Shown: positions 1-64,000 of the stretch, in pieces
Layout: each line of letters opens with the position of its first letter
Numbering within the stretch: position 1 is the stretch's first letter
NCBI GenBank assembly: GCA_016281815.1
Contig: JAEEJK010000045.1
Coordinates: 1-64,000, forward strand
Source: Prevotella sp.
GTDB lineage: Bacteria; Bacteroidota; Bacteroidia; Bacteroidales; Bacteroidaceae
DNA: 64,000 nt
Reading direction: 5' to 3'
Notes under the pieces: generated by a model
The model's database searches: none
Told to the model about the DNA's origin: nothing
What the model saw: only the letters and a program-made list of their open reading frames with translations
Translations under genes and position numbers: made by a program

Positions 1-1362
1 AAGGCTGTCGCAGAACTGCCCGATAATCCTCGTCTGACAGGAACGGCCACCAAGAACCTCGCCCGTCTGTTCCTCTCCAAGGCTTACCTCACCTACGCAT
101 GGTGGCTGGAGAATCCCAACCAGATTCCTACCTATCCTGAGTGCAACCGTGATGCCGGTCAGGCCAACAGTTATTTCCAGAAGGCTTATCAGGTAGCCGT
201 GGAAGCCATCAACAATCCTGGCCCCTACGGTTTGCAGCCTACATTCTATGATGTGAACGTCGCCACCAACGACCGCAACTCTGAGATCATGCTCTATGCC
301 GACCACGACGAGAACGAGAAATTCGGCAACGGTGGTGCTGGCTATGGCTGGGGTAGCGGTGGCTCGCCTGAGAACTTTGCTTATTGGATGGAGACATGGA
401 ACTACACCGAGATGACAGCCAAGGCTGCTTCTGGTGCTACCATCAATCCTATCCAGCGTGAGGCTGTGCAGGCTCTCGGCCGTCCCTGGACCCGTATGGC
501 TCCTATCGCCGACAACTTTATGAAGGGCGGTGTCTGGGAGGATGATGTCAAGGCCATTGACTCCCGCTACGACGCTACTTTCACCCTGCGTTATCACACC
601 AACTGGCAGAAGGCTGGTGGCAGCGAGCCCTATGTGTTTGGTGCCAATGGCATGCAGGTGCTTCCCAACGAGGTTTACTTCAGTTGGGTGCCTGAGAGCG
701 AGGATGGCAAGATCAACTACACGGGTGCTGACGGCAAACTCGGATTCGGCGAGATGCCCGGACGCGCAGACTTCGTGGTGGCTGTCAACCATATCAGCCG
801 CAAGAAGTACCCCATCAACTGGAAACTCGGTATCTACCGCACCGACAATGCCGGTGGTCTTGGAAGTAAGGTCAATGGTGGTAGCCCACGTCCATACAAT
901 ATCGCCAAGTTCTCCGAGTTCTATCTCATCGCTGCTGAGGCTGCTGTGAAGTTGGGCCGTAACGACGATGCCCGCAACATGGTGAACGTGCTCCGTGCCC
1001 GTGCCGGCAAGCAGACCTTCAGCCAGAACGACGATGTGGCTGTTTCGGTGGACCATACCGCAGAGATGCTGGCTGCCACACCGGCTACCATCACCATCGA
1101 CTACATCCTGGATGAGCGCAGCCGTGAGTTCTGGGGTGAGGGATATCGCTGGTTCGACCTCGTCCGCACCCAGACATGGGCCAAGCGTGCCACCACCTAT
1201 CACATCGCTGGCAGTGGCTACACTGACAAGGATCTCGAGGAGTTCAAGCGCGACATCCCTGTCGGCTTCTATCTCCGTCCTATCCCACAGGGACAACTCG
1301 ACGGTATGAAGATGAGCGATGAAGAGAAAATTGCATATCAAAATCCGGCTTATCGAAACTAG
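1..1362 (+). CDS. SusD/RagB-like outer-membrane nutrient-binding lipoprotein, 3' part
   Basis: The frame is open from base 1, so the gene starts before the window; the ORF track's Met at 199 is internal. SusD-like proteins cap the SusC transporter on the cell surface and bind the glycan being imported. The visible part has the TPR-like helical region (YFQKAYQVAVEAINNPG) and the family's C-terminal signature, ILDERSREFWGEGYRWFDLVR-like, followed by the usual proline-rich end (YLRPIPQGQL). The N-terminal signal and lipobox are outside the window. It is followed by a strong terminator, so it is the last gene of a PUL transcript whose SusC lies upstream. The neighbouring GH28 gene suggests a pectic substrate, which is inference only. 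Confidence 0.93.
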   Translation, partial: KAVAELPDNPRLTGTATKNLARLFLSKAYLTYAWWLENPNQIPTYPECNRDAGQANSYFQKAYQVAVEAINNPGPYGLQPTFYDVNVATNDRNSEIMLYADHDENEKFGNGGAGYGWGSGGSPENFAYWMETWNYTEMTAKAASGATINPIQREAVQALGRPWTRMAPIADNFMKGGVWEDDVKAIDSRYDATFTLRYHTNWQKAGGSEPYVFGANGMQVLPNEVYFSWVPESEDGKINYTGADGKLGFGEMPGRADFVVAVNHISRKKYPINWKLGIYRTDNAGGLGSKVNGGSPRPYNIAKFSEFYLIAAEAAVKLGRNDDARNMVNVLRARAGKQTFSQNDDVAVSVDHTAEMLAATPATITIDYILDERSREFWGEGYRWFDLVRTQTWAKRATTYHIAGSGYTDKDLEEFKRDIPVGFYLRPIPQGQLDGMKMSDEEKIAYQNPAYRN

Positions 1363-1388
1363 TTTTTTAGGTTATTTCATTAGGTGAA

Positions 1389-1417
1389 GGGGGCAGTTGC
1401 GAAACTGCTCCCTTTTT
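1389..1417 (+). terminator. Rho-independent terminator after the SusD-like gene
   Basis: A 10-bp stem with one G-T wobble (1389-1398 with 1403-1412) encloses a 4-base loop and is followed by five T. It lies 26 bp after the stop codon and separates the SusD transcript from the GH28 gene. Confidence 0.85.
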
Positions 1418-1490
1418 CATAGATTTTTCCCGAATGATCGAATGTGCGACTCATTCTCATTTGACTAATTGGCCATTCGTGATGTTTTTA

Positions 1491-1522
1491 GTTGATTATT
1501 CAAAGAAAAATGCTATTTTTGC
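1491..1522 (+). promoter_or_regulatory. Bacteroidetes-type promoter of the GH28 gene
   Basis: A TAttTTTGC -7 box (1514-1522) is preceded by TTG at 1492-1494 with 19 bp between, matching the Bacteroidetes -33/-7 layout. The box ends about 15 bases before the ATG at 1537, so the 5' leader would be only about 10 nt. It also rules out the ORF-track start at 1492, which lies inside the promoter. Confidence 0.75.
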
Positions 1523-1536
1523 ATAAAATTTTCACC

Positions 1537-2886
1537 ATGAAACGAAAAAGCCTTTTTATTCTCCTAATGATGCTTGGCTGTACTGCAGCCGGAGCACGCG
1601 ACTATTCCATCATTGACTTTGGTGCTGTGTCAGACACCACCAAACTGAGCAGTGCCGCCATCCAACGTGCCATCGACCAATGTGGTGCCGACGGAGGGGG
1701 CAGGGTGGTGGTGCCGGCAGGTAATTATACCATCGGCACATTGGTGCTCCGCTCTGGGGTAGAACTGCATCTGGAGAGTGGAGCGACGCTATATGGCAGC
1801 ACCCGTTTGGCTGACTACCGTCCCATGCGCTCCTCATATGTGTCGTTGCGCACACAGACAGAGACCGTGCAACTCATCTATGTCGACAGCGCAGCGCATG
1901 TGTCCATTACGGGACGGGGCACCATCGATGGGCGCGGAAGGGCATTTGCCAAACTCTCATGGAACGATGAGGGTATCACACGACCTCATCTGCTGCGCTT
2001 CGTCCAGTGCCGCGACGTGGTGGTCAGCGGCATCACCCTGCGCAACTCCGGCTGTTGGATGCAGCACTATCTGGCGTGTGACCAGGTGCGCATCGAGGGC
2101 ATCACGGTGTTCAACCGCAACAACTACAACAACGATGCGCTCGACATCGACGGATGCCATGACGTGGTGGTCAGGGGGATGTTGGCCGACAGCGACGATG
2201 ATGCCATCACACTCAAGAGCACTTCACCACGGTTGTGTGAGAACATACGCATCGCCGACTGTGTGGTGTCGAGTCACTGCAACGCTATCAAGTTGGGCAC
2301 GGAAACCAACGGCGGCTTCCGCAACATCAGCATCGCAGGCATCGTGGTCAGACCCAGTGCCGACCAGCGGGAGAAATTCTTCGGGCAGTGGATAGGTTCT
2401 TCGGCCATCTCCCTGGAGATAGTCGATGGCGGGAAAATGGAGAATGTCAGCATCTCCGATATCACTGTGGAGGGTACGGAGTCGCCTATCTTCATCCGGC
2501 TTGCCAACCGTGCTCGGGGGTATTTCGAGGGGCAGGTCATCGACCATGTGGGCACCATCCGCGGCATCTATCTCGACAATATCCATATCCGCCATGCCGG
2601 AAAGATGGGCTGTTCCATCACCGGTCTTCCCGGTCATCCCGTGGAGGACGTATGGCTCAGCCGCATCCACCTCCATCATCGCGGTGGAGTGGCAGAAAAA
2701 GACATGCCCGCCATCAGGCAGGCATTGACAGATGAGAAGGAAAAGGAATATCCTGAGGCGACGATGTGGGGCAACCTGCCCGCTAAAGGTTTCTATATGC
2801 GCCATACCCGCAACATCCATTTCGATGCCATCACAGTGATGACCGAGGAGGATGATGTGCGCCCCGAGTTCGTTACAGAGGAATAA
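1537..2886 (+). CDS. secreted GH28-family pectinase (exo-polygalacturonase/rhamnogalacturonidase type)
   Basis: A signal peptide (MKRKSLFILLMMLGCTAAGA) precedes a right-handed beta-helix of the GH28 family. The start of the fold is typical (DYSIIDFGAV, GGGRVVVPAGNY). The acidic motifs of GH28 are visible as NNDALDIDG and SDDDAITLKS, followed by a CNAIKLGTETNGGF block, which is the form common in Bacteroides enzymes; the classical GHG is not present. GH28 enzymes hydrolyse alpha-galacturonosyl or related linkages in pectin. Length (449 aa) is normal. The start at 1537 is chosen because the promoter box lies between it and the upstream ATG/TTG candidates. Exact specificity cannot be read from sequence. 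Confidence 0.88.
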   Translation: MKRKSLFILLMMLGCTAAGARDYSIIDFGAVSDTTKLSSAAIQRAIDQCGADGGGRVVVPAGNYTIGTLVLRSGVELHLESGATLYGSTRLADYRPMRSSYVSLRTQTETVQLIYVDSAAHVSITGRGTIDGRGRAFAKLSWNDEGITRPHLLRFVQCRDVVVSGITLRNSGCWMQHYLACDQVRIEGITVFNRNNYNNDALDIDGCHDVVVRGMLADSDDDAITLKSTSPRLCENIRIADCVVSSHCNAIKLGTETNGGFRNISIAGIVVRPSADQREKFFGQWIGSSAISLEIVDGGKMENVSISDITVEGTESPIFIRLANRARGYFEGQVIDHVGTIRGIYLDNIHIRHAGKMGCSITGLPGHPVEDVWLSRIHLHHRGGVAEKDMPAIRQALTDEKEKEYPEATMWGNLPAKGFYMRHTRNIHFDAITVMTEEDDVRPEFVTEE

Positions 2887-2901
2887 AAGGCTGCCAAATA
2901 A

Positions 2902-3127
2902 GTCAAATAAGTCAAATGGCTTAACTACTTAACTACTTCTACTTTGTTCATCGGGATTTGCAATCCCGATGTCATGAATATCAGGATTTTTAATCCGAAA
3001 TAATCGCATTACAAATGCTAATATTCAAAACGGTCGGATTGCAAATCCGACCGAACTTCCAAGTGCCCGTGCAAATCCGACCGAACGTCCGTCAAATAAG
3101 TCAAATGGCTTAACTACTTAACTACTT
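2902..3127 (+). repeat. REP-like palindromes bracketed by direct repeats
   Basis: Two near-identical ~36-bp direct repeats built from gtcaaat and ttaactac units (2902-2937 and 3091-3127) bracket a set of palindromes: a 9-bp stem at 2950-2970 (ATCGGGATT/AATCCCGAT), a 10-bp stem at 3031-3053 (CGGTCGGATT/AATCCGACCG), and a half copy at 3071-3086 repeating GCAAATCCGACCGAAC. It lies between convergent genes (GH28 and a PD40 lipoprotein). This is the form of REP elements mobilised by RAYT-type transposases; no such transposase is in the window. Confidence 0.7.
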
Positions 3128-3144
3128 TAACTACTTAACTTCTT

Positions 3145-4554
3145 CTACTTCAGCATCGTAGGAATGCGTTCTCCGCTTTCCAGGGCTTTTATTTGTGCCT
3201 GCGTGTCGTTGCCCACAGGTCTTGAGGTGAAGTCAGGAGTGTTGTAGGAATACAGCGACTGGGTGTAGAACTGCTTGGGGTCGCGCTGTGGCAGCATGAA
3301 GGGCTTGGTGGCTCTCCCGTCATGTCCTATGGAAGAGAGGTAGATACGGGAGTAACGCCCATCATCACGCCGGCTGGTAAACAGGAACCACTGACTGTCG
3401 CTGCTCCAGTTGTGGAAACTATCCGCCTGGCTGCTGTTGACAGTGTCGAGGGAACGGGACAGACCGGTCTTTAGGTCCAGAAGCCACAAGTCGCTTTCTG
3501 GATGCCAAATGGTGAAATAGCCATAGTCGGCAAGAGTGTACATCAGAAAGCGTCCGTCATAGGAAGGACGGGGCCAACTCACGCTTTTCCCTTCTGAGGG
3601 TGCATTGACAAGCGTATCCACTTTTTGCCCGATATGCCCTGTGGCTGGGTCGAAACTCACACGGCAGAGACTGTAGCGCTCCTTGTCGTAGTCGTTGGGG
3701 TAAACCTGACGGCGGGCGGTGGTGAAATACAGCCATTTGCCGTCGGGGGAGAAGGCAGGGCAGTTTTCTGCCCAGTATTTTTTCATGATAAGGGTGTCAT
3801 TGACAATCTGATGGGTCTCGGTGTCGTAGACAAATACGTCTGATGACGAGTCATACACCTCCACATTGTTCTCCTTCTTGATGTGGAACATCTGTGAGGT
3901 CTTGTTGGTGGAGAAAGCGCAGTAGCGTCCGCCAGGATGCCAATAGTGATAAACCATGGTGTCTTCGTCGGTATCTTGGTCTAGGAGTGACTTTTCTTCA
4001 AAGGTGCTCAACTCCCGCTCATATAAGCCCATTGGGCTGTCCTTGTCTTGACCAGATGTGATGTGGCGATAGGTGATGCCCCAGTCAGACAAGGCTGTTT
4101 TAGAGACATGGATACAGAAGTCGCGGTAACGTTTCCATTTTCCGTCACGTTTCGCACAGACAGTTACATTGAGCTGTCCGCCACGATTCTGTTTCACCAT
4201 GGCATGCCATATCTCTGTGTCGAAGTCGGTGCAGGCACCTTTGGAATGAAGCGTTCCGCCCCAGGCACCGTTCACTTCCACATCGATGGCTGTCACGCTG
4301 TCATCTGCCATTGCGAAATTGAGTGGTGCGATGCCGACAGGGATGGTAACCTCGACGTAGTCGGGATAGATGGCAGGCAACTCGTTCACCACCTCTGCTT
4401 TCTGTGGTCCAGAGGAACAGGCTGCCAACAGGCAGATGCACAGCAACAAACTAAAGAAAAAGACCGTCTGGGGCCATTGCCCTTTACGCAGGAGTAAGTT
4501 ATACTCTTGCGCTTTTTGTGTCTCGTTGGCTGCAGATAAACGGTCGGTCATCAT
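3145..4554 (-). CDS. PD40/TolB-like beta-propeller lipoprotein without the CxxCH block
   Basis: A third paralogue of the lipoproteins at 6245 and 9364. A lipobox (LLAAC, Cys46) follows a hydrophobic stretch; the ~28 residues before it are unusually many, so a TTG start inside the Leu run near residue 20 is possible. It shares the diagnostic N-terminal block (IYPDYVEVTIPVGIAPLNF) and the propeller repeats (SPDGKWLYF, RPSYDGRFLMYTLADYG, NWSSDSQWFLFTSRRDDGRYSR). Where its paralogues carry CVNCH/CINCH plus about 45 more residues, this protein runs straight from FEEKSLLDQ into the VYHYWHPGGRY blade, with an acidic DTDEDTM at the junction. It therefore lacks the putative haem site. It has its own promoter, sharing an operator with susC. 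Confidence 0.85.
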   Translation of the reverse strand: MMTDRLSAANETQKAQEYNLLLRKGQWPQTVFFFSLLLCICLLAACSSGPQKAEVVNELPAIYPDYVEVTIPVGIAPLNFAMADDSVTAIDVEVNGAWGGTLHSKGACTDFDTEIWHAMVKQNRGGQLNVTVCAKRDGKWKRYRDFCIHVSKTALSDWGITYRHITSGQDKDSPMGLYERELSTFEEKSLLDQDTDEDTMVYHYWHPGGRYCAFSTNKTSQMFHIKKENNVEVYDSSSDVFVYDTETHQIVNDTLIMKKYWAENCPAFSPDGKWLYFTTARRQVYPNDYDKERYSLCRVSFDPATGHIGQKVDTLVNAPSEGKSVSWPRPSYDGRFLMYTLADYGYFTIWHPESDLWLLDLKTGLSRSLDTVNSSQADSFHNWSSDSQWFLFTSRRDDGRYSRIYLSSIGHDGRATKPFMLPQRDPKQFYTQSLYSYNTPDFTSRPVGNDTQAQIKALESGERIPTMLK

Positions 4555-4715
4555 TTGGTGGTTTATTGTTGGTTTTTTATACGATGCACAGTAGCTCCCG
4601 ACGCTTGGTGTTTAAATAAAATAAAAATGAAAGAGTAATAATAGTCTATAATAGTTTCCTTTTCCTCTGCCAGGCGATGCCCTGAAAGAGAAATAAGGTC
4701 TTTGTATTCAGTTTG

Positions 4716-4812
4716 CACAAAGATAATTTTATTTGGTGATGTTTTGATTATTTGTGTTTTCTTTTTTTTTAGATGATTGTTTTGCAAAACAACATGATAC
4801 ATTTGCAAAAAC
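4716..4812 (-). promoter_or_regulatory. promoter with TTGTTT-N4-AAACAA operator, twin of the susC promoter
   Basis: On the minus strand a TATCTTTGTGC -7 box ends at 4725 (TA at 4724-4725). Upstream lies the perfect 16-bp palindrome TTGTTTTGCAAAACAA (4777-4792), next to a run of nine T/A and an ATGATACATTT block. The palindrome centre is 59.5 bp from the TA of the -7 box, the same distance as in the susC promoter at 18863-18958. Ungapped hand alignment of 4762-4810 with 18908-18956 gives 43 of 49 identical bases. This accounts for most of the 471-bp gap upstream of the PD40 gene; no regulator gene is nearby. Confidence 0.75.
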
Positions 4813-4960
4813 ATAACGTTTTTTGCCAAATTCATATCACAAAGCAGATTCTTTGTGCATATCAAAACAAAAACAATGGAAAAAAACAACAAAAACATAA
4901 TCAATCCACCTCAAAATGCAACAGAAATATCCAGTATCCCCTTCCATTGAAGTGGTAACC

Positions 4961-4999
4961 AACTCCCCCTCTAAGTTAGATGGGGCAGGGGGCGTTGAC
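4961..4999 (-). repeat. dispersed GC-rich hairpin repeat, reverse copy
   Basis: The reverse complement (gtcaacgccccc...ctaacttagagggggag) closely matches a segment shared by the two ~0.5-kb elements at 54.1-54.6 and 63.0-63.5 kb (gtcaacgccccccaac... cttagagggggag). Here only this ~39-bp part is present, so it can exist independently of the larger element. Confidence 0.55.
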
Positions 5000-5025
5000 T
5001 ACTTCGAAAAATCATGCATTCAATA

Positions 5026-6222
5026 CTATAGCACGAACTCGGCTGTGACTCCCCACTTCATCATATTACCTTTGCCTATCACAGACTTGTAACAGTCGCC
5101 ATGCAGGCGGGTGACGTGCTTGCCAACTGCCATTTGCACTCCTGCACCAAGATAGAGACCGAAATGGGCTGTGCTTTCCCAATCCATATCTAAAATTTTC
5201 TTGTTCTGGTAGATGCGGGTTTCATGATTTCCAAAATGATACACATAAAAACCGCCACCACGAACAAAAGGTACAATGCTCCCTTGCCCAAAGCACTTCA
5301 CTACACCCATGTGGCAAGAAATACGTCCTTTCTCATAGGTAGTGTGTGATGGCTCGTGCCCCCCGCGAACCATGGTGTCGTGCTCAAATTTTGCTTTTGG
5401 AGAGAAGGTGAGACCTATCTCCGCACTGCCGCCTTTCATCGTTCGTTCAATATCTATCTCTGTGGCAAAACCCAATTCAAATGCACCACCGTGGTAGGTC
5501 TCGTCCGGCAGATTTTGATTGATTGTTCTTTCATGGGAATAGTATGCATAACCTGCGAATACCTTGAAATGTGTTTTTGCCTTGTCGGATTCCTCCTTGT
5601 ACTCATACACCATACAGTTGCTGCCATCAGTACAAACATCATTGTGATAGTCGCGAACAATCTTGACCAGTTTCTTTCTCGACATCTCTTTCTCCTTATC
5701 CAAATCGTCAATGGCTTTCCTTGAGTCCTTCAGTAGAATCTTCACTTTTCCGTATTGTTCCCTCTGCTCCACTAGTTGGTCCTTTGCTTCATGAAGAGTT
5801 GATGACGATATTATTGACTTGTTGGTAAATTGGGCCATCTCACCATCTTCACGTTCAAAGAAAAAGTATTCATTATACTTGTCTGCTACACAGTACAGGT
5901 TCATTTTGCCTTGAACCATAAACTCTGCAAAGTATAATTGTGGGTCGCCATTGACGTTAAGTCGTCGAGTGACAAAAAACTTTCCATTGTGGTCAAACCT
6001 AAAGCATTCTATATCACCTGGTTTGTAGGTCTTGCTCTCGCTTTCTCCTTGGGCCTGGAAAACACATTTTTTTGACAGTATCTCGTTGGTGCGGAAGTCG
6101 AGAATACCTCTGACTGTGTCACCTGTATTGGTAATGATATATCCTGGCTTGGGGTTTGTCTGAGCCATAGAGAGCGCTACGCAAAAAAATAGCGAATAAA
6201 GAATAATGAATGATTTTCTCAT
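5026..6222 (-). CDS. secreted protein with C-terminal beta-barrel-like region, unknown function
   Basis: The real start is the ATG at 6222 (MRKSFIILYSLFFCVALSMAQ, a clear signal peptide); the ORF-track extension to 6471 runs into the upstream gene. An N-terminal domain begins GYIITNTGDTVRGILDF, a pattern seen in many uncharacterised Bacteroidetes surface proteins. A charged helical stretch follows (residues ~150-190, EAKDQLVEQREQYGKVK...), then alternating amphipathic strands ending in WGVTAEFVL, as in small outer-membrane barrels. It starts 22 bp after the PD40 gene at 6245, so it is the last gene of the susC operon. No enzyme motif seen. Confidence 0.75.
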   Translation of the reverse strand: MRKSFIILYSLFFCVALSMAQTNPKPGYIITNTGDTVRGILDFRTNEILSKKCVFQAQGESESKTYKPGDIECFRFDHNGKFFVTRRLNVNGDPQLYFAEFMVQGKMNLYCVADKYNEYFFFEREDGEMAQFTNKSIISSSTLHEAKDQLVEQREQYGKVKILLKDSRKAIDDLDKEKEMSRKKLVKIVRDYHNDVCTDGSNCMVYEYKEESDKAKTHFKVFAGYAYYSHERTINQNLPDETYHGGAFELGFATEIDIERTMKGGSAEIGLTFSPKAKFEHDTMVRGGHEPSHTTYEKGRISCHMGVVKCFGQGSIVPFVRGGGFYVYHFGNHETRIYQNKKILDMDWESTAHFGLYLGAGVQMAVGKHVTRLHGDCYKSVIGKGNMMKWGVTAEFVL

Positions 6223-6244
6223 ACTATTTATCTTATTGTTCAAT

Positions 6245-7714
6245 TTATTGGCGTACGCCAAAGTCCTTTCGGTATTCATTATTGATGAGTTGGCTGGCCT
6301 TGTCTCCATCGAAATGAGTCGGGCCAATGATGAAATCGGGTACATTGAAGGAAAAGAAACGTCCGCGATAAAAACGCCGCGGATTTCGCTGTGGCAGCAT
6401 AAAGGCCTTGCTGACTCCCCCCTTGGCATCAATATGACAGAAATAGGGCCGTGTGAACAGACCGTCATCACGACGGGAACTGAATACGAGCCAACGTGAG
6501 TTGGTGCTCCAGTTGTGGAACGATTCTGTGTCTTCTGAGTTGGCTCCAGTCATCAGGCAGCTTTCTCCTGTGGAGAGGTCGAGCAGATAGAGGTCGGCCT
6601 CATGGTGCCAGATGCTGAACTGTCCGTAGTCGGAGAGTGTGTAGCAAAGGAAACGTCCGTCGTAGGAGGGGCGGGGGAAGGACACCGACTTGTGCAGGGC
6701 CTCTGCGTCGACAATGATTTCTATTTGGTTGCCAAAACTGCCTGTGGTGGGGTCGAAATCGATGCGGCAGAGATGATAGCGGATGGAGTCGAGTTGATGA
6801 CTGCCCGCAGGTAGGGCGGGGGCTGCACAGAAATAGAGCGAACGGCCATCGGCTGAGAATACGGGATAGGTCTCATAGATGGAGTCTTGCTTGAGCAAGG
6901 GCGAAAGCAACAATTCATTCTTGTCAATGTCATAAACTTGGAGGTCGGAGGCTTCATCAAAGACCTCGACACGGTTGCGGTCGGCACTATGGAACAACTG
7001 ACTCGTGGTATTGGTAGAATAAGCAATATAGCGGCCTGAAGGATGCCAGTAGGGATAGACACAAAAACCAAGTGTCTGATCGGTCTTGGTGTTGTAGGCG
7101 GTGATAGGACCATCGTTCTGACGCAGTAGGGTGGCACCATGTGGACCTCGGATATGCAGGCTCATGTCGGCAGGGTTGCCGCGGTTGAAACTGTGGCAGT
7201 TGACGCAGCCTTCAAACTGTGTGTTCTCAATCAACGCACGCTCATCAAACGAGGAGAGGTCGCGCTCGTAGATGCCCATCTTGCTCCACACCTCGTAACC
7301 TGGTTCGATAAGACGGTAGCAGATACCATAGTCGATGCTGTCAGGGCTGACATAAATCGGGAAAGGGCGGTAGGTGTGCCAACCATCGTCATATTTGGCA
7401 GAAACGGTAACACTTAGTGAGTCTCCACAGTTCTGACTGAGCAGTGCATGCCAGTCATCAATGTCGAAGTCAGTTGATTCTTCGCCTTGACCGTGCAGGT
7501 TGTGTCCATGGCTGTCTGTAATGACGGCATCAATGCACAATGCCGCTTCATCTGCCATGCAAAAGTTGAGAGGGGCAATATTCACGGGTATGGAGACCCC
7601 AAGGTAATCGGGATAGATAAGAGGCTGAGCGTTCTCCTGTCTTGCATTGCTGACATTCTCTGTGCAAGCAGAGAGAAAAAGAAGCGAGGCCAGCATGTAT
7701 AAAATCTTTTTCAT
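6245..7714 (-). CDS. PD40 beta-propeller lipoprotein with one CxxCH haem-type motif
   Basis: Lipobox LFLSAC puts the lipidated Cys at 17. The conserved IYPDYLGVSIPVNIAPLNF block (~34-51) is followed by a CVNCH motif at residues 170-174, then WD40-like/PD40 propeller blades (YPYWHPSGRYIAYSTN, SADGRSLYF, RPSYDGRFLCYTLSDYG, NWSTNSRWLVFSSRRDDG). CxxCH is the attachment site for c-type haem in exported proteins; axial ligation and actual haem loading are not shown. The start ATG overlaps the stop of the upstream membrane-protein gene by four bases (ATGA), so translation is probably coupled. Paralogues are at 9364 (with CxxCH) and 3145 (without). Function unknown. Confidence 0.88.
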   Translation of the reverse strand: MKKILYMLASLLFLSACTENVSNARQENAQPLIYPDYLGVSIPVNIAPLNFCMADEAALCIDAVITDSHGHNLHGQGEESTDFDIDDWHALLSQNCGDSLSVTVSAKYDDGWHTYRPFPIYVSPDSIDYGICYRLIEPGYEVWSKMGIYERDLSSFDERALIENTQFEGCVNCHSFNRGNPADMSLHIRGPHGATLLRQNDGPITAYNTKTDQTLGFCVYPYWHPSGRYIAYSTNTTSQLFHSADRNRVEVFDEASDLQVYDIDKNELLLSPLLKQDSIYETYPVFSADGRSLYFCAAPALPAGSHQLDSIRYHLCRIDFDPTTGSFGNQIEIIVDAEALHKSVSFPRPSYDGRFLCYTLSDYGQFSIWHHEADLYLLDLSTGESCLMTGANSEDTESFHNWSTNSRWLVFSSRRDDGLFTRPYFCHIDAKGGVSKAFMLPQRNPRRFYRGRFFSFNVPDFIIGPTHFDGDKASQLINNEYRKDFGVRQ

Positions 7715-9354
7715 CGCTTATAGGGAGTGAAGTCATGTAGTAATTTGAGATAGCTTTCACGGTCGCCCGTCAGCAGATAATATGCCAGTAGATATTGATA
7801 GGCCAGATAGTTGTCTGTATTGCTGAAGAAGAGGCTTTCGAGCATCTCAGGTGTCACATGGTCACTGAAGTAAAAGTCTTCCTCGTAGGCCGACTGGCGC
7901 AGGCGTCCGTATTCGGGATGCTTGGCGATGGCCTCTTCATTCCCCAATAGCGGCAGGGTCTCATTGGCCCATTCTTTATAAAAGAGGGTTTTCTGCAGAG
8001 CCGTGAGATATTTGCGGGCCACTTCGTAACTGCCGAGAATCAGATTGGTCTGTGCCAGTCGCTTGTAGCAGCGGGTACTCTTCTGGAAGTCAAGAATCGC
8101 TTCCTGAGCCTCGAAGACCGTTCGTTGAGCGACATATATCATACCTAACTGATAGAATACCTCGGCTGTAGGCAGAGGACTGGTCGCGTCGCGCTCGACA
8201 TCGGGCAGAAGACCGGAGATGCCGTTCTGATGATAGTCGAACAATTGGTCGGTGAGCATGCCGTGCATGGCCAAAGCAAGATTTTGCACCGTGACACCGA
8301 TTTGGTTGTTGGGCTTTTCAGTGCTGATGGTTTCAAGTATGCGGTTCCATTGCTGGTAGCGTGCCATGAAGTCATATTTCATCACCTTCTCGGCTTTGAA
8401 ATTGCTGTTTTTCCATACAAAGCCACCCATAACCACAGCCACCAGGAGAAAGATTGAAAATTGAAAATTGAAAATTGAAAATTGAAGATTCTTGCCATGG
8501 CGAGCGTCCTTGGGGGCAGTGCGGGAAGTTGCGTTCGAACTTGGTCGCTTTGCTTGCTGAGGACGATGGAAGGCACGGACAATAAGGGTGAGGATGAACA
8601 CTGACAGCGTCGCCGACCAAAGCAGAATGGATATTTCTGTTGGGTAGCGATGGTAATGTATGCCGAACCACAGTTTGCTGGCTGGTACTGGGAGATAGAA
8701 TGACAGCAAGACGGGCATGAGGACCAAAAGGACAAATATGCCATAATACCATGCCTCACTCTGTTTCCCTTCCTTGGAAGATGGGAGGGTGGGGGAGGAG
8801 TCTTTAAGGTGTGGAACCTGCAGGAGGAAAAACAGCAGACAGACAGGACCCACCAAAAAATAAAGCACTGGAATAGCAACAAAAATCAGAACGCGCCGCA
8901 GCCATCCGCGTGGCATCGCGTCGAAAGCCCAGGCTGCGAGAAGCGTGAGCAAGACAGCCCAGACACCACCCAGCAGCGCATTCTCGTCGAGCAGGAAGAG
9001 CCAAAGCAGAAACGATGGCACAAAACTCAGACCAAAGAGCCATCCCTTATTCGGCTCTGCCGCTTGGTTCGCCCAAGATTTGGCCATCCTGAGTGTCAGA
9101 AGTTGTATTACTGAGAGCAGCACCGCAATAATGAGAGCCCCCACCCAGGCAAAAAGGAAAAACTGTGTGCAGAATCGTCCCAGCAGGTCGGCTATGCCGC
9201 CTGGCAGGCTGACAATCTCCCACACATAGGTGCAGTCGAAGAGGAAAAGTTGATATTGCTCCTGATAATGCAGGTGATGCGGATAGGCCAATCCGAAAAA
9301 AAGGAGAACCGCCACACCGAAAAGGAGCGTGCATAAAGGACGTAAATACTTCAC
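7711..9354 (-). CDS. polytopic membrane protein with C-terminal TPR-like domain (DUF6057-like)
   Basis: About eight hydrophobic helices fill residues 1-310, followed by a soluble helical C-terminal half with repeat-like pairs (AEVFYQLGMIYVAQRTVFEAQEA..., SYEVARKYLTAL). A conserved-looking first loop reads YPHHLHYQEQYQLF. Layout and length match the protein at 10933, so the two are paralogues; from memory they resemble the family annotated DUF6057, but this was not checked. Start codon is GTG. The last membrane segment is encoded partly by a heptanucleotide tandem repeat (8454-8488), giving a seven-residue protein repeat (QFSIFNF). Encoded between the two CxxCH-PD40 lipoprotein genes, 9 bp after the first and overlapping the second by 4 bp. 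Confidence 0.82.
   Translation of the reverse strand: MKYLRPLCTLLFGVAVLLFFGLAYPHHLHYQEQYQLFLFDCTYVWEIVSLPGGIADLLGRFCTQFFLFAWVGALIIAVLLSVIQLLTLRMAKSWANQAAEPNKGWLFGLSFVPSFLLWLFLLDENALLGGVWAVLLTLLAAWAFDAMPRGWLRRVLIFVAIPVLYFLVGPVCLLFFLLQVPHLKDSSPTLPSSKEGKQSEAWYYGIFVLLVLMPVLLSFYLPVPASKLWFGIHYHRYPTEISILLWSATLSVFILTLIVRAFHRPQQAKRPSSNATSRTAPKDARHGKNLQFSIFNFQFSIFLLVAVVMGGFVWKNSNFKAEKVMKYDFMARYQQWNRILETISTEKPNNQIGVTVQNLALAMHGMLTDQLFDYHQNGISGLLPDVERDATSPLPTAEVFYQLGMIYVAQRTVFEAQEAILDFQKSTRCYKRLAQTNLILGSYEVARKYLTALQKTLFYKEWANETLPLLGNEEAIAKHPEYGRLRQSAYEEDFYFSDHVTPEMLESLFFSNTDNYLAYQYLLAYYLLTGDRESYLKLLHDFTPYKR
8454..8488 (-). repeat. heptanucleotide tandem repeat inside a coding sequence
   Basis: Five tandem 7-bp units (four TTGAAAA, one TTGAAGA on the plus strand) lie within the membrane-protein gene. 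Seven is not a multiple of three, so gain or loss of one unit shifts the frame; the other frames end soon after. The same heptamer occurs at 60692-60761 and near 22954 and 23170. Confidence 0.85.
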
Positions 9355-9363
9355 TTTAACATA

Positions 9364-10902
9364 TTATTTATCGAAGACTTTACTGAATTCGTCTACACTG
9401 ATTTTGACAGGTTCGACCATGAACTCCGGACGGTTATAACTCTTAAGCAGGCTGATATGCAGTTCGGGGTCTTCCTGTGGCAAAAGGAAGGCCTTTCCTA
9501 CTTTCCCATTGTTGAAATAGGCAAAATAGACACGGCTGTAGTTGTCATCATCACGACGGCTGGCTAACATAATCCAATGTCCGTTGCTCGACCAAGAGGG
9601 GTAGCTGTCAGAATAGCCTTCGCTGTTGAGGAGGGTGAGGTCGATGGGCGAAGTGGTTTCTTCGTTGAGTGCAATGCCCGTATATTGTTCCAACGGGATA
9701 CATACTATGTCGGCATCATGGTGCCTGCTATGGAAACAGCCATACTGACCCAGGGCAAACAACAGATAACGTCCATCGGGACTGATGCGGGGCAAGGTAA
9801 CACTTTTGTCGTGCGAGGTGGCATCATACACAAACTCCTCTTCACCGAATTTGTGAGATGACAGGTCAAACGAACGGCGATAGAGATTGTATTGCACTTT
9901 CGGGTAGGTCGTTCTGATATCCTTGTCGCACATCTCTTCAGGAAGCGGGGCTGACTTGCCATAATACAGGTATTTGCCATCAGGCGACCAAGTGGGATAT
10001 ATCTCCAAGAGGGTTGAGTCGTTCGAGACGACGCTTACAGAGTCTTTCTCCACATCGTAAAGAATCAGGTCGCTGGCCAAATCATACACCTCAATCTTAT
10101 TGGGATTCAATGTGTGGAAAGCTTGACGTGTCAGATTGGTGGAGAAGGCTATCAGTTTGGCGGTGGGGTGCCAGGATGGATAAACACCTGAGGAAATGGT
10201 GTAGTCGCGCTTCAGATTGACTCTCGAGACCTTACCATCGTTCACAATAACAGTACCGGCATTGGAGAGACGCACATGGAAAAGCATGTTGTCGGTTTTG
10301 TAGTTCTGATAACTGTGGCAGTTGATGCACTGGCCTTTTTCCCTGTCAATACTGGTAATCTCGTTGTTGAAGATCTGTGTCTCTTCAAACGTGGTGAGGT
10401 TGCGCTGGGCTATTTCCATGTAGGTCCATGCAACATACGAGGGTTCGATGAGGCGATACGACAGATATTCGTCGATGGGCTGTTCGGCTACATGTATTTC
10501 AAATGGGCTGTACGACAGCCATTGCTTTTCCCTTTGGCCAGCGACCGATGGTTCGCCCTTTTTCTGCCCCCAGACCTCTACCTTGATGCTCTTGCCCTTC
10601 GAGGCATCGAGCATAGCATGCCATTCTGACTCGGGTATCTGCACCTTCACGCCATCGCCGTATGTCTGTTGCCGACCGTCAGGGGTGGTGAGGCGTGCCA
10701 CGCACGCTTCGTACTGGTCAGCAGGGAGCATGAAGTTGAGTGGCGCAATATTGCAAGGCACGGTGACATCGCAATAGTCTGGGAAGATGGCAGGCAGGCA
10801 CTTGGTTTCTTTGGATGAAGAAGGCACATCAGGGTGATGCACACACGATGACAACAGCAACGTCATGACAAAGGCCAGAAAATATGATAAAATCCTATTC
10901 AT
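9364..10902 (-). CDS. PD40 beta-propeller lipoprotein with one CxxCH haem-type motif
   Basis: Lipobox LLLSSC (Cys20). It shares IFPDYCDVTVPCNIAPLNF with its paralogues and has CINCH at residues 192-196 preceding the propeller blades (YPSWHPTAKLIAFSTN, WSPDGKYLYY, RISPDGRYLLFALGQYG, SWSSNGHWIMLASRRDDDNYSR). It is therefore predicted to sit lipid-anchored in an outer or periplasmic membrane face with a single covalent haem. It has extra free cysteines (35, 44, 50) in the N-terminal region. The gene starts 30 bp after the membrane-protein gene at 10933 and ends 9 bp before the one at 7711, giving an alternating membrane-lipoprotein-membrane-lipoprotein order. No catalytic site is recognised. Confidence 0.88.
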   Translation of the reverse strand: MNRILSYFLAFVMTLLLSSCVHHPDVPSSSKETKCLPAIFPDYCDVTVPCNIAPLNFMLPADQYEACVARLTTPDGRQQTYGDGVKVQIPESEWHAMLDASKGKSIKVEVWGQKKGEPSVAGQREKQWLSYSPFEIHVAEQPIDEYLSYRLIEPSYVAWTYMEIAQRNLTTFEETQIFNNEITSIDREKGQCINCHSYQNYKTDNMLFHVRLSNAGTVIVNDGKVSRVNLKRDYTISSGVYPSWHPTAKLIAFSTNLTRQAFHTLNPNKIEVYDLASDLILYDVEKDSVSVVSNDSTLLEIYPTWSPDGKYLYYGKSAPLPEEMCDKDIRTTYPKVQYNLYRRSFDLSSHKFGEEEFVYDATSHDKSVTLPRISPDGRYLLFALGQYGCFHSRHHDADIVCIPLEQYTGIALNEETTSPIDLTLLNSEGYSDSYPSWSSNGHWIMLASRRDDDNYSRVYFAYFNNGKVGKAFLLPQEDPELHISLLKSYNRPEFMVEPVKISVDEFSKVFDK

Positions 10903-10932
10903 AATCCACTTCTAATTTTCAATTTAAATTCC

Positions 10933-12744
10933 TCACGAATGAGTTTCGTTTCCAATCTTACCGGTAACATTGATAGGCTTTCTTCCGAAAATGTTATACC
11001 ACCAGTAGGTGTCTCCATATTCTTCACGCATTTCCTCACCTATCTTTTCAATGGTCATGCCAGGCTTTGCAAAATTCTCAAGAGTTGACCAGAATTGTTT
11101 GTAACGCTCGAAGACGGACTGCTCGACTGGGAGCATCATCCGCTTTTCTTCAGGAGCCTTGTCTATAAAAAGGATATAAGCCTCCATGGCATGCAAAGGA
11201 AACTCTTCGTTCAAGTGCAACTGCACATAGTTGTGCAGTGAAGCCCAGAAACGGCGTGAGTCGCATCGCAGCATGGAATAGAACAATGCCTGTTCCGAAG
11301 CCACTTTACTATCGGATTCGTACCAGAGGCTGATGCCATTGACTATATAACTGTCGCTGTTCTCTACGCCAGTTAGTTCATCGGGGAAGCACTTTTGCAG
11401 TTCCTTTATCTTTTCTGTGACAGGTGCCGGTTGCCAATTGCCGTAAAATGGATGATGATGCAGTAGGGTGGTATAGCGTTCTACCAGTTTCTTGTCTCCG
11501 ACAGCCAGGGCACAGCGGGCAAGCATTTTTAAATAGAAGGGTGAAAAGCCAGCTTGGATGGCATTTTCGAAATTCAGGCGGATGGCTTCATTCATCATGC
11601 CGTAGTTGTAATATACCAAAGGCGATGCAATGTCCAAAAGGGTGACGTGGAGGGTGTCGGGGTTGTTGATGTCGACAGCATCGTTGCACAGTTTGAATGA
11701 ACGGTCGAGTAGGCCGCCTTCATTCATCAGGGCAATATTCTTCAGAAATACCATCGTGCTAGTCGGCTTCTTGTTGGCTTCTGCCACACGAAGGACTCCC
11801 TGCCAGTTGTCATTTGAGGCAAGGCGCACCATGCGCATTTCTTCTATGTAGTTGCGGTCGTAGTACATGAACGACAAAGTAAAGATGATGCCTGCAGCAG
11901 CACAAACCACCGGGACAGCCAATCTCCCAAACAACCACCCCCTCAAACGACCAAACAACAAACTTCCCCAACGACCAAACAGCGGTATGAGCAAAGAGGC
12001 AGCCCCAAGCGCCCAGAACGGGATGGAAAGATGTGGACAAACGTCACTTGGTGTTTCGAAGCGAGGAAAACCTGCCATCATGACATCGTCGGATTTCAGA
12101 TTCGAATAGAACTGGGTATGCCAGATGCTGGCGGCAAAGATGAGCAGGACTATGCCCAAAAACTCTCGCCAAGTGGGTTTGTCTGTAAGTATTAGACATA
12201 AGACGAAAAGCAAAGCAAACCATCCAAGCAATGGATAGATGCAAACACCCATCAGATACCAGACAAGATGCCTTTTGCGTGGGGTGCTGCGGGCTGCCCA
12301 CAAGAGCAGCAGCATGGCAAGGTAGCCTACCGACTGCGAGAACCAGTATCCTCTGATGGTGGAGATATAAATCCAATAACCCAAATCCACAACCGATGTG
12401 AGCAGACAGGCAATAGGCAAGAGCATCAGCGCGGAGGAATTTCCCTTCAACCGGAATGCCTTGATTCCCGCATAGAATATGAGGATCCAAATAACCATCA
12501 TCACGCTTGCACCAAAAGACGGTCTATAGAATAACTGCGTGAGCCAGGCTCCCAGATACTGCATCAGTCCAAAGGGTTTTGATAGGAGCCTGTGGAAGAA
12601 GGGGGCTCCGAAAATGAATTCGGAACGGTCGTGTGCCGTATAGAAAACCTCTAAATTGATGTATAATATATATACGACAAATACTATGAAAGCCAACAGA
12701 CTTGCATAGAGTACGGCATCAGATAGTTTGCTTTTGTTTATCAT
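10933..12744 (-). CDS. polytopic membrane protein with C-terminal TPR-like domain (DUF6057-like), paralogue 2
   Basis: The ATG at 12744 (MINKSKLSDAVLYAS) is preferred to the ORF-track TTG at 12771, which lies in the loop of a hairpin. Roughly nine to ten hydrophobic helices fill residues 1-300; then a soluble helical region (WQGVLRVAEANKKP..., GMMNEAIRLNFENAIQ, KKLVERYTTLLHHHPFYGNW) resembles TPR repeats. Same plan as the protein at 7711. Just before the last membrane helix there is a repetitive stretch (LFGRWGSLLFGRLRGWLFGR) encoded by repetitive ccaaac-rich DNA at 11924-11983, the same relative place as the heptamer array in the paralogue. Separated from the upstream lipoprotein gene by a terminator-like hairpin. 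Confidence 0.82.
   Translation of the reverse strand: MINKSKLSDAVLYASLLAFIVFVVYILYINLEVFYTAHDRSEFIFGAPFFHRLLSKPFGLMQYLGAWLTQLFYRPSFGASVMMVIWILIFYAGIKAFRLKGNSSALMLLPIACLLTSVVDLGYWIYISTIRGYWFSQSVGYLAMLLLLWAARSTPRKRHLVWYLMGVCIYPLLGWFALLFVLCLILTDKPTWREFLGIVLLIFAASIWHTQFYSNLKSDDVMMAGFPRFETPSDVCPHLSIPFWALGAASLLIPLFGRWGSLLFGRLRGWLFGRLAVPVVCAAAGIIFTLSFMYYDRNYIEEMRMVRLASNDNWQGVLRVAEANKKPTSTMVFLKNIALMNEGGLLDRSFKLCNDAVDINNPDTLHVTLLDIASPLVYYNYGMMNEAIRLNFENAIQAGFSPFYLKMLARCALAVGDKKLVERYTTLLHHHPFYGNWQPAPVTEKIKELQKCFPDELTGVENSDSYIVNGISLWYESDSKVASEQALFYSMLRCDSRRFWASLHNYVQLHLNEEFPLHAMEAYILFIDKAPEEKRMMLPVEQSVFERYKQFWSTLENFAKPGMTIEKIGEEMREEYGDTYWWYNIFGRKPINVTGKIGNETHS
11924..11983 (-). repeat. degenerate ccaaac-type tandem repeat inside a coding sequence
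   Basis: Repeated ccaaacaac, caaacgaccaaac and aacgaccaaac words encode a Leu-Phe-Gly-Arg-rich repeat. The array is degenerate, so the unit length (about 8-10 bp) is not exact. It stays in frame. Confidence 0.5.
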
Positions 12745-12756
12745 TTTTTTTGCTAT

Positions 12757-12786
12757 AAAAGGCTGACTCAATCAAATGAGTCAGCC
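12757..12786 (-). terminator. intra-operon hairpin, terminator or attenuator
   Basis: A perfect 10-bp stem (GGCTGACTCA/TGAGTCAGCC, 12761-12770 with 12777-12786) with a 6-base loop is followed on the minus strand by TTTT. It lies between the SusCD-lipoprotein block and the first membrane-protein gene. The short T run suggests partial rather than complete termination, giving more SusCD than membrane protein; this is inference. Confidence 0.65.
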
Positions 12787-12814
12787 TATTATTAATTATA
12801 CTGTCAAGGAATGA

Positions 12815-13546
12815 TTATTCCTCATAGTAAACAGCATTGAGAGTCATTGATCCACTGTACAGCATGAGGTCAAGGTCACGACCTTCACCACCCTTAGCAC
12901 ACTGGTCTGCCATATCCTGAGTAATCTGAAGTTCGTTCAAACCAGACACCCACTTCACATGATCGTAATAGGTAGCACTCCACCAACCATTCATGACTTT
13001 CAAATCGAAATCTGCACTGACATCAGATACGTCAAAGATCAGAGTCTTCAGACCGAAGTAAACATCATCGGGAATAGTGGGCAGGTGAGCACCTTCAGTT
13101 GAGCTGAAACGCATAGCTGCTGCATCCCAAGCACCTGGCTGGAATGGTACATCCTCTGGCTTGTCAGGACCACCATAAATATAGTACTTTACAAGTGGAT
13201 CTGTGATTTCCTGACATGATACAGGGTATTCAGCAACAAGTTGAGTTCCATCAGGACAAAGAGCAGTCAGGGTAACGACATGGTCACCAAGTTTCATCTT
13301 CTTCCATGCGAAATTACCAATCAATTCCTTGCCAGCGAAATCCCACTTTGCATTGACTGGAGCAGATGTCTGACAGGTAATAACGTTACCATTCTGACCA
13401 CTGGGAGACTTGTCTACAGTGACTGATGTCTTCGCCTTCAGCTCGTCAAGCGTGATGTGGCCACCATTGCTGATATCCTCATGGATAGGATCGCATGCGG
13501 CAAAAGCGCAAACTGCGGCAACAAGCAAAAATAATATCTTTTTCAT
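12815..13546 (-). CDS. SusCD-associated surface lipoprotein, unknown ligand
   Basis: Signal peptide and lipobox (AVCAFAAC, Cys18). The N-terminal half resembles the PKD/Ig-like folds found in accessory PUL lipoproteins (KWDFAGKELIGNFAWKKMKLGDHVVTL); the C-terminal half (FGLKTLIFDVSDVSADFDLKV, ending AVYYEE) looks like a jelly-roll binding domain. It directly follows SusD (19 bp gap), the position of SusE/F-type proteins, so it probably binds ligand on the cell surface next to the SusCD complex. 243 aa. No catalytic motif. Confidence 0.75.
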   Translation of the reverse strand: MKKILFLLVAAVCAFAACDPIHEDISNGGHITLDELKAKTSVTVDKSPSGQNGNVITCQTSAPVNAKWDFAGKELIGNFAWKKMKLGDHVVTLTALCPDGTQLVAEYPVSCQEITDPLVKYYIYGGPDKPEDVPFQPGAWDAAAMRFSSTEGAHLPTIPDDVYFGLKTLIFDVSDVSADFDLKVMNGWWSATYYDHVKWVSGLNELQITQDMADQCAKGGEGRDLDLMLYSGSMTLNAVYYEE

Positions 13547-13565
13547 CTTGTTTACTTATATAATA

Positions 13566-15497
13566 TTAATACAGAACTTTATATGTGTACTCAGATGCAG
13601 AAGCTTTTTCATCCCATCCAGGGTTCTGCTGCATCTTATCAACCATCAGAGTAATCTGAGCCTGAGGCTTCGGCAAGAAACCGTTGGTGTCAGCATAACG
13701 TTTAGCCCAAGAACAAGTCATGTGCGCCATAGGAATTTTGGCACCCTTCTGACCATAGCATACGATCATTTTACCCTTCTGTGCTTCGAGAGCCTTTGCT
13801 GCGTATGAAGATTCGCCAGAGTCAATACCTGACCAACGACGCATGTCATTGAAACGAAGTCCCTCTAATGCAAACTCCCAACGACGCTCATCTTGAAGAG
13901 CCTTCAAAGAGTAAGAAGTTGTCAGAGGCACACCGGCACGAGCCTGAACCTGATTCATATATTGTACATCACCAGTAAGTTCAGAAAGCATCAACAGAAC
14001 GTCAGCATAACGCATCAGGTAGTAGTCCTCGAAGTGGTCACCCTGCTGTTTGTTGTCAAGTGAACTGGAGGAATATCCCTCGCACTTTGACCACCATGAA
14101 TCGTTGTCAGCAGCGCAAGCATCAAGGTTGACATCAGCGTACTTCTTGACAGCATAGCCTGACTCCTCATTGTCGTCCTTCTCGTAGGTATAGGCTTCGA
14201 GTTCATTATCGAGGTCAATCAGAGTGGCTTTCTTACGAAGGTCTGTATAACCACCACTTCTCTCAGCATCTGTCCAGTCATCCCAAATATTGCAGGAAGG
14301 AGTACCCTGACCCCAGCCCTGGTTGAATGGATAAGTCTTGTGACGACGACCATTGTCATTGGTAGCACCATTACGAAGACCCCAGAAGCAAGAGAGATAG
14401 TTGGAATACATACGCGGGTTGTTGTATGTTCCACCAATTGCCCACTTGGAGGCATTCATAAACTGAATCTGGAAAATCTCCTCAGTGTTGCCGTTACCCA
14501 TACCAGGCTGGTCGAAGCAGTTCTCACGCTTCATGTCTGCGATGAAATCGTATGCATGGGTGCCTTCAAGGTTGCCGGTACCATCTGCGTTATCATGTGC
14601 CTCATCCCAAAGTAGACTGTTGGAATACTGCCAAAGTGAACGGAAGTCTTCGCAGAGCTTGTAACCGCCTGTAGAAACGATGTCTTTCAAACCTTCAACG
14701 ACTTGTGCCTTTGAAAGAGTACCTCCTTGGCAGCCCTCCTGCTCTACAAGATTAATAGTAGCATCACCAGTAGAGAGATCTGCAACTTTCTTGTAGAAGC
14801 CAGCCCAGAACATCCATGCACGTGCAATAAATGCCTCGGCAGCATACTTGTCAGCATGACCTGAGCCATTGGCTCTCTCTGGCTTCATGAGATTCTTGGC
14901 AGAAACGAAGTCTGAAATAATCTGTGGGTAGATGAACTCCTCTGCACTAACCTGCTGTTGCATCTCATCGGTAATAACAGTAGAGGTAATCAGGGGGACA
15001 TCGCCGTACAACTGGCTGAGCCACATATAGTAGAGACCGCGCATGAAATAGCCCTCACCGAGGAGTTGGTTGCGCTGAGCCTTCTGGGCTTCAGTCCACT
15101 CCACATTGTCGATGGTTTCAATCTGGTTGTTGGCACGTGATATACCACCATAGAGAAGGATGAAGTCCTGCTCATACTGGTTGGCACTTGCTGTTGTGAA
15201 ATGATGCAGTGACTTAGCCACATTGTCCTGCAAACCGCCACTGCCGTAGCAGTCATCAGACATGAGCGACCACCAATAGAAAGGATTATTCAAGATACCA
15301 CTTTGATCTCCGCCACCCAGCGTATTCATAATACTGTAGGTGGCTGCATTCAATGCCTCTACATCTCCTGGCTTACCAGGGAATGTGGCTGCAGTCAACT
15401 CTGTCACACGTGGATCAGTGTCCAGCATGTCGTTACAGGATGTGAACAAAGTTACTGCAGACAAAACAGCCAACGATGATAAAATATATTTCTTCAT
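13566..15497 (-). CDS. SusD/RagB-like outer-membrane binding lipoprotein
   Basis: Lipobox LFTSC (Cys21) after MKKYILSSLAVLSAVT. The family pattern is clear: AATYSIMNTLGGGD, the NNQIETIDN/AQRNQLLGEGYFMRGLYY helical block, AEAFIARAWMFWAG, and the C-terminal LKALQDERRWEFALEGLRF motif followed by MRRWSG. At 643 aa it is longer than most (500-600 aa), with extra Asn/Gly-rich segment around residues 300-450. It lies 15 bp after SusC and is its lid. The ligand cannot be inferred; the absence of glycoside hydrolases in this operon argues against a simple polysaccharide PUL. Confidence 0.95.
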   Translation of the reverse strand: MKKYILSSLAVLSAVTLFTSCNDMLDTDPRVTELTAATFPGKPGDVEALNAATYSIMNTLGGGDQSGILNNPFYWWSLMSDDCYGSGGLQDNVAKSLHHFTTASANQYEQDFILLYGGISRANNQIETIDNVEWTEAQKAQRNQLLGEGYFMRGLYYMWLSQLYGDVPLITSTVITDEMQQQVSAEEFIYPQIISDFVSAKNLMKPERANGSGHADKYAAEAFIARAWMFWAGFYKKVADLSTGDATINLVEQEGCQGGTLSKAQVVEGLKDIVSTGGYKLCEDFRSLWQYSNSLLWDEAHDNADGTGNLEGTHAYDFIADMKRENCFDQPGMGNGNTEEIFQIQFMNASKWAIGGTYNNPRMYSNYLSCFWGLRNGATNDNGRRHKTYPFNQGWGQGTPSCNIWDDWTDAERSGGYTDLRKKATLIDLDNELEAYTYEKDDNEESGYAVKKYADVNLDACAADNDSWWSKCEGYSSSSLDNKQQGDHFEDYYLMRYADVLLMLSELTGDVQYMNQVQARAGVPLTTSYSLKALQDERRWEFALEGLRFNDMRRWSGIDSGESSYAAKALEAQKGKMIVCYGQKGAKIPMAHMTCSWAKRYADTNGFLPKPQAQITLMVDKMQQNPGWDEKASASEYTYKVLY

Positions 15498-15512
15498 AAC
15501 TTATTTGTCGAA

Positions 15513-18500
15513 TTAGAATTTAATACTTGCACCTACCAAATATGTACGAGATGGTGGGTAAAGACCCAGGTCGATACCAGATGCCCAACCATTACCACCT
15601 GCTGAGTTGCCTACCTCAGGATCGAGTCCGGTGTAACCGGTGAAGGTGTGAAGGTTCTGAGCCTGAACATAGAAACGAAGTTGCTGGAATGGGCAAGCCT
15701 TCCAGAGATGCTTGAAGTCGTAACCGAGTGTTACGGTCTTGATCTTGAAGTAGTCGGCATCCTCCATATAACGGTTAGATACCCAGTTGGTATTCTCGCT
15801 ACCAGTACTTGAAATACGTGGCTGAGTGTTTGAAGAACCTTCACCAACCCAACGATTCAGGATGGATGTGTCGTAGTTCTGATAAGGAGCGTCACTGAAC
15901 GAACGGTAAGAACGCATGATCTGCATACCGAATGCACCAGCACCGTTGACAGAGAAGTCAAGACCCTTCCATGAGAAGCCGAGGTTGACACCCAACATGA
16001 TATCTGGGTTGGGGTTACCAATCTCATGACGGTCACAAGTTTCACCTTCTGCATAGGTAAGCACACCATCACCATTCCAGTCGTCCCAGATGCAGTCACC
16101 AGGCTGTGCGTTATCAAGAACGGCCTTGCCGGCAGCACGTGCGGCGTCAATCTCTGCCTGGTTCTGCCAGATACCGCTGTAAGACATGCCGAAGAAGTAA
16201 CCGATGGGCTTGCCTTCCTCAGCGCGGTAGATGTACTCTGTACCCTGTGAGAGGACACCACTAGGACCATTGATATAGTGGTTGTCGTTGGCAATACGGG
16301 TAACCTTGTTCTTGTTGGTAGCAAAATTCACACCGAAGTTGTAACTGAAGTCTTTGTTGATTCTGTCGTTCCAAGTGAGAGCGATTTCAATACCGGTGTT
16401 CTCCACGTCACCACCATTGATGGCTGCAGGATTGGTACCATAGATGGCAAGCAGGTTGCCACTAATCAGCCAGTCCTTTGTGGTCTTCTTATACCAGTCG
16501 AAGTTCAAGCCCAAACGGCTTTTGAGGAAACGTGCATCGAAACCTAAGTCAAGTTGCTCGGAGGTCTCCCAAGTCAGGTCAGGATTAGGAACGATGTTGG
16601 CGTAAGCACCGGTGTTCGGAGTACCTGCAACAGAAGTAGCCATGTCAGAACCGAACTTGTAACCAGCGTCGCCAGCATCACCCGACAGGGCGATAGTAGC
16701 CAGATACTGATACTTAGAGATACGGTTGTTACCGTTCTGGCCCCAAGATGCGCGGAACTTCAAGAAGTCCATCCAGCTGTGTGTGCTCTCCATGAATGGC
16801 TCATTGCTAATCACCCAACCTGCAGATACAGATGGGAAGATACCCCAGCGCTTACCATCGGTGAAGATACTTGATCCATCATAACGCAAAGTTGCAGTAG
16901 CCATATAGGTCTCATTCCAGTCCCAACTTACACGGCCGAACCAAGAAGCGAGATACTCTTCGTCGTTAGGTGAGCCGGTGAGAGTGGCATCAGTAGCATT
17001 GACAAGTTTGATGTTCGACAGCCATGCTGAATCCCAACCCTTCAGTGTTGCGAGTTGGTCACCATAATTAACCTTGTTGGAACCACCCAGGTTTGTACTC
17101 CAGGCACTGCTCTGGAAACTCTGACCTACCATGGCACTGATCTTGTGACCTGAAATGATAGGAAGGTCGTAAGTAAGGGTGTTCTCAATAGACCATGAAG
17201 TATTCAACCAAGTACTCTGGCTAACGCTATAAACAGGTGATGTGGCATTTCCATAACCAGATGAACGTGGCTCACCATAGTTGCGATAGGCACCTGAACC
17301 CCAGTTGTAGTTGAACTGAGAACGGAACCTCAGACCTTTGATAGGCTGGATGACGAGGAATGCAGTAGCATTTGCATTGATGTTGCGGCTCTCTGCCTTA
17401 GAGTTGAAACCACCCTTAGCGAGGTTCTCCCATGGGTTGCTGAACAAAGAAGCGTTCCAACCCTGACCATATTTGACAGTACCATCAAAATCCTGATAAT
17501 AATAAATGTCACCATTGTCAGCGTACTGTGGCATAAGAGGGCAAGTCTGAAGCAAACTGTGGATATAACTCCAGTACATACCGTCCTCAGCCAGGTCGTG
17601 ACTCTTGTTATAGCCAATAGAGATGTTCTCACCGATTGTGATGGCATCGAAGTCCTTCACTCTCAAGAGAACGTGATCGCTGTTGACGCGGATGGTGTGG
17701 CGTTTGTAGTAAGAAGCCACATCGGCTCCCATGATACCTTCGTTGCCGGTATAGGTGTAGGACATAGCGAACTTGGAGCGGTCGGTACCACCAGTCAATG
17801 TCACAGAATGATTCTGCTGCACGGCATTCTTGTTTTCGAATGCAGCCCACCAGTCGGTGCCTTCCCAACCGTTTTTGACTTTGGTGAGGATGTCGGCAGG
17901 AACGTAGCCGGCCCAATCCATCTTCTGACCAGAAGTGTTGAAGGTGTACTCATCAATAATCGTCATGTACTGCTCAGCATTAAGAAGTTGTGGACGCTTG
18001 TAAGCGTTGGACCAACCCATGGCACCATTGTAGCTGAGTTCAATCTTGCCAGCCTTACCTTGCTTGGTAGTAACCAGGATCACACCGTTGGCAGCACGGG
18101 CACCATAGATGGCAGCCGATGCAGCATCCTTGAGGACGTCGATGCTCTCGATATCGTTCGGGTTGATGCCGTCAAGGTTGCCACCTGCAACACCGTCAAT
18201 CACATAAAGAGGTGCTGCATCGCCGGTGGTTCCGATACCACGGATGTAAACCTTGTAGCCCTTGCCCGGCTGAGTAGAACTCTGGGTGATCTGCACACCA
18301 GGAGTGCTTGACTGCATGGCTTCCAGTGCGTTGGTGGTGTTCAGTTTGGCGATGTCTTCACCCTTTACCTGAACGGTAGCACCGGTAACCAACTTCTTCT
18401 TCATCGTACCGTAACCAATGACCACCACGTCATTCAGCATGGCGTAGTCTTCTTTTAAGGTGACGGTGATGCTTGACTTTCCTGCCACTGACACCTTCTG

Positions 18501-18749
18501 GGGCTCATAACCCACATAGGTGATGGTGAGGGTGGCGTTGGAGGGAGCCTCTACGCTGAAGTTTCCATCAAAGTCGGTGATGGCACCGACACTGGATCCT
18601 TCCACTTTCACGGTCGCACCGATTACCGGGTCGCCCGCTTCATCTACAACTGTTCCCTTGACGACACTCTGAGCCATTGCTCCCAATGGGAACAAACAGA
18701 GCAGGAACAGAAATACTAACGGCTTTTGTAGTAATTTAAAATTCCACAT
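15513..18749 (-). CDS. SusC/RagA-family TonB-dependent outer-membrane transporter
   Basis: Signal peptide MWNFKLLQKPLVFLFLLCLFP...AMAQ, then a carboxypeptidase-regulatory-like domain (VVKGTVVDEAGDPVIGATV, ~28-105), the SusC plug signature (VIGYGTMKKKLVTGA, then LYVIDGVAGGNLDGINPNDI and SIDVLKDAASAAIYG) and a long barrel ending in GASIKF with a terminal Phe. 1078 aa is normal. It imports a ligand across the outer membrane using TonB/ExbBD energy. First gene of the operon that continues through SusD, a lipoprotein and the PD40/membrane-protein pairs. Its promoter carries the operator shared with the orphan PD40 gene at 3145. Confidence 0.96.
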   Translation of the reverse strand: MWNFKLLQKPLVFLFLLCLFPLGAMAQSVVKGTVVDEAGDPVIGATVKVEGSSVGAITDFDGNFSVEAPSNATLTITYVGYEPQKVSVAGKSSITVTLKEDYAMLNDVVVIGYGTMKKKLVTGATVQVKGEDIAKLNTTNALEAMQSSTPGVQITQSSTQPGKGYKVYIRGIGTTGDAAPLYVIDGVAGGNLDGINPNDIESIDVLKDAASAAIYGARAANGVILVTTKQGKAGKIELSYNGAMGWSNAYKRPQLLNAEQYMTIIDEYTFNTSGQKMDWAGYVPADILTKVKNGWEGTDWWAAFENKNAVQQNHSVTLTGGTDRSKFAMSYTYTGNEGIMGADVASYYKRHTIRVNSDHVLLRVKDFDAITIGENISIGYNKSHDLAEDGMYWSYIHSLLQTCPLMPQYADNGDIYYYQDFDGTVKYGQGWNASLFSNPWENLAKGGFNSKAESRNINANATAFLVIQPIKGLRFRSQFNYNWGSGAYRNYGEPRSSGYGNATSPVYSVSQSTWLNTSWSIENTLTYDLPIISGHKISAMVGQSFQSSAWSTNLGGSNKVNYGDQLATLKGWDSAWLSNIKLVNATDATLTGSPNDEEYLASWFGRVSWDWNETYMATATLRYDGSSIFTDGKRWGIFPSVSAGWVISNEPFMESTHSWMDFLKFRASWGQNGNNRISKYQYLATIALSGDAGDAGYKFGSDMATSVAGTPNTGAYANIVPNPDLTWETSEQLDLGFDARFLKSRLGLNFDWYKKTTKDWLISGNLLAIYGTNPAAINGGDVENTGIEIALTWNDRINKDFSYNFGVNFATNKNKVTRIANDNHYINGPSGVLSQGTEYIYRAEEGKPIGYFFGMSYSGIWQNQAEIDAARAAGKAVLDNAQPGDCIWDDWNGDGVLTYAEGETCDRHEIGNPNPDIMLGVNLGFSWKGLDFSVNGAGAFGMQIMRSYRSFSDAPYQNYDTSILNRWVGEGSSNTQPRISSTGSENTNWVSNRYMEDADYFKIKTVTLGYDFKHLWKACPFQQLRFYVQAQNLHTFTGYTGLDPEVGNSAGGNGWASGIDLGLYPPSRTYLVGASIKF

Positions 18750-18862
18750 AGCTTGGTTTTTGGTTAAAAATAAAAGAGTAATATAATCTTTTTCTAATCA
18801 ATGATGTCGCCCGTTCTCCTACTTTTCGTCTGGGCGCACTATTTCGGTTTATTAAGTTAGGT

Positions 18863-18958
18863 GCAAAGTTAATTTATTTTAATGATGTGTCGATAGTTTA
18901 TGTGTCAGTTTTTTTTAGATGATTGTTTTTCGAAACAAAATGATACATTTTAAAAACA
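18863..18958 (-). promoter_or_regulatory. susC operon promoter with TTGTTT-N4-AAACAA operator
   Basis: On the minus strand TAACTTTGC (18863-18871) is a perfect -7 box, about 115 bp before the SusC ATG. The dyad TTGTTT-TTCG-AAACAA occupies 18923-18938, its centre 59.5 bp from the TA of the -7 box, and is flanked by an eight-T run and ATGATACATTT exactly as in the promoter at 4716-4812. No good -33 TTTG is seen, which fits an activator-dependent promoter. Confidence 0.78.
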
Positions 18959-19289
18959 CAAAACCATGAATTTTGGCAGAAAAACACGGATATATGGAGT
19001 AAAACGGCTTAGAAATTGCCCCAAGTAGTGGTTTCTTATTTGATTCTCTTAACAAAGTCTATGGCAGAAGAGCCTTTTTGATACGATTATGTTTCTTATA
19101 CTTTTAAATAAGGTGTAAAGAAAGTTATCCTGTATCACAGATATTATGATTTGTCACATTATAAAAGAATGAATGCAAAAGATTTTTATTCTTTGCTTTA
19201 TTTTTATTTATTTTGCAAAAGATCATCATTATGTTAATCAGACTGATAACCGAAACAATTGCTAACTAATTTTATCAAATTCATTCAAT
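18959..19289. other. gene-free AT-rich divergent region
   Basis: Lies between the susC promoter and the plus-strand GH43 gene. Near-matches to -7 boxes on the plus strand (ttattcTTTGC at about 19186, TATTTTGC at about 19208) could drive the GH43 gene, but both have wrong spacing by one base. No ORF or RNA seen. Confidence 0.5.
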
Positions 19290-21401
19290 ATGCTGAAAAA
19301 ACTCACCCTATTGTTGCTTTTGGGGATGCCTTTGGCCTCTACGGCCCAAAATCCCATCATCCGCAATCAGTTTACCGCCGACCCCACAGCAAGGGTTTTC
19401 GGCGACAAGATTTATCTCTATCCCTCTCATGACATCTTTCCTCCCGCAGGTCAGCGCCAGGATTGGTTCTGCATGGAGGACTACCACGTGTTCTCTTCCG
19501 AGAACCTGACAGACTGGACCGATCATGGCATGATTGTCACCCAGAACAAGGTGCCATGGGTAAGACCGGATTCTTATTCGATGTGGGCGCCCGACTGCGT
19601 GGAGAAAAATGGAAAGTACTATTTCTATTTCCCCTCCTCACCGAAGGACGGACGTGGCTTTGCTGTTGGCGTGGCCATCGCTGACAGTCCGACGGGACCG
19701 TTCATCCCAGAGCCGGAGCCTATCAAGGGCATCAACGGCATCGACCCCTGTGTGCTTCAGGCCTCCGATGGCAATGCATATATCTTCTGGGGCAACGGAC
19801 GTTGCGCCAAGTTGAAGCCAAACATGAAGGAACTTGCTGACGACAACCCGAAGGAGACCGTCAAGTGGGGCAACCGCGAGATGGAAATGGTGGGCGTCAG
19901 TTGCCTCAAAGACCTGCCCAACCGTCAGGCAGAGGGTCCGTTTGCCTTTGAGTATAACGGCAACTATTACCTGACATATCCTTACGTGAGGGAAAACACC
20001 GAGGTTCTTGGATACGCCATGAGCAAGAATCCGATGGGTCCCTACGAATATAAGGGACTCATCATGGCCGAGCAACCCAACGGCTGCTGGACCAACCACC
20101 ACAGCATCGTCAATTTCAAGGGCCAGTGGTATCTGTTCTATCACCACAACTATTTCTCACCCAGTGATGACAAGCGCCGCTCTGCCTGCATCGAGAAACT
20201 GTCCTTCAATCCCGACGGCACCATCCAGGAGGTGAAGCAGACCATTCGTGGCGTAGGTGTCAACAAGGCCACGGAGAAAATCGAGATCGACCGCTTCAGC
20301 AGCGCCAGCGCCGATGTGACTGAATCGCTGATCGACACGGTCAACACTTTCCGCAGTTATCAGGCCACCCTGCCTGCCAAAGGCAGTTGGCTCCAATATA
20401 ACGACGTTGACTTCAGTGTCATCAATGATGGCTACCTGATCATGAACGTCAAGGCTTCCGACGATACGGAGTTGTGCATCCGCGAAAAAAGTCCCAAGGG
20501 CAAGGTCATCGCACGCATCAAACTGGCCGTGAGACCTCCAGAGCCTCCCGCAGGTGCTGCCCCCAACCCCATGATGAGCCGTTTCCGCCGCGACTTGCGC
20601 AACCAGTGGCTCACACAGGCTGTCAACTTGGAGTACAAGCCTACGGGCGTGACCGATTTGGTCATCACCAACGAGGGTGAGGGTGCTCTCAGCGTTGACT
20701 GGGTGCAGTTCAAGAACCGTCCCAACTATTTCTCGCCGGTCGCTGCCAATGCTCCGGCTGCCAAGCCTGATAACGACGGCTTCATCCGCCGCTGGATGTT
20801 GCTGGAGCCCATCGACAAGCCCAACAGCGGAAACACCGTCTTCACCGACAGTTATCTGCGCGAGCATTTCAACAGGTCATACTTCAAGGGTCAGCAGACC
20901 ATTCTGCCGAAGGACGGTCAGAAGGTGACTGCCGTGTTCCAGCAGGAGCAGGCTCCCGCCGGCTTCGGACGTGGCGCTGCCGCACCTGCACAGCCTGAGG
21001 TGAAGACCGTGAAGCAGACTCTGACCTGGCATGCCCTGGAAAGCAACATGTTCAACGTGAAGTTGTTCCGCTTCGCCGAGAAATATGGCGAGAAGGTCTA
21101 TGGCGTGCTCTTCTGGGGTGTCACCATCATCGACTGCCCGGAGGACATCGAGAATGTGCGCCTGGCTGTTGGCAGCAACTCCGCTTCCATGTGGTGGCTC
21201 AATGGGGAGGAAGTCCTGCTGCTCAGTGGCGACCGCCGCATGGTGAAGGACGACGCCATGTCGAAACGCATTACCCTGAAGAAAGGCCGCAACATCCTGC
21301 GCGGTGCCATCATCAATGGTCCTGGCATGAGCGACTTCTGCGTACGCTTCCTCGACGAGAAAGGCTTACCTGTCACTAACTATACTATAACCGTTAAATA
21401 A
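19290..21401 (+). CDS. secreted GH43-family enzyme with C-terminal beta-sandwich domains
   Basis: Signal peptide MLKKLTLLLLLGMPLASTAQ. The five-bladed GH43 propeller is clear: NQFTADPTARV (catalytic-base Asp), NGIDPCVL (transition-state-modulating Asp), RQAEGPFAF (acid Glu), and NHHSIVNFKGQWYLFYHH. After residue ~330 a CBM6-like sandwich follows (SYQATLPAKGSWLQYNDVDF..., VDWVQFKNRP), then a further sandwich resembling extension domains that bind solvent-exposed ligands (LRLAVGSNSASMWWLNGEEV-type). GH43 enzymes are arabinofuranosidases or xylosidases of arabinoxylan and arabinan. 703 aa. Forms a two-gene unit with the next GH43 gene (26 bp gap). Confidence 0.88.
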   Translation: MLKKLTLLLLLGMPLASTAQNPIIRNQFTADPTARVFGDKIYLYPSHDIFPPAGQRQDWFCMEDYHVFSSENLTDWTDHGMIVTQNKVPWVRPDSYSMWAPDCVEKNGKYYFYFPSSPKDGRGFAVGVAIADSPTGPFIPEPEPIKGINGIDPCVLQASDGNAYIFWGNGRCAKLKPNMKELADDNPKETVKWGNREMEMVGVSCLKDLPNRQAEGPFAFEYNGNYYLTYPYVRENTEVLGYAMSKNPMGPYEYKGLIMAEQPNGCWTNHHSIVNFKGQWYLFYHHNYFSPSDDKRRSACIEKLSFNPDGTIQEVKQTIRGVGVNKATEKIEIDRFSSASADVTESLIDTVNTFRSYQATLPAKGSWLQYNDVDFSVINDGYLIMNVKASDDTELCIREKSPKGKVIARIKLAVRPPEPPAGAAPNPMMSRFRRDLRNQWLTQAVNLEYKPTGVTDLVITNEGEGALSVDWVQFKNRPNYFSPVAANAPAAKPDNDGFIRRWMLLEPIDKPNSGNTVFTDSYLREHFNRSYFKGQQTILPKDGQKVTAVFQQEQAPAGFGRGAAAPAQPEVKTVKQTLTWHALESNMFNVKLFRFAEKYGEKVYGVLFWGVTIIDCPEDIENVRLAVGSNSASMWWLNGEEVLLLSGDRRMVKDDAMSKRITLKKGRNILRGAIINGPGMSDFCVRFLDEKGLPVTNYTITVK

Positions 21402-21427
21402 TAACCAATAACGTTAAGCAGAAGATT

Positions 21428-22888
21428 ATGAAGACGAAATATCTGATAGGTTTATCATTTGTCATTTGCAATTTATCTTTCAGCCCAGTGGCGGCGCAGG
21501 TGGGCGAGCCTTACATACACGACCCTTCGACCATCGCCGAGAGCGACGGCAAGTACTTTACTTTTGGCACCGGTGGCGGAGGCCTCATCAGTGAGGACGG
21601 CTGGAGTTGGCATAGCGGAGCAGACCGTCCCGGCGGCGGTGCTGCACCCGATGTGATGAAGATCGGCGACCGCTACCTGTGCATTTACGGTGCAACAGGC
21701 GGTGGACTGGGCGGCGGTCACAGCGGCCGCATCCTGACGATGTGGAACAAGACCCTCGACCCGAAATCGCCCGATTTCAAATGGTCGACCGCTGTGGAGG
21801 TGTGCTCGAGCGATGGTATGGAAGATCAGGATGCCATCGACCCGGGATTGCTCCTTGACCCCACGACAGGACGCCTCTGGGCCAGTTATGGCACTTACTT
21901 CGGTACCATCCGACTGATTGAACTCGACCCGAACACGGGCTTCCGCGTGAGTGGGAACAAGGAGAAGGACATCGCCATTGACTGCGAGGCTACCGACCTC
22001 ATCTACCGTAACGGTTGGTATTATCTGCTGGGTACTCACGGTACCTGCTGCGACGGTGTGAACTCTACCTACAACATCGTGGTGGGCCGTTCCAAAAGCG
22101 TTGAGGGTCCTTATATAGATAATGTGGGCCGTGACATGTACCACGGCGGTGGCCGTATGGTCATTGCTGCCGGTAACCGCAAGACGGGTGCCGGGCACTT
22201 CGGACGCACCATCATCGACGAGGGTGTGGAGATCATGTCGTTCCACTGGGAGGCTGACTTCGACCAGAGTGGCCGCAGTGTGCTGGCCATCCACCCCTTG
22301 CTGTGGAAAAATGACTGGCCTGTGGCTGGCGAACGTTTCAAGGAGGGTACCTATGAGATTGAGTCGGAGCGCCGTGGCTACTCTCTCGAACTGGCTGTCG
22401 ACTTCGTGCGCATGCAGCAGGAGCGTCAGGGATGGATGAGAAATAACAGCAATCCGCAACCGCCGAAGCCCATCGCCAACCAGACTTTGGAGCAGGTGGC
22501 TTCCACTTGGCCGGCTGGCGACATCCCCGTGCGTGCCGGAGATTTCATGTTCCGTCCCCACCAGTTGTGGTCGGTAAAGGCTGTGCCTGAGGCCGGAGGC
22601 TACCTCGGAGGTCCGTATTACAAGATTGAGATTGAGGGAACGGAGCGTGCGCTGACCGCCACCGAGTCTCTCGAACTGACCACCACTGCTTTCACGGGTG
22701 CTCCTGAGCAACTGTGGCGTGTGGAGCAACTCACCGATGGCACCTTCCGCCTGCTGCCCAAGCAGATACCGGGAATGGAGGGCATCAACACCAAGTATGT
22801 GCTCTACTCTGCAGGTGACAGCACCCCAACCCTGGCCATCTACGATTTCAGCAGCGACAATTCCAAGTGGAATTTCCGCCGTCAATAA
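21428..22888 (+). CDS. secreted GH43-family arabinanase-like enzyme
   Basis: Signal peptide ends SFSPVAAQ. GH43 motifs resemble endo-1,5-arabinanases and relatives: GEPYIHDPSTIAES (base Asp), DQDAIDPGLLLD, and AIDCEATDLIYRNGWYYL (acid Glu). The GTHGTCCDGVNSTYNIVVGRS segment matches that subgroup. A C-terminal region (~340-486) forms a beta-sandwich or trefoil-like domain (PHQLWSVKAVPEAGG, EQLWRVEQLTDGTF) with Q-x-W repeats like ricin-type lectin domains. Likely acts on arabinan side chains. Followed by a bidirectional terminator. Confidence 0.87.
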   Translation: MKTKYLIGLSFVICNLSFSPVAAQVGEPYIHDPSTIAESDGKYFTFGTGGGGLISEDGWSWHSGADRPGGGAAPDVMKIGDRYLCIYGATGGGLGGGHSGRILTMWNKTLDPKSPDFKWSTAVEVCSSDGMEDQDAIDPGLLLDPTTGRLWASYGTYFGTIRLIELDPNTGFRVSGNKEKDIAIDCEATDLIYRNGWYYLLGTHGTCCDGVNSTYNIVVGRSKSVEGPYIDNVGRDMYHGGGRMVIAAGNRKTGAGHFGRTIIDEGVEIMSFHWEADFDQSGRSVLAIHPLLWKNDWPVAGERFKEGTYEIESERRGYSLELAVDFVRMQQERQGWMRNNSNPQPPKPIANQTLEQVASTWPAGDIPVRAGDFMFRPHQLWSVKAVPEAGGYLGGPYYKIEIEGTERALTATESLELTTTAFTGAPEQLWRVEQLTDGTFRLLPKQIPGMEGINTKYVLYSAGDSTPTLAIYDFSSDNSKWNFRRQ

Positions 22889-22912
22889 GGACACTCAAGT
22901 CCGGCGATAATA

Positions 22913-22953
22913 AAAAAGAGTGGTGCAGCAACATTCGCTGCGCCACTCTTTTT
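22913..22953. terminator. bidirectional Rho-independent terminator
   Basis: A 17-bp stem (aaaaagagtggtgcagc with gctgcgccactcttttt, one wobble) and a 7-base loop, with A and T runs on both sides, serves the plus-strand GH43 gene and can stop minus-strand readthrough from the symporter operon. Confidence 0.88.
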
Positions 22954-22990
22954 CAATTTTCAATTCAAGTTTCGTATTTGTTCTATTTTT

Positions 22991-23153
22991 GGGAGTTTAG
23001 GAGTTTAGGAGTGTAGGAGTTTAGACAATAGATCTGACTATTCATCGTCAGCATCGGCTATGACTTGCAAGAGTAATGTCTACACTCCTAAACTCCTAAA
23101 CTCCCACACTCCTAAACTCCTAAACTCCCACACTCCTAAACTTCTACACTCCT
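22991..23153. repeat. octanucleotide tandem repeats in inverted arrangement
   Basis: Left array 22991-23024 is built of gagtttag/gagtgtag units; right array 23081-23153 of ctcctaaa/ctcccaca units, the reverse complement. Together they can fold into a long hairpin between convergent genes. A TTGAAAA/TTTTCAA heptamer cluster lies immediately beyond, reaching the symporter stop codon. Confidence 0.8.
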
Positions 23154-23176
23154 TTCAACTTGAAAAAGTTGAATTT

Positions 23177-24736
23177 TCAATTGAAAATGAAGTAAAGCCC
23201 TACCATCACAGCGGCGAGGAGCAGCCAGAGGATGACCGTGAAGCGCCGGACGGGTTCGCGGATGGGGGCCGGTATCTCGTGCGGTTGACTGCTCTTGTCA
23301 CACAGGGAGACGATGACCATCATCGCTGCAAGGATGACAAAGAGCCAGAACGACAACAGCATGAAGTGGGGCCAGGGGAATGAAAGCCACTGGGGAGGCC
23401 ACAGATAGAGGATACCGACGATGAGGCAGAAGGCGGTGCCTGCGGTGAGTGCGAGATTGGCGGCCCGCGTGGTGGCGCGCTTCCAGAACACGCCGAGGAG
23501 GAACACGGCGGTCATCGGTGGGGCAATGAATCCCAATACAGACTGGAAGACATTGAACAGGTTGAGTCCCTTGATGCTGTCGATGGCCACCGTGAGGGCA
23601 ATGGCAATGACGGCACCGGCAAGTGTCACCACACGGCCCACCTGGTTGATATGGGCCTGAGAGGCATCCGGACGGAATTTCTTCACGTAGATGTCCATGG
23701 TGAATACGGTGCTCAGAGCGTTGAGAGCCGAACCGATGGTGGACACCAGGCAGGCGGTGAGCACGGCGAACACCAGACCGACCATGCCGACGGGGAAGAG
23801 GTTCTCCACCATGGTGAGGTACGCCTCATCGGGATTCTCCAAAGTGGGATAGAGGGCGAAGCAGATGACACCGGGCAGGATGTAGAGGGGAACGTCGAGA
23901 ATCTTGAGCCAGCCGGTGAAATTGGTGCCTCGCTGACCCTCGTCAAGACTCCGGGCGGCCAGCACGGGCTGCACCATCGACTGGTCGGTACACCAGAACC
24001 ATACGCCCATGATGGGATAGCCCAAGACGATGGGCAGCCAGGGAAACGCCTCGTCGCTGTTGGGCTTGAACAGCACCCAGTAGTCGGAGGGCACCTTGGC
24101 AGCCAGTGCGCTGATGCCGCCCACATGACTGAGACCGACAATGGTGAGGGTGGCGGAGACGATGATGAGCAGGATCATCTGATAGACATTGGTGTAGGCC
24201 ACTGCTTTCAGACCGCCCATCATGGTGAAGAAGGCAGAGATGAGCAGCAGGATGAGGGCCGACAGCCACATCGGGATGTCAAACACCTGGCGGATGAGGA
24301 TGCCACCGGCGAAGAGGGTGAGCGCCAACCAGGATATGATGATGGTGACGATGGTGTACCAGGCCAGGATGTTGCGGGTCGACTGTCCGAAACGCAGGCC
24401 CATGAACTCTGGCAGCGTACTGATGTTGGCTCCTAAGTAGCGGGGGGCGAAGACGAAGGCGAGCAAAGCGATGAAGATAAAGGCATACCACGCGTAGTTG
24501 CCCGACACGATGCCGGTGGTGAAACCCGCGCTGGCACTGGCTATGAGCATCGACGGGCCGACGTTGGTGCCCCACATCGAGAACCCGATGTGATGCCAGC
24601 GGAGTGAATGCTCGGCGAGGAAGAGACTGCTCTCTTTCTTGCGCTGCATGCTTGCCCAGATGCCGATGGCAAGCAGGATGATGAAATAGACGGCCAGGAT
24701 GATCCAGTCGAGGCCTTGCATGTAATGTGTGCTCAT
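23177..24736 (-). CDS. sodium:solute symporter (SSS family) for sugars
   Basis: Start at the ATG 24736 (MSTHYMQGLDWIILAVYF), overlapping the GH31 stop by 4 bp; the track's 24775 start lies inside GH31. About 13-14 membrane helices. SSS features are visible: NISTLPEFMGLRFGQSTRNILAWY, GGLKAVAYTNVYQMILLI, FWCTDQSMVQPVLAARSLDEGQRG and SALNALSTVFTMDIYVKKFRP. It belongs to the SGLT-like sugar subgroup. Imports a small sugar with Na+ across the inner membrane; the coupled cytoplasmic alpha-xylosidase suggests isoprimeverose-like xylosides (compare E. coli yicJ-yicI, where the transporter is of another family). The C terminus (YFIFN) is encoded by a TTGAAAA-type repeat. Confidence 0.92.
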   Translation of the reverse strand: MSTHYMQGLDWIILAVYFIILLAIGIWASMQRKKESSLFLAEHSLRWHHIGFSMWGTNVGPSMLIASASAGFTTGIVSGNYAWYAFIFIALLAFVFAPRYLGANISTLPEFMGLRFGQSTRNILAWYTIVTIIISWLALTLFAGGILIRQVFDIPMWLSALILLLISAFFTMMGGLKAVAYTNVYQMILLIIVSATLTIVGLSHVGGISALAAKVPSDYWVLFKPNSDEAFPWLPIVLGYPIMGVWFWCTDQSMVQPVLAARSLDEGQRGTNFTGWLKILDVPLYILPGVICFALYPTLENPDEAYLTMVENLFPVGMVGLVFAVLTACLVSTIGSALNALSTVFTMDIYVKKFRPDASQAHINQVGRVVTLAGAVIAIALTVAIDSIKGLNLFNVFQSVLGFIAPPMTAVFLLGVFWKRATTRAANLALTAGTAFCLIVGILYLWPPQWLSFPWPHFMLLSFWLFVILAAMMVIVSLCDKSSQPHEIPAPIREPVRRFTVILWLLLAAVMVGLYFIFN

Positions 24737-26964
24737 AGTTCGTATCCTTGATAATCGTGTGAAATAGTCCACCAAACACTCTTGGAGAGGTCCATCTCAT
24801 CGGTGCTCTCCACATCGGTGGGGTAAATTCTGATCATGGCTCCCGGACGCACGAAGACGGGCATGTGCTCCAGCGGTGTTTCCATATGTTCATACCAGCG
24901 GCCTCCTTCCAGGCGCTCGCCGGTGAAGAAGTTGACCCACATCCCCTCGGGCAGGTAGATGTCGCGGCAGTTGTCGCTGCTCATCACCGGACAGATGAGA
25001 AACTCCTTTCCGAAGTAATACTCGTCGTCGATGTGCCAGCATTGGCGGTCGTGGGGATGCCGCAGCAGCAGGGCCTGGACAAGGGGCAGGCCGCTCTTGC
25101 AGGCTTTCTCGCTCTCCTCGATGATGTAGGGTATCAGCCGGTAGCGCAGGTGCCACCACTTCTTCACGATGGGAGCGATGGCGGGATAGTGCCAGGGCTC
25201 GCGCTTGCAAGTGCCGTGGTAGCGCATGTGCGAGGTGAAGACACCAAACTGCGTCCACCTCACATATACCTTCTCGTCGAGGGGGGAGTTCATGAAATCG
25301 GGAATGGAATGGAATCCGGGCACATCATGGCTCCAGAAAGCGAAGCCGCTCAGACCGAGATGGAGACCACCGCGCAGCGATCCCGCCATGCCGTCCCATG
25401 AACTGGCGCTGTCGCCCCCCCAGTGGAGGGGGTAACGCTGGCATCCTGCCCATCCGGCGCGTGCCCAGATGATGCCGTCGCCCGTCTCCTCTTTGGTCAC
25501 TTCGTAGGCTGCCTTCTGATAGAGCAGGGCATAGAGGTTGTTGAGTTGTGCCGGGGTCATCGAGTGATAGACGGCATCCATGTGGATGTTCTCGCCAAAG
25601 TCGGTCTTGATGCATTTCACACCCATGCGGAGCAGGTCGCGCAGCAGCGACTGGTACCATTGGGTGGCTTCGGGATTGGTGAAGTCGATGGTGCCGGCAT
25701 AGTCGAGCGCGGAGAAGTTGCTGCCTTCGCTGGCCTGCTCATGTATCAGTGGACCGATATAGTTGTGGGCTTTGGCTTCTTCCAACTGTTCCGCTCCTTT
25801 GGCGACGTAGGGCAGTTGCCAGAGCGATACCTTGAACCCCTGTTCTCCAAGCCGCCGGATGAAACCTTCCGGGTCGGGGAAACGCTCGGGGTTGAATTTC
25901 CATTCGCACAACCAATCCTGACGAAACCACCCTGTGTCGAGGTGGATGACATCGCAGGGATAATGCTCCTCGCGCAGACGGTGGCAGATGTCTTCCACCT
26001 CGTCGGCGGAGAAATAGGTCATGCGGCTCATCCAGATGCCAAACGACCATAGGGGCGGCATGGCTGGGAAACCAGTGAGCATACGGTAGGAGCGGAGGAT
26101 TTTTTCCGGTGTATCGCCTCCGATGAGGAACGTGTCGAGGGTGGCACGGTCGCAGAGGAACTGCACTGAACGGGTGGAGTGGTCGGCGAGGGAGAGTTTG
26201 CAGTAGTCGCTGGTATGGTAGAACACGCCATAGCCGCGGCTGGAGAGATAGAAGGGGATGTTCTTATAACAGCGGCGGTTGTTGACTCCCTGTCCGTCCT
26301 GATTTTTCAGTTGGAAGGTCTGACCGCTCAGGTCCATCTTGCGGAAACGCTCGCCGGTACCCACAAAACACTCTTGGGCCTCGCATCTGAAACTGAGGGT
26401 GGCGCGCTCGCTGTGGCTGCCGCTTCTGCTGACATAGCCGATGGGCAGGGCGTCGTAGCGGGGTGGGGAGAAATGGTCATCGCTCAGTGCGATGCCTTTC
26501 TGCTCGTTGCCGTCGGGATAGAAGGTGATGAAGGGGGCGGGCTGTGGGGCTGGGAGCAGGTCGCTCCAATGGTCGAGGATGGGTGCGCTGAGGTCAATGA
26601 AGGCCCTGACCTTGCCGTCCTGACCGAGTATGGCTGTTCCGTCGAGGTGCAGGGGTTCTCGCTCCACCTGCATGGTGAGCATCTCGTCCATTTCTGTCAT
26701 CTCATCGCCGGTCATGCTGATGAAGAGGCGCAGGATGTCGGGGGCGTATGCCCTGATGATGAGGGTGTGGCTTTGCTGCGCGACGTGGGGGTCGGGTGCC
26801 ATGTCCTCCTGAAGCAGTTGGCACTGGAAGGGAATGGTGATATGGATATCGCCCCCATGTTCTTTGATGGCTGTTGGTGCGTAGGCTTTCCATAGGGCTT
26901 CATCGCTTTGCAGCGTGGGGTCGAAGTCCATGAAGTCGAAAAGATGGTAGTTGGTGGCTTTCAT
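24733..26964 (-). CDS. GH31 alpha-xylosidase (YicI-like), cytoplasmic
   Basis: No signal peptide. GH31 barrel after an N-terminal beta-sandwich: PPLWSFGIWMSRMTYFS, DVIHLDTGWF, nucleophile motif IKTDFGEN (Asp455) and acid/base HWGGDSASSWDG (Asp518), then GLSGFAFWSHDVPGF. KTDFGE rather than the WxDMNE of alpha-glucosidases is characteristic of alpha-xylosidases such as E. coli YicI, supporting removal of alpha-linked xylose from xyloglucan oligosaccharides. 743 aa is in the normal range. It is 8 bp after the beta-helix gene and translationally coupled (ATGA) to the symporter. Confidence 0.9.
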   Translation of the reverse strand: MKATNYHLFDFMDFDPTLQSDEALWKAYAPTAIKEHGGDIHITIPFQCQLLQEDMAPDPHVAQQSHTLIIRAYAPDILRLFISMTGDEMTEMDEMLTMQVEREPLHLDGTAILGQDGKVRAFIDLSAPILDHWSDLLPAPQPAPFITFYPDGNEQKGIALSDDHFSPPRYDALPIGYVSRSGSHSERATLSFRCEAQECFVGTGERFRKMDLSGQTFQLKNQDGQGVNNRRCYKNIPFYLSSRGYGVFYHTSDYCKLSLADHSTRSVQFLCDRATLDTFLIGGDTPEKILRSYRMLTGFPAMPPLWSFGIWMSRMTYFSADEVEDICHRLREEHYPCDVIHLDTGWFRQDWLCEWKFNPERFPDPEGFIRRLGEQGFKVSLWQLPYVAKGAEQLEEAKAHNYIGPLIHEQASEGSNFSALDYAGTIDFTNPEATQWYQSLLRDLLRMGVKCIKTDFGENIHMDAVYHSMTPAQLNNLYALLYQKAAYEVTKEETGDGIIWARAGWAGCQRYPLHWGGDSASSWDGMAGSLRGGLHLGLSGFAFWSHDVPGFHSIPDFMNSPLDEKVYVRWTQFGVFTSHMRYHGTCKREPWHYPAIAPIVKKWWHLRYRLIPYIIEESEKACKSGLPLVQALLLRHPHDRQCWHIDDEYYFGKEFLICPVMSSDNCRDIYLPEGMWVNFFTGERLEGGRWYEHMETPLEHMPVFVRPGAMIRIYPTDVESTDEMDLSKSVWWTISHDYQGYEL

Positions 26965-26972
26965 AATAAACC

Positions 26973-28502
26973 TTATGGTTGGGGGACGTTGATGTGGATG
27001 GCGGGACCAGGGTTGTTGAATCCGATTTGCTCTTTTGTAATCAGTCCTTCTCCTGTGATGCGGTTGTTGCGAATGGTGTAGCCATCGGTGGCAGCATCAA
27101 GGTAGATGGGGAAGCATCGGTCGTTGGTGGCATAGGGCGCAGGCTCGTGGGGATAGATGGTATTGCCTTCCATCACGGAGTGCGGTTGGTTGGATAGGGT
27201 GTAAATGGCCCCCACGTCGTATAACTGCATGGCATAGTGGTTGACCAAGTTGTGGGTGATGCTGTTGTGCGACATGCCTGTGTTTTCAGGTGTCCAGCCC
27301 CATCCCACGCAGATTCCGGAGTAATTGACGCTGTCTATTGCGTTATGGGTGATGTCGGTGTGGGTCACATAGCCGCAGCCGATGGCTACGGCACCCCAGT
27401 CCTCCTTGGTGGCGTTAATGATGGAGTTGCTGCTGATACTCAGATTGCGGCATAGTGGAGCAAGGTCGGTGTAGGGGCGGTGCACCTCTCGCGGACTTTC
27501 TGCAAAGGACCCTGCAAGGATGGCCGTTCCGCCGATGTCGGAGAAAAGACAACCGCTCACCTTGCAGTCGCTGATGCCGACAGAGAAGTCGAGGGCGGTG
27601 GCGGCGAGTTGGGTGAAAACACATTTCTCCACATGGACGTGATTCGCCCAACAGATGCTCACTGCAGCAACGGGGCGTTCTATCCAGGCTTGGTTTTCAA
27701 GGGTGGCAGCCCAGGGCAGACCTTCTTTTTCCAATTTGTAGGCATCGATGATGGGGAAACCACCTTGCAGCGTCACGTGTCCTTTGTGCAGGGGACGGTT
27801 CCAACAGGTCTTCTCAAATTTCAGACCTTCCAACGTCACATAGTTCACAGGATTCTCCTGTGTACCTTGAATAATGATGAGTTGCTCGATACCGTCGCGT
27901 TGTTCGGTGGTGCGCAATAGGAAGGCACTGTTCCCTTTCTCGCCCCCTACAATGGGTTGTGGCCAGGGGTGCTCAAACTCCAAACGGCTTTCGGGTTCCA
28001 TAAAAGTCAGTTCGGTTTTGTCTCCTTTCACTTTCGCCTCCTTGACCCGGAGGATGGCCATTGCCCACCGCTGTTGCAGCACCATCTCGAGATGGGGTTC
28101 GCGGAGCACATCCTGAGGTGGCGTGGGGATGGTGATGGTGCGTTTTTGCTTGTCGAAGGCGATGATGCGTTCCAAGCCTTCCGTAGGGAAGAGTTGGGTG
28201 TGCTGCTGGGGTGCGTCACCGCAAATCACGGTGCCGTCTTCTCCGCTGATGACGGTGGGGGAGTCCTCGCTGCCGCTGTCCTCCGGTCGGATGAAGAGGG
28301 GCTCTTCCATATAGTATTTCCCTGCCCTGACAATGATGTGGATGCCGCCTTGGCATCTGGGGTCACCTGTCCGTCTCCATTCACGGGCTTGGCGCAGTGC
28401 TTCATGAAGACTGCCGTCGGGGGTGACGATGATGTCTCCTGCAAAGGCATACAAGGGCAGGAGCGTTAGTAGCAGGATGAGAGGTCTAAGATATTGTTTC
28501 AT
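26973..28502 (-). CDS. exported right-handed beta-helix protein, GH141-like
   Basis: Signal peptide MKQYLRPLILLLTLLPLYAFAG. The protein is a parallel beta-helix with a start typical of this group (GGIHIIVRAGKYYMEEPLFI, VISGEDGTVICGD) and a conserved later segment YSGICVGWGWTPENTG...YDVGAIYTLSNQPHS that I associate with BT1002-like GH141 enzymes (fucosidase or xylanase). Family assignment is by pattern memory only. Overlaps the preceding 98-aa ORF by 17 bp, so it is co-translated. Probably acts on a glycan side chain in the periplasm before uptake. Confidence 0.75.
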   Translation of the reverse strand: MKQYLRPLILLLTLLPLYAFAGDIIVTPDGSLHEALRQAREWRRTGDPRCQGGIHIIVRAGKYYMEEPLFIRPEDSGSEDSPTVISGEDGTVICGDAPQQHTQLFPTEGLERIIAFDKQKRTITIPTPPQDVLREPHLEMVLQQRWAMAILRVKEAKVKGDKTELTFMEPESRLEFEHPWPQPIVGGEKGNSAFLLRTTEQRDGIEQLIIIQGTQENPVNYVTLEGLKFEKTCWNRPLHKGHVTLQGGFPIIDAYKLEKEGLPWAATLENQAWIERPVAAVSICWANHVHVEKCVFTQLAATALDFSVGISDCKVSGCLFSDIGGTAILAGSFAESPREVHRPYTDLAPLCRNLSISSNSIINATKEDWGAVAIGCGYVTHTDITHNAIDSVNYSGICVGWGWTPENTGMSHNSITHNLVNHYAMQLYDVGAIYTLSNQPHSVMEGNTIYPHEPAPYATNDRCFPIYLDAATDGYTIRNNRITGEGLITKEQIGFNNPGPAIHINVPQP

Positions 28503-28782
28503 AACTGTTAATCAGTTTTTTGATGAGTTTGGTCTCGTCCTCATGCTCGCGGTGTATGGCTACTCGGATGCTGTTATCGCCAAGCAGTCCCTTGAGCATG
28601 TAGTGATGGCTTTCTATCTTGAAAAAGGGTTGGCGCAGACTGTCCATCAGCAGCAGACTCCCCAGCGGTCGGAGTGACATGACGAGTTCACGGGTCACCA
28701 TGCCGTCAAGTTGATATTGCGAGGCATGCCATCCTGCCTCGGCACAGGGTTCGGGTGAGGGTGTGATGCTGATGATTCTCAT
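28486..28782 (-). CDS. small cytoplasmic protein of unknown function
   Basis: 98 aa starting at ATG 28782 (MRIISITPSPEPCAEAGWH), four bases overlapping the stop of the PLP-enzyme gene (ATGA). The track's longer 28486-29088 version reads through the PLP gene in a shadow frame and is rejected. No signal or membrane segment. One Cys (residue 13), a basic/hydrophobic middle (LVMSLRPLGSLLLMDSLRQP) and a charged C terminus. Position inside a tightly overlapped operon, with a 17-bp overlap on its other side, argues that it is real. I do not recognise the family. Confidence 0.65.
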   Translation of the reverse strand: MRIISITPSPEPCAEAGWHASQYQLDGMVTRELVMSLRPLGSLLLMDSLRQPFFKIESHHYMLKGLLGDNSIRVAIHREHEDETKLIKKLINSYETIS

Positions 28783-29909
28783 AGGCCTTGACAGATATCT
28801 TGAAGGGCATCGACCAGTGCCCGCAGGTCGTCCTGTGTGGTGTGGTAAGACAGACTTACCCTCACGGTGCCCCAAGGGGTGATGCCAAGTTGCTGGTGGA
28901 TGAGGGGAGCGCAGTGCAGACCGGTTCTGGTGGTGATGCCGTAGGCGTTTTGCAGGATATATCCCACGTCGGCGGGTTTCAGCCCGTCGATGTTGAAACT
29001 GACGACAGGTCCTTGCGATTCTCCTCCATGATGGCCACTGTTGTAAAGCCTTATCTTCGGGATGCCTTTCAGTTGGGTAATGAGCCATCCAGTCTGCTGT
29101 TGCAGTTGGCCAAAGATGGTTTCCACTCCCGCTTGCAGCACATATTCCACACCTGCTTTGAGACCGGCGAGTCCGGGCATGTTGGGGGTGCCTACCTCGT
29201 ATTCCCAGTCACCGTCTTTGTATCGGATGACGCTGCTGTCGCGCCCGGTGCCGCCGAAGAGGGTGGGGCGGAGGCTGACACCGGGACGGATGTAGAATCC
29301 CCCGGTGCCTTGCGGTCCGAATAAGCCCTTGTGCCCGGTGAAGGCGATGAGGTCAACCCCCCATTCCTCGGCTTGGATGGGGATACATCCCGCACTTTGT
29401 GCGGCATCGAGCAGCACCAGCATGCCGCGCTGATGGGCCTTTTGGCAGATGGTGGCGATATCATGGATGGCTCCCGTGACATTGGAGCAGTGAGGGAGGA
29501 TGAGCAGCCCAGAAGGGCTATCTGGAGGATCTAGAGGATCTAGATGATCTAGATGATCTAGATATTCTAGATGCTCTAGATATTCTAGATCCTCTAGATT
29601 TTTTAGATTTTCGATGGGGCGGAGCACGCTGTTGTGGTTGTCGGTGGTGATGGTGGCGTGCCGGAAGGACAGACCGCCGATGAGGCGGTTGAGGGCATCG
29701 GTGGCTCCGCTGGTGAAGAATATCCTGTCGGGATGGCTCACATGCAACATCGTGGCGAGGTCTTCCCGCAGTGCAGCCATGATGTCATCGGATGCAGCGA
29801 GCGAACTGCGCAGGGCACTCGATGGCATCGTTTCCAAAGCCTCGGTGACGGCTTTCACTACCGACGGGGGCTTGGGGTAACTGGTGGCGGCATTGTTGAG
29901 GTAGACCAT
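28779..29909 (-). CDS. class V aminotransferase / cysteine desulfurase-like PLP enzyme with internal minisatellite
   Basis: Starts MVYLNNAATSYPKPP, the typical N terminus of the SufS/NifS-like branch. Visible: FTSGATDALN, the PLP-binding Lys in AFTGHKGLFGPQGTGG, and a Cys in TRTGLHCAPLIH at the active-site loop of desulfurases. Residues ~100-130 are a run of three-residue repeats (NLE, DLE, YLE, HLD, PLD...) encoded by ten 9-bp units; no homologue would be expected to have it, so it is an insertion tolerated in a surface loop. Sitting between a sugar isomerase and an alpha-xylosidase is odd; the substrate may be something other than free cysteine, but this is speculation. Confidence 0.87.
   Translation of the reverse strand: MVYLNNAATSYPKPPSVVKAVTEALETMPSSALRSSLAASDDIMAALREDLATMLHVSHPDRIFFTSGATDALNRLIGGLSFRHATITTDNHNSVLRPIENLKNLEDLEYLEHLEYLDHLDHLDPLDPPDSPSGLLILPHCSNVTGAIHDIATICQKAHQRGMLVLLDAAQSAGCIPIQAEEWGVDLIAFTGHKGLFGPQGTGGFYIRPGVSLRPTLFGGTGRDSSVIRYKDGDWEYEVGTPNMPGLAGLKAGVEYVLQAGVETIFGQLQQQTGWLITQLKGIPKIRLYNSGHHGGESQGPVVSFNIDGLKPADVGYILQNAYGITTRTGLHCAPLIHQQLGITPWGTVRVSLSYHTTQDDLRALVDALQDICQGL
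29521..29610 (-). repeat. 9-bp minisatellite (tctagatga) inside the PLP-enzyme gene
   Basis: Ten contiguous 9-bp units (tctggagga, tctagagga, tctagatga x2, tctagatat, tctagatgc, tctagatat, tctagatcc, tctagattt, tttagattt). Unit length is a multiple of three, so copy changes keep the frame and only lengthen or shorten the xLE/xLD loop. Confidence 0.92.
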
Positions 29910-29937
29910 GGCGGCGGAATGAATTGCTCAGCAGATC

Positions 29938-31338
29938 TTACTGATGTTCCATCACCCTGAAGCCCATCACCTGGCCTATCTGATGCAGCATCTTGGCATA
30001 GTCGCCAAAAATGAGCACCTGATGATGTCCGAATCCTGTCAGTTGGTGCATGAACCCGCGGGCATCATTCATCTTAATATAATAATAAGGTGAGCAGTAG
30101 ACGGCATCAAACTCCGAACGGAGCACCTCTCCGCGCTTCACGCTCATCGTGTCTGCCATGGGGTTGAAGCGTCCGAGGGTGATATATTGCTCCTCGTTCT
30201 CGGTGAAGTCTACCTGCAACTTCCCGCCAAAGCCCTGACCGGTGAAGGCCCAAAGTTTGTACTGGAGCGGTTTGCTGCCATAGCCGTTCATGCAGAGGGC
30301 GGGTACGGCATGGTGGATGCGCAGCAGGTCGTCGGTCTCCATGTTGGGATTGCCCATGAAGGCGGGGCGTATGGCGGCGGCTTGCATGATGGTCATCGCC
30401 AACAGCGCGTTGAGGTCTTCCTCGCAGCCACTGGGATAGCCCTCGTCCTTGAGGAGCGAGTGACAGATGCAGGGGGTGAACTTCCGGTTCTGGGGTATCT
30501 CGCTGGTACACAGTTCATGGCAGGCGGTGGAGAAGGCGTTGCAGTCGTATGCCTCCATCATCCGCTTGGCGGCGAGGTAGTATTTGATGTCGTTGATGAA
30601 CCACTCCTTGCGCACCTTGGTTTCCAATGCGTTGCCCCAGATGCGCTCTGCGATGGGTGATGCCTCTTCGTCGGTCACCTCGTCCATGTATTTGAAAATG
30701 TCCCTGAAAGGCAACTTGACAATCTCCATGCCGTAGCGGCTGCGGATGAGTTCGGGGTCGCGGATGACACTCTGCAGACCGAAAGTAGGCATGCTGCCGT
30801 GGGTAAGCACCAGCGCGCGGGTGTTGGCCACCACCTTGCGCACCCAAAGCACGTGTGCAATCTCGTTGAGGTCCTGGATGTCCATGCAGACAAATGCCTC
30901 CAGGCCAATGGAGCGGCAGTAGGCGGCGAAGTCGATGCCCTCGTTGCCGTTCTGCATGATGACAACGGGCTTGCGGTAGCGTTCGAGTTTTGGGATGCGC
31001 CAGTTCATGCACAGGAAGAAGTCCACTTGGTCGATGTCTTCCTCTATCTGGGCATATATCTCGCGGCTCACCACGAATTTCTCGTCGTAACGGGCATCGA
31101 TGGCGGGCAACAGGGTGATTTCAGAAGTGACTTTCTTTAATTCCTCTTTGGCGGCCTCAAAGGCGGCGGTGGCGGCGGCATCCTCTGCCTCGGGGGTCAT
31201 GTCCTTGGCATATCCTGCACGGCAGGGTCCCTCCCAAAAGTGGGAGTGGGTGAGGCAACCCACAATGGGGCGCACCACCAGTTTCTGTTCCATTGCTTTC
31301 TTCATGTCTTTGGGATTCGTTTTAGTTGGATGGATCAT
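29938..31338 (-). CDS. L-fucose/L-arabinose isomerase-superfamily protein
   Basis: Cytoplasmic, 466 aa. The fold of FucI/AraA-like isomerases is suggested by ALVLTHGSMPTFGLQS, the Glu/Asp-rich metal-site region (CEEDLNALLAMTIMQAAAIRPAFMGNP), ACHELCTSEIP and a His pair near the end (LTGFGHHQVLIFGDY). Such enzymes interconvert aldose and ketose forms (fucose-fuculose, arabinose-ribulose). It is the first gene of the six-gene operon with the symporter and alpha-xylosidase, so it probably handles a sugar released by them. The start could also be Met12 (MKKAMEQKL). Substrate is not predictable. Confidence 0.75.
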   Translation of the reverse strand: MIHPTKTNPKDMKKAMEQKLVVRPIVGCLTHSHFWEGPCRAGYAKDMTPEAEDAAATAAFEAAKEELKKVTSEITLLPAIDARYDEKFVVSREIYAQIEEDIDQVDFFLCMNWRIPKLERYRKPVVIMQNGNEGIDFAAYCRSIGLEAFVCMDIQDLNEIAHVLWVRKVVANTRALVLTHGSMPTFGLQSVIRDPELIRSRYGMEIVKLPFRDIFKYMDEVTDEEASPIAERIWGNALETKVRKEWFINDIKYYLAAKRMMEAYDCNAFSTACHELCTSEIPQNRKFTPCICHSLLKDEGYPSGCEEDLNALLAMTIMQAAAIRPAFMGNPNMETDDLLRIHHAVPALCMNGYGSKPLQYKLWAFTGQGFGGKLQVDFTENEEQYITLGRFNPMADTMSVKRGEVLRSEFDAVYCSPYYYIKMNDARGFMHQLTGFGHHQVLIFGDYAKMLHQIGQVMGFRVMEHQ

Positions 31339-31380
31339 CCTTTTACCATAGACGTTTCAGATAGGCCGATGTACTCTATA

Positions 31381-31411
31381 AAAAAAGAAGAGGGGCAGGA
31401 TTTCCTGCCCC
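31381..31411 (-). terminator. Rho-independent terminator after the GH43 gene
   Basis: A perfect 9-bp stem (TCCTGCCCC/GGGGCAGGA, 31392-31400 with 31403-31411) is followed on the minus strand by CTTCTTTTTT. It lies 43 bp past the GH43 stop and separates that gene from the isomerase operon. Confidence 0.85.
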
Positions 31412-31453
31412 GGTGATTCAATTTGGTTTTTGGAAAAATGATAGGTGAAAGAC

Positions 31454-33133
31454 TTATTGTGCAATGTGCTTTTTGCCGTTCTCAATGTATATCTTACGGC
31501 TGGGTTTTCCTTTTAGACGTGCTCCCGAAAGGTCGTAGATGGCACCGGATTTCAGCGTCTCTGTTGTGATGTCCTTTATTCCGCTGGGGGCAGTCTCAGC
31601 GAACTGCCAGGAGTCGAATTTCACGTTGCTTGCCTCGGTGAAGACGAAGAAGACATTTTTGACACCATTGAACACTGTCGGATCCACTTCGAAGGTATGG
31701 TCTTCGAGACTGGTCGAGGAAAATTCAAATGAGGCCACTGTCGCATAGGAGACGGCCTGGAAACGGATTTCCAGTTTGCCCTTGCCGCTTGCTCTGAAGG
31801 TGAAAGACTTGGGCCCCTCACTGCCGAAGTCCACATTGCGTACCATCGTCCATGAACCTGCCTTCATGTTGATCTGCATGTTGCTCGACGCATCGTTGCC
31901 CAAAGTGCTGACGTTGGTCACTCTCGTGATGTTGGTGAAATCCTCGTAGTTGACACCGCCCGACGTGGCCATCGTCTCGGCCTGCTGCAGGGCAAAGGGG
32001 TCGACGTTGCGGACAGCGCTCGGACCTTTTTTGGTCATGGTGATTTGCTTGATGGTCTGGGTGCTTTCGTTCACGTTTGCTTTCTCCACGCCGATGGACC
32101 GGAAGCCTGAGGCGCCCGTCTTCATGTCCTGCTCCAACATCGAGGAGTGGAAGAACAGGTAGTAGTCATCACCGAATTTCTGAAGATGGGTATGGTTGTT
32201 GCCCCATCCGAAACCGAAGTTGCCTTCGTTGGGCACGTACTCTCCTTTGTACTCCCATGCGTCGGGATCCAACGGGTTGTCGGTCACCATATAGCACATG
32301 CTGCACGACGAGGGTGCCTTGTTGTTGCCGCGCTTGGCATATTTGCTCCAGTCTTTGCGGTCCGACCAGGAGGTGTTATAGGTGTAGACATACCTACCGT
32401 TCATCATGTTGAGTTCGCTGGCCTCAAACAGATAAGGAGCAGGCAGGTTGACGGCCTTTCCATCGAGTGCTGTCATGCTCTCCTTGAGTTTGGCGATGCG
32501 GGAGTTGCCTGGCATCAGTTTCGTGCCTTGGCTGTTGGGGTCGCCGCCACCGAAGGCAATCCAACCGACTCCATTGTCGTCAATCACCACGCCGGGGTCG
32601 AAGATCCAGTTGCAGGGTTTGACACCTGGCGTGTCGCCGTCGATGAGCGGCTTGCTCAGAGGTGACCGCCACGGACCGATGGGGGTGTCGGCTCTCAGCA
32701 TGCCCACGCTGCCTCCGCTGTTGGCGAAATAGAGGAAGAACTCATTCTTGCCTTGCTTGTTCACACGCCAGGTCACTGACGGGGCCCAGGAAGCGGCAAA
32801 ACGCCATCCCCAACTGCTGCAGAGTTTGGCGACATCGATGGTGCCGTGGAAGGTCCAGTTGACCATGTCATCGGAGGAGAAAACAACCAGTGATTTGATG
32901 GCGCCATAGTCATTGCTTCCTTTTTTGCCATTTTTGATAAACTGCTGGTGGTCGTTGGTTCCGTAAACATACACTCTGCCTTCAAATTCCAGTACTGTGG
33001 GGTCCGCACAGAAGACAGACGAACTGATGGGATTGGCATTGTTGGTGGCTTTGTAGTTCTTCGCCACACTTTGTGCTGTCACTTGCAAAGCGCCGGTCAT
33101 CAGTATGGCTGCGGTCAAAATTCTCAATTTCAT
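31454..33133 (-). CDS. secreted GH43-family enzyme with CBM6-like domain and C-terminal sorting-like tail
   Basis: Signal peptide MKLRILTAAILMTGALQVTAQ. GH43 motifs: SSVFCADPTVLEFEGRVYVY (base Asp), WIFDPGVVIDDNG, and the acid Glu in APYLFEASELNMMNGRYVYTY. A GNNHTHLQKFGDDYYLFFHSS blade closes the propeller. Residues ~385-510 form a CBM6-type sandwich (FTNITRVTNVSTLGND..., FDSWQFAETAPSG). The last ~40 residues (GAIYDLSGARLKGKPSRKIYIENGKKHIAQ-type) resemble T9SS type-A/Por sorting tails as found in Prevotella. Probable arabinofuranosidase or xylosidase. Its own promoter and terminator make it monocistronic. Confidence 0.9.
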   Translation of the reverse strand: MKLRILTAAILMTGALQVTAQSVAKNYKATNNANPISSSVFCADPTVLEFEGRVYVYGTNDHQQFIKNGKKGSNDYGAIKSLVVFSSDDMVNWTFHGTIDVAKLCSSWGWRFAASWAPSVTWRVNKQGKNEFFLYFANSGGSVGMLRADTPIGPWRSPLSKPLIDGDTPGVKPCNWIFDPGVVIDDNGVGWIAFGGGDPNSQGTKLMPGNSRIAKLKESMTALDGKAVNLPAPYLFEASELNMMNGRYVYTYNTSWSDRKDWSKYAKRGNNKAPSSCSMCYMVTDNPLDPDAWEYKGEYVPNEGNFGFGWGNNHTHLQKFGDDYYLFFHSSMLEQDMKTGASGFRSIGVEKANVNESTQTIKQITMTKKGPSAVRNVDPFALQQAETMATSGGVNYEDFTNITRVTNVSTLGNDASSNMQINMKAGSWTMVRNVDFGSEGPKSFTFRASGKGKLEIRFQAVSYATVASFEFSSTSLEDHTFEVDPTVFNGVKNVFFVFTEASNVKFDSWQFAETAPSGIKDITTETLKSGAIYDLSGARLKGKPSRKIYIENGKKHIAQ

Positions 33134-33153
33134 CTTGGTTGGGTTTTAGTACT

Positions 33154-33185
33154 GCAAAGGTAGTGCAAGGTGAGTGAAAAGCAAA
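33154..33185 (-). promoter_or_regulatory. promoter of the GH43 gene
   Basis: Minus strand TTTG (33182-33185), 19-bp spacer, then TACCTTTGC (33154-33162). A textbook Bacteroidetes promoter 21 bp before the start codon. Confidence 0.85.
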
Positions 33186-33344
33186 GGAAAAAGCGAAGTT
33201 TTTGATGGCACTTTCTTGAGTTACTGCTTATATGGGATGTGAAGCCTCTGTCCCATCCTTCTACCTCATTTTGTCATAGGTCAATTTTTTCTTTTTTTAT
33301 GGAAGAAAACTGTTGTAAATAGAATGAAATATCCATTTTTTTTA

Positions 33345-33353
33345 TAATTTTGC
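33345..33353 (+). promoter_or_regulatory. -7 box in front of the small membrane-anchored ORF
   Basis: TAATTTTGC matches the -7 consensus and lies 68 bp before the ATG at 33421. No -33 element at the right distance. Confidence 0.55.
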
Positions 33354-33420
33354 AAAACGGATACATAGATTGTCTCCGTTTAAATGAATAAGTGATAATA
33401 GGGTAAAATCTAATTGTTTT

Positions 33421-33771
33421 ATGTTTCTCATTCTGACTATTCTTTTTATTCTTGTCCTTGGAGGGGCGGTTTTTGTTTATTGGCAGAACCGTCAGCAGAA
33501 AGCACAGGCTCGTCAATGTGCCAAGGAGGTGCAACGGTTCAATGAGAAACTGGCACAACTTTCCGACCCTTCGCATTTTTTCACCGACCAGGAATTGGCG
33601 GATCTCAAGAAGGAGGTAAAACCTTTGCTCAAGACCATCAACTGGTTGTATGACAGTTCGCTCATCTCAAATGAGTATCTTGATGATCTGGGATTGCACG
33701 ACTTCATCGAGAAGCGCAGGATACTCAATCATATCCAACTCAACAACAACAAATCTTATCAGGGGAAATAA
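33421..33771 (+). CDS. small membrane-anchored protein, unknown; possible truncated helicase N terminus
   Basis: 116 aa. One N-terminal membrane helix (MFLILTILFILVLGGAVFVYW) then a soluble helical region (FNEKLAQLSDPSHFFTDQELADLKKEV..., LYDSSLISNEYLDDLGLHDFIEKRR). The latter resembles, from memory, the N-terminal region of certain Bacteroidetes UvrD-like helicases, but the helicase motor is absent and a stop follows at 33771. Either a stand-alone small protein or a remnant. It is isolated between two minus-strand glycan genes and has a -7 box. Confidence 0.6.
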   Translation: MFLILTILFILVLGGAVFVYWQNRQQKAQARQCAKEVQRFNEKLAQLSDPSHFFTDQELADLKKEVKPLLKTINWLYDSSLISNEYLDDLGLHDFIEKRRILNHIQLNNNKSYQGK

Positions 33772-33783
33772 GTTTGTTGGCCC

Positions 33784-35982
33784 TTATTTTTGCAGGAAGA
33801 CTTGATGGGTGATGGCACCGTTGTGCTGATTGCCTTCCACCATGCGTCCTCTGGTGGCATGCAGACGGAAACGGACATTCCACTCGCGGGGCCAGGCAGG
33901 GAAGAGCAGCAGTTGTCCGTCGGGTGTCTCCTGCAGCAGCATCTCCTGCAATCCGATCATGGCCGCACCGCCTCGGTTGAGGTCGGGTGCCCAGTCAAAA
34001 CCGGCATCCCAGAAGGCGGGGTAGCGGTAGGGACCGTCGGCCAGTTTCTCGCTGTTGAGCCGTTGGGCCTCTTCTGTCAGACCGAGGCACGCTGCCCAGA
34101 TGTTGTCTTGCTTCCACCCCTTGGTGCTGCGCATGTCAAGGGCATGGGGGTCTTTCCAATAGGTGTTGCGTGCGATGGTAAGTCCGTCACGCCCCTGCCC
34201 GTAGATGCGCCAGGGGAAGACGGGGTACAGTTGTGGCGTCTCCGTGTTTTGTATGCGTGCCCAGGTGATGGCGGGCGCGATGCAGGTGTCACCGTCGATG
34301 ACATGGAGAGGGATGTCAGGAATGCGTTCGGATGGTAGCGGAGCGTGTGGATAGAGTGCGGTCACTGCCTTCAGTGCGGCGATGGTGCTCGACGGGTTGT
34401 AGGCCATCTTGTAGGTCTCGCAGCCGGAACCAGGGTAGATAATGAGGCGGTCGTTCCCGTCAAACGTCTTTGCACCTCGCTGACGTGCCCTGTACTGGTA
34501 GTGCTCATCGAAGAAACGCAGGCATTCCTCAACAAGTGGATGGTATTTCTTGTAGGACAGTGTGTCGTTGGCGTAACTGGGTGCCAGGAGTGCCATGAGG
34601 CAGAACTCCAGGGCGGTGTCCCATTCATATTCGAGCCAGGCATTGCGCTCCACTCCCCAGTCGCTGCCCTCCGGATGCTTGCCGTATTCCGCAGGGTTGG
34701 GAAGTCCGAAATTTTCTGTCTGTTCGGTAAAGGAGGCTCCGCCATGTCCCCAGTAATGCCGGGTGCGAGCCACGGCGGTGGGCAGCATCCTCAGATAGGT
34801 GTCGAGTTGGGCGGCCATCATGTCTGTGTCGCCGCTTTTGAGCATGGGCCAGTAGAGGAGCCGCTGGTTTTGTGCCGTCATTGTGCCGCCGCCCCATTTG
34901 CGGTAGTCGGGGGTGAAGGGGTTGGTGGGTGCTCCGTCTTTGGGCGCCTCCACATAGGCGGGGTCGAAGGTGAACAGGCCGCCGTTGAATTTGGTGGGCC
35001 ATTTCCCATAAGCGTTGCAGCCGAGCAGATAGCGCATCAACTCGTAGTTGCGCACCATCCGTGATGCCTCAGGGTTGCTGCCGTCTGTCTCTATCCAACT
35101 GCGCTGCCAGAAAGCGTGCCACCAGCGGGCTGACCGCTTTTTTGACTCGTTGGCATAACGCGGTGGGTTCCCAGACATACCTTCGCCGTTGTCGAGCGTG
35201 ATCTCAACCACGGCATGGCGCAAACGGTCGTGACGGAAATTCCATGACCGGTAGTCGGTGGAAGAATATTGTCCTTCATGGGTGCCACTGAAATGAAAGC
35301 CATTGGTTTTCATCGTCATGGACATCGTCCTGCCGCCCAGGGGGTCGTAAAGACTGTCTTTGAGGGCGTCAAGCCGCTCGTAGGACACGGTGTAGTCGAA
35401 AACGGTGGAGGATGCGTTGCGGTGGCTGACTGTCAGCGACTGGTCATCGGCTTCTATCTGGTCTGCATGGGTGATGCAGTCTTTGGGTATCAGCCATTTG
35501 TAGGAGCATTGCTGGCACTCGGCTTTGGTCACAGGACGGTCCTTATAGCGCCAACTCTCATAACTGAGTGTGGCTTGTGTTTTTTGTCGGGTGTGGATGT
35601 CCAAAAAGACAATGGGATGGAAGACGTCTGCCCATATCGTCACCTCTGCTCCGCCGCCGCTGATGGTGACATGGCCTTGGTCAAGGTGGAGCGTCTGTCT
35701 GAAGTCATTGCTTCCCAATGGGTTGCCGTCAAGATGAAGGCGCCAGCGTCCGGCTTTCAGAAGGGTGTTGTTCTCATCAAACCAACCGCTTTGGGATGCA
35801 TACATCAGGATGTCACCGTCCTCTACCCAGATGTTCATGCCGATGTCGTGCCCGCCACAGGGCATCGACTCACTGGAGTTCCGGCTCTGTGTGGTCCACA
35901 CATAGTCTTTGGGCACATAGTCAGTAGCCAGCACCGATGCTACGGACAACGACATCAGAAATGACATCAATAATTTGTTCAT
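33784..35982 (-). CDS. secreted DUF5703 / GH95-like (alpha/alpha)6 glycosidase
   Basis: Start at ATG 35982 (MNKLLMSFLMSLSVASVLA, signal peptide) rather than the track's TTG at 35988. The N-terminal block SESMPCGGHDIGMNIWVEDGD...LMYASQSGWFDENNTLLKAGRWRL is what I know as DUF5703; it resembles the N-terminal sandwich of GH95 fucosidase/galactosidase proteins. The helical barrel part contains WPTKFNGGLFTFD, RLLYWPMLKSGD, HYWGHGGASFTEQTENFGLP and WKQDNIWAACLGL. A hydrolase of terminal glycan residues is likely; specificity unknown. It precedes a carbohydrate esterase gene on the same strand and may share its transcript. Confidence 0.75.
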   Translation of the reverse strand: MNKLLMSFLMSLSVASVLATDYVPKDYVWTTQSRNSSESMPCGGHDIGMNIWVEDGDILMYASQSGWFDENNTLLKAGRWRLHLDGNPLGSNDFRQTLHLDQGHVTISGGGAEVTIWADVFHPIVFLDIHTRQKTQATLSYESWRYKDRPVTKAECQQCSYKWLIPKDCITHADQIEADDQSLTVSHRNASSTVFDYTVSYERLDALKDSLYDPLGGRTMSMTMKTNGFHFSGTHEGQYSSTDYRSWNFRHDRLRHAVVEITLDNGEGMSGNPPRYANESKKRSARWWHAFWQRSWIETDGSNPEASRMVRNYELMRYLLGCNAYGKWPTKFNGGLFTFDPAYVEAPKDGAPTNPFTPDYRKWGGGTMTAQNQRLLYWPMLKSGDTDMMAAQLDTYLRMLPTAVARTRHYWGHGGASFTEQTENFGLPNPAEYGKHPEGSDWGVERNAWLEYEWDTALEFCLMALLAPSYANDTLSYKKYHPLVEECLRFFDEHYQYRARQRGAKTFDGNDRLIIYPGSGCETYKMAYNPSSTIAALKAVTALYPHAPLPSERIPDIPLHVIDGDTCIAPAITWARIQNTETPQLYPVFPWRIYGQGRDGLTIARNTYWKDPHALDMRSTKGWKQDNIWAACLGLTEEAQRLNSEKLADGPYRYPAFWDAGFDWAPDLNRGGAAMIGLQEMLLQETPDGQLLLFPAWPREWNVRFRLHATRGRMVEGNQHNGAITHQVFLQK

Positions 35983-35991
35983 CCTCAACTC

Positions 35992-36026
35992 AACTATGAA
36001 CTATGAACTATGAATTATGAACTATG
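35992..36026 (-). repeat. heptanucleotide tandem repeat between two genes
   Basis: Five 7-bp units (aactatg x3, aattatg, aactatg) end next to the stop codon of the esterase gene (36030). They fill the whole gap between the esterase stop and the DUF5703 start. Confidence 0.85.
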
Positions 36027-36029
36027 AAC

Positions 36030-37436
36030 TCATTCCTCCCAATCGTCGCTTCTGAAACTGCTCACGGGCAGCCCGTCGCAGAAAAGGTCGCCATCAGCCC
36101 AGTTGCGGAAGGCATAGCGCACGGCCACAGGCTCTTTGACCGCCTCGCTGCGCAGATAGACACGGTTGCGCTCTATCCACGCTGTGGCAGGGTGGAACAC
36201 GCGGTCGGCACCGGCTATCTCAAAGAGGTCGCTGGTGGTTCCTTTGTCGAAATACACCCACTCCTTGGAGCGGTCGAAGCGTACGACGGCGGTGTCACCC
36301 TTGAATTCCACTCCCTCATAACGGGCATGTTCGGGGATGCCGCCGATGCCGTAGGTCTTGCCCAAGGCGAGCATGGCGAGGCGCTCGCCAGCCTGGCGCT
36401 TCTTGCGGGGATGGATGCCGTATTCCAGTCCCGCGTCCATCAGCACGGCCATGCCGGTGTTGGGCACTTCGCGCTCCACACGGGCTTGTTGCTCGCGTAG
36501 CAATGCGCTGTTCACCTCCCATTTGATGAGGCTGTAGTCATAGGGGGCTATCTGACAGTAATAGAAGGGGAATTCGCCTTGCTGCCAGTCGGCTCGCCAG
36601 CCGCGGATCATGGTGCCGAGCATGTCGGCATAGGTGGCGTAGCGGGGCACATTGTCCTCGCCCTGATACCAGATGACACCGCGCATGGTGTAGCCGATGA
36701 GGGGATGGAGCATCCCATTGTAGAGTACGGTGGGGGTGCGGTTCTGCGACTTGATGTCGGCTGCTGACTGCGGAATTTTCGCGTCGGGGAAGGCTCGTAA
36801 CCACTCGGCGGTCATCCATGCCTCGCAGGCCGACCCGCCCCAGGAGGCGACAATCAGTCCGACAGGCACGTTGAGCACGTCGCGCAGTGCCCGTCCGAAA
36901 TAATAGGCTGTGGCACTGAACTCACGCACATGCGCTGGGGTGGCATCCATCCAACTGCCGCTGACGGTGTCGACAGGGGCAAACTGACTGTTGCGCTTCA
37001 CGGTGAACATGCGCAGAAGGGGGTCACGACTGTGCAGACCGTCGGTGATGGCTCCTTCCACGGGTTGGGCCTTGAAACCTTTCATCTGCATCTCCATATT
37101 GCTCTGACCGCTGCAAACCCATACCTCGCCGATGAGGATATCGTTGAGGGTGGTCGTCTCGCCGTCGCTGAGGGTGATGGCATAGGGACCGCCGGCCTTG
37201 GGTGTCGTGATGGATTGCCGCCACTGCCCGTTGCCGTCAGTTTTGGATAGGTATTTCTTCTTGTCCCAGGAGGTGGTGATGGTGACGGTGGCATTCTTCT
37301 TCGCCGTCCCCCAAAGATTGGCTTGTGCCTCGCGCTGCAACACCATCCCATCGGAAAACATTTTGGGCAGCACCACCTTGGCGCTGGCCATCATACCCGT
37401 GAGTGTGCAGAAAATGAGGAGTAATAGTCTTTTCAT
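36030..37436 (-). CDS. secreted SGNH carbohydrate esterase (sialate O-acetylesterase type)
   Basis: Signal peptide MKRLLLLIFCTLTGMMASA. SGNH blocks: VWVCSGQSNMEMQM (Ser nucleophile), the Gly/Asn region RGVIWYQGEDN, and the His in YGIHPRKKRQAGERLA. A sandwich domain precedes it (VLQREAQANLWGTA). Such enzymes remove O-acetyl groups from sugars, here probably acetylated xylan or pectin rather than sialic acid. 468 aa, normal for the family. Own promoter at 37460-37490. Confidence 0.9.
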   Translation of the reverse strand: MKRLLLLIFCTLTGMMASAKVVLPKMFSDGMVLQREAQANLWGTAKKNATVTITTSWDKKKYLSKTDGNGQWRQSITTPKAGGPYAITLSDGETTTLNDILIGEVWVCSGQSNMEMQMKGFKAQPVEGAITDGLHSRDPLLRMFTVKRNSQFAPVDTVSGSWMDATPAHVREFSATAYYFGRALRDVLNVPVGLIVASWGGSACEAWMTAEWLRAFPDAKIPQSAADIKSQNRTPTVLYNGMLHPLIGYTMRGVIWYQGEDNVPRYATYADMLGTMIRGWRADWQQGEFPFYYCQIAPYDYSLIKWEVNSALLREQQARVEREVPNTGMAVLMDAGLEYGIHPRKKRQAGERLAMLALGKTYGIGGIPEHARYEGVEFKGDTAVVRFDRSKEWVYFDKGTTSDLFEIAGADRVFHPATAWIERNRVYLRSEAVKEPVAVRYAFRNWADGDLFCDGLPVSSFRSDDWEE

Positions 37437-37457
37437 GAGAAATAGTTTGTTTCAAGG

Positions 37458-37540
37458 GTCAAAGATACGAATAAGCGAGCGGAAAGCAAAACAAAACACG
37501 AAGTTTTTGTTTTGCTTTCCCGAGCGCAAGTATCTTTGAC
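37458..37540. promoter_or_regulatory. promoter embedded in an 83-bp inverted repeat, mirrored on both strands
   Basis: Minus strand: TTTG (37487-37490), 19-bp spacer, TATCTTTG (37460-37467), 24 bp before the esterase start. The same DNA is an inverted repeat: outer arms of 11 bp (gtcaaagatac/gtatctttgac), inner arms of 16 bp (ggaaagcaaaacaaaa), 8-bp centre. Because of this a mirror-image -7 box TATCTTTG lies at 37531-37538 on the plus strand, pointing toward the phosphatase gene. Confidence 0.75.
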
Positions 37541-37840
37541 GCCATCAGTTCATACTCTGAGCGTGTCATACATATAATATACGTTTCTTGAAACAAATTA
37601 TTAAGTCGTAAAATGATTTTTAACAAAGTGCCAATACCGGTTTTGAGTTAAATCTTGCAAATCTATACAAATCTTTCTTTTTCTATTCTTCTGATTTGTT
37701 TGATTTGAACCGATTTGTAAGATTTCTGCGCGAAGCGCACTCTATTTTTGTTATGCTGGTTCAGAATCAGGACATTACCTTTGGAATCATAAAAATGCGT
37801 TAAAGTAGACGAAAACAATGATAGTTGCGAAAAAAACATG
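37541..37840. other. gene-free AT-rich region
   Basis: 300 bp between the mirrored promoter and the phosphatase promoter. Short antisense ORFs only; no RNA gene or terminator-grade hairpin seen. Confidence 0.5.
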
Positions 37841-37849
37841 TACCTTTGC
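37841..37849 (+). promoter_or_regulatory. -7 box of the acid phosphatase gene
   Basis: TACCTTTGC is a perfect -7 box 59 bp before the ATG at 37908. It places the transcript start downstream of the ORF-track start (37818), excluding that start. The nearest TTG upstream has a 13-bp spacer, so no standard -33. Confidence 0.7.
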
Positions 37850-37907
37850 ACGGTTCTTTCTTCCTAATAGAAAGGTAATTATAGAATTAACAATAAAAAT
37901 GCATACA

Positions 37908-38762
37908 ATGAAAAAGATTCTTTTGATGGGCGTTGCCGCCATCATGGTTGCAATGAGCGTGAACGCTCAGGATGATGTGCTGCAACCCTATTTTGAATTG
38001 GATCAACTCCCCAAACTGGTCAATATTATGCCGCCTCCCCCTTCTTTCGACAGCCCGGAGTTTGCCAACGACATAGTGCGCTATGGCTGGGGCAAGCAGC
38101 AGCGACTGGATAAGGAACGGGTGGAACTGGCTATAGCCGATGCTGAATGGGACGACCACACCAAACTCTATGCACAGTGGAAAGATGCTTTCGGACTGGA
38201 GATCACCGAGACCGGAACACCCGAAATATGGAAACTGATGGAGACCAGCCTTGCCACCACCGACCCCATGCGCAAGGAGACCAAGGCTTTCTATCATCGC
38301 CAGCGTCCTTTTGAGCGTTTCGACGACGCCATGCCGTCCCATGAGGAAGACGAATTGCGCGGTGAGGGCAGTTATCCCTCGGGCCATAGCCTTCGCGGAT
38401 GGGGCATCTCACTGCTCCTGGCACAGATTGCCCCGTCACGGGCCAACGAAATCTTCAGCCGTGGCTGGGACTACTGCAACAGCCGCGTTATCGTGGGTGC
38501 ACACTGGCAGAGTGATGTCGATGCCAGTCGCACTGCTGCCAGCATCGGATTCTGTGCCCTGCAAGGCAGTGAAGCCTTCATCGCACAGATGAAGAAGGCT
38601 CAGCAGGAATATCAGGAGAAGACCGGCAGCGCGGGCATACGCGCGGCCATCGCTCCGGAAAAGCAGTCATCAGCCCGCATCTATCACATCGATGGCACAC
38701 TCGTTGACGAGAACGCTCACGGCATCGTTATTGAGGAAGGCATGAAAAAAGTGAAACCATAA
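37908..38762 (+). CDS. class A acid phosphatase (PAP2 superfamily), exported
   Basis: Signal peptide MKKILLMGVAAIMVAMSVNAQ; an ATG at 37899 is an alternative start. The three PAP2/PhoN motifs are complete: KETKAFYHRQRPF, GSYPSGHSLRG, and SRVIVGAHWQSDVD. It hydrolyses phosphomonoesters in the periplasm with His as nucleophile. About 284 aa, slightly longer than PhoN (~250), with an extra C-terminal tail (SARIYHIDGTLVDENAHGIVIEEG) of unknown role. Stands alone with its own -7 box. Confidence 0.93.
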   Translation: MKKILLMGVAAIMVAMSVNAQDDVLQPYFELDQLPKLVNIMPPPPSFDSPEFANDIVRYGWGKQQRLDKERVELAIADAEWDDHTKLYAQWKDAFGLEITETGTPEIWKLMETSLATTDPMRKETKAFYHRQRPFERFDDAMPSHEEDELRGEGSYPSGHSLRGWGISLLLAQIAPSRANEIFSRGWDYCNSRVIVGAHWQSDVDASRTAASIGFCALQGSEAFIAQMKKAQQEYQEKTGSAGIRAAIAPEKQSSARIYHIDGTLVDENAHGIVIEEGMKKVKP

Positions 38763-38781
38763 GGCAGGTTGCCCTTCAAGC

Positions 38782-39546
38782 ATGAACATCAAATTACATA
38801 CCCCAAAAAGTCTGAAGGCTGGCAGCGGGATGTCTTCAATGAAGCAATTCCTGCTTTCGCTGCTGGCCACCACCGTGTCTATTGCTCTCACTTTCGGCAC
38901 GGCGGCTATCGTCGATAACAACAAGAAGCAGAAAGAGAAACGAGAGATTGTGATGATGGTGATGTACGATTTGCACAACTCACTGAAATCAGTGGAAAAA
39001 GCCGATTCCAACCTCCACCAGATTATGGACTGGCAACTGCAGATAGCAGAAGACACCACCCTGTTCGAATCGTTGAAATACTCTATAATGACGAATTTGC
39101 CCAAACTTGATTATACAGAGACTGTGGAACGCATATTCTCGTCGAACATCGAAAGCATCAATACGGTGGGCAATGTGCTGTTCACTGAAATGGTTTCGGA
39201 ATTCTATTCGCATCGCAAGCAATACAAAGAGAGTGTATGCGACTCAATTTTCAATGAAATAAAAACGAGTTATGATGCCAACTCTTTTAAAAGCGTCCTT
39301 GATTTTGGTGTCATTTATTATACCCTTCTTAGTGGTTCTTTCCTGAGCCATATGCAACAAAAGTACGCCAATTGCAAGAAGATGATGAGTGTCACAGATG
39401 AGCAATTGGATGTTTATATAAAGAAAAGAGAACTCCTGGAAAAAGACAAGAGTGCTGAGCAACAAGTACAGGACTCTCTCTTGGAAAGGATGGGAGAGAT
39501 AAATGAGAAATTAGAAAAAGCCAAGAAAAAATTGAAATTGGAATAA
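38782..39546 (+). CDS. single-pass membrane protein with coiled coil, unknown function
   Basis: 254 aa. One N-terminal membrane helix (residues ~20-45, FLLSLLATTVSIALTFGTAAIV) is followed by a charged helical periplasmic or cytoplasmic region and a C-terminal coiled coil (SLLERMGEINEKLEKAKKKLKLE). Start at 38782 chosen by the track; Met17 (MSSMKQ) is possible. It lies 19 bp after the phosphatase stop and may share its transcript. Base composition is more AT-rich than the flanking glycan genes. Family not recognised. Confidence 0.7.
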   Translation: MNIKLHTPKSLKAGSGMSSMKQFLLSLLATTVSIALTFGTAAIVDNNKKQKEKREIVMMVMYDLHNSLKSVEKADSNLHQIMDWQLQIAEDTTLFESLKYSIMTNLPKLDYTETVERIFSSNIESINTVGNVLFTEMVSEFYSHRKQYKESVCDSIFNEIKTSYDANSFKSVLDFGVIYYTLLSGSFLSHMQQKYANCKKMMSVTDEQLDVYIKKRELLEKDKSAEQQVQDSLLERMGEINEKLEKAKKKLKLE

Positions 39547-39551
39547 GCGAT

Positions 39552-39696
39552 ATGAAAAAAACAATTCTAAGCTGACTATGGCGTCACAGGTTTTCCCACC
39601 AAAATCATCATTGGTCCTGATGGCAAGATCGTGAAGACCATTGTGGGTGAGGATCCGTCTTTCTATACCCTTCTTGACGAATTGTTCAACCAATAG
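39552..39696 (+). pseudogene. internally deleted thioredoxin-fold (TlpA-like) gene
   Basis: Bases 39552-39572 read MKKTILS, the start of a signal peptide, and hit a stop at once. From 39574, in the +1 frame, the DNA reads DYGVTGFPTKIIIGPDGKIV...DELFNQ-stop, 40 residues with the cis-Pro (GFPT) and last strands of a TlpA/thioredoxin-like thiol oxidoreductase. The CxxC part is missing. The simplest reading is one deletion joining the first seven codons to the last forty out of frame. Too short for the ORF track. Confidence 0.82.
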
Positions 39697-39797
39697 ATCT
39701 TAGTTGAATCCTTTTTGTCACTGTGACTGTCAGATTCCTGTGATTTCTTACTCTTTATCATAAAGAGCAACCATTCATCATTAAAATACATACAACT

Positions 39798-40115
39798 ATG
39801 ATTCTGACAACAACCCCGCAGATTGAAGGACGCCCGATTCAGAGATATCTGGGCGTGGTGACAGGTGAGACCATTATTGGTGCCAATTTCGTGAAAGATT
39901 TTTTCGCTGGTATCCGCGACATCGTAGGCGGACGCTCTGCCAGTTATGAGAATGTGCTGCGCGAGGCCAAGGAAACCTCCATGAGGGAGATGATGGACCG
40001 CGCCATGGCCATGGGTGCCAATGCCGTTGTGGGCATAGATATCGACTATGAGACCATCGGTGCCAACGGTTCGATGCTCATGGTCGCCACCAGCGGCACG
40101 GCAGTAGTAATTTAG
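39798..40115 (+). CDS. YbjQ/UPF0145 family protein
   Basis: 105 aa, no signal peptide. The family pattern is plain: [51 protein letters not shown], and [16 protein letters not shown]. YbjQ proteins form pentameric beta-rich assemblies annotated as heavy-metal-binding, function unclear. A 16-bp perfect palindrome (ATTACTGATCAGTAAT, 40119-40134) follows the stop and may be a weak terminator. Confidence 0.93.
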
Positions 40116-40176
40116 ACCATTACTGATCAGTAATTTATAAGTATTGTTAAATAAAAGTGGTGCGAGATTTGGGTTT

Positions 40177-40824
40177 ATGAAAAAAATAGCCATCCTCTTG
40201 GCCGTGTGCTCGATGTTCTGTTTCAGCAATGGCACAAATGCGAATGCGGCCTACTCAACCAACAATGCGGCAAGCAACATCTACGGCAATAGCATCGCCG
40301 CCAATACCTCCCTGGCTCAAGATACAATGGTGCTTGGCAAACTCTATTTCGTCAACATCAAGGAGGGAGAGCAGCCAGTAATGACTGGCTTGAGTTTGTT
40401 TGGCAACCGTTGCGGCAGCGAAAGTTTCAACCACAAGCCGTACGCCGCCGAAGGTATCCGCTCCGTTTTCGAACTTGACGAATGGATAGAGTTCTATCCA
40501 CAAGCCAGTGCCAAATCAGGCATCAAGGTGATGGTTTTCACGCACAAGGAAGACCAAGGTTTTTACCTGAAAAATTCTTTGAGCGACAAGACCCCTGGCT
40601 ACATTCAGGAATTGGACTTGAACAAAGATCCTGATGGAGATGAGACCTCGCATTGGGGGTCATTCTACCTTCATCCTGAAGAGGTCAGCCCAGGCTATTA
40701 TGACTTTGTTTTCACCTACAAAAACAAGGTTGTTGCCACCATGCTCACCCATTTTTATAAAACAGAAGAAATCCACGAGAAATCTGATTCTGAGTTGGAA
40801 GAATTGGCGTCACAAAGACGCTGA
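40177..40824 (+). CDS. exported protein of unknown function
   Basis: Start moved from the track's TTG (40144) to ATG 40177, which opens a signal peptide (MKKIAILLAVCSMFCFSNGTNANA). An Asn/Ala/Ser-rich segment follows, then a beta-rich domain (GKLYFVNIKEGEQPVM, AEGIRSVFELDEWIEFYPQ, PGYYDFVFTYKNKVVATMLTHFY). No catalytic motif and no family recognised. 215 aa. Confidence 0.7.
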   Translation: MKKIAILLAVCSMFCFSNGTNANAAYSTNNAASNIYGNSIAANTSLAQDTMVLGKLYFVNIKEGEQPVMTGLSLFGNRCGSESFNHKPYAAEGIRSVFELDEWIEFYPQASAKSGIKVMVFTHKEDQGFYLKNSLSDKTPGYIQELDLNKDPDGDETSHWGSFYLHPEEVSPGYYDFVFTYKNKVVATMLTHFYKTEEIHEKSDSELEELASQRR

Positions 40825-40859
40825 TGCTCAGTCCATCATCTGATGCTCAGTCCGTCATC
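40822..40859 (+). repeat. 19-bp tandem duplication between convergent genes
   Basis: tgatgctcagtcc(a/g)tcatc occurs twice in a row (40822-40840, 40841-40859) and overlaps the TGA stop of the upstream gene. Confidence 0.85.
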
Positions 40860-40862
40860 CCT

Positions 40863-43800
40863 CTATCGTGAGGTGTACCTGATATACACGCCCTTTCTCA
40901 ATCCAGCGGGAAGGGGCTTTTTTCCTGCACGGCGGTATTTGCCGTTGGTCCAGATGCCGTCGTAGGGAGGCGTGCCGAGGTCTGACCCCAAAAGGGCGTT
41001 TGCCCAGGTGTTCACCACCTCGATGCGCAGTTGATTCTTGCCACGTTTCACGGCCTTTGTGATGTCAATGCAATGAGGTGCCATCCAGGAGGTGCCGCAG
41101 CAGATGCCGTTGACATAGACGGTGGCGATATCGTGCACCTTGTCCAGGCATAGCCACACTTTTCCTCTCACCTTCCCTTTGTATTTGAAAGTGTTCTCAT
41201 ACCTCACGTGTCCCGAATAGTATTTGATGTGCGGGTCATCATAGGTCTCCCATCCCTTGAGCGTGTCGGCCGTGAGCCTGATGCCGTTTTCCTCAAAGGT
41301 CATCAGCCAGGGACCGGTCACCTCAGCCGTGGTGGAAGCATGGGCTTTTCCTGCCGTGGTGGATGCATGGGATTTTGGGGTCAATAGTTCTTCTTGAGGC
41401 ATCGGCAGTCCGGTGGGCGCTTTCTCGTCTGAGGCGATGAGCAGCATCGAACCATAGGGGGTGAGGGTGATTGCCTCGGTGTCGGTGGATGCACAGCCCT
41501 TCAGCGGGTCATAAATATATCGGTATTGTCTTTTTGCCCTGAGTCGGGGCGTGAAAGTGATGTCACTGGCAGTCTGGTTGCTGATGAAATAGATGTCGGT
41601 CGGTCCGTCCTGCCGGTGGGTGTAGTCGAGTCCGGTGGGCAGCAGGATATCGGGTTGGATGCCGATGCGCCCCATGTCCGGTTCGGTCCAGGGTGTGTCG
41701 ATGACGGTGGCTCCCTGTCGGCGCAGTGCCTCAATGAGGTCATTTCCCGTGTTGATGTTGGCGGGGTTCATCTTCCTCGCCTTTGGCACCACGATGGCTC
41801 GGTAGCGCATGCCGTCGCGGGTCACCACCTCACCATCCTCCACCCGCATGCCACGGAGCACGTCGTGGTTGAAGGAGTCGTATTTGTAGCCATGCAGGGG
41901 GTTGATCCAATCTTCCGCCTTCGTCATGTTGCGGGTGTGGTTGACACCCACCGGACTGGTTTCCATCGGCTGGCCCTCGTTGCGCAGCCGCACGGCCTCA
42001 CGCTGGAGGATGGGGGCGCCGAACAGTCCGGGAAGCATGTCGGTGAGCCGCTCGGGCAGGATGGAGCGCCGTGGTACCTCATCGCCGATATAGACCGCGA
42101 GGTCAACCACCGGTCGGCCACGCTGCAGGAACGTCTGGCAGTTGCGGATATACTGTGCGAAAACAGGCATCTCTCTCCACCAGGTGTTGTCTCGTTGGAA
42201 GAAGGTGCCGATGCCGTCGAGCGTCATGCCGGGTCTGCGGTCGGTCCACGGGTTGTGGGTGCAGACATGGAAGACGATGCTGTTGATGCCGAGGCAGTAG
42301 TTGCGGTCGAGCAGCGGTTTGAGCAGGGCTGGTGTCTCGTCCCAGGTACCCCTTACCTCCGTGAATCCTTCTGCCTGGATGATGGACTTGCCGTAGATAT
42401 GCGCTCCGCTGATGGCGTCGAGCATGTCGTTGGGCTTGTCGTGGGTGGGTGAGTTGAGCCAGAACTCACCCATGGGATAGTCTGCATGACGGTAGTGCAG
42501 CAGTCCGTCGCTCACCATGGTGGGGGCGACACATTCTGTCGACAGTTGCACGCCATAACGCCGTGCCGCTTTTTCCATCTCGTCGAAGAACACCTCATCG
42601 ATCAGTTCAGCGATGGTCTGACGGATGTCGCGCAGCACTTGCTCGCTGCGCTCGCTGCTCCCGATGGGCACTCCGGCATAGACTGGTAGCCAGGGCAGGA
42701 GGTCGTAGCCACGGCGCTGGGCAAACTCGTCTGCGAAAGTCTCGCTCCAGTTTTGCGACCCACATTCCCAACTGTCCACATGCAGGCGGGTGACGACACC
42801 CTGAGGCGCGCGGCCGTGGATGGCGCCAAACCAATGGGTGAGTTGCTTTTGGATGGCGGGGCGTGAGAACTTGTCACACTCCAGTCCGCGACCGCCGCCG
42901 CCGGTGGCATTGGCGTGGCCGGTGGAGGTGTGTCCCATGCGGAGGATGCGCCATTGCCCACGGGGAACATTGACTTGACCATTGGATATGTTGAGACGAA
43001 TGATTTTCTCTTGTGCCACACAGTCACTGGCATCGATGGCGAAAGGTGCGCTCACGCGCCATACAGCCCCGGATTTTCCCTCATAACCGTCGATGACCGG
43101 TGTGCCGGACAGTTCTATCTGTGCCACTTTCAAGGTGGGCTTCCATTTGGCGGCATCCATGTCCTCGCTGCCGGGGTCGCTGCCCTCGGGAGTCCAGTGA
43201 AACTTAAAATATCGTGCCGTGGTGGTGGGGAAGGCGTAGGTGGCGTAGGCATCGGTGTTCTGCCACCCTTGCCGTGCTGGTTCGATGTCGCGCACATGGC
43301 GGTAACCGGCACCGTCTTCTGAGGCATATACCTGCCAGCGATGGGCCTCATAGTTGTTGCCGCCGGTGATGATGCGTACCTGACGGAGGGTGAACGGTGT
43401 GTTGTAAGCAAAGATGATGTCGCAAGGGTCGTTGCTGCGGAAGGGAAACTCCACCGAGGCATGGGGCTTGCTGTCGTCGGGCTTCTCTGCCAACGGGATG
43501 GCATAGACGGCGATGTCTTTATAGAAATTTTCGGTGATGGTGGGTTGGGGGAGGGCGACGGAGCCTCCCCGGCTGCTGATGATGGTGTCGCTCCACACCA
43601 CGCGCTGCATGGATTCTTCGGGTGTTATCCACGGACCGCCGCCAAGGGCAAACCCGTCGGAGAAATGGATGCCTATCTCCAGTCCCAGACTGTCGGCGAT
43701 GCGGAACGCCGTGTCCATGCGTTTCCACCATTCCGGAGAAAGTTGGCGGGCTGTGCCCTCATATTGCGTGCCGTCGCTCACATCTTTGATGGGCATGAGG

Positions 43801-43970
43801 TAGCATCCGCCGATGCCCGCATCTTTCATGCCCTGGAGGTCGAGACGGATGCCCTCATCGCTCACGCAGCCATACATCCAGTACCAGAACGTCCAGGGCT
43901 TGGTGGTGTCGGTGGCTGATGCATGGAGACTGCAGAGGACGGCAAACAGGAGAAAGAGCGTCTTTTTCAT
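40863..43970 (-). CDS. secreted GH106-family alpha-L-rhamnosidase
   Basis: Start at ATG 43970 (MKKTLFLLFAVLCSLHASA, signal peptide); the track's 44024 start runs into GH2. The N-terminal pattern FWYWMYGCVSDEGIRLDLQGMKDAGIGGCYL is typical of GH106. Also visible: HVDSWECGSQNW, RYGVQLSTECVAPTMVSDG, and a C-terminal galactose-binding-like sandwich (DKVHDIATVYVNGICCGTSWMAPHCIDI). GH106 enzymes remove alpha-L-rhamnose, e.g. from rhamnogalacturonans. 1035 aa is normal. A 27-bp tandem duplication (41326-41379) adds the repeated HASTTAGK/HASTTAEV piece in a linker. Starts 22 bp after the GH2 gene, so probably one transcript. Confidence 0.88.
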   Translation of the reverse strand: MKKTLFLLFAVLCSLHASATDTTKPWTFWYWMYGCVSDEGIRLDLQGMKDAGIGGCYLMPIKDVSDGTQYEGTARQLSPEWWKRMDTAFRIADSLGLEIGIHFSDGFALGGGPWITPEESMQRVVWSDTIISSRGGSVALPQPTITENFYKDIAVYAIPLAEKPDDSKPHASVEFPFRSNDPCDIIFAYNTPFTLRQVRIITGGNNYEAHRWQVYASEDGAGYRHVRDIEPARQGWQNTDAYATYAFPTTTARYFKFHWTPEGSDPGSEDMDAAKWKPTLKVAQIELSGTPVIDGYEGKSGAVWRVSAPFAIDASDCVAQEKIIRLNISNGQVNVPRGQWRILRMGHTSTGHANATGGGGRGLECDKFSRPAIQKQLTHWFGAIHGRAPQGVVTRLHVDSWECGSQNWSETFADEFAQRRGYDLLPWLPVYAGVPIGSSERSEQVLRDIRQTIAELIDEVFFDEMEKAARRYGVQLSTECVAPTMVSDGLLHYRHADYPMGEFWLNSPTHDKPNDMLDAISGAHIYGKSIIQAEGFTEVRGTWDETPALLKPLLDRNYCLGINSIVFHVCTHNPWTDRRPGMTLDGIGTFFQRDNTWWREMPVFAQYIRNCQTFLQRGRPVVDLAVYIGDEVPRRSILPERLTDMLPGLFGAPILQREAVRLRNEGQPMETSPVGVNHTRNMTKAEDWINPLHGYKYDSFNHDVLRGMRVEDGEVVTRDGMRYRAIVVPKARKMNPANINTGNDLIEALRRQGATVIDTPWTEPDMGRIGIQPDILLPTGLDYTHRQDGPTDIYFISNQTASDITFTPRLRAKRQYRYIYDPLKGCASTDTEAITLTPYGSMLLIASDEKAPTGLPMPQEELLTPKSHASTTAGKAHASTTAEVTGPWLMTFEENGIRLTADTLKGWETYDDPHIKYYSGHVRYENTFKYKGKVRGKVWLCLDKVHDIATVYVNGICCGTSWMAPHCIDITKAVKRGKNQLRIEVVNTWANALLGSDLGTPPYDGIWTNGKYRRAGKKPLPAGLRKGVYIRYTSR
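41326..41379 (-). repeat. 27-bp tandem duplication inside the GH106 gene
   Basis: Two adjacent 27-bp units differing at a few bases encode KSHASTTAG and KAHASTTAE in the linker before the C-terminal sandwich. In frame. Confidence 0.8.
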
Positions 43971-43992
43971 TTCATTCAAGTCTCGCTTTCGC

Positions 43993-46794
43993 TTATTCAA
44001 ACCGCAGTTCTGCGGAGTAGACATGCATTCCCGTTGCCCAATAGGGTTGGGCAGAGGGTCCGTTGAGGTCGGTGGTGTTCACCTTGTTGCGCACGGCGGG
44101 GATGGCCTCAAACAGTGAGAGACCGGTGGCTGGCAGTTCGTAGAGCAGGTGGTCGCGCCCGTCGCGTGGCTGATAGACACCGACGTAGAGTTTTTCGCCG
44201 GAACGTGGAAGGGTGGGCTGGATGCCGATTTTGCCTTCTGCGGTGTTCAACTGCATCCATCTCACGTGCGAGAAGTAGCCCTTGAACTCAGGATACTCAA
44301 ACGACTCTCCTGGGATGGGGTCGTTGTAGTCGGTCTGCCAATAGCCATACTGCGGACCCTCGAGGCGGTTCTGCCACACGCGGTAGGGTCCGTTGCCCAC
44401 CCATTGCTTGCTCTTCACCTGGGTCTCTGGATAATCGAAGGTGACGCCCATCATGTCGACCACACCGTAGAAAAGACAATTAGCAGTGAAGTGGATGCTG
44501 CCATCCTCATGGAATTTCCATACGACTTGCGTCAGACTGCCGTGGTCGTATTTGGCAGTCAACTGACCATTCTCAAAACTGAAACCGGCAAAACTGCCCT
44601 GGTCATCATACGTGGTGTACTGTGTCTTTTTCTTAAATGCCTCCTTGTCGTCATGGTTGAAGAAGCCATCCTGGGAGCGGTCGCTGCGCTTGACGGCGAT
44701 AAAGCGCGGTCCGTTGCTGAGGGAGATGGTGCGCGAACCGATGCCCACTTTCTGCAGAAGCCCGTCTTTCTTGGAAAAGACGTAGGTCTTGTTGGCTGTG
44801 GTGACGGTGACGTCATCGGCTGTCTCCGTCATGGTGGCCGTTGTGGGAAGGGTGCACATGCCTGATGCTTTCTTCAGCGGTTGACTCCAGGTGAACACCT
44901 CTTGTCCAAATGGGTCGGTGGCAGTCACCTGCAACACGTCGCCCTCACCTTTGGGAATGTCCACATAGCCTTTGTCACCTGGTTTCAGGTCGGGCGACGG
45001 CAGGGTGCCTTGGCTGGCCACCTTCACCTCCGACTGTCCGATGGCTGGCATGTTGAGGTATTTGTAGGAGAAACGGCAGTCTTTCAGGTTGGTGAAGTCA
45101 TAATGGTTGGTGAAGAAGATGGCATTGTCTCCCCATTCCAGTTGGATGGGACTCCACACTTCCTTGATGGTGTAGTATGACCCCTCCTTCTCGTGATGGG
45201 GACCCACGATGCCGTCGGAGGCGAAGTTGCCCACGCAGTCGATGAGACCGTCCATGTCGGTGCGCACCACACCTTGGTCGGCGAGGTCCCAGAGGAAGCC
45301 ACCGGCGCAGCGTCGGTTCGACATCATCAGGTCCCAGTAGTCTTTCAGTCCGGCGCCGTGCCCTCCGTCATACAGGCCATGTAGGAATTCGGTGGGCATG
45401 AATATTTCCTTTTGCCGCATGAACTCCGCCGTCTCGCCCCATGAGCGGTAGTGCTTGGTCTCAAACCCGTTGCGGTTGGCCCAGGGATAGAGCACCACGC
45501 GTTTCTGGGGGTCGAATTTTTCAAAGAAGGGTTCCAGTTCGTAGTTGAAGCCACCTTCGTTGCCATTGCTCCAGAAAATGACCGACGGGTGGTTGACATC
45601 CCGTGTGACCATCTCCTCCACCAGTTGCTGACCGATGATGGTCTCGTGTGCCCAGTGCCATCCGCTCAGTTCGTTTTCCACATAGAGTCCCAATGAGTCG
45701 CAGGCATCCAGGAATTCGGGGTCGGCAGGGTAGTGCGACAGGCGTACGGCGTTCATGTTCATGCTCTTGATGAGGCGCACGTCCTCGATGTTCTTCGCCT
45801 TGGAGAGGGTGCGGCCGGTTTCCGGACGGAACGAGTGGCGGTTGACACCCTTGAAGATGACCCTTTTCCCGTTGATATATACTCCGTCGCTGGCGCGGTA
45901 TTCGATGGTGCGGAAGCCGAATCGCTCGCGCTCCACATGGAGCGTCTTGCCTTGGCTGTCCTTCAGGGTGAAGACGGCGGTGTAGAGATGGGGGGTCTCT
46001 GCTGTCCACAGACGGGGAGATTTCACCATGAGGTCCACATGATGAAGGTCGGAGGCTCCGAGTGCCTTTCCCTTGCCGATGGCCTTGCCGTTGGCATCGA
46101 GAATCTCCACTTCGACAGAGGCTCCGTCAACGGCTCGGTTGAGAAACACATCGGCCTGGAAACGGCCATCCATTCCTGCGTCGATGGCGACACGGTTGAT
46201 ATTGCGTGATGGCTTGCTCACCACGAATACGGGACGGATGATGCCACCGAAATTCCAATAATCGGCACGACGCTCAGCCATGTTCACCTGCTCGTTCTCG
46301 CTCTCCTTGCTCACCTCCACCTCCAGGCGGTTCTTTTTCTTGCCGCAAAAGATGCGGTCGGAAACGTCATATTGGAAACGGTAGAAACCGCCGTGGTGCA
46401 CGTTGCCGGCCTTCCTGCCGTTGATGGTCACGCGGGCATCGGTCATCGCTGCCTCGAAGACGAGGAAGATCTGCCTGCCGCTCCATGACTCGGGCAGGGA
46501 GAACTCATATTTGTACAAACCCTTCTCATCAGCGATGCCTTCGGGTTTGGCCTTGCCATAGAAACGCATTCCATATTGGTAAGTGCCGAAACCCTGCAGT
46601 TCCCAGCAGGAAGGCACACCGATCTTGGTCCATTTCCCGGCATTCCGCCCGTCGGTACATTGGAAGTCCCATTCCACCATGTCATCACAACCGGTGCCGC
46701 TCAGGTATTGCCGATGGGTTTGCACGTCGGATGGCTGTGCCATCATGGCCAGTGCGAATGTGGCCATCCCGATAGCAGAAAGAATCTTTTTCAT
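43993..46794 (-). CDS. secreted GH2-family beta-galactosidase-like enzyme
   Basis: Signal peptide MKKILSAIGMATFALAMMAQ. GH2 layout: sugar-binding sandwich (VPSCWELQGFGTYQYGMRFYG), Ig-like domain, TIM barrel with RLSHYPADPEFLDACDSLGLYV, acid/base in VIFWSNGNEGGF and nucleophile Glu in MPTEFLHGLYDGGHGAGL; C-terminal domain has WVGNGPYRVWQNRLEGPQYG, the small-chain-like beta-galactosidase domain. 933 aa. Releases terminal beta-linked galactose or a related sugar from side chains. Paired with the downstream GH106 gene, which fits rhamnogalacturonan side-chain removal. No clear -7 box upstream. Confidence 0.9.
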   Translation of the reverse strand: MKKILSAIGMATFALAMMAQPSDVQTHRQYLSGTGCDDMVEWDFQCTDGRNAGKWTKIGVPSCWELQGFGTYQYGMRFYGKAKPEGIADEKGLYKYEFSLPESWSGRQIFLVFEAAMTDARVTINGRKAGNVHHGGFYRFQYDVSDRIFCGKKKNRLEVEVSKESENEQVNMAERRADYWNFGGIIRPVFVVSKPSRNINRVAIDAGMDGRFQADVFLNRAVDGASVEVEILDANGKAIGKGKALGASDLHHVDLMVKSPRLWTAETPHLYTAVFTLKDSQGKTLHVERERFGFRTIEYRASDGVYINGKRVIFKGVNRHSFRPETGRTLSKAKNIEDVRLIKSMNMNAVRLSHYPADPEFLDACDSLGLYVENELSGWHWAHETIIGQQLVEEMVTRDVNHPSVIFWSNGNEGGFNYELEPFFEKFDPQKRVVLYPWANRNGFETKHYRSWGETAEFMRQKEIFMPTEFLHGLYDGGHGAGLKDYWDLMMSNRRCAGGFLWDLADQGVVRTDMDGLIDCVGNFASDGIVGPHHEKEGSYYTIKEVWSPIQLEWGDNAIFFTNHYDFTNLKDCRFSYKYLNMPAIGQSEVKVASQGTLPSPDLKPGDKGYVDIPKGEGDVLQVTATDPFGQEVFTWSQPLKKASGMCTLPTTATMTETADDVTVTTANKTYVFSKKDGLLQKVGIGSRTISLSNGPRFIAVKRSDRSQDGFFNHDDKEAFKKKTQYTTYDDQGSFAGFSFENGQLTAKYDHGSLTQVVWKFHEDGSIHFTANCLFYGVVDMMGVTFDYPETQVKSKQWVGNGPYRVWQNRLEGPQYGYWQTDYNDPIPGESFEYPEFKGYFSHVRWMQLNTAEGKIGIQPTLPRSGEKLYVGVYQPRDGRDHLLYELPATGLSLFEAIPAVRNKVNTTDLNGPSAQPYWATGMHVYSAELRFE

Positions 46795-47030
46795 AGGTTA
46801 AGTTTTTGCTGGCTTGTGCCTCTCGCGCACATACGCCTGTTGTTTATAAAGAAGACTCAATTGTCATGGTTATGTAACCAATTCATGTCCTGTAAGTCAT
46901 GGTACCAATAATGTCACAGTAGGGACGCGACTTGTCTCGTCTGGAGAATCAAAAACTGTCCCTCTGATTCCCGGACAACAGTAACATTTCATTCACCATC
47001 TGTTAAATCTGGCTAAAACCAATAGTAATG

Positions 47031-47063
47031 TTTGGGTGGTATGGATAATTGGTTTATCTTTGC
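47031..47063 (+). promoter_or_regulatory. promoter of the toxin-antitoxin pair
   Basis: TTTG (47031-47034), 20-bp spacer, TATCTTTGC (47055-47063). It sits 23 bp before ATG 47087 and rules out the track's start at 47036. The 236 bp upstream to the GH2 gene hold nothing else recognisable. Confidence 0.85.
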
Positions 47064-47086
47064 AAAAAACAAAAAGCAATAGGATT

Positions 47087-47350
47087 ATGGAAACAACACC
47101 AGGCGTGAAGATTTCCCCAGTGGAAGCGTTGTGGGCTTTGTATCAAGCTCAGACAAAGAAAGTAAAAAAGATTTTTCGTAGGATGATTCTTGAAGAGGAA
47201 CGGGAGGAGGAGGAGAGAGCTTTTCAAAAATATGTAGCCTCAACTTCTTTTCTTACACATGTGTCCAAGGTGAGGAAAGAATATCAGGAAGGGAAAACCA
47301 CTACTTGCAACTCTTTGGAGGAAATAGAGGCTCATCTTGACTCATTATGA
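47087..47350 (+). CDS. antitoxin-like partner of the YoeB-type toxin
   Basis: 87 aa, cytoplasmic, highly charged (KKVKKIFRRMILEEEREEEERAF), ending in LEEIEAHLDSL. It precedes the toxin with an ATGA overlap (47347-47350), the normal antitoxin position. It does not show an obvious YefM/Phd start, so the antitoxin family is unassigned. Expected to bind the toxin and repress the shared promoter; no clear operator palindrome was seen in it. Confidence 0.75.
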   Translation: METTPGVKISPVEALWALYQAQTKKVKKIFRRMILEEEREEEERAFQKYVASTSFLTHVSKVRKEYQEGKTTTCNSLEEIEAHLDSL

Positions 47351-47622
47351 TTTACAAAGTCGATTTTACATACGCTGCTGACAGGGTCATTCAAAAATGG
47401 AAGAAATCAAATCCAAGCCATTACAAGAAACTTGTAAAGACTATCAAGGATATTGCACTTCATCCAAGGGAAGGCATCGGTAAACCTGAAGCCCTCAAAG
47501 GAGGAAATGACATTACTTGGTCTAGGCACATCACAGCCCACGACAGGATTATCTATGACATTTATGATGACGTGGTGACTGTGCTAATTATTCAAGTAGG
47601 AGGCCATTACAAGGACAAATGA
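47347..47622 (+). CDS. YoeB/Txe-family ribosome-dependent mRNA interferase toxin
   Basis: 91 aa. RelE-fold pattern: YAADRVIQKWKKSNPSHYKKLVKTIKDI, a GKPEALKGGNDITWSRHITAHDRIIYDI block and the C-terminal VGGHYKDK. The Glu, Arg, and C-terminal His-Tyr typical of YoeB active sites are present (PEAL, SRHITAHDR, GHY), so it looks intact. Cleaves mRNA at the ribosome when freed from antitoxin. Translationally coupled to the gene before it. Confidence 0.87.
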   Translation: MIYKVDFTYAADRVIQKWKKSNPSHYKKLVKTIKDIALHPREGIGKPEALKGGNDITWSRHITAHDRIIYDIYDDVVTVLIIQVGGHYKDK

Positions 47623-47653
47623 ATCAATGGGGCAGGTTTTTGATACCTCCTCA

Positions 47654-48571
47654 TCACTTTACTCCATGTACAAGTGTTTTCAGGGTATAGACGGATTTGG
47701 ATGCAGTAATAAACAGGATATTGCGCTCTTTTCCGCCAAAACAAACGTTGGCTGTCCAGTCTTCGGGAATGGGGAAGTGTGCTATCTTCTGGCCATTCTT
47801 ATCGAATACGGTCACACCGTCGCCTGTAAGATAGATGTTTCCTCTGTCATCGATTGTCATCCCGTCTGACCCCATATCGGCAAATACCTGCCGGTTAGAC
47901 AGTGAGCCGTCTGGCTGGATGTCATATTTCAGGATCCTGTTTGCTTTTGCTTCCGCTACATACAGATATTTCCCGTCGGGAGTTCCGACAATACCATTGG
48001 GCTGGTTAAGCGTCGAGTCGAGCATGATGAGTCGCTCGCCTCCCGGAGCAAGATAATACAAGCCTTCCACAGGTTGCTGGCGCTCTGGACTGCGTGTCCA
48101 ATAGTCTCTTTTAAAATATGGGTCAGTCAGATAATAACTTCCATCCTTCGATATCCAAACATCGTTGGGGCCGTTCAGCAACTTTTCGCGATAGTCGGTT
48201 ATCAGTATCTTGGAATGACCAGAAGTATCGAAAGACCAAAGTTGGTTGTCCATGTCTGCACAGGCTATCAGGTTACCCTGGGCATCGAAGTACATCCCAT
48301 TGGAGCGGCCGCTCTGATCAGTGAACAGCGTTATCTCTCCGGATTCGCAGTGCCAACGGTAAATCTTATTATTGGGTTGGTCTGTAAAGAAGACATCACC
48401 CTTTGCGTTGACCGCTGGTCCTTCTGTAAAACTATACGTATCAGAGACTCTTACAGGGGTTTCCCCTTCTGCAACGATATCATTCGACTGAGCCTGAGAA
48501 CATGCACTCATTACATAAAGAAAAGTGCATGCCAGCATGAATAGTGAGTTTGAAAATTTTTCTCTCATCAT
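47654..48571 (-). CDS. SMP-30/gluconolactonase-like lipoprotein
   Basis: Signal peptide with lipobox (YVMSAC, Cys24). Six-bladed propeller of the SMP-30 family: TYSFTEGPAVNAKGDVFFTDQ (metal-binding Glu), SGRSNGMYFDAQGNLIACAD, LNGPNDVWISKDGSYYLTDPYF (Asn/Asp ligands) and QPNGIVGTPDGKYLYVAE. Such enzymes hydrolyse sugar lactones with a divalent metal. 305 aa, normal. An 18-bp gap from the YciI gene suggests one transcript. Confidence 0.9.
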   Translation of the reverse strand: MMREKFSNSLFMLACTFLYVMSACSQAQSNDIVAEGETPVRVSDTYSFTEGPAVNAKGDVFFTDQPNNKIYRWHCESGEITLFTDQSGRSNGMYFDAQGNLIACADMDNQLWSFDTSGHSKILITDYREKLLNGPNDVWISKDGSYYLTDPYFKRDYWTRSPERQQPVEGLYYLAPGGERLIMLDSTLNQPNGIVGTPDGKYLYVAEAKANRILKYDIQPDGSLSNRQVFADMGSDGMTIDDRGNIYLTGDGVTVFDKNGQKIAHFPIPEDWTANVCFGGKERNILFITASKSVYTLKTLVHGVK

Positions 48572-48588
48572 TGATAATGCTATGTCCG

Positions 48589-48888
48589 TTATTTGCCGAC
48601 TCGCTCTCCGTGGGCATAGACCACATTCATCCGTTCAACGGTGATCTTCTCCCATACATGCTCGGTCACGTAAATTTCGTTGGCGAGGTATTCGTCAAGT
48701 TCTTCGCGGTTCTGAAACTCCATAATGAGTACAGACCCTTTTAGTTTGCCTTCATCATCCAGCATACCTCCTGCTGCAATGAGATGTTCCTTCAATCTCT
48801 CCATCCCTTCCAAATGCAGGGGGCGTACCTCCATTCTCTTCTCCAGCATTCCTTCTCCATCGTAAGCGGTGATTACAAATTGTGCCAT
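48589..48888 (-). CDS. YciI-family small protein
   Basis: 99 aa, no signal. Typical features: MAQFVITAYDGEG start, VRPLHLEGMERLKEHLIAAGGML with the conserved His, GSVLIMEF, and LANEIYVTEHVWEKITVERMNVVY. YciI-like proteins have a ferredoxin-like fold with an invariant His/Asp pair; role unclear, possibly a small hydrolase or dehydrochlorinase-like enzyme. First gene of a two-gene unit with the gluconolactonase. Confidence 0.9.
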   Translation of the reverse strand: MAQFVITAYDGEGMLEKRMEVRPLHLEGMERLKEHLIAAGGMLDDEGKLKGSVLIMEFQNREELDEYLANEIYVTEHVWEKITVERMNVVYAHGERVGK

Positions 48889-48974
48889 AATTTTTTTTAT
48901 AAGTTTTTTTAGTAGGTGATAGTCTCTTGGTTCCTTCCTTGTCGCGCCACATCATCATAGATGGTGCTCTAAGA

Positions 48975-49017
48975 AAAGAAATTCCCCGAAAGTCACAGGC
49001 CTTCGGGGAATTTCTTT
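48975..49017. terminator. bidirectional Rho-independent terminator
   Basis: A perfect 16-bp stem (aaagaaattccccgaa with ttcggggaatttcttt) and an 11-base loop, 3 bp beyond the stop of the GH10 gene. Confidence 0.9.
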
Positions 49018-49020
49018 ATC

Positions 49021-51660
<2,640 letters not shown>

Positions 51661-51669
51661 TATATTTGC
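51661..51669 (+). promoter_or_regulatory. -7 box of FISUMP paralogue 1
   Basis: TATATTTGC followed by a leader that is conserved in all three paralogues (tgcacgattgttag... taacagatatga). It lacks the TTG at -33 present in the other two copies. Confidence 0.7.
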
Positions 51670-51728
51670 ACGATTGTTAGATTTCAATGATATTTGAAAC
51701 TTCGCAGATAACTAAAACTATAACAGAT

Positions 51729-52730
51729 ATGAAAAGACTATTATCTATATTGGTGGTATTTCTCATTTCCACCGCAATTAAAGCACAGGGCACACAGAAT
51801 TATTTGTTGGGTGATGTCAACAGGGACGGCAAAGTCACGGTTGCCGATGCGATGATGGTGGTGAACATCATCATGAATGGCTATACCTCTTTTTCAGTCA
51901 GTCCTACAGCCGTCTCCATACCTGCTGGAGGCACCGCTACGATTGATATCGAGGGCGGCTACAATGAATACGAGGTCACATCTTCCAATACCAATGTGGT
52001 CAAGGCTACGCTCAACGGTTCAACCATCACCCTCACTGCCGTGGCCAGCGGCGAGGCCAAAGTTATCGTCAAGGATGTGCTGACCATGAGGTATGTGGAA
52101 ATCCCTGTCAAGGTGGGATATCCTTCATCTCCATCCTTTCTTGCCTGCCCCGATGACCACCATCCCCATCTGATTGATCTTGGTCTGCCCTCTGGCACAA
52201 AGTGGGCGTGCTGCAACGTGGATACGGACCATCCCGAGAACCATAGTCCCACCAACTACGGTGGCTACTACGCCTGGGGCGAGACAGAGACGAAAACGAC
52301 TTATGAGCGTAGCAACTACATTCATTATGACGCTTCCCAAGAAACCTACCATGACCTCGGCAGTGACATCGCCGGTACGGAGTACGACGTGGCCCATGTG
52401 AAATGGGGCGGCAGTTGGGTGATGCCGTCAAAAGAGCAGCAAATCGAATTGATGGACAACTGCACCTACGAATGGACGACAGTGGACGGTGTCAATGGAG
52501 ATAAGTTCACTAGTAATATCAACGGCAGTAGCATCTTCTTGCCGGCATCTGGCGAATACCTCTTAGATGATTTGGTCAGACCAGGAATAACAGGTGACTA
52601 CTGGTCATCGACACAAGACTCGTTAGATTCGTCCAGAGTACCCCGCCTGCGTGTCTCTCAGACTAGTACTCGCGTGAACAAAATAGACCGCATTTATGGT
52701 CGGAGCGTCCGCCCGGTGGTCAGTAAATGA
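51729..52730 (+). CDS. secreted dockerin-like/Ig-like/FISUMP-domain protein, paralogue 1
   Basis: Start at ATG 51729 (MKRLLSILVVFLISTAIKAQ, signal peptide), after the promoter. A single dockerin-like Ca2+ loop, GDVNRDGKVTVADAMMVVN (~27-45), is followed by a BIG2-like Ig domain (SVSPTAVSIPAGGTATIDI...VIVKD) and a Fibrobacter-succinogenes-major-paralogue domain (DLGLPSGTKWACCNVD, GGYYAWGET, HVKWGGSWVMPSKEQ, DYWSST, YGRSVRPV). The domain has a C-type-lectin-like fold, so a binding role at the cell surface is likely. Its segment between DYWSST and YGRSVRPV differs strongly from paralogue 2. Confidence 0.87.
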   Translation: MKRLLSILVVFLISTAIKAQGTQNYLLGDVNRDGKVTVADAMMVVNIIMNGYTSFSVSPTAVSIPAGGTATIDIEGGYNEYEVTSSNTNVVKATLNGSTITLTAVASGEAKVIVKDVLTMRYVEIPVKVGYPSSPSFLACPDDHHPHLIDLGLPSGTKWACCNVDTDHPENHSPTNYGGYYAWGETETKTTYERSNYIHYDASQETYHDLGSDIAGTEYDVAHVKWGGSWVMPSKEQQIELMDNCTYEWTTVDGVNGDKFTSNINGSSIFLPASGEYLLDDLVRPGITGDYWSSTQDSLDSSRVPRLRVSQTSTRVNKIDRIYGRSVRPVVSK

Positions 52731-52843
52731 ATGCATCCTTTCCCAACGCGGAAGACGCAATTTGAAGACGCAAACTGAACCCTTTTATGTGCAAGGGCAG
52801 ACGCAGATTTTCAAGTTGTATTCAAGGCGAATTAATGTGAAAT

Positions 52844-54121
52844 ATGAAAAGAATATTCCTTGTCATCCTCAAGATCCTTGTTGGACTTTTGGGTTTTCTC
52901 ATCCTTGCCATAGGTTTGTTGCTCATCTTGGCACGCTGCCATCCTGAACTTATACAACGATTCTTTGAGGAGAAGCCGGAATATATCAGTTTTTCCGCAC
53001 TGCCGCATGACCGCGATTCCATGAAGGCAGATTTTGATGGCATTCACCAGATTGTGGCAGAGAATTACTCACTCTACCGTCAAAAAGGCATATCGATGGA
53101 CTCTCTCTACGATGTCTATTCTGCCCGCTTGCGCGACTCGGTTAAGACCAGTGATGACTATGGTGTGATGCTCATGGAGTATTTTGCTGACTTACATTGC
53201 GGACACGCATGCGCATTTTTCAGCGGAGAACATTTTGGTGGGGCGGAGCCCCTCTATATTGAAGGACGTCTTTTCCTTGACCATCCAGGTGATTATATCC
53301 GCCAACATGGATTCCGCGACAAGGACGAAATCGTTGCCATCAACGGAAAGCCCATCCCCATCTGGATGGCTGATAACATACGGTATCATGAAGGCTCTAC
53401 CGCTGCACAGAGGGCATTCAGAACAGCATCGGCTGCGCTCTCAAGTTATACCGACACTTTGCTGAACATCACCGTGGCTCGGGGTGGCGACACCATCTCA
53501 ATACCGCTGCCGCTCCAAGCGAAAGGCTTCCCGAACCCCAACATTTGTGAGAGAAAGATCCTGCAGGACTCCATCGGTTATATTGCGATCAACACCATGA
53601 GGAACGGTATTGTAGAGGTGTTCGACAGCCTTTATCCGTCGGTCAAGAGCCTCCCTTATCTGATTGTAGATGTACGCAGAAACGGAGGTGGGAACAGCCT
53701 GAATGGGGAGAAACTTTGCGAATATCTGCTGAAACGAGAGAAAAAGCATTGCTTGTATGACAAAACTCTCACGCCTCGTGCTGATGCCTATCGTGGAAAG
53801 GTGTTCCTGCTTATTGATACACGGACATTCTCCGCTGCAGAGAGTTTTGCCATCGATCTTTGGGAGAGTGGCGAGGTCATCCTGGTGGGATGTCCTACGG
53901 GTGGAGATACAGGAAGCAGTCCTGAAACTTTCAAATCGCCAGCCGGGCTTTCTTTCCGGATTCCCCTGCGAGAACCTCGTCTATCACCTAAGGGTTTCCC
54001 ATTGGAAGGTCGCGGGATACCTCCACATTACAAAGTGGCACAGACTGTGAAAGACTTCATGGCCGGGATTGACACACAGTTGGAATTTACACTCAGTTTG
54101 ATTCAAAAGGGCAAGGATTAA
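52844..54121 (+). CDS. membrane-anchored S41-family (C-terminal-processing-like) peptidase
   Basis: An N-terminal membrane helix (VILKILVGLLGFLILAIGLLLIL) anchors a periplasmic S41 domain. Visible: PDZ-like segment (GFRDKDEIVAINGKPIP), SIGYIAINTM, LIVDVRRNGGGNS, the catalytic-Ser region TFSAAESFAIDLW and GCPTGGDTGSSPETF. A Lys expected a few turns after the Ser is not obvious, so it may use a Ser-only or tricorn-like arrangement, or be non-peptidolytic. 425 aa. Lies 113 bp after FISUMP 1 with no clear promoter of its own. Confidence 0.83.
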   Translation: MKRIFLVILKILVGLLGFLILAIGLLLILARCHPELIQRFFEEKPEYISFSALPHDRDSMKADFDGIHQIVAENYSLYRQKGISMDSLYDVYSARLRDSVKTSDDYGVMLMEYFADLHCGHACAFFSGEHFGGAEPLYIEGRLFLDHPGDYIRQHGFRDKDEIVAINGKPIPIWMADNIRYHEGSTAAQRAFRTASAALSSYTDTLLNITVARGGDTISIPLPLQAKGFPNPNICERKILQDSIGYIAINTMRNGIVEVFDSLYPSVKSLPYLIVDVRRNGGGNSLNGEKLCEYLLKREKKHCLYDKTLTPRADAYRGKVFLLIDTRTFSAAESFAIDLWESGEVILVGCPTGGDTGSSPETFKSPAGLSFRIPLREPRLSPKGFPLEGRGIPPHYKVAQTVKDFMAGIDTQLEFTLSLIQKGKD

Positions 54122-54134
54122 AGGTAAAGATTTT

Positions 54135-54643
54135 TCAACACAGAGATACAGAGGTACAGAGATTTTTATGTGATTTTCAACGCAGTTACAGAGATTAAGG
54201 AATTAATGGGATATTATATGGTAATTATATGTTCATTCAACTTCCTCAAGTTCAAACTTATCTGAAATGAAGAGATGATCAAAAACCGCTTCGCTTCGGA
54301 AAAAAGAAGAAAAACTTTCTTGGATGATATTTGGCAAACGCTGATGCTTGAGATTTTTTTAAGTAGCGAGAGCAGAGCGATGCTTTGCATCAGCTATGCC
54401 GAGTCACGACAAAAAATCAGCGAAGGTAAAAAACGCCAAGGCGTTCGCAAAAAGGGGGAAAAAAGAGCCCTCTATGTAGGGTCAACGCCCCCCAACCCCC
54501 TCTAATCTTAGAGGGGGAGCCTGATTACTCCTGCTTCAGATGGCTGATTACTCTTGTTTCAGACGGCTGATTACTTTTGTTTCAGAAAAGCAATCAGGAG
54601 TGATGCTTTAATAATCTCTGTACCTTTGTAACTCTGTGTTGGA
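54135..54643. repeat. MITE-like 509-bp element A with terminal inverted repeats
   Basis: Left end tcaacacagagatacagaggtacagagat (54135) and right end aatctctgtacctttgtaactctgtgttgga (to 54643) are inverted copies; a second partial left-end copy follows at about 54177. No ORF that looks like a transposase. It matches element B at 62958-63465 over most of its length but carries an extra ~75 bp (about 54350-54427). Inside are an aacgccaaggcgtt palindrome, a ccccctcta/tagaggggg hairpin and a 23-bp VNTR. Confidence 0.75.
54521..54589 (+). repeat. 23-bp VNTR, three units
   Basis: Three units of ctgattactcctgcttcagatgg type inside element A; element B carries six. Units are contiguous with no spacers. 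Confidence 0.88.
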
Positions 54644-54755
54644 AAATAATTTATGAAAAATTCGTGGACATTCGTGGCTATTCGTGTGAAAGATTTTCTT
54701 GGCGTATAATTATCATGTAATGATCCATTTAATTTTCCCTTATTTTGAATCTCTA

Positions 54756-54787
54756 TTGGTACTATCATGGAAAAATGCTATATTTGC
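54756..54787 (+). promoter_or_regulatory. promoter of FISUMP paralogue 2
   Basis: TTG (54756-54758), 20-bp spacer, TATATTTGC (54779-54787). Identical in layout to paralogue 3. It excludes the track's start at 54745. Confidence 0.85.
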
Positions 54788-54858
54788 ACAATTGTAGGAT
54801 CTCAATGATGTTTGATTACTTCACTGAAACCAAAACGATAACAATAATTGTAACAGAT

Positions 54859-55851
54859 ATGAGGAAACTATTATCCTTTTTTATGGTGATGCTCATGGCC
54901 CATACCACCTATGCTCAGAGTTCACAGAACTATTTATTGGGTGATGTCAACAAGGACGGCAGGGTCACAGTTGCCGATGCGATGATGGTGGTAAACATCA
55001 TCATGAATGGCTACACCCCCTTCTCTGTCAATCCTACGGCAGTCACCATGTTTGCAGATGGTTCTGCTACGATTGATATCGAGGGCGGCTACAATGAATA
55101 TGAGGTCACATCTTCCAACACCAAAGTGGTTAAGGCTACGCTCAGCGGCTCCACCATCACCCTCACTGCCGTGGCCATAGGCGAGGCCAAAGTGACTGTC
55201 AAGGATGTGCAGACGTTCCGCACCATCGAGATACCCGTCAAGGTGGAAACTCCATCCTACCTCGCCTGTCCAGATGATCATCATCCGCACCTGATTGACC
55301 TCGGCCTGCCATCCGGCACGAAGTGGGCATGCTGCAACGTAGACACGGACCATCCCGAGAACCAAAGCCCCACCAACTATGGCGGCTATTATGCCTGGGG
55401 CGAGATGAAGACAAAAGACACATATTACCTTGACAACTACATCCATTGCGACGGCTCATTAAGTACCTGCCACAACCTCGGCAACGACATCGCCGGCACG
55501 GAGTACGATGTGGCCCATGTGAAATGGGGCGGCTCATGGGTGATGCCGTCAAACGAGCAGCGAGACGAATTGGTCAACAACTGTACCTATGAATGGACGA
55601 CGGTGGACGGAGTTAAAGGAGGCAAGTTCACAAGCAATAAGAACGGTGCGAGTATCTTCTTGCCTGCAGCGGGCGATCGCTCGGGCGACGACATCAATGA
55701 CGCCAGCAGTTACGGCTACTACTGGTCATCGACGCGGCTCCCGGCACACATTGGCTACGCGTACTACCTCTACTTCTCTTCGGACGACGTCAACTTGGGC
55801 AGCATAGGCCACCGCTACTACGGTCGGAGCGTTCGCCCGGTCGCCAGATAG
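54859..55851 (+). CDS. secreted dockerin-like/Ig-like/FISUMP-domain protein, paralogue 2
   Basis: Start ATG 54859 (MRKLLSFFMVMLMAHTTYAQ). Same order as paralogue 1: GDVNKDGRVTVADAMMVVN, BIG2-like Ig domain, then DLGLPSGTKWACCNVD, GGYYAWGEM, HVKWGGSWVMPSNEQ, YYWSST and YYGRSVRPVAR. The first ~290 residues are nearly the same as in paralogue 1 while the stretch before the last motif (LPAHIGYAYYLYFSSDDVNLGS) is quite different, with the Tyr/Ser/Asp/Asn-rich look of lectin-fold variable loops. Preceded by element A and a canonical promoter. Confidence 0.88.
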   Translation: MRKLLSFFMVMLMAHTTYAQSSQNYLLGDVNKDGRVTVADAMMVVNIIMNGYTPFSVNPTAVTMFADGSATIDIEGGYNEYEVTSSNTKVVKATLSGSTITLTAVAIGEAKVTVKDVQTFRTIEIPVKVETPSYLACPDDHHPHLIDLGLPSGTKWACCNVDTDHPENQSPTNYGGYYAWGEMKTKDTYYLDNYIHCDGSLSTCHNLGNDIAGTEYDVAHVKWGGSWVMPSNEQRDELVNNCTYEWTTVDGVKGGKFTSNKNGASIFLPAAGDRSGDDINDASSYGYYWSSTRLPAHIGYAYYLYFSSDDVNLGSIGHRYYGRSVRPVAR

Positions 55852-56048
55852 GTGCATCCTTGTCCCGCCCCCTCGCCCGCAAACCCACTTGGGGTGGTGG
55901 TGGGGCTCGAAAAATGTGAATGTGAGTGGAAACAATTGCCAAAATGCGGACATGCATAAAGCAAGTCCTTACGACTTCTATGACAATTTTGCACACGCCA
56001 AAGGGCATACATAAAGTAAGCCCCAACAGTGTTTGATGAGGTTGATTT

Positions 56049-58874
56049 TTAAAGGAGTTCTCGTTGTAGGAACTTTGCGGTGTAGCCCTTTCCGCTGCGT
56101 GCCACCTCCTCCGGAGTGCCGGTGACGACAACTTGTCCGCCGCCGCGGCCGCCGTCGGGCCCCATGTCGATGATGTGGTCGGCCAATTTGATGACATCCA
56201 GGTTGTGCTCAATGACGATGACGGTGTTGCCACGGGCAACCAGCCGTTGCAATACGTCCATGAGGATGCGTATATCCTCAAAGTGCAGGCCTGTGGTAGG
56301 CTCGTCGAGGATATACACCGTTTTCCCTGTGTCGCGCTTCGAAAGTTCGGTGGCCAACTTCACCCGCTGGCTCTCGCCGCCGGAGAGGGTGGTGGAAGGC
56401 TGACCGAGTTTGATATAGCCCAGTCCTACGTCCTGAATGGTCTTGACTTTGTGGAGGATGGCAGGCACATTCTCAAAATATTCCACGGCTTGGTTGATGG
56501 TCATGTCGAGGACATCGGCAATCGACTTACCCTTGAACCTCACCTCCAGTGTCTCACGGTTGTATCGCTTGCCGTGGCAAACCTCGCAGGGCACCATGAC
56601 ATCGGGCAGGAAGTTCATCTCGATGGTGCGGTAGCCATTGCCTCCGCAGGCCTCGCATCGGCCCCCCTTGACATTGAAAGAGAAACGGCCAGGTTTGTAG
56701 CCTCGTATCTTGGCTTCGGGAAGATTGACGAACAGGGAGCGGATGTCGCCGAACACACCCGTGTAGGTAGCGGGATTAGACCGAGGCGTGCGTCCGATGG
56801 GCGACTGGTCCACGTCCACCACCTTGTCCACATAGTGCAGTCCCTCGATGCTGTCGTAGGGCATGGGGTGCTTCAGCGAACGGTAGAAATGCTGCGAGAG
56901 GATGGGCTGCAGTGTCTCGTTGACGAGCGTGGACTTTCCCGAACCGCTCACGCCGGTCACCACAATCAGTTTTCCCAGCGGAAAATCCACATCGATGCCA
57001 CGGAGGTTGTTGCCGCGCGCCCCGTGTATTCTGATGCTCTTGCCATTACCTTTGCGGCGGGTCTCAGGAACCGGAATCTGGCGCACTCCGTTTAGGTATT
57101 CGCTGGTGATGGTGGAATGGTTCAGCATGTTGCCCACCGTGCCCTGATAGACCACCTCACCACCTTTGCGGCCAGCCTTCGGGCCGATGTCGACGATGTA
57201 GTCGGAGGCGAGCATCATGTCTTTGTCGTGCTCCACCACGATGACGGTGTTGCCGATGTCGCGCAACTGCTTCAGACTACTGATGAGTTTCTCGTTGTCG
57301 CGTTGGTGGAGTCCGATGCTGGGCTCGTCGAGGATGTAAAGCACATTGACCAACTGGGAGCCTATCTGTGTGGCCAGTCGGATGCGCTGACTCTCGCCGC
57401 CGGAAAGTGATGCCGACTGTCGGTCAAGCGACAGGTAGTCGAGTCCCACGTCGAGCAGGAAGTCGATGCGGGTGCGTATCTCCTTGAGAATTTCAGTGGC
57501 AATCTTCTTTTCCTTGCTTCCCAGGTGCTGTTCGGCCTCATCGAGCCATTCACGCAACTGGCTGATGTCGAGATGGGAGGCCTCCGAGATGTTCTTGTCC
57601 CAGATGCGGAACGACAAAGACTCTCGGTTGAGGCGCTGTCCCTTGCACTCCGGGCATTGGCAGACCGCCAAGAACTGGTCCGCCCATTTCTGACCGCTGG
57701 CGCTGTCGTCGTTCTCCATCACCTGACGGAGGTATTTGATGACACCGTCGTAGTTGGTGAAATAATCGCTCGACGTGTGAACGAGTTCCTTGGCGATGCG
57801 CACGGAAGAGAGCGATCCGTAGAGAATTTCCCTGAGCGCCTCATCAGGCACCTCGCTCATAGGGGTCTTCACCGTGCAGTCATATTTTTGGAGGATGGCA
57901 TCTATCTGCCAAAAAATCATTTGGTTGCGATATTTCCCCAGAGGGGTGATAGCCCCCTCGGCGATGGACAACCGCTTGTCGGGCATCACCTTGTCAAGGT
58001 CAATCTCATTGATATAGCCCAGTCCCTTGCAGTGCGGACAGGCACCCTCAGGTGAGTTGAACGAGAAGCGGTTGGGAGCCGGGTCGGCATAGGAGATGCC
58101 GGTGGTGGGGCACATCAGGCGTTTGGAGAAACTGCGCAGGCTGCTGTCCTCCTTGTCGAGAATCATCACCACACCCTCACCCTGGCGCATGGCGATTTCT
58201 ACACTTCGGCGCAGCCGCTCGTCATCCTTGCTCTGCACCTTGAGTTTGTCGACGACCACCTCGATGTTGTGGTTCTTGTAGCGGTCCACCTTCATGCCGC
58301 GTGTGATTTCGGCTATCTCTCCGTCGACACGCACATAAAGGTATCCTTTGCGGCGCATGCTCTCAAACAGTTCGCGGTAATGTCCCTTTCGCTGTCTGAC
58401 CAAGGGTGCGAGGATGTAGATGGGATGGTCGCCATAGCGGTCGAGGATCATCTGCTGTACACGCTCCTCGGTGTATTTCACCATCTCCTCACCGGTGTGG
58501 TAACTGTATGCCGTTCCGGCGCGGGCGTAGAGCAGTCGGAGGAAATCATAAATCTCTGTGGTGGTGCCCACGGTGGAGCGGGGGTTCTTGTTGGTGGTCT
58601 TCTGCTCGATGCTGATGACGGGACTCAGACCTGTGATCTTGTCCACATCCGGGCGCTCCATTCCCCCCAGGAAGTTGCGCGCGTATGCAGAGAATGTCTC
58701 GATGTACCGTCGCTGTCCCTCCGCGTAGATGGTGTCGAAGGCAAGGGACGACTTGCCCGAGCCTGAAAGACCGGTAATCACCGTCAGGCTGCCACGCGGG
58801 ATCTCCACGTCGATGTTCTTCAGATTGTGAACCCTGGCTCCCCAGACATTGATTTTCTCGTCCTCTCGCTGCAT
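56049..58874 (-). CDS. uvrA: excinuclease ABC subunit A
   Basis: Full-length UvrA, 941 aa. Two ABC ATPase modules: Walker [10 protein letters not shown] (~35) and GVSGSGKST, signature [11 protein letters not shown] and [11 protein letters not shown], Walker [10 protein letters not shown] and [10 protein letters not shown]. Zinc modules CPHCKG, CPECKG and CEACGG...CEVCHG are present. UvrA scans DNA for bulky damage and loads UvrB in nucleotide excision repair, in the cytoplasm. Housekeeping gene, unrelated to the glycan genes. Its 197-bp downstream gap to FISUMP 2 shows no strong terminator. Confidence 0.98.
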
Positions 58875-58916
58875 AGTTTTGATGAATGGGTGCTTGTTGT
58901 TGCTTTGTCCGTGAGG

Positions 58917-59651
58917 TTATGGGTTGTTTGACGGTGCAGTGGACTCGTGCTCGCGGAATCCGCGCAGGAGGTTGACATCGCGCCTGATGTGGTATTTGCG
59001 TCCATCGGCCCCCTTGGCCTGCACATCGACATAATAGACACCCTCTTTCGCGTCGTGTCCGTTAAAAGTGCCGTCCCATCCGCCAGCGGGGTCGGTCCAC
59101 TCATAAATTTTCTGTCCCCATCGGCTGAAGATGATGGCCCTGAACTCCACGAGGCTCTGATATTCCTTGGGTTTGTAGATGTCATTCCTATCGTCGCCAT
59201 TGGGGGAGAATGCGTTGGGCATGGTGAGTTTGCTCTCGCTGATGGTGACACGGAGTGGTCCTAGGTCGTTCCAGTAATCCTGGGTGTAGGTGATGGAGTC
59301 ATTGCCTTGTGTGAAGATGGCGTAACAGACGATTCTGTGAGAACCCGCCTGTGAGAAGGTGTATTCCGTGTCTTGCTCGTATCGGATCAGGTAGGGCTCA
59401 TTTTGGGCATCGCCCTCCAATGAGAAACGCCATTCGTAGTACTCATTCCATGCCCCTGTGTTCTCGGGATTGGCTTGAAAGCGGCCCACGAGAGGAGCCG
59501 ACCCCGAATAGTCGGTGCTCTGTTCTTCTTTTCCGTCCGAACTGATGTATGTGGCGGTGGGAGAGATGGTGGGTGTCTCATCGTCCTGAGCCATTGCGGT
59601 GAGGGCGAAGCAAACCAATATGGCGGATAAGGCAAGTTTTTTAGTCGTCAT
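58917..59651 (-). CDS. T9SS type-B sorting-domain (gliding-motility-type C terminus) protein
   Basis: Signal peptide MTTKKLALSAILVCFALTAMAQ. The middle is a PKD/Ig-like domain (GRFQANPENTGAWNEYYEWRF). The last ~85 residues form the CHU_C/type-B sorting domain: TMPNAFSPNGDDRND, IFSRWGQKIYEW, GGWDGTFNGHDAKEGVYYVDV. Such domains direct export through the type IX secretion system, whose machinery must be encoded elsewhere. 244 aa, small for the class, so little besides the targeting domain is carried. 42 bp after uvrA in the upstream direction. Confidence 0.9.
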   Translation of the reverse strand: MTTKKLALSAILVCFALTAMAQDDETPTISPTATYISSDGKEEQSTDYSGSAPLVGRFQANPENTGAWNEYYEWRFSLEGDAQNEPYLIRYEQDTEYTFSQAGSHRIVCYAIFTQGNDSITYTQDYWNDLGPLRVTISESKLTMPNAFSPNGDDRNDIYKPKEYQSLVEFRAIIFSRWGQKIYEWTDPAGGWDGTFNGHDAKEGVYYVDVQAKGADGRKYHIRRDVNLLRGFREHESTAPSNNP

Positions 59652-59733
59652 GTCATTCTGTTTTCTATCAAAACGCGAAGATACGAAAAATAGTTTGTCA
59701 GACAGCGTTCATTTTTCGTTTTTTTGGCATTTT

Positions 59734-60687
59734 TTAGCCGATGCCATATTTTTCCGCCATCCTGCGGTAGAAATCGCTCTGTGCGTCCATAGTGGTTGGC
59801 TGTGCAGAAGACAGCCTGTCGGAGAGTTCGCTGATGGCTTTCGTGATGGGGTGTCCCTGTGATTTCCTGATGGCGATGCACTGCTGCAGTTCGTATGCGG
59901 CACGCGACGGGTCGCGGTCGGCCAGCAGTTGGGCCAGTTGCTGGTGGTATCCAGAGCGGAACTGCTTCTGCCGTTGGTGAGTGATGGCCTGGCAGAGGAG
60001 TGCCGCCTTGTGTCCTGGGTCGTCGGTGAGTTGTGCGAGGTCGGCATAGAGCCAACTGTCATGGTAGCGGGTGAGCAGTTGCCGGTAGATGTTGGCGGCT
60101 TTCTCGCGCTCGTTCATGATGCTGTAGACCACCGCCATTTGTCGCTGGTGGTTTTTGTCGTATGGCCGCCGCCGAATGGCTTCTTGCAGCATAGGCATGA
60201 TGATGAGGGCATTGTCGGCTGTGGGCTGTCGGCGCAGTTGGTGAAAAGCCTGGGTGAGCATCCGTTGGGCATTGGAGGGCAATGGGAATCTCCGTTTGTC
60301 CTCCGGCTCCCCCTCTTTAGAACTCGGAATGAATCCTTGCCAGTCGGCTTCGGTGAGATGTTGAGAGGCATAGTTGCCGATGAATGACAGGATGTCAAAT
60401 CCCGGCACTTGTTCACCCAACAGTACGGCAGATCCCATGATGGCAGCATGTACTTTCCCATCCTTGTCATCGATGGAGGGTAGCACGCGCAGCAAGGCCT
60501 CAAACACTTTCCGTGCTTCAGTGTGCCGCTTCTCCCTCAGACGTTTGCGCAGGATGTCGCTGCCCGTCCAGAACATGGCGAGTGTGGTGTATTTGCCCTT
60601 GTGCACGGCATACATGGGGCGGATGGCCTCGTAAGCCTCCTCGATACGCCCCTGCTTCCGTAACTCAAAAATCTCCTTGACCGTCAT
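59734..60687 (-). CDS. TPR-like helical cytoplasmic protein, unknown function
   Basis: 317 aa, no signal. Starts MTVKEIFELRKQGRIEEAYEAIRPMY, the first of several helix-turn-helix pairs of TPR type (EARKVFEALLRVLPS, YDKNHQRQMAVVYSIMNEREKAANIYRQLL, GYHQQLAQLLADRDPSRAAYELQQC). Likely a protein-protein scaffold. I do not recognise a named family with confidence. A heptamer array separates it from the peptidase gene. Confidence 0.75.
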   Translation of the reverse strand: MTVKEIFELRKQGRIEEAYEAIRPMYAVHKGKYTTLAMFWTGSDILRKRLREKRHTEARKVFEALLRVLPSIDDKDGKVHAAIMGSAVLLGEQVPGFDILSFIGNYASQHLTEADWQGFIPSSKEGEPEDKRRFPLPSNAQRMLTQAFHQLRRQPTADNALIIMPMLQEAIRRRPYDKNHQRQMAVVYSIMNEREKAANIYRQLLTRYHDSWLYADLAQLTDDPGHKAALLCQAITHQRQKQFRSGYHQQLAQLLADRDPSRAAYELQQCIAIRKSQGHPITKAISELSDRLSSAQPTTMDAQSDFYRRMAEKYGIG

Positions 60688-60691
60688 ATAT

Positions 60692-60761
60692 CAATCTTCA
60701 ATTTTCAATCTTCAATCTTCAATTTTCAATTTTCAATTTTCAATCTTCAATCTTCAATTTA
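60692..60761 (-). repeat. heptanucleotide tandem repeat, ten units
   Basis: Ten contiguous 7-bp units of caatctt/caatttt type fill the gap between the TPR-like gene and the peptidase, and the last unit overlaps the peptidase stop codon (60759-60761). Same heptamer family as the array inside the membrane-protein gene at 8454. Confidence 0.9.
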
Positions 60762-62858
60762 TTTCATCCACAGGTTGTGCATGATGAAGCCGTAGATGTC
60801 GGCTTGTTCCTCCAGCACCTTGGCCATGGGTTTGCCGCTGCCATGACCAGCCTTGGAGTCGATGCGGATGAGCACAGGATTGGTCCCCGTGTGACATTCC
60901 TGCAGGGTGGCGGCAAATTTGAAGGAGTGGGCAGGCACCACGCGGTCGTCGTGGTCGGCAGTGGTGACGAGGGTGGCGGGGTAGGCCGTGCCCGGTCGCA
61001 GGTTGTGTAGAGGAGAGTAGCCATGAAGATACTCAAACATCTCGCGGCTGTCGGCGCTGGTGCCATAGTCTCCGGCCCAGTTCCAGCCGATGGTGAAGAG
61101 ATGGTAGCGCAGCATGTCCATCACGCCCACCTGTGGTATGGCCACCTTGAAGAGGTCGGGCCGCTGTGTCATACATGCTCCCACGAGCAGTCCGCCGTTG
61201 GAGCCACCCTGGATGGCCACTTTCTGACTGTTGGTGTATTTCTGTGCGATGAGCCATTCGGTGGCGGCGATGAAGTCATCGAAGACATTCTGCTTTTTCA
61301 TCTTAGTGCCCGCCTGATGCCATTCCTCGCCATATTCGTTTCCACCGCGCAGGTTGACCATGGCATAGATGCCGCCGCGCTCGAGGAAGGGGATGCGCAT
61401 GGCGGAGAACGACGGACTCAGACCGATGTTGAAACCACCGTAGCCATAGACGAGCACGGGGTTCTTGCCATTGCGCTTCAGTCCTTTTTTGTAGGTGATG
61501 AACATGGGGATGCGTGTGCCGTCCTTACTGTTGAAGAACACCTGCTCGCTCACAAAATTGTCTTGTTTGAAGTTGACCTTGGGAGCGGCATGGACCATGT
61601 GCCGGTCGGCATCGATGTCATATCGGTAGATGGTGCCGGGGATGGTGAATGAACTGAAAGCGTAGAAACATTCCTTCCGATCCTTGTCGCCGCTGAATGA
61701 GGCCGACCCCACTGATGGCAGTACGATCTCGCGGATGCGCTCTCCGGAGAGTTGGTGCAGGTAGGCGTGTGTGGAGGCATCCTTGCTGTAGCAGAGCAGC
61801 AGTTTTCCATCGATGATGTCGGCATTTTCAATCACATCGCTGGACTCTGTCACCACTTCTTTCCAATGGCTGATGCCTGGGTTATGGATGTCAGCCACCA
61901 TCACTTTTGAGCGTGGTGCATGGTCGTTGGTCACGATATAGATTTTGTCTCCCACATTGTCGATGGGGGAATATGTGCAGTCCATATTGGAAGTCAACTG
62001 TATCATCTGTGAGTTGGGCACCCGGAGGTCGCGCACAAACAGGTTGTTGCCGTCGCCGGCTCCGCTCTCGAAGAGATACATGATGGTCTCCTCCTTGTTG
62101 ACGGCCACTGTGTAGAAGCGCTTCGGTTCTGTCGGGTTCATATAGATGATGGGATCCTCAGACTGCGGCGTGCCGATGCGGTGATAATAAACCTTGTGTC
62201 CTTCGTTGACATTGGAGAACTCCTTGCCTTTCTCCGGCAGGTCGTAGGCGGAGTAATAGAACCCGTCGCCGTGCCATGCCGCTCCTGAGAACTTAGCCCA
62301 TTCCACATGGTCGTCAAGCAGTTGTCCTGTCTCAGTGTCGAGCACATAGAATTCCTGCCAGTCCGACCCGCTTCGTGAGATGCTGTAGGCAGCGTATTTC
62401 CCGTTGTGTGAGAAATAGATGCCCTTGAGAGCCACGGTTCCGTCGCTGCTCAACTTGTTGGGGTCGAGGAACACGCGTGGAGTGCCGCCCAACTCGTCCA
62501 TCACATACATCACGCTTTGGTTTTGCAAACCGTCGTTTTTGTAGAAATACCATTTTCCATACCGGTAGAAGGGGGCACTCACCTTCTCGTAGTTGGCCAC
62601 CTGGCGGAGGCGGTCGATCAGTTTCTGTCTGCCGGGAATGGCTTGCAGGTAGGCATCGGTGATGGCATTCTCTGCCTTTACCCATGCGGCAGTCTGGGCG
62701 CTGGTGTCGTTTTCAAGCCAGCGGTAGGGGTCGGCCACCTTTGTGCCGAAATATTCGTCTACGGTGCCGTCCTTCGGGGTGGCGGGATAGGTGATTTTCT
62801 GTGCATGCATGGTCATGGCGCTGAGGATAATAGCGGTGAGGATGATGTTTTTCTTCAT
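60759..62858 (-). CDS. prolyl oligopeptidase (S9A), exported
   Basis: Start at ATG 62858 (MKKNIILTAIILSAMTMHAQ, signal peptide); the track start is a TTG nine bases earlier. N-terminal pattern YPATPKDGTVDEYFGTKVADPYRWLEND is typical of prolyl oligopeptidase; a seven-bladed propeller follows. Catalytic triad: Ser in IQGGSNGGLLVG, Asp in TADHDDRVVP, His in SKAGHGSG. Cleaves small peptides after proline in the periplasm. About 699 aa, normal. Monocistronic by its promoter. Confidence 0.95.
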   Translation of the reverse strand: MKKNIILTAIILSAMTMHAQKITYPATPKDGTVDEYFGTKVADPYRWLENDTSAQTAAWVKAENAITDAYLQAIPGRQKLIDRLRQVANYEKVSAPFYRYGKWYFYKNDGLQNQSVMYVMDELGGTPRVFLDPNKLSSDGTVALKGIYFSHNGKYAAYSISRSGSDWQEFYVLDTETGQLLDDHVEWAKFSGAAWHGDGFYYSAYDLPEKGKEFSNVNEGHKVYYHRIGTPQSEDPIIYMNPTEPKRFYTVAVNKEETIMYLFESGAGDGNNLFVRDLRVPNSQMIQLTSNMDCTYSPIDNVGDKIYIVTNDHAPRSKVMVADIHNPGISHWKEVVTESSDVIENADIIDGKLLLCYSKDASTHAYLHQLSGERIREIVLPSVGSASFSGDKDRKECFYAFSSFTIPGTIYRYDIDADRHMVHAAPKVNFKQDNFVSEQVFFNSKDGTRIPMFITYKKGLKRNGKNPVLVYGYGGFNIGLSPSFSAMRIPFLERGGIYAMVNLRGGNEYGEEWHQAGTKMKKQNVFDDFIAATEWLIAQKYTNSQKVAIQGGSNGGLLVGACMTQRPDLFKVAIPQVGVMDMLRYHLFTIGWNWAGDYGTSADSREMFEYLHGYSPLHNLRPGTAYPATLVTTADHDDRVVPAHSFKFAATLQECHTGTNPVLIRIDSKAGHGSGKPMAKVLEEQADIYGFIMHNLWMK

Positions 62859-62886
62859 ATTGTTCAAGTGTGTTTGTATTTTTATG

Positions 62887-62895
62887 GCAAAGGTA
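62887..62895 (-). promoter_or_regulatory. -7 box of the prolyl oligopeptidase gene
   Basis: Minus strand TACCTTTGC, 29 bp before the ATG at 62858. Confidence 0.78.
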
Positions 62896-62957
62896 ATGCA
62901 TAGCGGGGGGATTGCAAAGAAAACAACACATTATTTTATGGTATTTGGTTGACTTTC

Positions 62958-63465
62958 TCAACACGGAGTTACAGAGGTACTGAGATTTTTATGTGATTGT
63001 CAACACAGAGTTACAGAGGTACAGAGATTAAAGAATTAATGGGATATGGTAATTATATGTTCATTCTGATTCCGCAAGTTGATACTTGTACGTAAAAGAA
63101 GAGATGATCAAAAACCGCTTCGCTTCGATAAAAAGAAGAAAAACATTTTTGGATGATATTTGGCAAACGCTGATGCTTGCAAAAAACGCCAAGGCGTTCG
63201 CAAAAAGGGTGAAAAAAGAGTCCTCTATGTAGGGTCAACGCCCCCCAACCCCCTCTAATCTTAGAGGGGGAGCCTGATTACTCCTGCTTCAGATGGCTGA
63301 TTACTCTTGCTTCAGACGGCTGATTACTCTTGCTTCAGACGGCTGATGACTCCTGCTTCAGACGACTGATGACTCCTGCTTCAGACGGCTGATGACTCCT
63401 GCTTCAGAAAAGCAATCAGGAGTAATGCTTTAATAATCTCTGTACCTTTGTAACTCTGTGTTGGA
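62958..63465. repeat. MITE-like 508-bp element B with terminal inverted repeats
   Basis: Left end tcaacacggagttacagaggtactgagat (62958) with a second copy at 63000, right end aatctctgtacctttgtaactctgtgttgga (to 63465). Nearly the same as element A but lacks its ~75-bp internal segment and has six rather than three VNTR units. It lies at the same distance upstream of FISUMP 3 as element A of FISUMP 2, and the DNA beyond it up to the promoter is also conserved (attcgtggacattcgtgg). Confidence 0.75.
63274..63411 (+). repeat. 23-bp VNTR, six units
   Basis: Six contiguous units of ctgat(t/g)actc(c/t)tgcttcaga(t/c)gg. The last unit ends in cagaaaag as in element A. Confidence 0.9.
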
Positions 63466-63578
63466 AAATAATTTATGAAAAATTCGTGGACATTCGTGGT
63501 TATTCGTGTAAAAGTTCTTTTTGTCAAATAATTATCATGTAATGTTCCACTTAATTTTCCATTAATTCTGAAACACTA

Positions 63579-63610
63579 TTGGAACTATCATGGAAAAATG
63601 CTATATTTGC
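63579..63610 (+). promoter_or_regulatory. promoter of FISUMP paralogue 3
   Basis: TTG (63579-63581), 20-bp spacer, TATATTTGC (63602-63610), same as paralogue 2. Confidence 0.85.
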
Positions 63611-63681
63611 ACAATTGTAGGATCTCAATGATGCCTGATAACTTCGCTGAAACCAAAACGATAACTACAATTGTAACAGAT

Positions 63682-64000
63682 ATGAGAAAGTTATTATCCA
63701 TTTTTATGGTGATGCTCATGGCCATTACAACCCATGCTCAGAACAACTACAAGTTGGGGGATTTCAACCGAGACGGGAGGGTCACTGTTGCCGATGCCAT
63801 GATGGTGGTAAATGTCATCCTGAATGGTACACCTCCTCTCTTCGCCAACCAGACGTCCGTCACCATGTTCGCAGATGGCACTATCACGATTGGTATCGTG
63901 GACGGGCAAAATGAATATGAAGTCATATCTTCCAACACCAATGTGGTTACGGCGTCGCTCAGCGGTTCGGTCATCACCCTCACTGCTGTGGCCAACGGCG
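63682..64000 (+). CDS. dockerin-like/Ig-like protein, FISUMP paralogue 3, 5' part
   Basis: Not in the ORF track because it runs off the window. ATG 63682 opens MRKLLSIFMVMLMAITTHAQ (signal peptide), then KLGDFNRDGRVTVADAMMVVN and the Ig-like domain (FANQTSVTMFADGTITIGI..., SSNTNVVTASLSGSVITLT). Divergence from paralogues 1 and 2 is greater than between those two (for example ITIGIVDGQNEYEVISS). The FISUMP domain itself would lie beyond the window and is inferred from the match of the rest. Confidence 0.85.
   Translation, partial: MRKLLSIFMVMLMAITTHAQNNYKLGDFNRDGRVTVADAMMVVNVILNGTPPLFANQTSVTMFADGTITIGIVDGQNEYEVISSNTNVVTASLSGSVITLTAVANG

Follow-up and report, generated by a model that had tools for sequence, protein, structure and literature searches.

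Two paralogous Prevotella promoters with a probable 21-bp tandem half-site operator of an AraC-type HTCS

Introduction

Two promoters in one stretch of Prevotella DNA carry the same short palindrome at the same distance from their -7 boxes, which raises the question of whether they answer to a common regulator and, if so, which bases that regulator reads. The stretch, here called the window, is 64 kb long (contig G000:C64) and belongs to a rumen-type Prevotella MAG that is 92% complete, the organism's own genome measuring 4.1 Mb. Throughout, G000 stands for this genome, other G numbers for genomes of relatives, L numbers for loci, and C numbers for contigs. One promoter precedes a susC operon and the other a gene for a PD40 beta-propeller protein (Table 1). 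The original prediction had taken the palindrome, TTGTTT-N4-AAACAA, as the operator. Using a comparison with 80 related loci, we arrive at a different answer: both promoters probably belong to one regulon under an AraC-type hybrid two-component system (HTCS), a membrane sensor-regulator probably encoded elsewhere in the genome, and the operator is likely to consist of TGTTACA-N6-AAAG half-sites in a 21-bp tandem arrangement.

Genes behind the two promoters

The operon at 5026-18749, hereafter operon A, has the gene order SusC-SusD-lipoprotein-DUF6057-PD40(CXXCH)-DUF6057-PD40(CXXCH) and is widely conserved in rumen Prevotella, the order from susC to the second haem PD40 gene being kept in most of the 80 related loci. 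A search of one literature library found no paper naming DUF6057. The source genome holds a further paralogous susC-susD-DUF6057-PD40 operon at G000:C120:36000-48500 (L181), and DUF6057/PD40 pairs also occur on contigs C50 and C108.

The PD40 gene behind the second promoter had been described as an orphan without a haem motif. The first description is not borne out, as the gene shares the strand of the operon and is the second gene after the last PD40 gene in it. The second is correct and specific to the source lineage: relative to G437, the nearest relative, 47 residues that include CINCH are missing in frame from a protein that is otherwise highly similar, and CXXCH is kept in all 12 of the 12 PD40 homologues checked.

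Table 1. Features of the window, with the candidate regulator gene in the last row
Feature	Position	Strand	Remarks
SusC/RagA TonB-linked outer-membrane protein	15513..18749	(-)	First gene of operon A
SusD	13566..15497	(-)	
Lipoprotein without Pfam family	12815..13546	(-)	Conserved in operon A
DUF6057 membrane protein 1	10933..12771	(-)	
PD40 protein	9364..10902	(-)	CINCH haem motif
DUF6057 membrane protein 2	7711..9354	(-)	
PD40 protein	6245..7714	(-)	CVNCH haem motif
ORF between the CVNCH PD40 gene and the haem-less PD40 gene	5026-6471	(-)	
PD40 beta-propeller protein	3145..4554	(-)	CXXCH segment lost by 47-residue in-frame deletion
-7 box TATCTTTG	4718..4725	(-)	Promoter of PD40 gene 3145-4554
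Originally predicted dyad TTGTTTTGCAAAACAA	4777..4792	(.)	Perfect 16-bp palindrome
Promoter block	4718..4816	(-)	80% identity to 18864-18961 (BLASTN)
Putative degenerate second half-site copy AGATGATTGTTTTGCAAAACA	4771..4791	(+)	Holds most of the dyad; below zero with relatives' matrix
Conserved half-site copy ACATGATACATTTGCAAAAAC	4792..4812	(+), reversed relative to gene	Core at -76; 20-mer 4793-4812 CATGATACATTTGCAAAAAC, 14.3 bits
-7 box TAACTTTG	18864..18871	(-)	susC promoter
Originally predicted dyad, TTGTTTCGAAAAACAA on gene strand	18923..18938	(.)	
Promoter block	18864..18961	(-)	Paralogous to 4718-4816 (BLASTN)
Putative degenerate second half-site copy AGATGATTGTTTTTCGAAACA	18917..18937	(+)	
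Conserved half-site copy AAATGATACATTTTAAAAACA	18938..18958	(+)	Core at -76; 20-mer 18939-18958 AATGATACATTTTAAAAACA, 14.3 bits
C62 HTCS, 1321 aa	G000:C62:49813-53775		Beside GH10 and esterase genes

Likeness of the two promoters

The Bacteroidetes -7 box, TAnnTTTG, is present in both promoters and does not set them apart from other promoters of this type. Much of what had been reported of the palindrome is confirmed: TTGTTT-N4-AAACAA is exact in both, with 59.5 bp between its centre and the T of the -7 box; both share a T run and ATGATACATTT; and the 49-bp block that holds these elements is identical at 42/49 positions in our frame (43/49 in the earlier count). A motif search of the whole 4.1-Mb genome with the 22-bp form TTGTTTN4AAACAATCATCT, allowing at most one mismatch, found only the two window sites; at three mismatches, there were 10 matches as against five for a reversed control. 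Within the 64-kb window, the dyad with at most one mismatch occurs twice, with 0.25 expected.

The interpretation placed on these facts does not stand. The sequence between operator and -7 box had been called much less similar, from which it was argued that selection had kept the operator alone. The stretch that separates the -7 box from the T run is in fact 65-70% identical in the two promoters, compared with a shuffled mean of ~41-48% (P <= 0.003), and identity drops to chance (7/26) only outside the block, upstream of AAATGTATCAT. BLASTN aligns the pair at 80% identity over 98-99 bp, ungapped, with E ~1e-17. Because the likeness spans the whole promoter, the two are paralogous promoters rather than carriers of an isolated shared operator, and the argument from selection fails for the same reason. 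A DNA search for close copies of either promoter in 299-398 genomes of the genus returned only the source organism's own pair and short chance matches, and hence no very close relative that has both promoters; in G437, the contig begins inside the PD40 gene.

A directional half-site in relatives

At the position equivalent to the dyad, 44 of 44 relatives have at least five mismatches in the 12 specified bases, and an exact dyad upstream of susC was found in none of the 80 related loci. On these two grounds, we rejected the dyad as a conserved element, and its claim to be the operator is not supported.

What relatives conserve is a repeat. In a lag spectrum of 58 relatives' susC promoters, covering lags 8-44, only lag 21 stands out, with a mean best match of 12.05/21 as against 9.81 in shuffles and 10 promoters at 15/21 or better where 0.35 were expected. 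The conserved unit is a directional half-site, TGTTACA-N6-AAAG, repeated every 21 bp. Upstream of unselected TAnnTTTG boxes, its core is found at -37 (22), -58 (16), -76/-77 (13), and -98 (10), and nearly nowhere else. Of 915 such boxes in the related loci, 34 have the core at -37 and 26 have it at -58; the window's own 37 boxes have it at neither position. Copies at -37 and -58 point toward the gene, those at -77 and -98 away from it, and the members of each pair are 21 bp apart. Scored with a matrix, forward sites are present at -37 in 33 of 44 relatives, at -58 in 30, and at both in 24, while reversed sites are present at -77 in 10 and at -98 in 13; for the orientations, the matrix and these counts, the box was chosen with the core known, whereas in the lag spectrum and the count over unselected boxes the choice was blind to the core.

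A search of the source genome for the tandem half-site pattern gave six matches, with none for the reversed control. When the surroundings of these six were fetched, the matrix gave tandem support at two only, and only the match on C27 lies near a susC.

The window operator as a diverged form

To score the window, we used a matrix built from relatives alone, the two window promoters being left out. In both promoters, the best match is reversed, with its core at -76 and a score of 14.3 bits; these are the top two matches in 64 kb, and ~0.8% of shuffled promoters reach such a score. This strong half-site is ATGATACATTT, which the original prediction had treated as flank and which abuts the dyad. 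The dyad region itself, as AGATGATTGTTTTGCAAAACA in one promoter and AGATGATTGTTTTTCGAAACA in the other, matches the copy 21 bp away on the same strand at 15/21 positions in each case, a self-likeness at lag 21 that is modestly significant (P 0.02 and 0.005 for two promoters that are not independent). By its sequence, then, the dyad region reads as a degenerate second half-site copy, 21 bp from the strong one. This second copy, reversed at -55, scores below zero with the relatives' matrix, and its position is used by 0 of 44 relatives; the canonical forward sites at -58 and -37 also score below zero in the window promoters. The window operator thus appears to be a diverged form of the relatives' array, and what the dyad does in it is the point of which we are least sure.

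Could the dyad instead serve as operator for a dimeric regulator of a conventional type (LacI, Crp/Fnr or MarR-like), placed over an old HTCS site in the source lineage? Its exactness in both promoters at identical spacing, the perfect 16-bp palindrome in one of them, and the restriction of the 22-bp form to these two sites in 4.1 Mb would all fit such an origin, and the missing forward sites at -58 and -37 imply that control could have been rewired. We nevertheless regard this explanation as unlikely, as the dyad is conserved in no relative, either at this position or anywhere upstream of a related susC, its presence in two paralogous promoters amounts to a single observation, and a half-site that is conserved directly abuts it.

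Operons A and B as one probable regulon

In relatives, the counterpart of the last PD40 gene closes a second operon, operon B (susC', susD', DUF6057, PD40), whose susC' is ~31% identical to susC. Operon B stands directly behind operon A in G248 and G399, and in G273 only its DUF6057-PD40 end is left there. In both of these genomes, G248 and G399, the A promoter and the B promoter each have a forward half-site at -58 (17 to 22 bits) and another at -37 (11 to 12 bits). Since these A and B promoters bear the same half-sites, independently of the window pair, they support the proposal that PD40 gene 3145-4554 and the susC operon fall into one shared regulon. The PD40 promoter in the window probably descends from the promoter of the second, paralogous operon, and the two window promoters are probably paralogous members of one regulon.

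An alternative source of the likeness is a recent copying of one promoter onto the other, by duplication or gene conversion, in which case the operator would be alike without selection. An ungapped identity of 80% over 98 bp, the inter-site sequence included, is what such an event would leave. The identity nonetheless breaks off abruptly, at the distal half-site on one side and at the -7 box on the other, the A and B promoters of relatives keep their half-site positions despite the ~31% identity of their SusC proteins, and many relatives hold the half-site array under otherwise different sequence. We therefore consider a recent copy quite improbable and retain the reading of an operator shared by paralogous promoters of an HTCS regulon.

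Candidate regulator

The relatives point to a family of regulators. In L073, the end of an HTCS gene (HisKA, HATPase_c, receiver, HTH_18) lies immediately ahead of the susC promoter, and in L089 and L093 an HTCS follows operon A; the latter is a single frame of 1362 aa in L093 and is split in L089 (L089:11470-15641), where a Reg_prop part of 309 aa is separate from the remaining 1025 aa. No HTCS was found among the genes examined in the window. The source genome has two HTCSs of the L073/L089 group, on C20 and C62, with related HTH domains. The C62 HTCS is a single chain in which the Reg_prop/Y_Y_Y sensor, HisKA, HATPase_c, Response_reg, and HTH_18 are all present; it is 66% identical to the L089 HTCS (82% in the HTH) and 45% identical to that of L073, to which the C20 HTCS (60-64%) is the closest homologue.

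Several lines of evidence connect the C62 family to the operons. Orthologues occur in 131 of 299 genomes of the genus, and a PD40 homologue accompanies 117 of these 131 as compared with 68 of the 168 genomes that have no orthologue (odds ratio 12, P 5e-19, with phylogeny and PUL number per genome as confounders). In eight genomes, where ~1.5 were expected, an orthologue lies within 20 kb of a listed PD40 gene, and in G236, G234, G402, G347, G360, and G398 the distance is 33 bp to 11 kb. The C62 HTCS gene itself is preceded by a half-site of 18.4 bits, and half-sites of at least 13 bits precede 11 of 19 C62 orthologues (0.39 expected), a count that covers this HTCS family alone. The DNA before the C62 HTCS gene (L223:3700-3790) also contains a near-perfect inverted repeat, TTTGCGAAATGTAACAA-N5-TTGTTGCATTTCGCAAA, with a similar one in G437, in which two TGTTACA-N6-AAAG half-sites stand face to face in another arrangement.

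With orthologues that adjoin operons of this family, tend to occur in the same genomes, and often have the half-site in their promoters, the C62 HTCS is the best candidate, and the data suggest that the cognate HTCS is unlinked to the operon in this genome. The original prediction of one dimeric regulator encoded outside the window thereby stands in its form, although not in its choice of the dyad as operator.

The C20 HTCS (G000:C20:4137-8018, beside its own susC and GH115) might be the regulator in place of C62, or both might bind. The HTCS that immediately precedes susC in L073 has C20 as its closest homologue, the promoter of C20's own susC has TGAAACA at -58 and TGAAACG at -37, and in G209 a homologue lies 0.3 kb before a DUF6057-PD40 pair. 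Against this, C20 adjoins a divergent susC operon of its own, the orthologue of the HTCS beside operon A in L089 and L093 is C62 and not C20, and it is the C62 HTCS that has a strong half-site in its own promoter. We judge a role for C20 somewhat unlikely and keep C62 as the preferred candidate.

Proposed mechanism and known systems

The operator pattern, its positions, its sharing between promoters, and the linkage of the HTCS family to both pattern and operon can be read from the genomes compared. From these, we infer that an HTCS dimer would bind at the half-sites and that this dimer may be the C62 HTCS, and we propose the following sequence of events:

(i) The operator would consist of half-sites that recur in tandem every 21 bp, or two turns, each at a set distance from the -7 box. 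Its window form would comprise the strong reversed half-site ATGATACATTT(N)AAAAA with its core at -76 and, 21 bp away, the dyad as its degenerate second copy.

(ii) The periplasmic sensor of the C62 HTCS would detect a glycan ligand; the HTCS dimer would thereby be activated, its receiver domain phosphorylated, and its AraC domain freed.

(iii) Upstream of the -7 box, the AraC-type domains would occupy neighbouring half-sites spaced by two helical turns and so activate the two promoters together from about -55 to -85.

Such an operator has precedent. In Bacteroides, predicted HTCS operators are direct repeats whose sites lie 21 bp apart on average, a layout interpreted as dimers on one DNA face (PMC3878776), and EMSA has demonstrated the binding of HTCS receiver-HTH proteins to susCD promoters (PMC11253607). 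As in Bacteroides thetaiotaomicron (Ravcheev et al. 2013, PMC3878776), we find a two-site direct repeat with ~21-bp spacing upstream of susC-type operons, a probable regulon that spans several operons, and an AraC-type DNA-binding domain in the candidate regulator. In terms of the features used there to recognise HTCS operators, the 21-bp direct repeat is seen in relatives and, more weakly, in the window, and the pattern is upheld by phylogenetic footprinting. The differences are that the HTCSs analysed in B. thetaiotaomicron usually lie beside their operons whereas here the candidate HTCS is unlinked, that several relatives here have a second, inverted tandem pair at -77/-98, and that the copies in the window have degenerated, a single strong half-site being left. 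Unlike SusR-like regulators (PMC3878776), the genes linked to operon A in relatives are HTCSs. HTCS control of shared promoter DNA is thus, as the comparison suggests, a further instance of an established type of gene regulation.

A bolder reading is that the full operator has four half-sites, direct at -58/-37 and inverted at -98/-77, and that, in this lineage, two promoters underwent parallel shifts of register, to -76/-55. The HTCS regulon would then serve an as yet undescribed envelope system, SusCD-DUF6057-PD40 (haem-motif); we put this forward tentatively, as possible but doubtful.

Taken at the strength given here, the analysis names a candidate regulator, and an operator open to testing, for the conserved, undescribed SusC/SusD/DUF6057/PD40(CXXCH) operon family that is common in rumen Prevotella. 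It also illustrates how a dyad picked out by eye can turn out to be part of a directional HTCS repeat, and the choice of bases to mutate changes accordingly.
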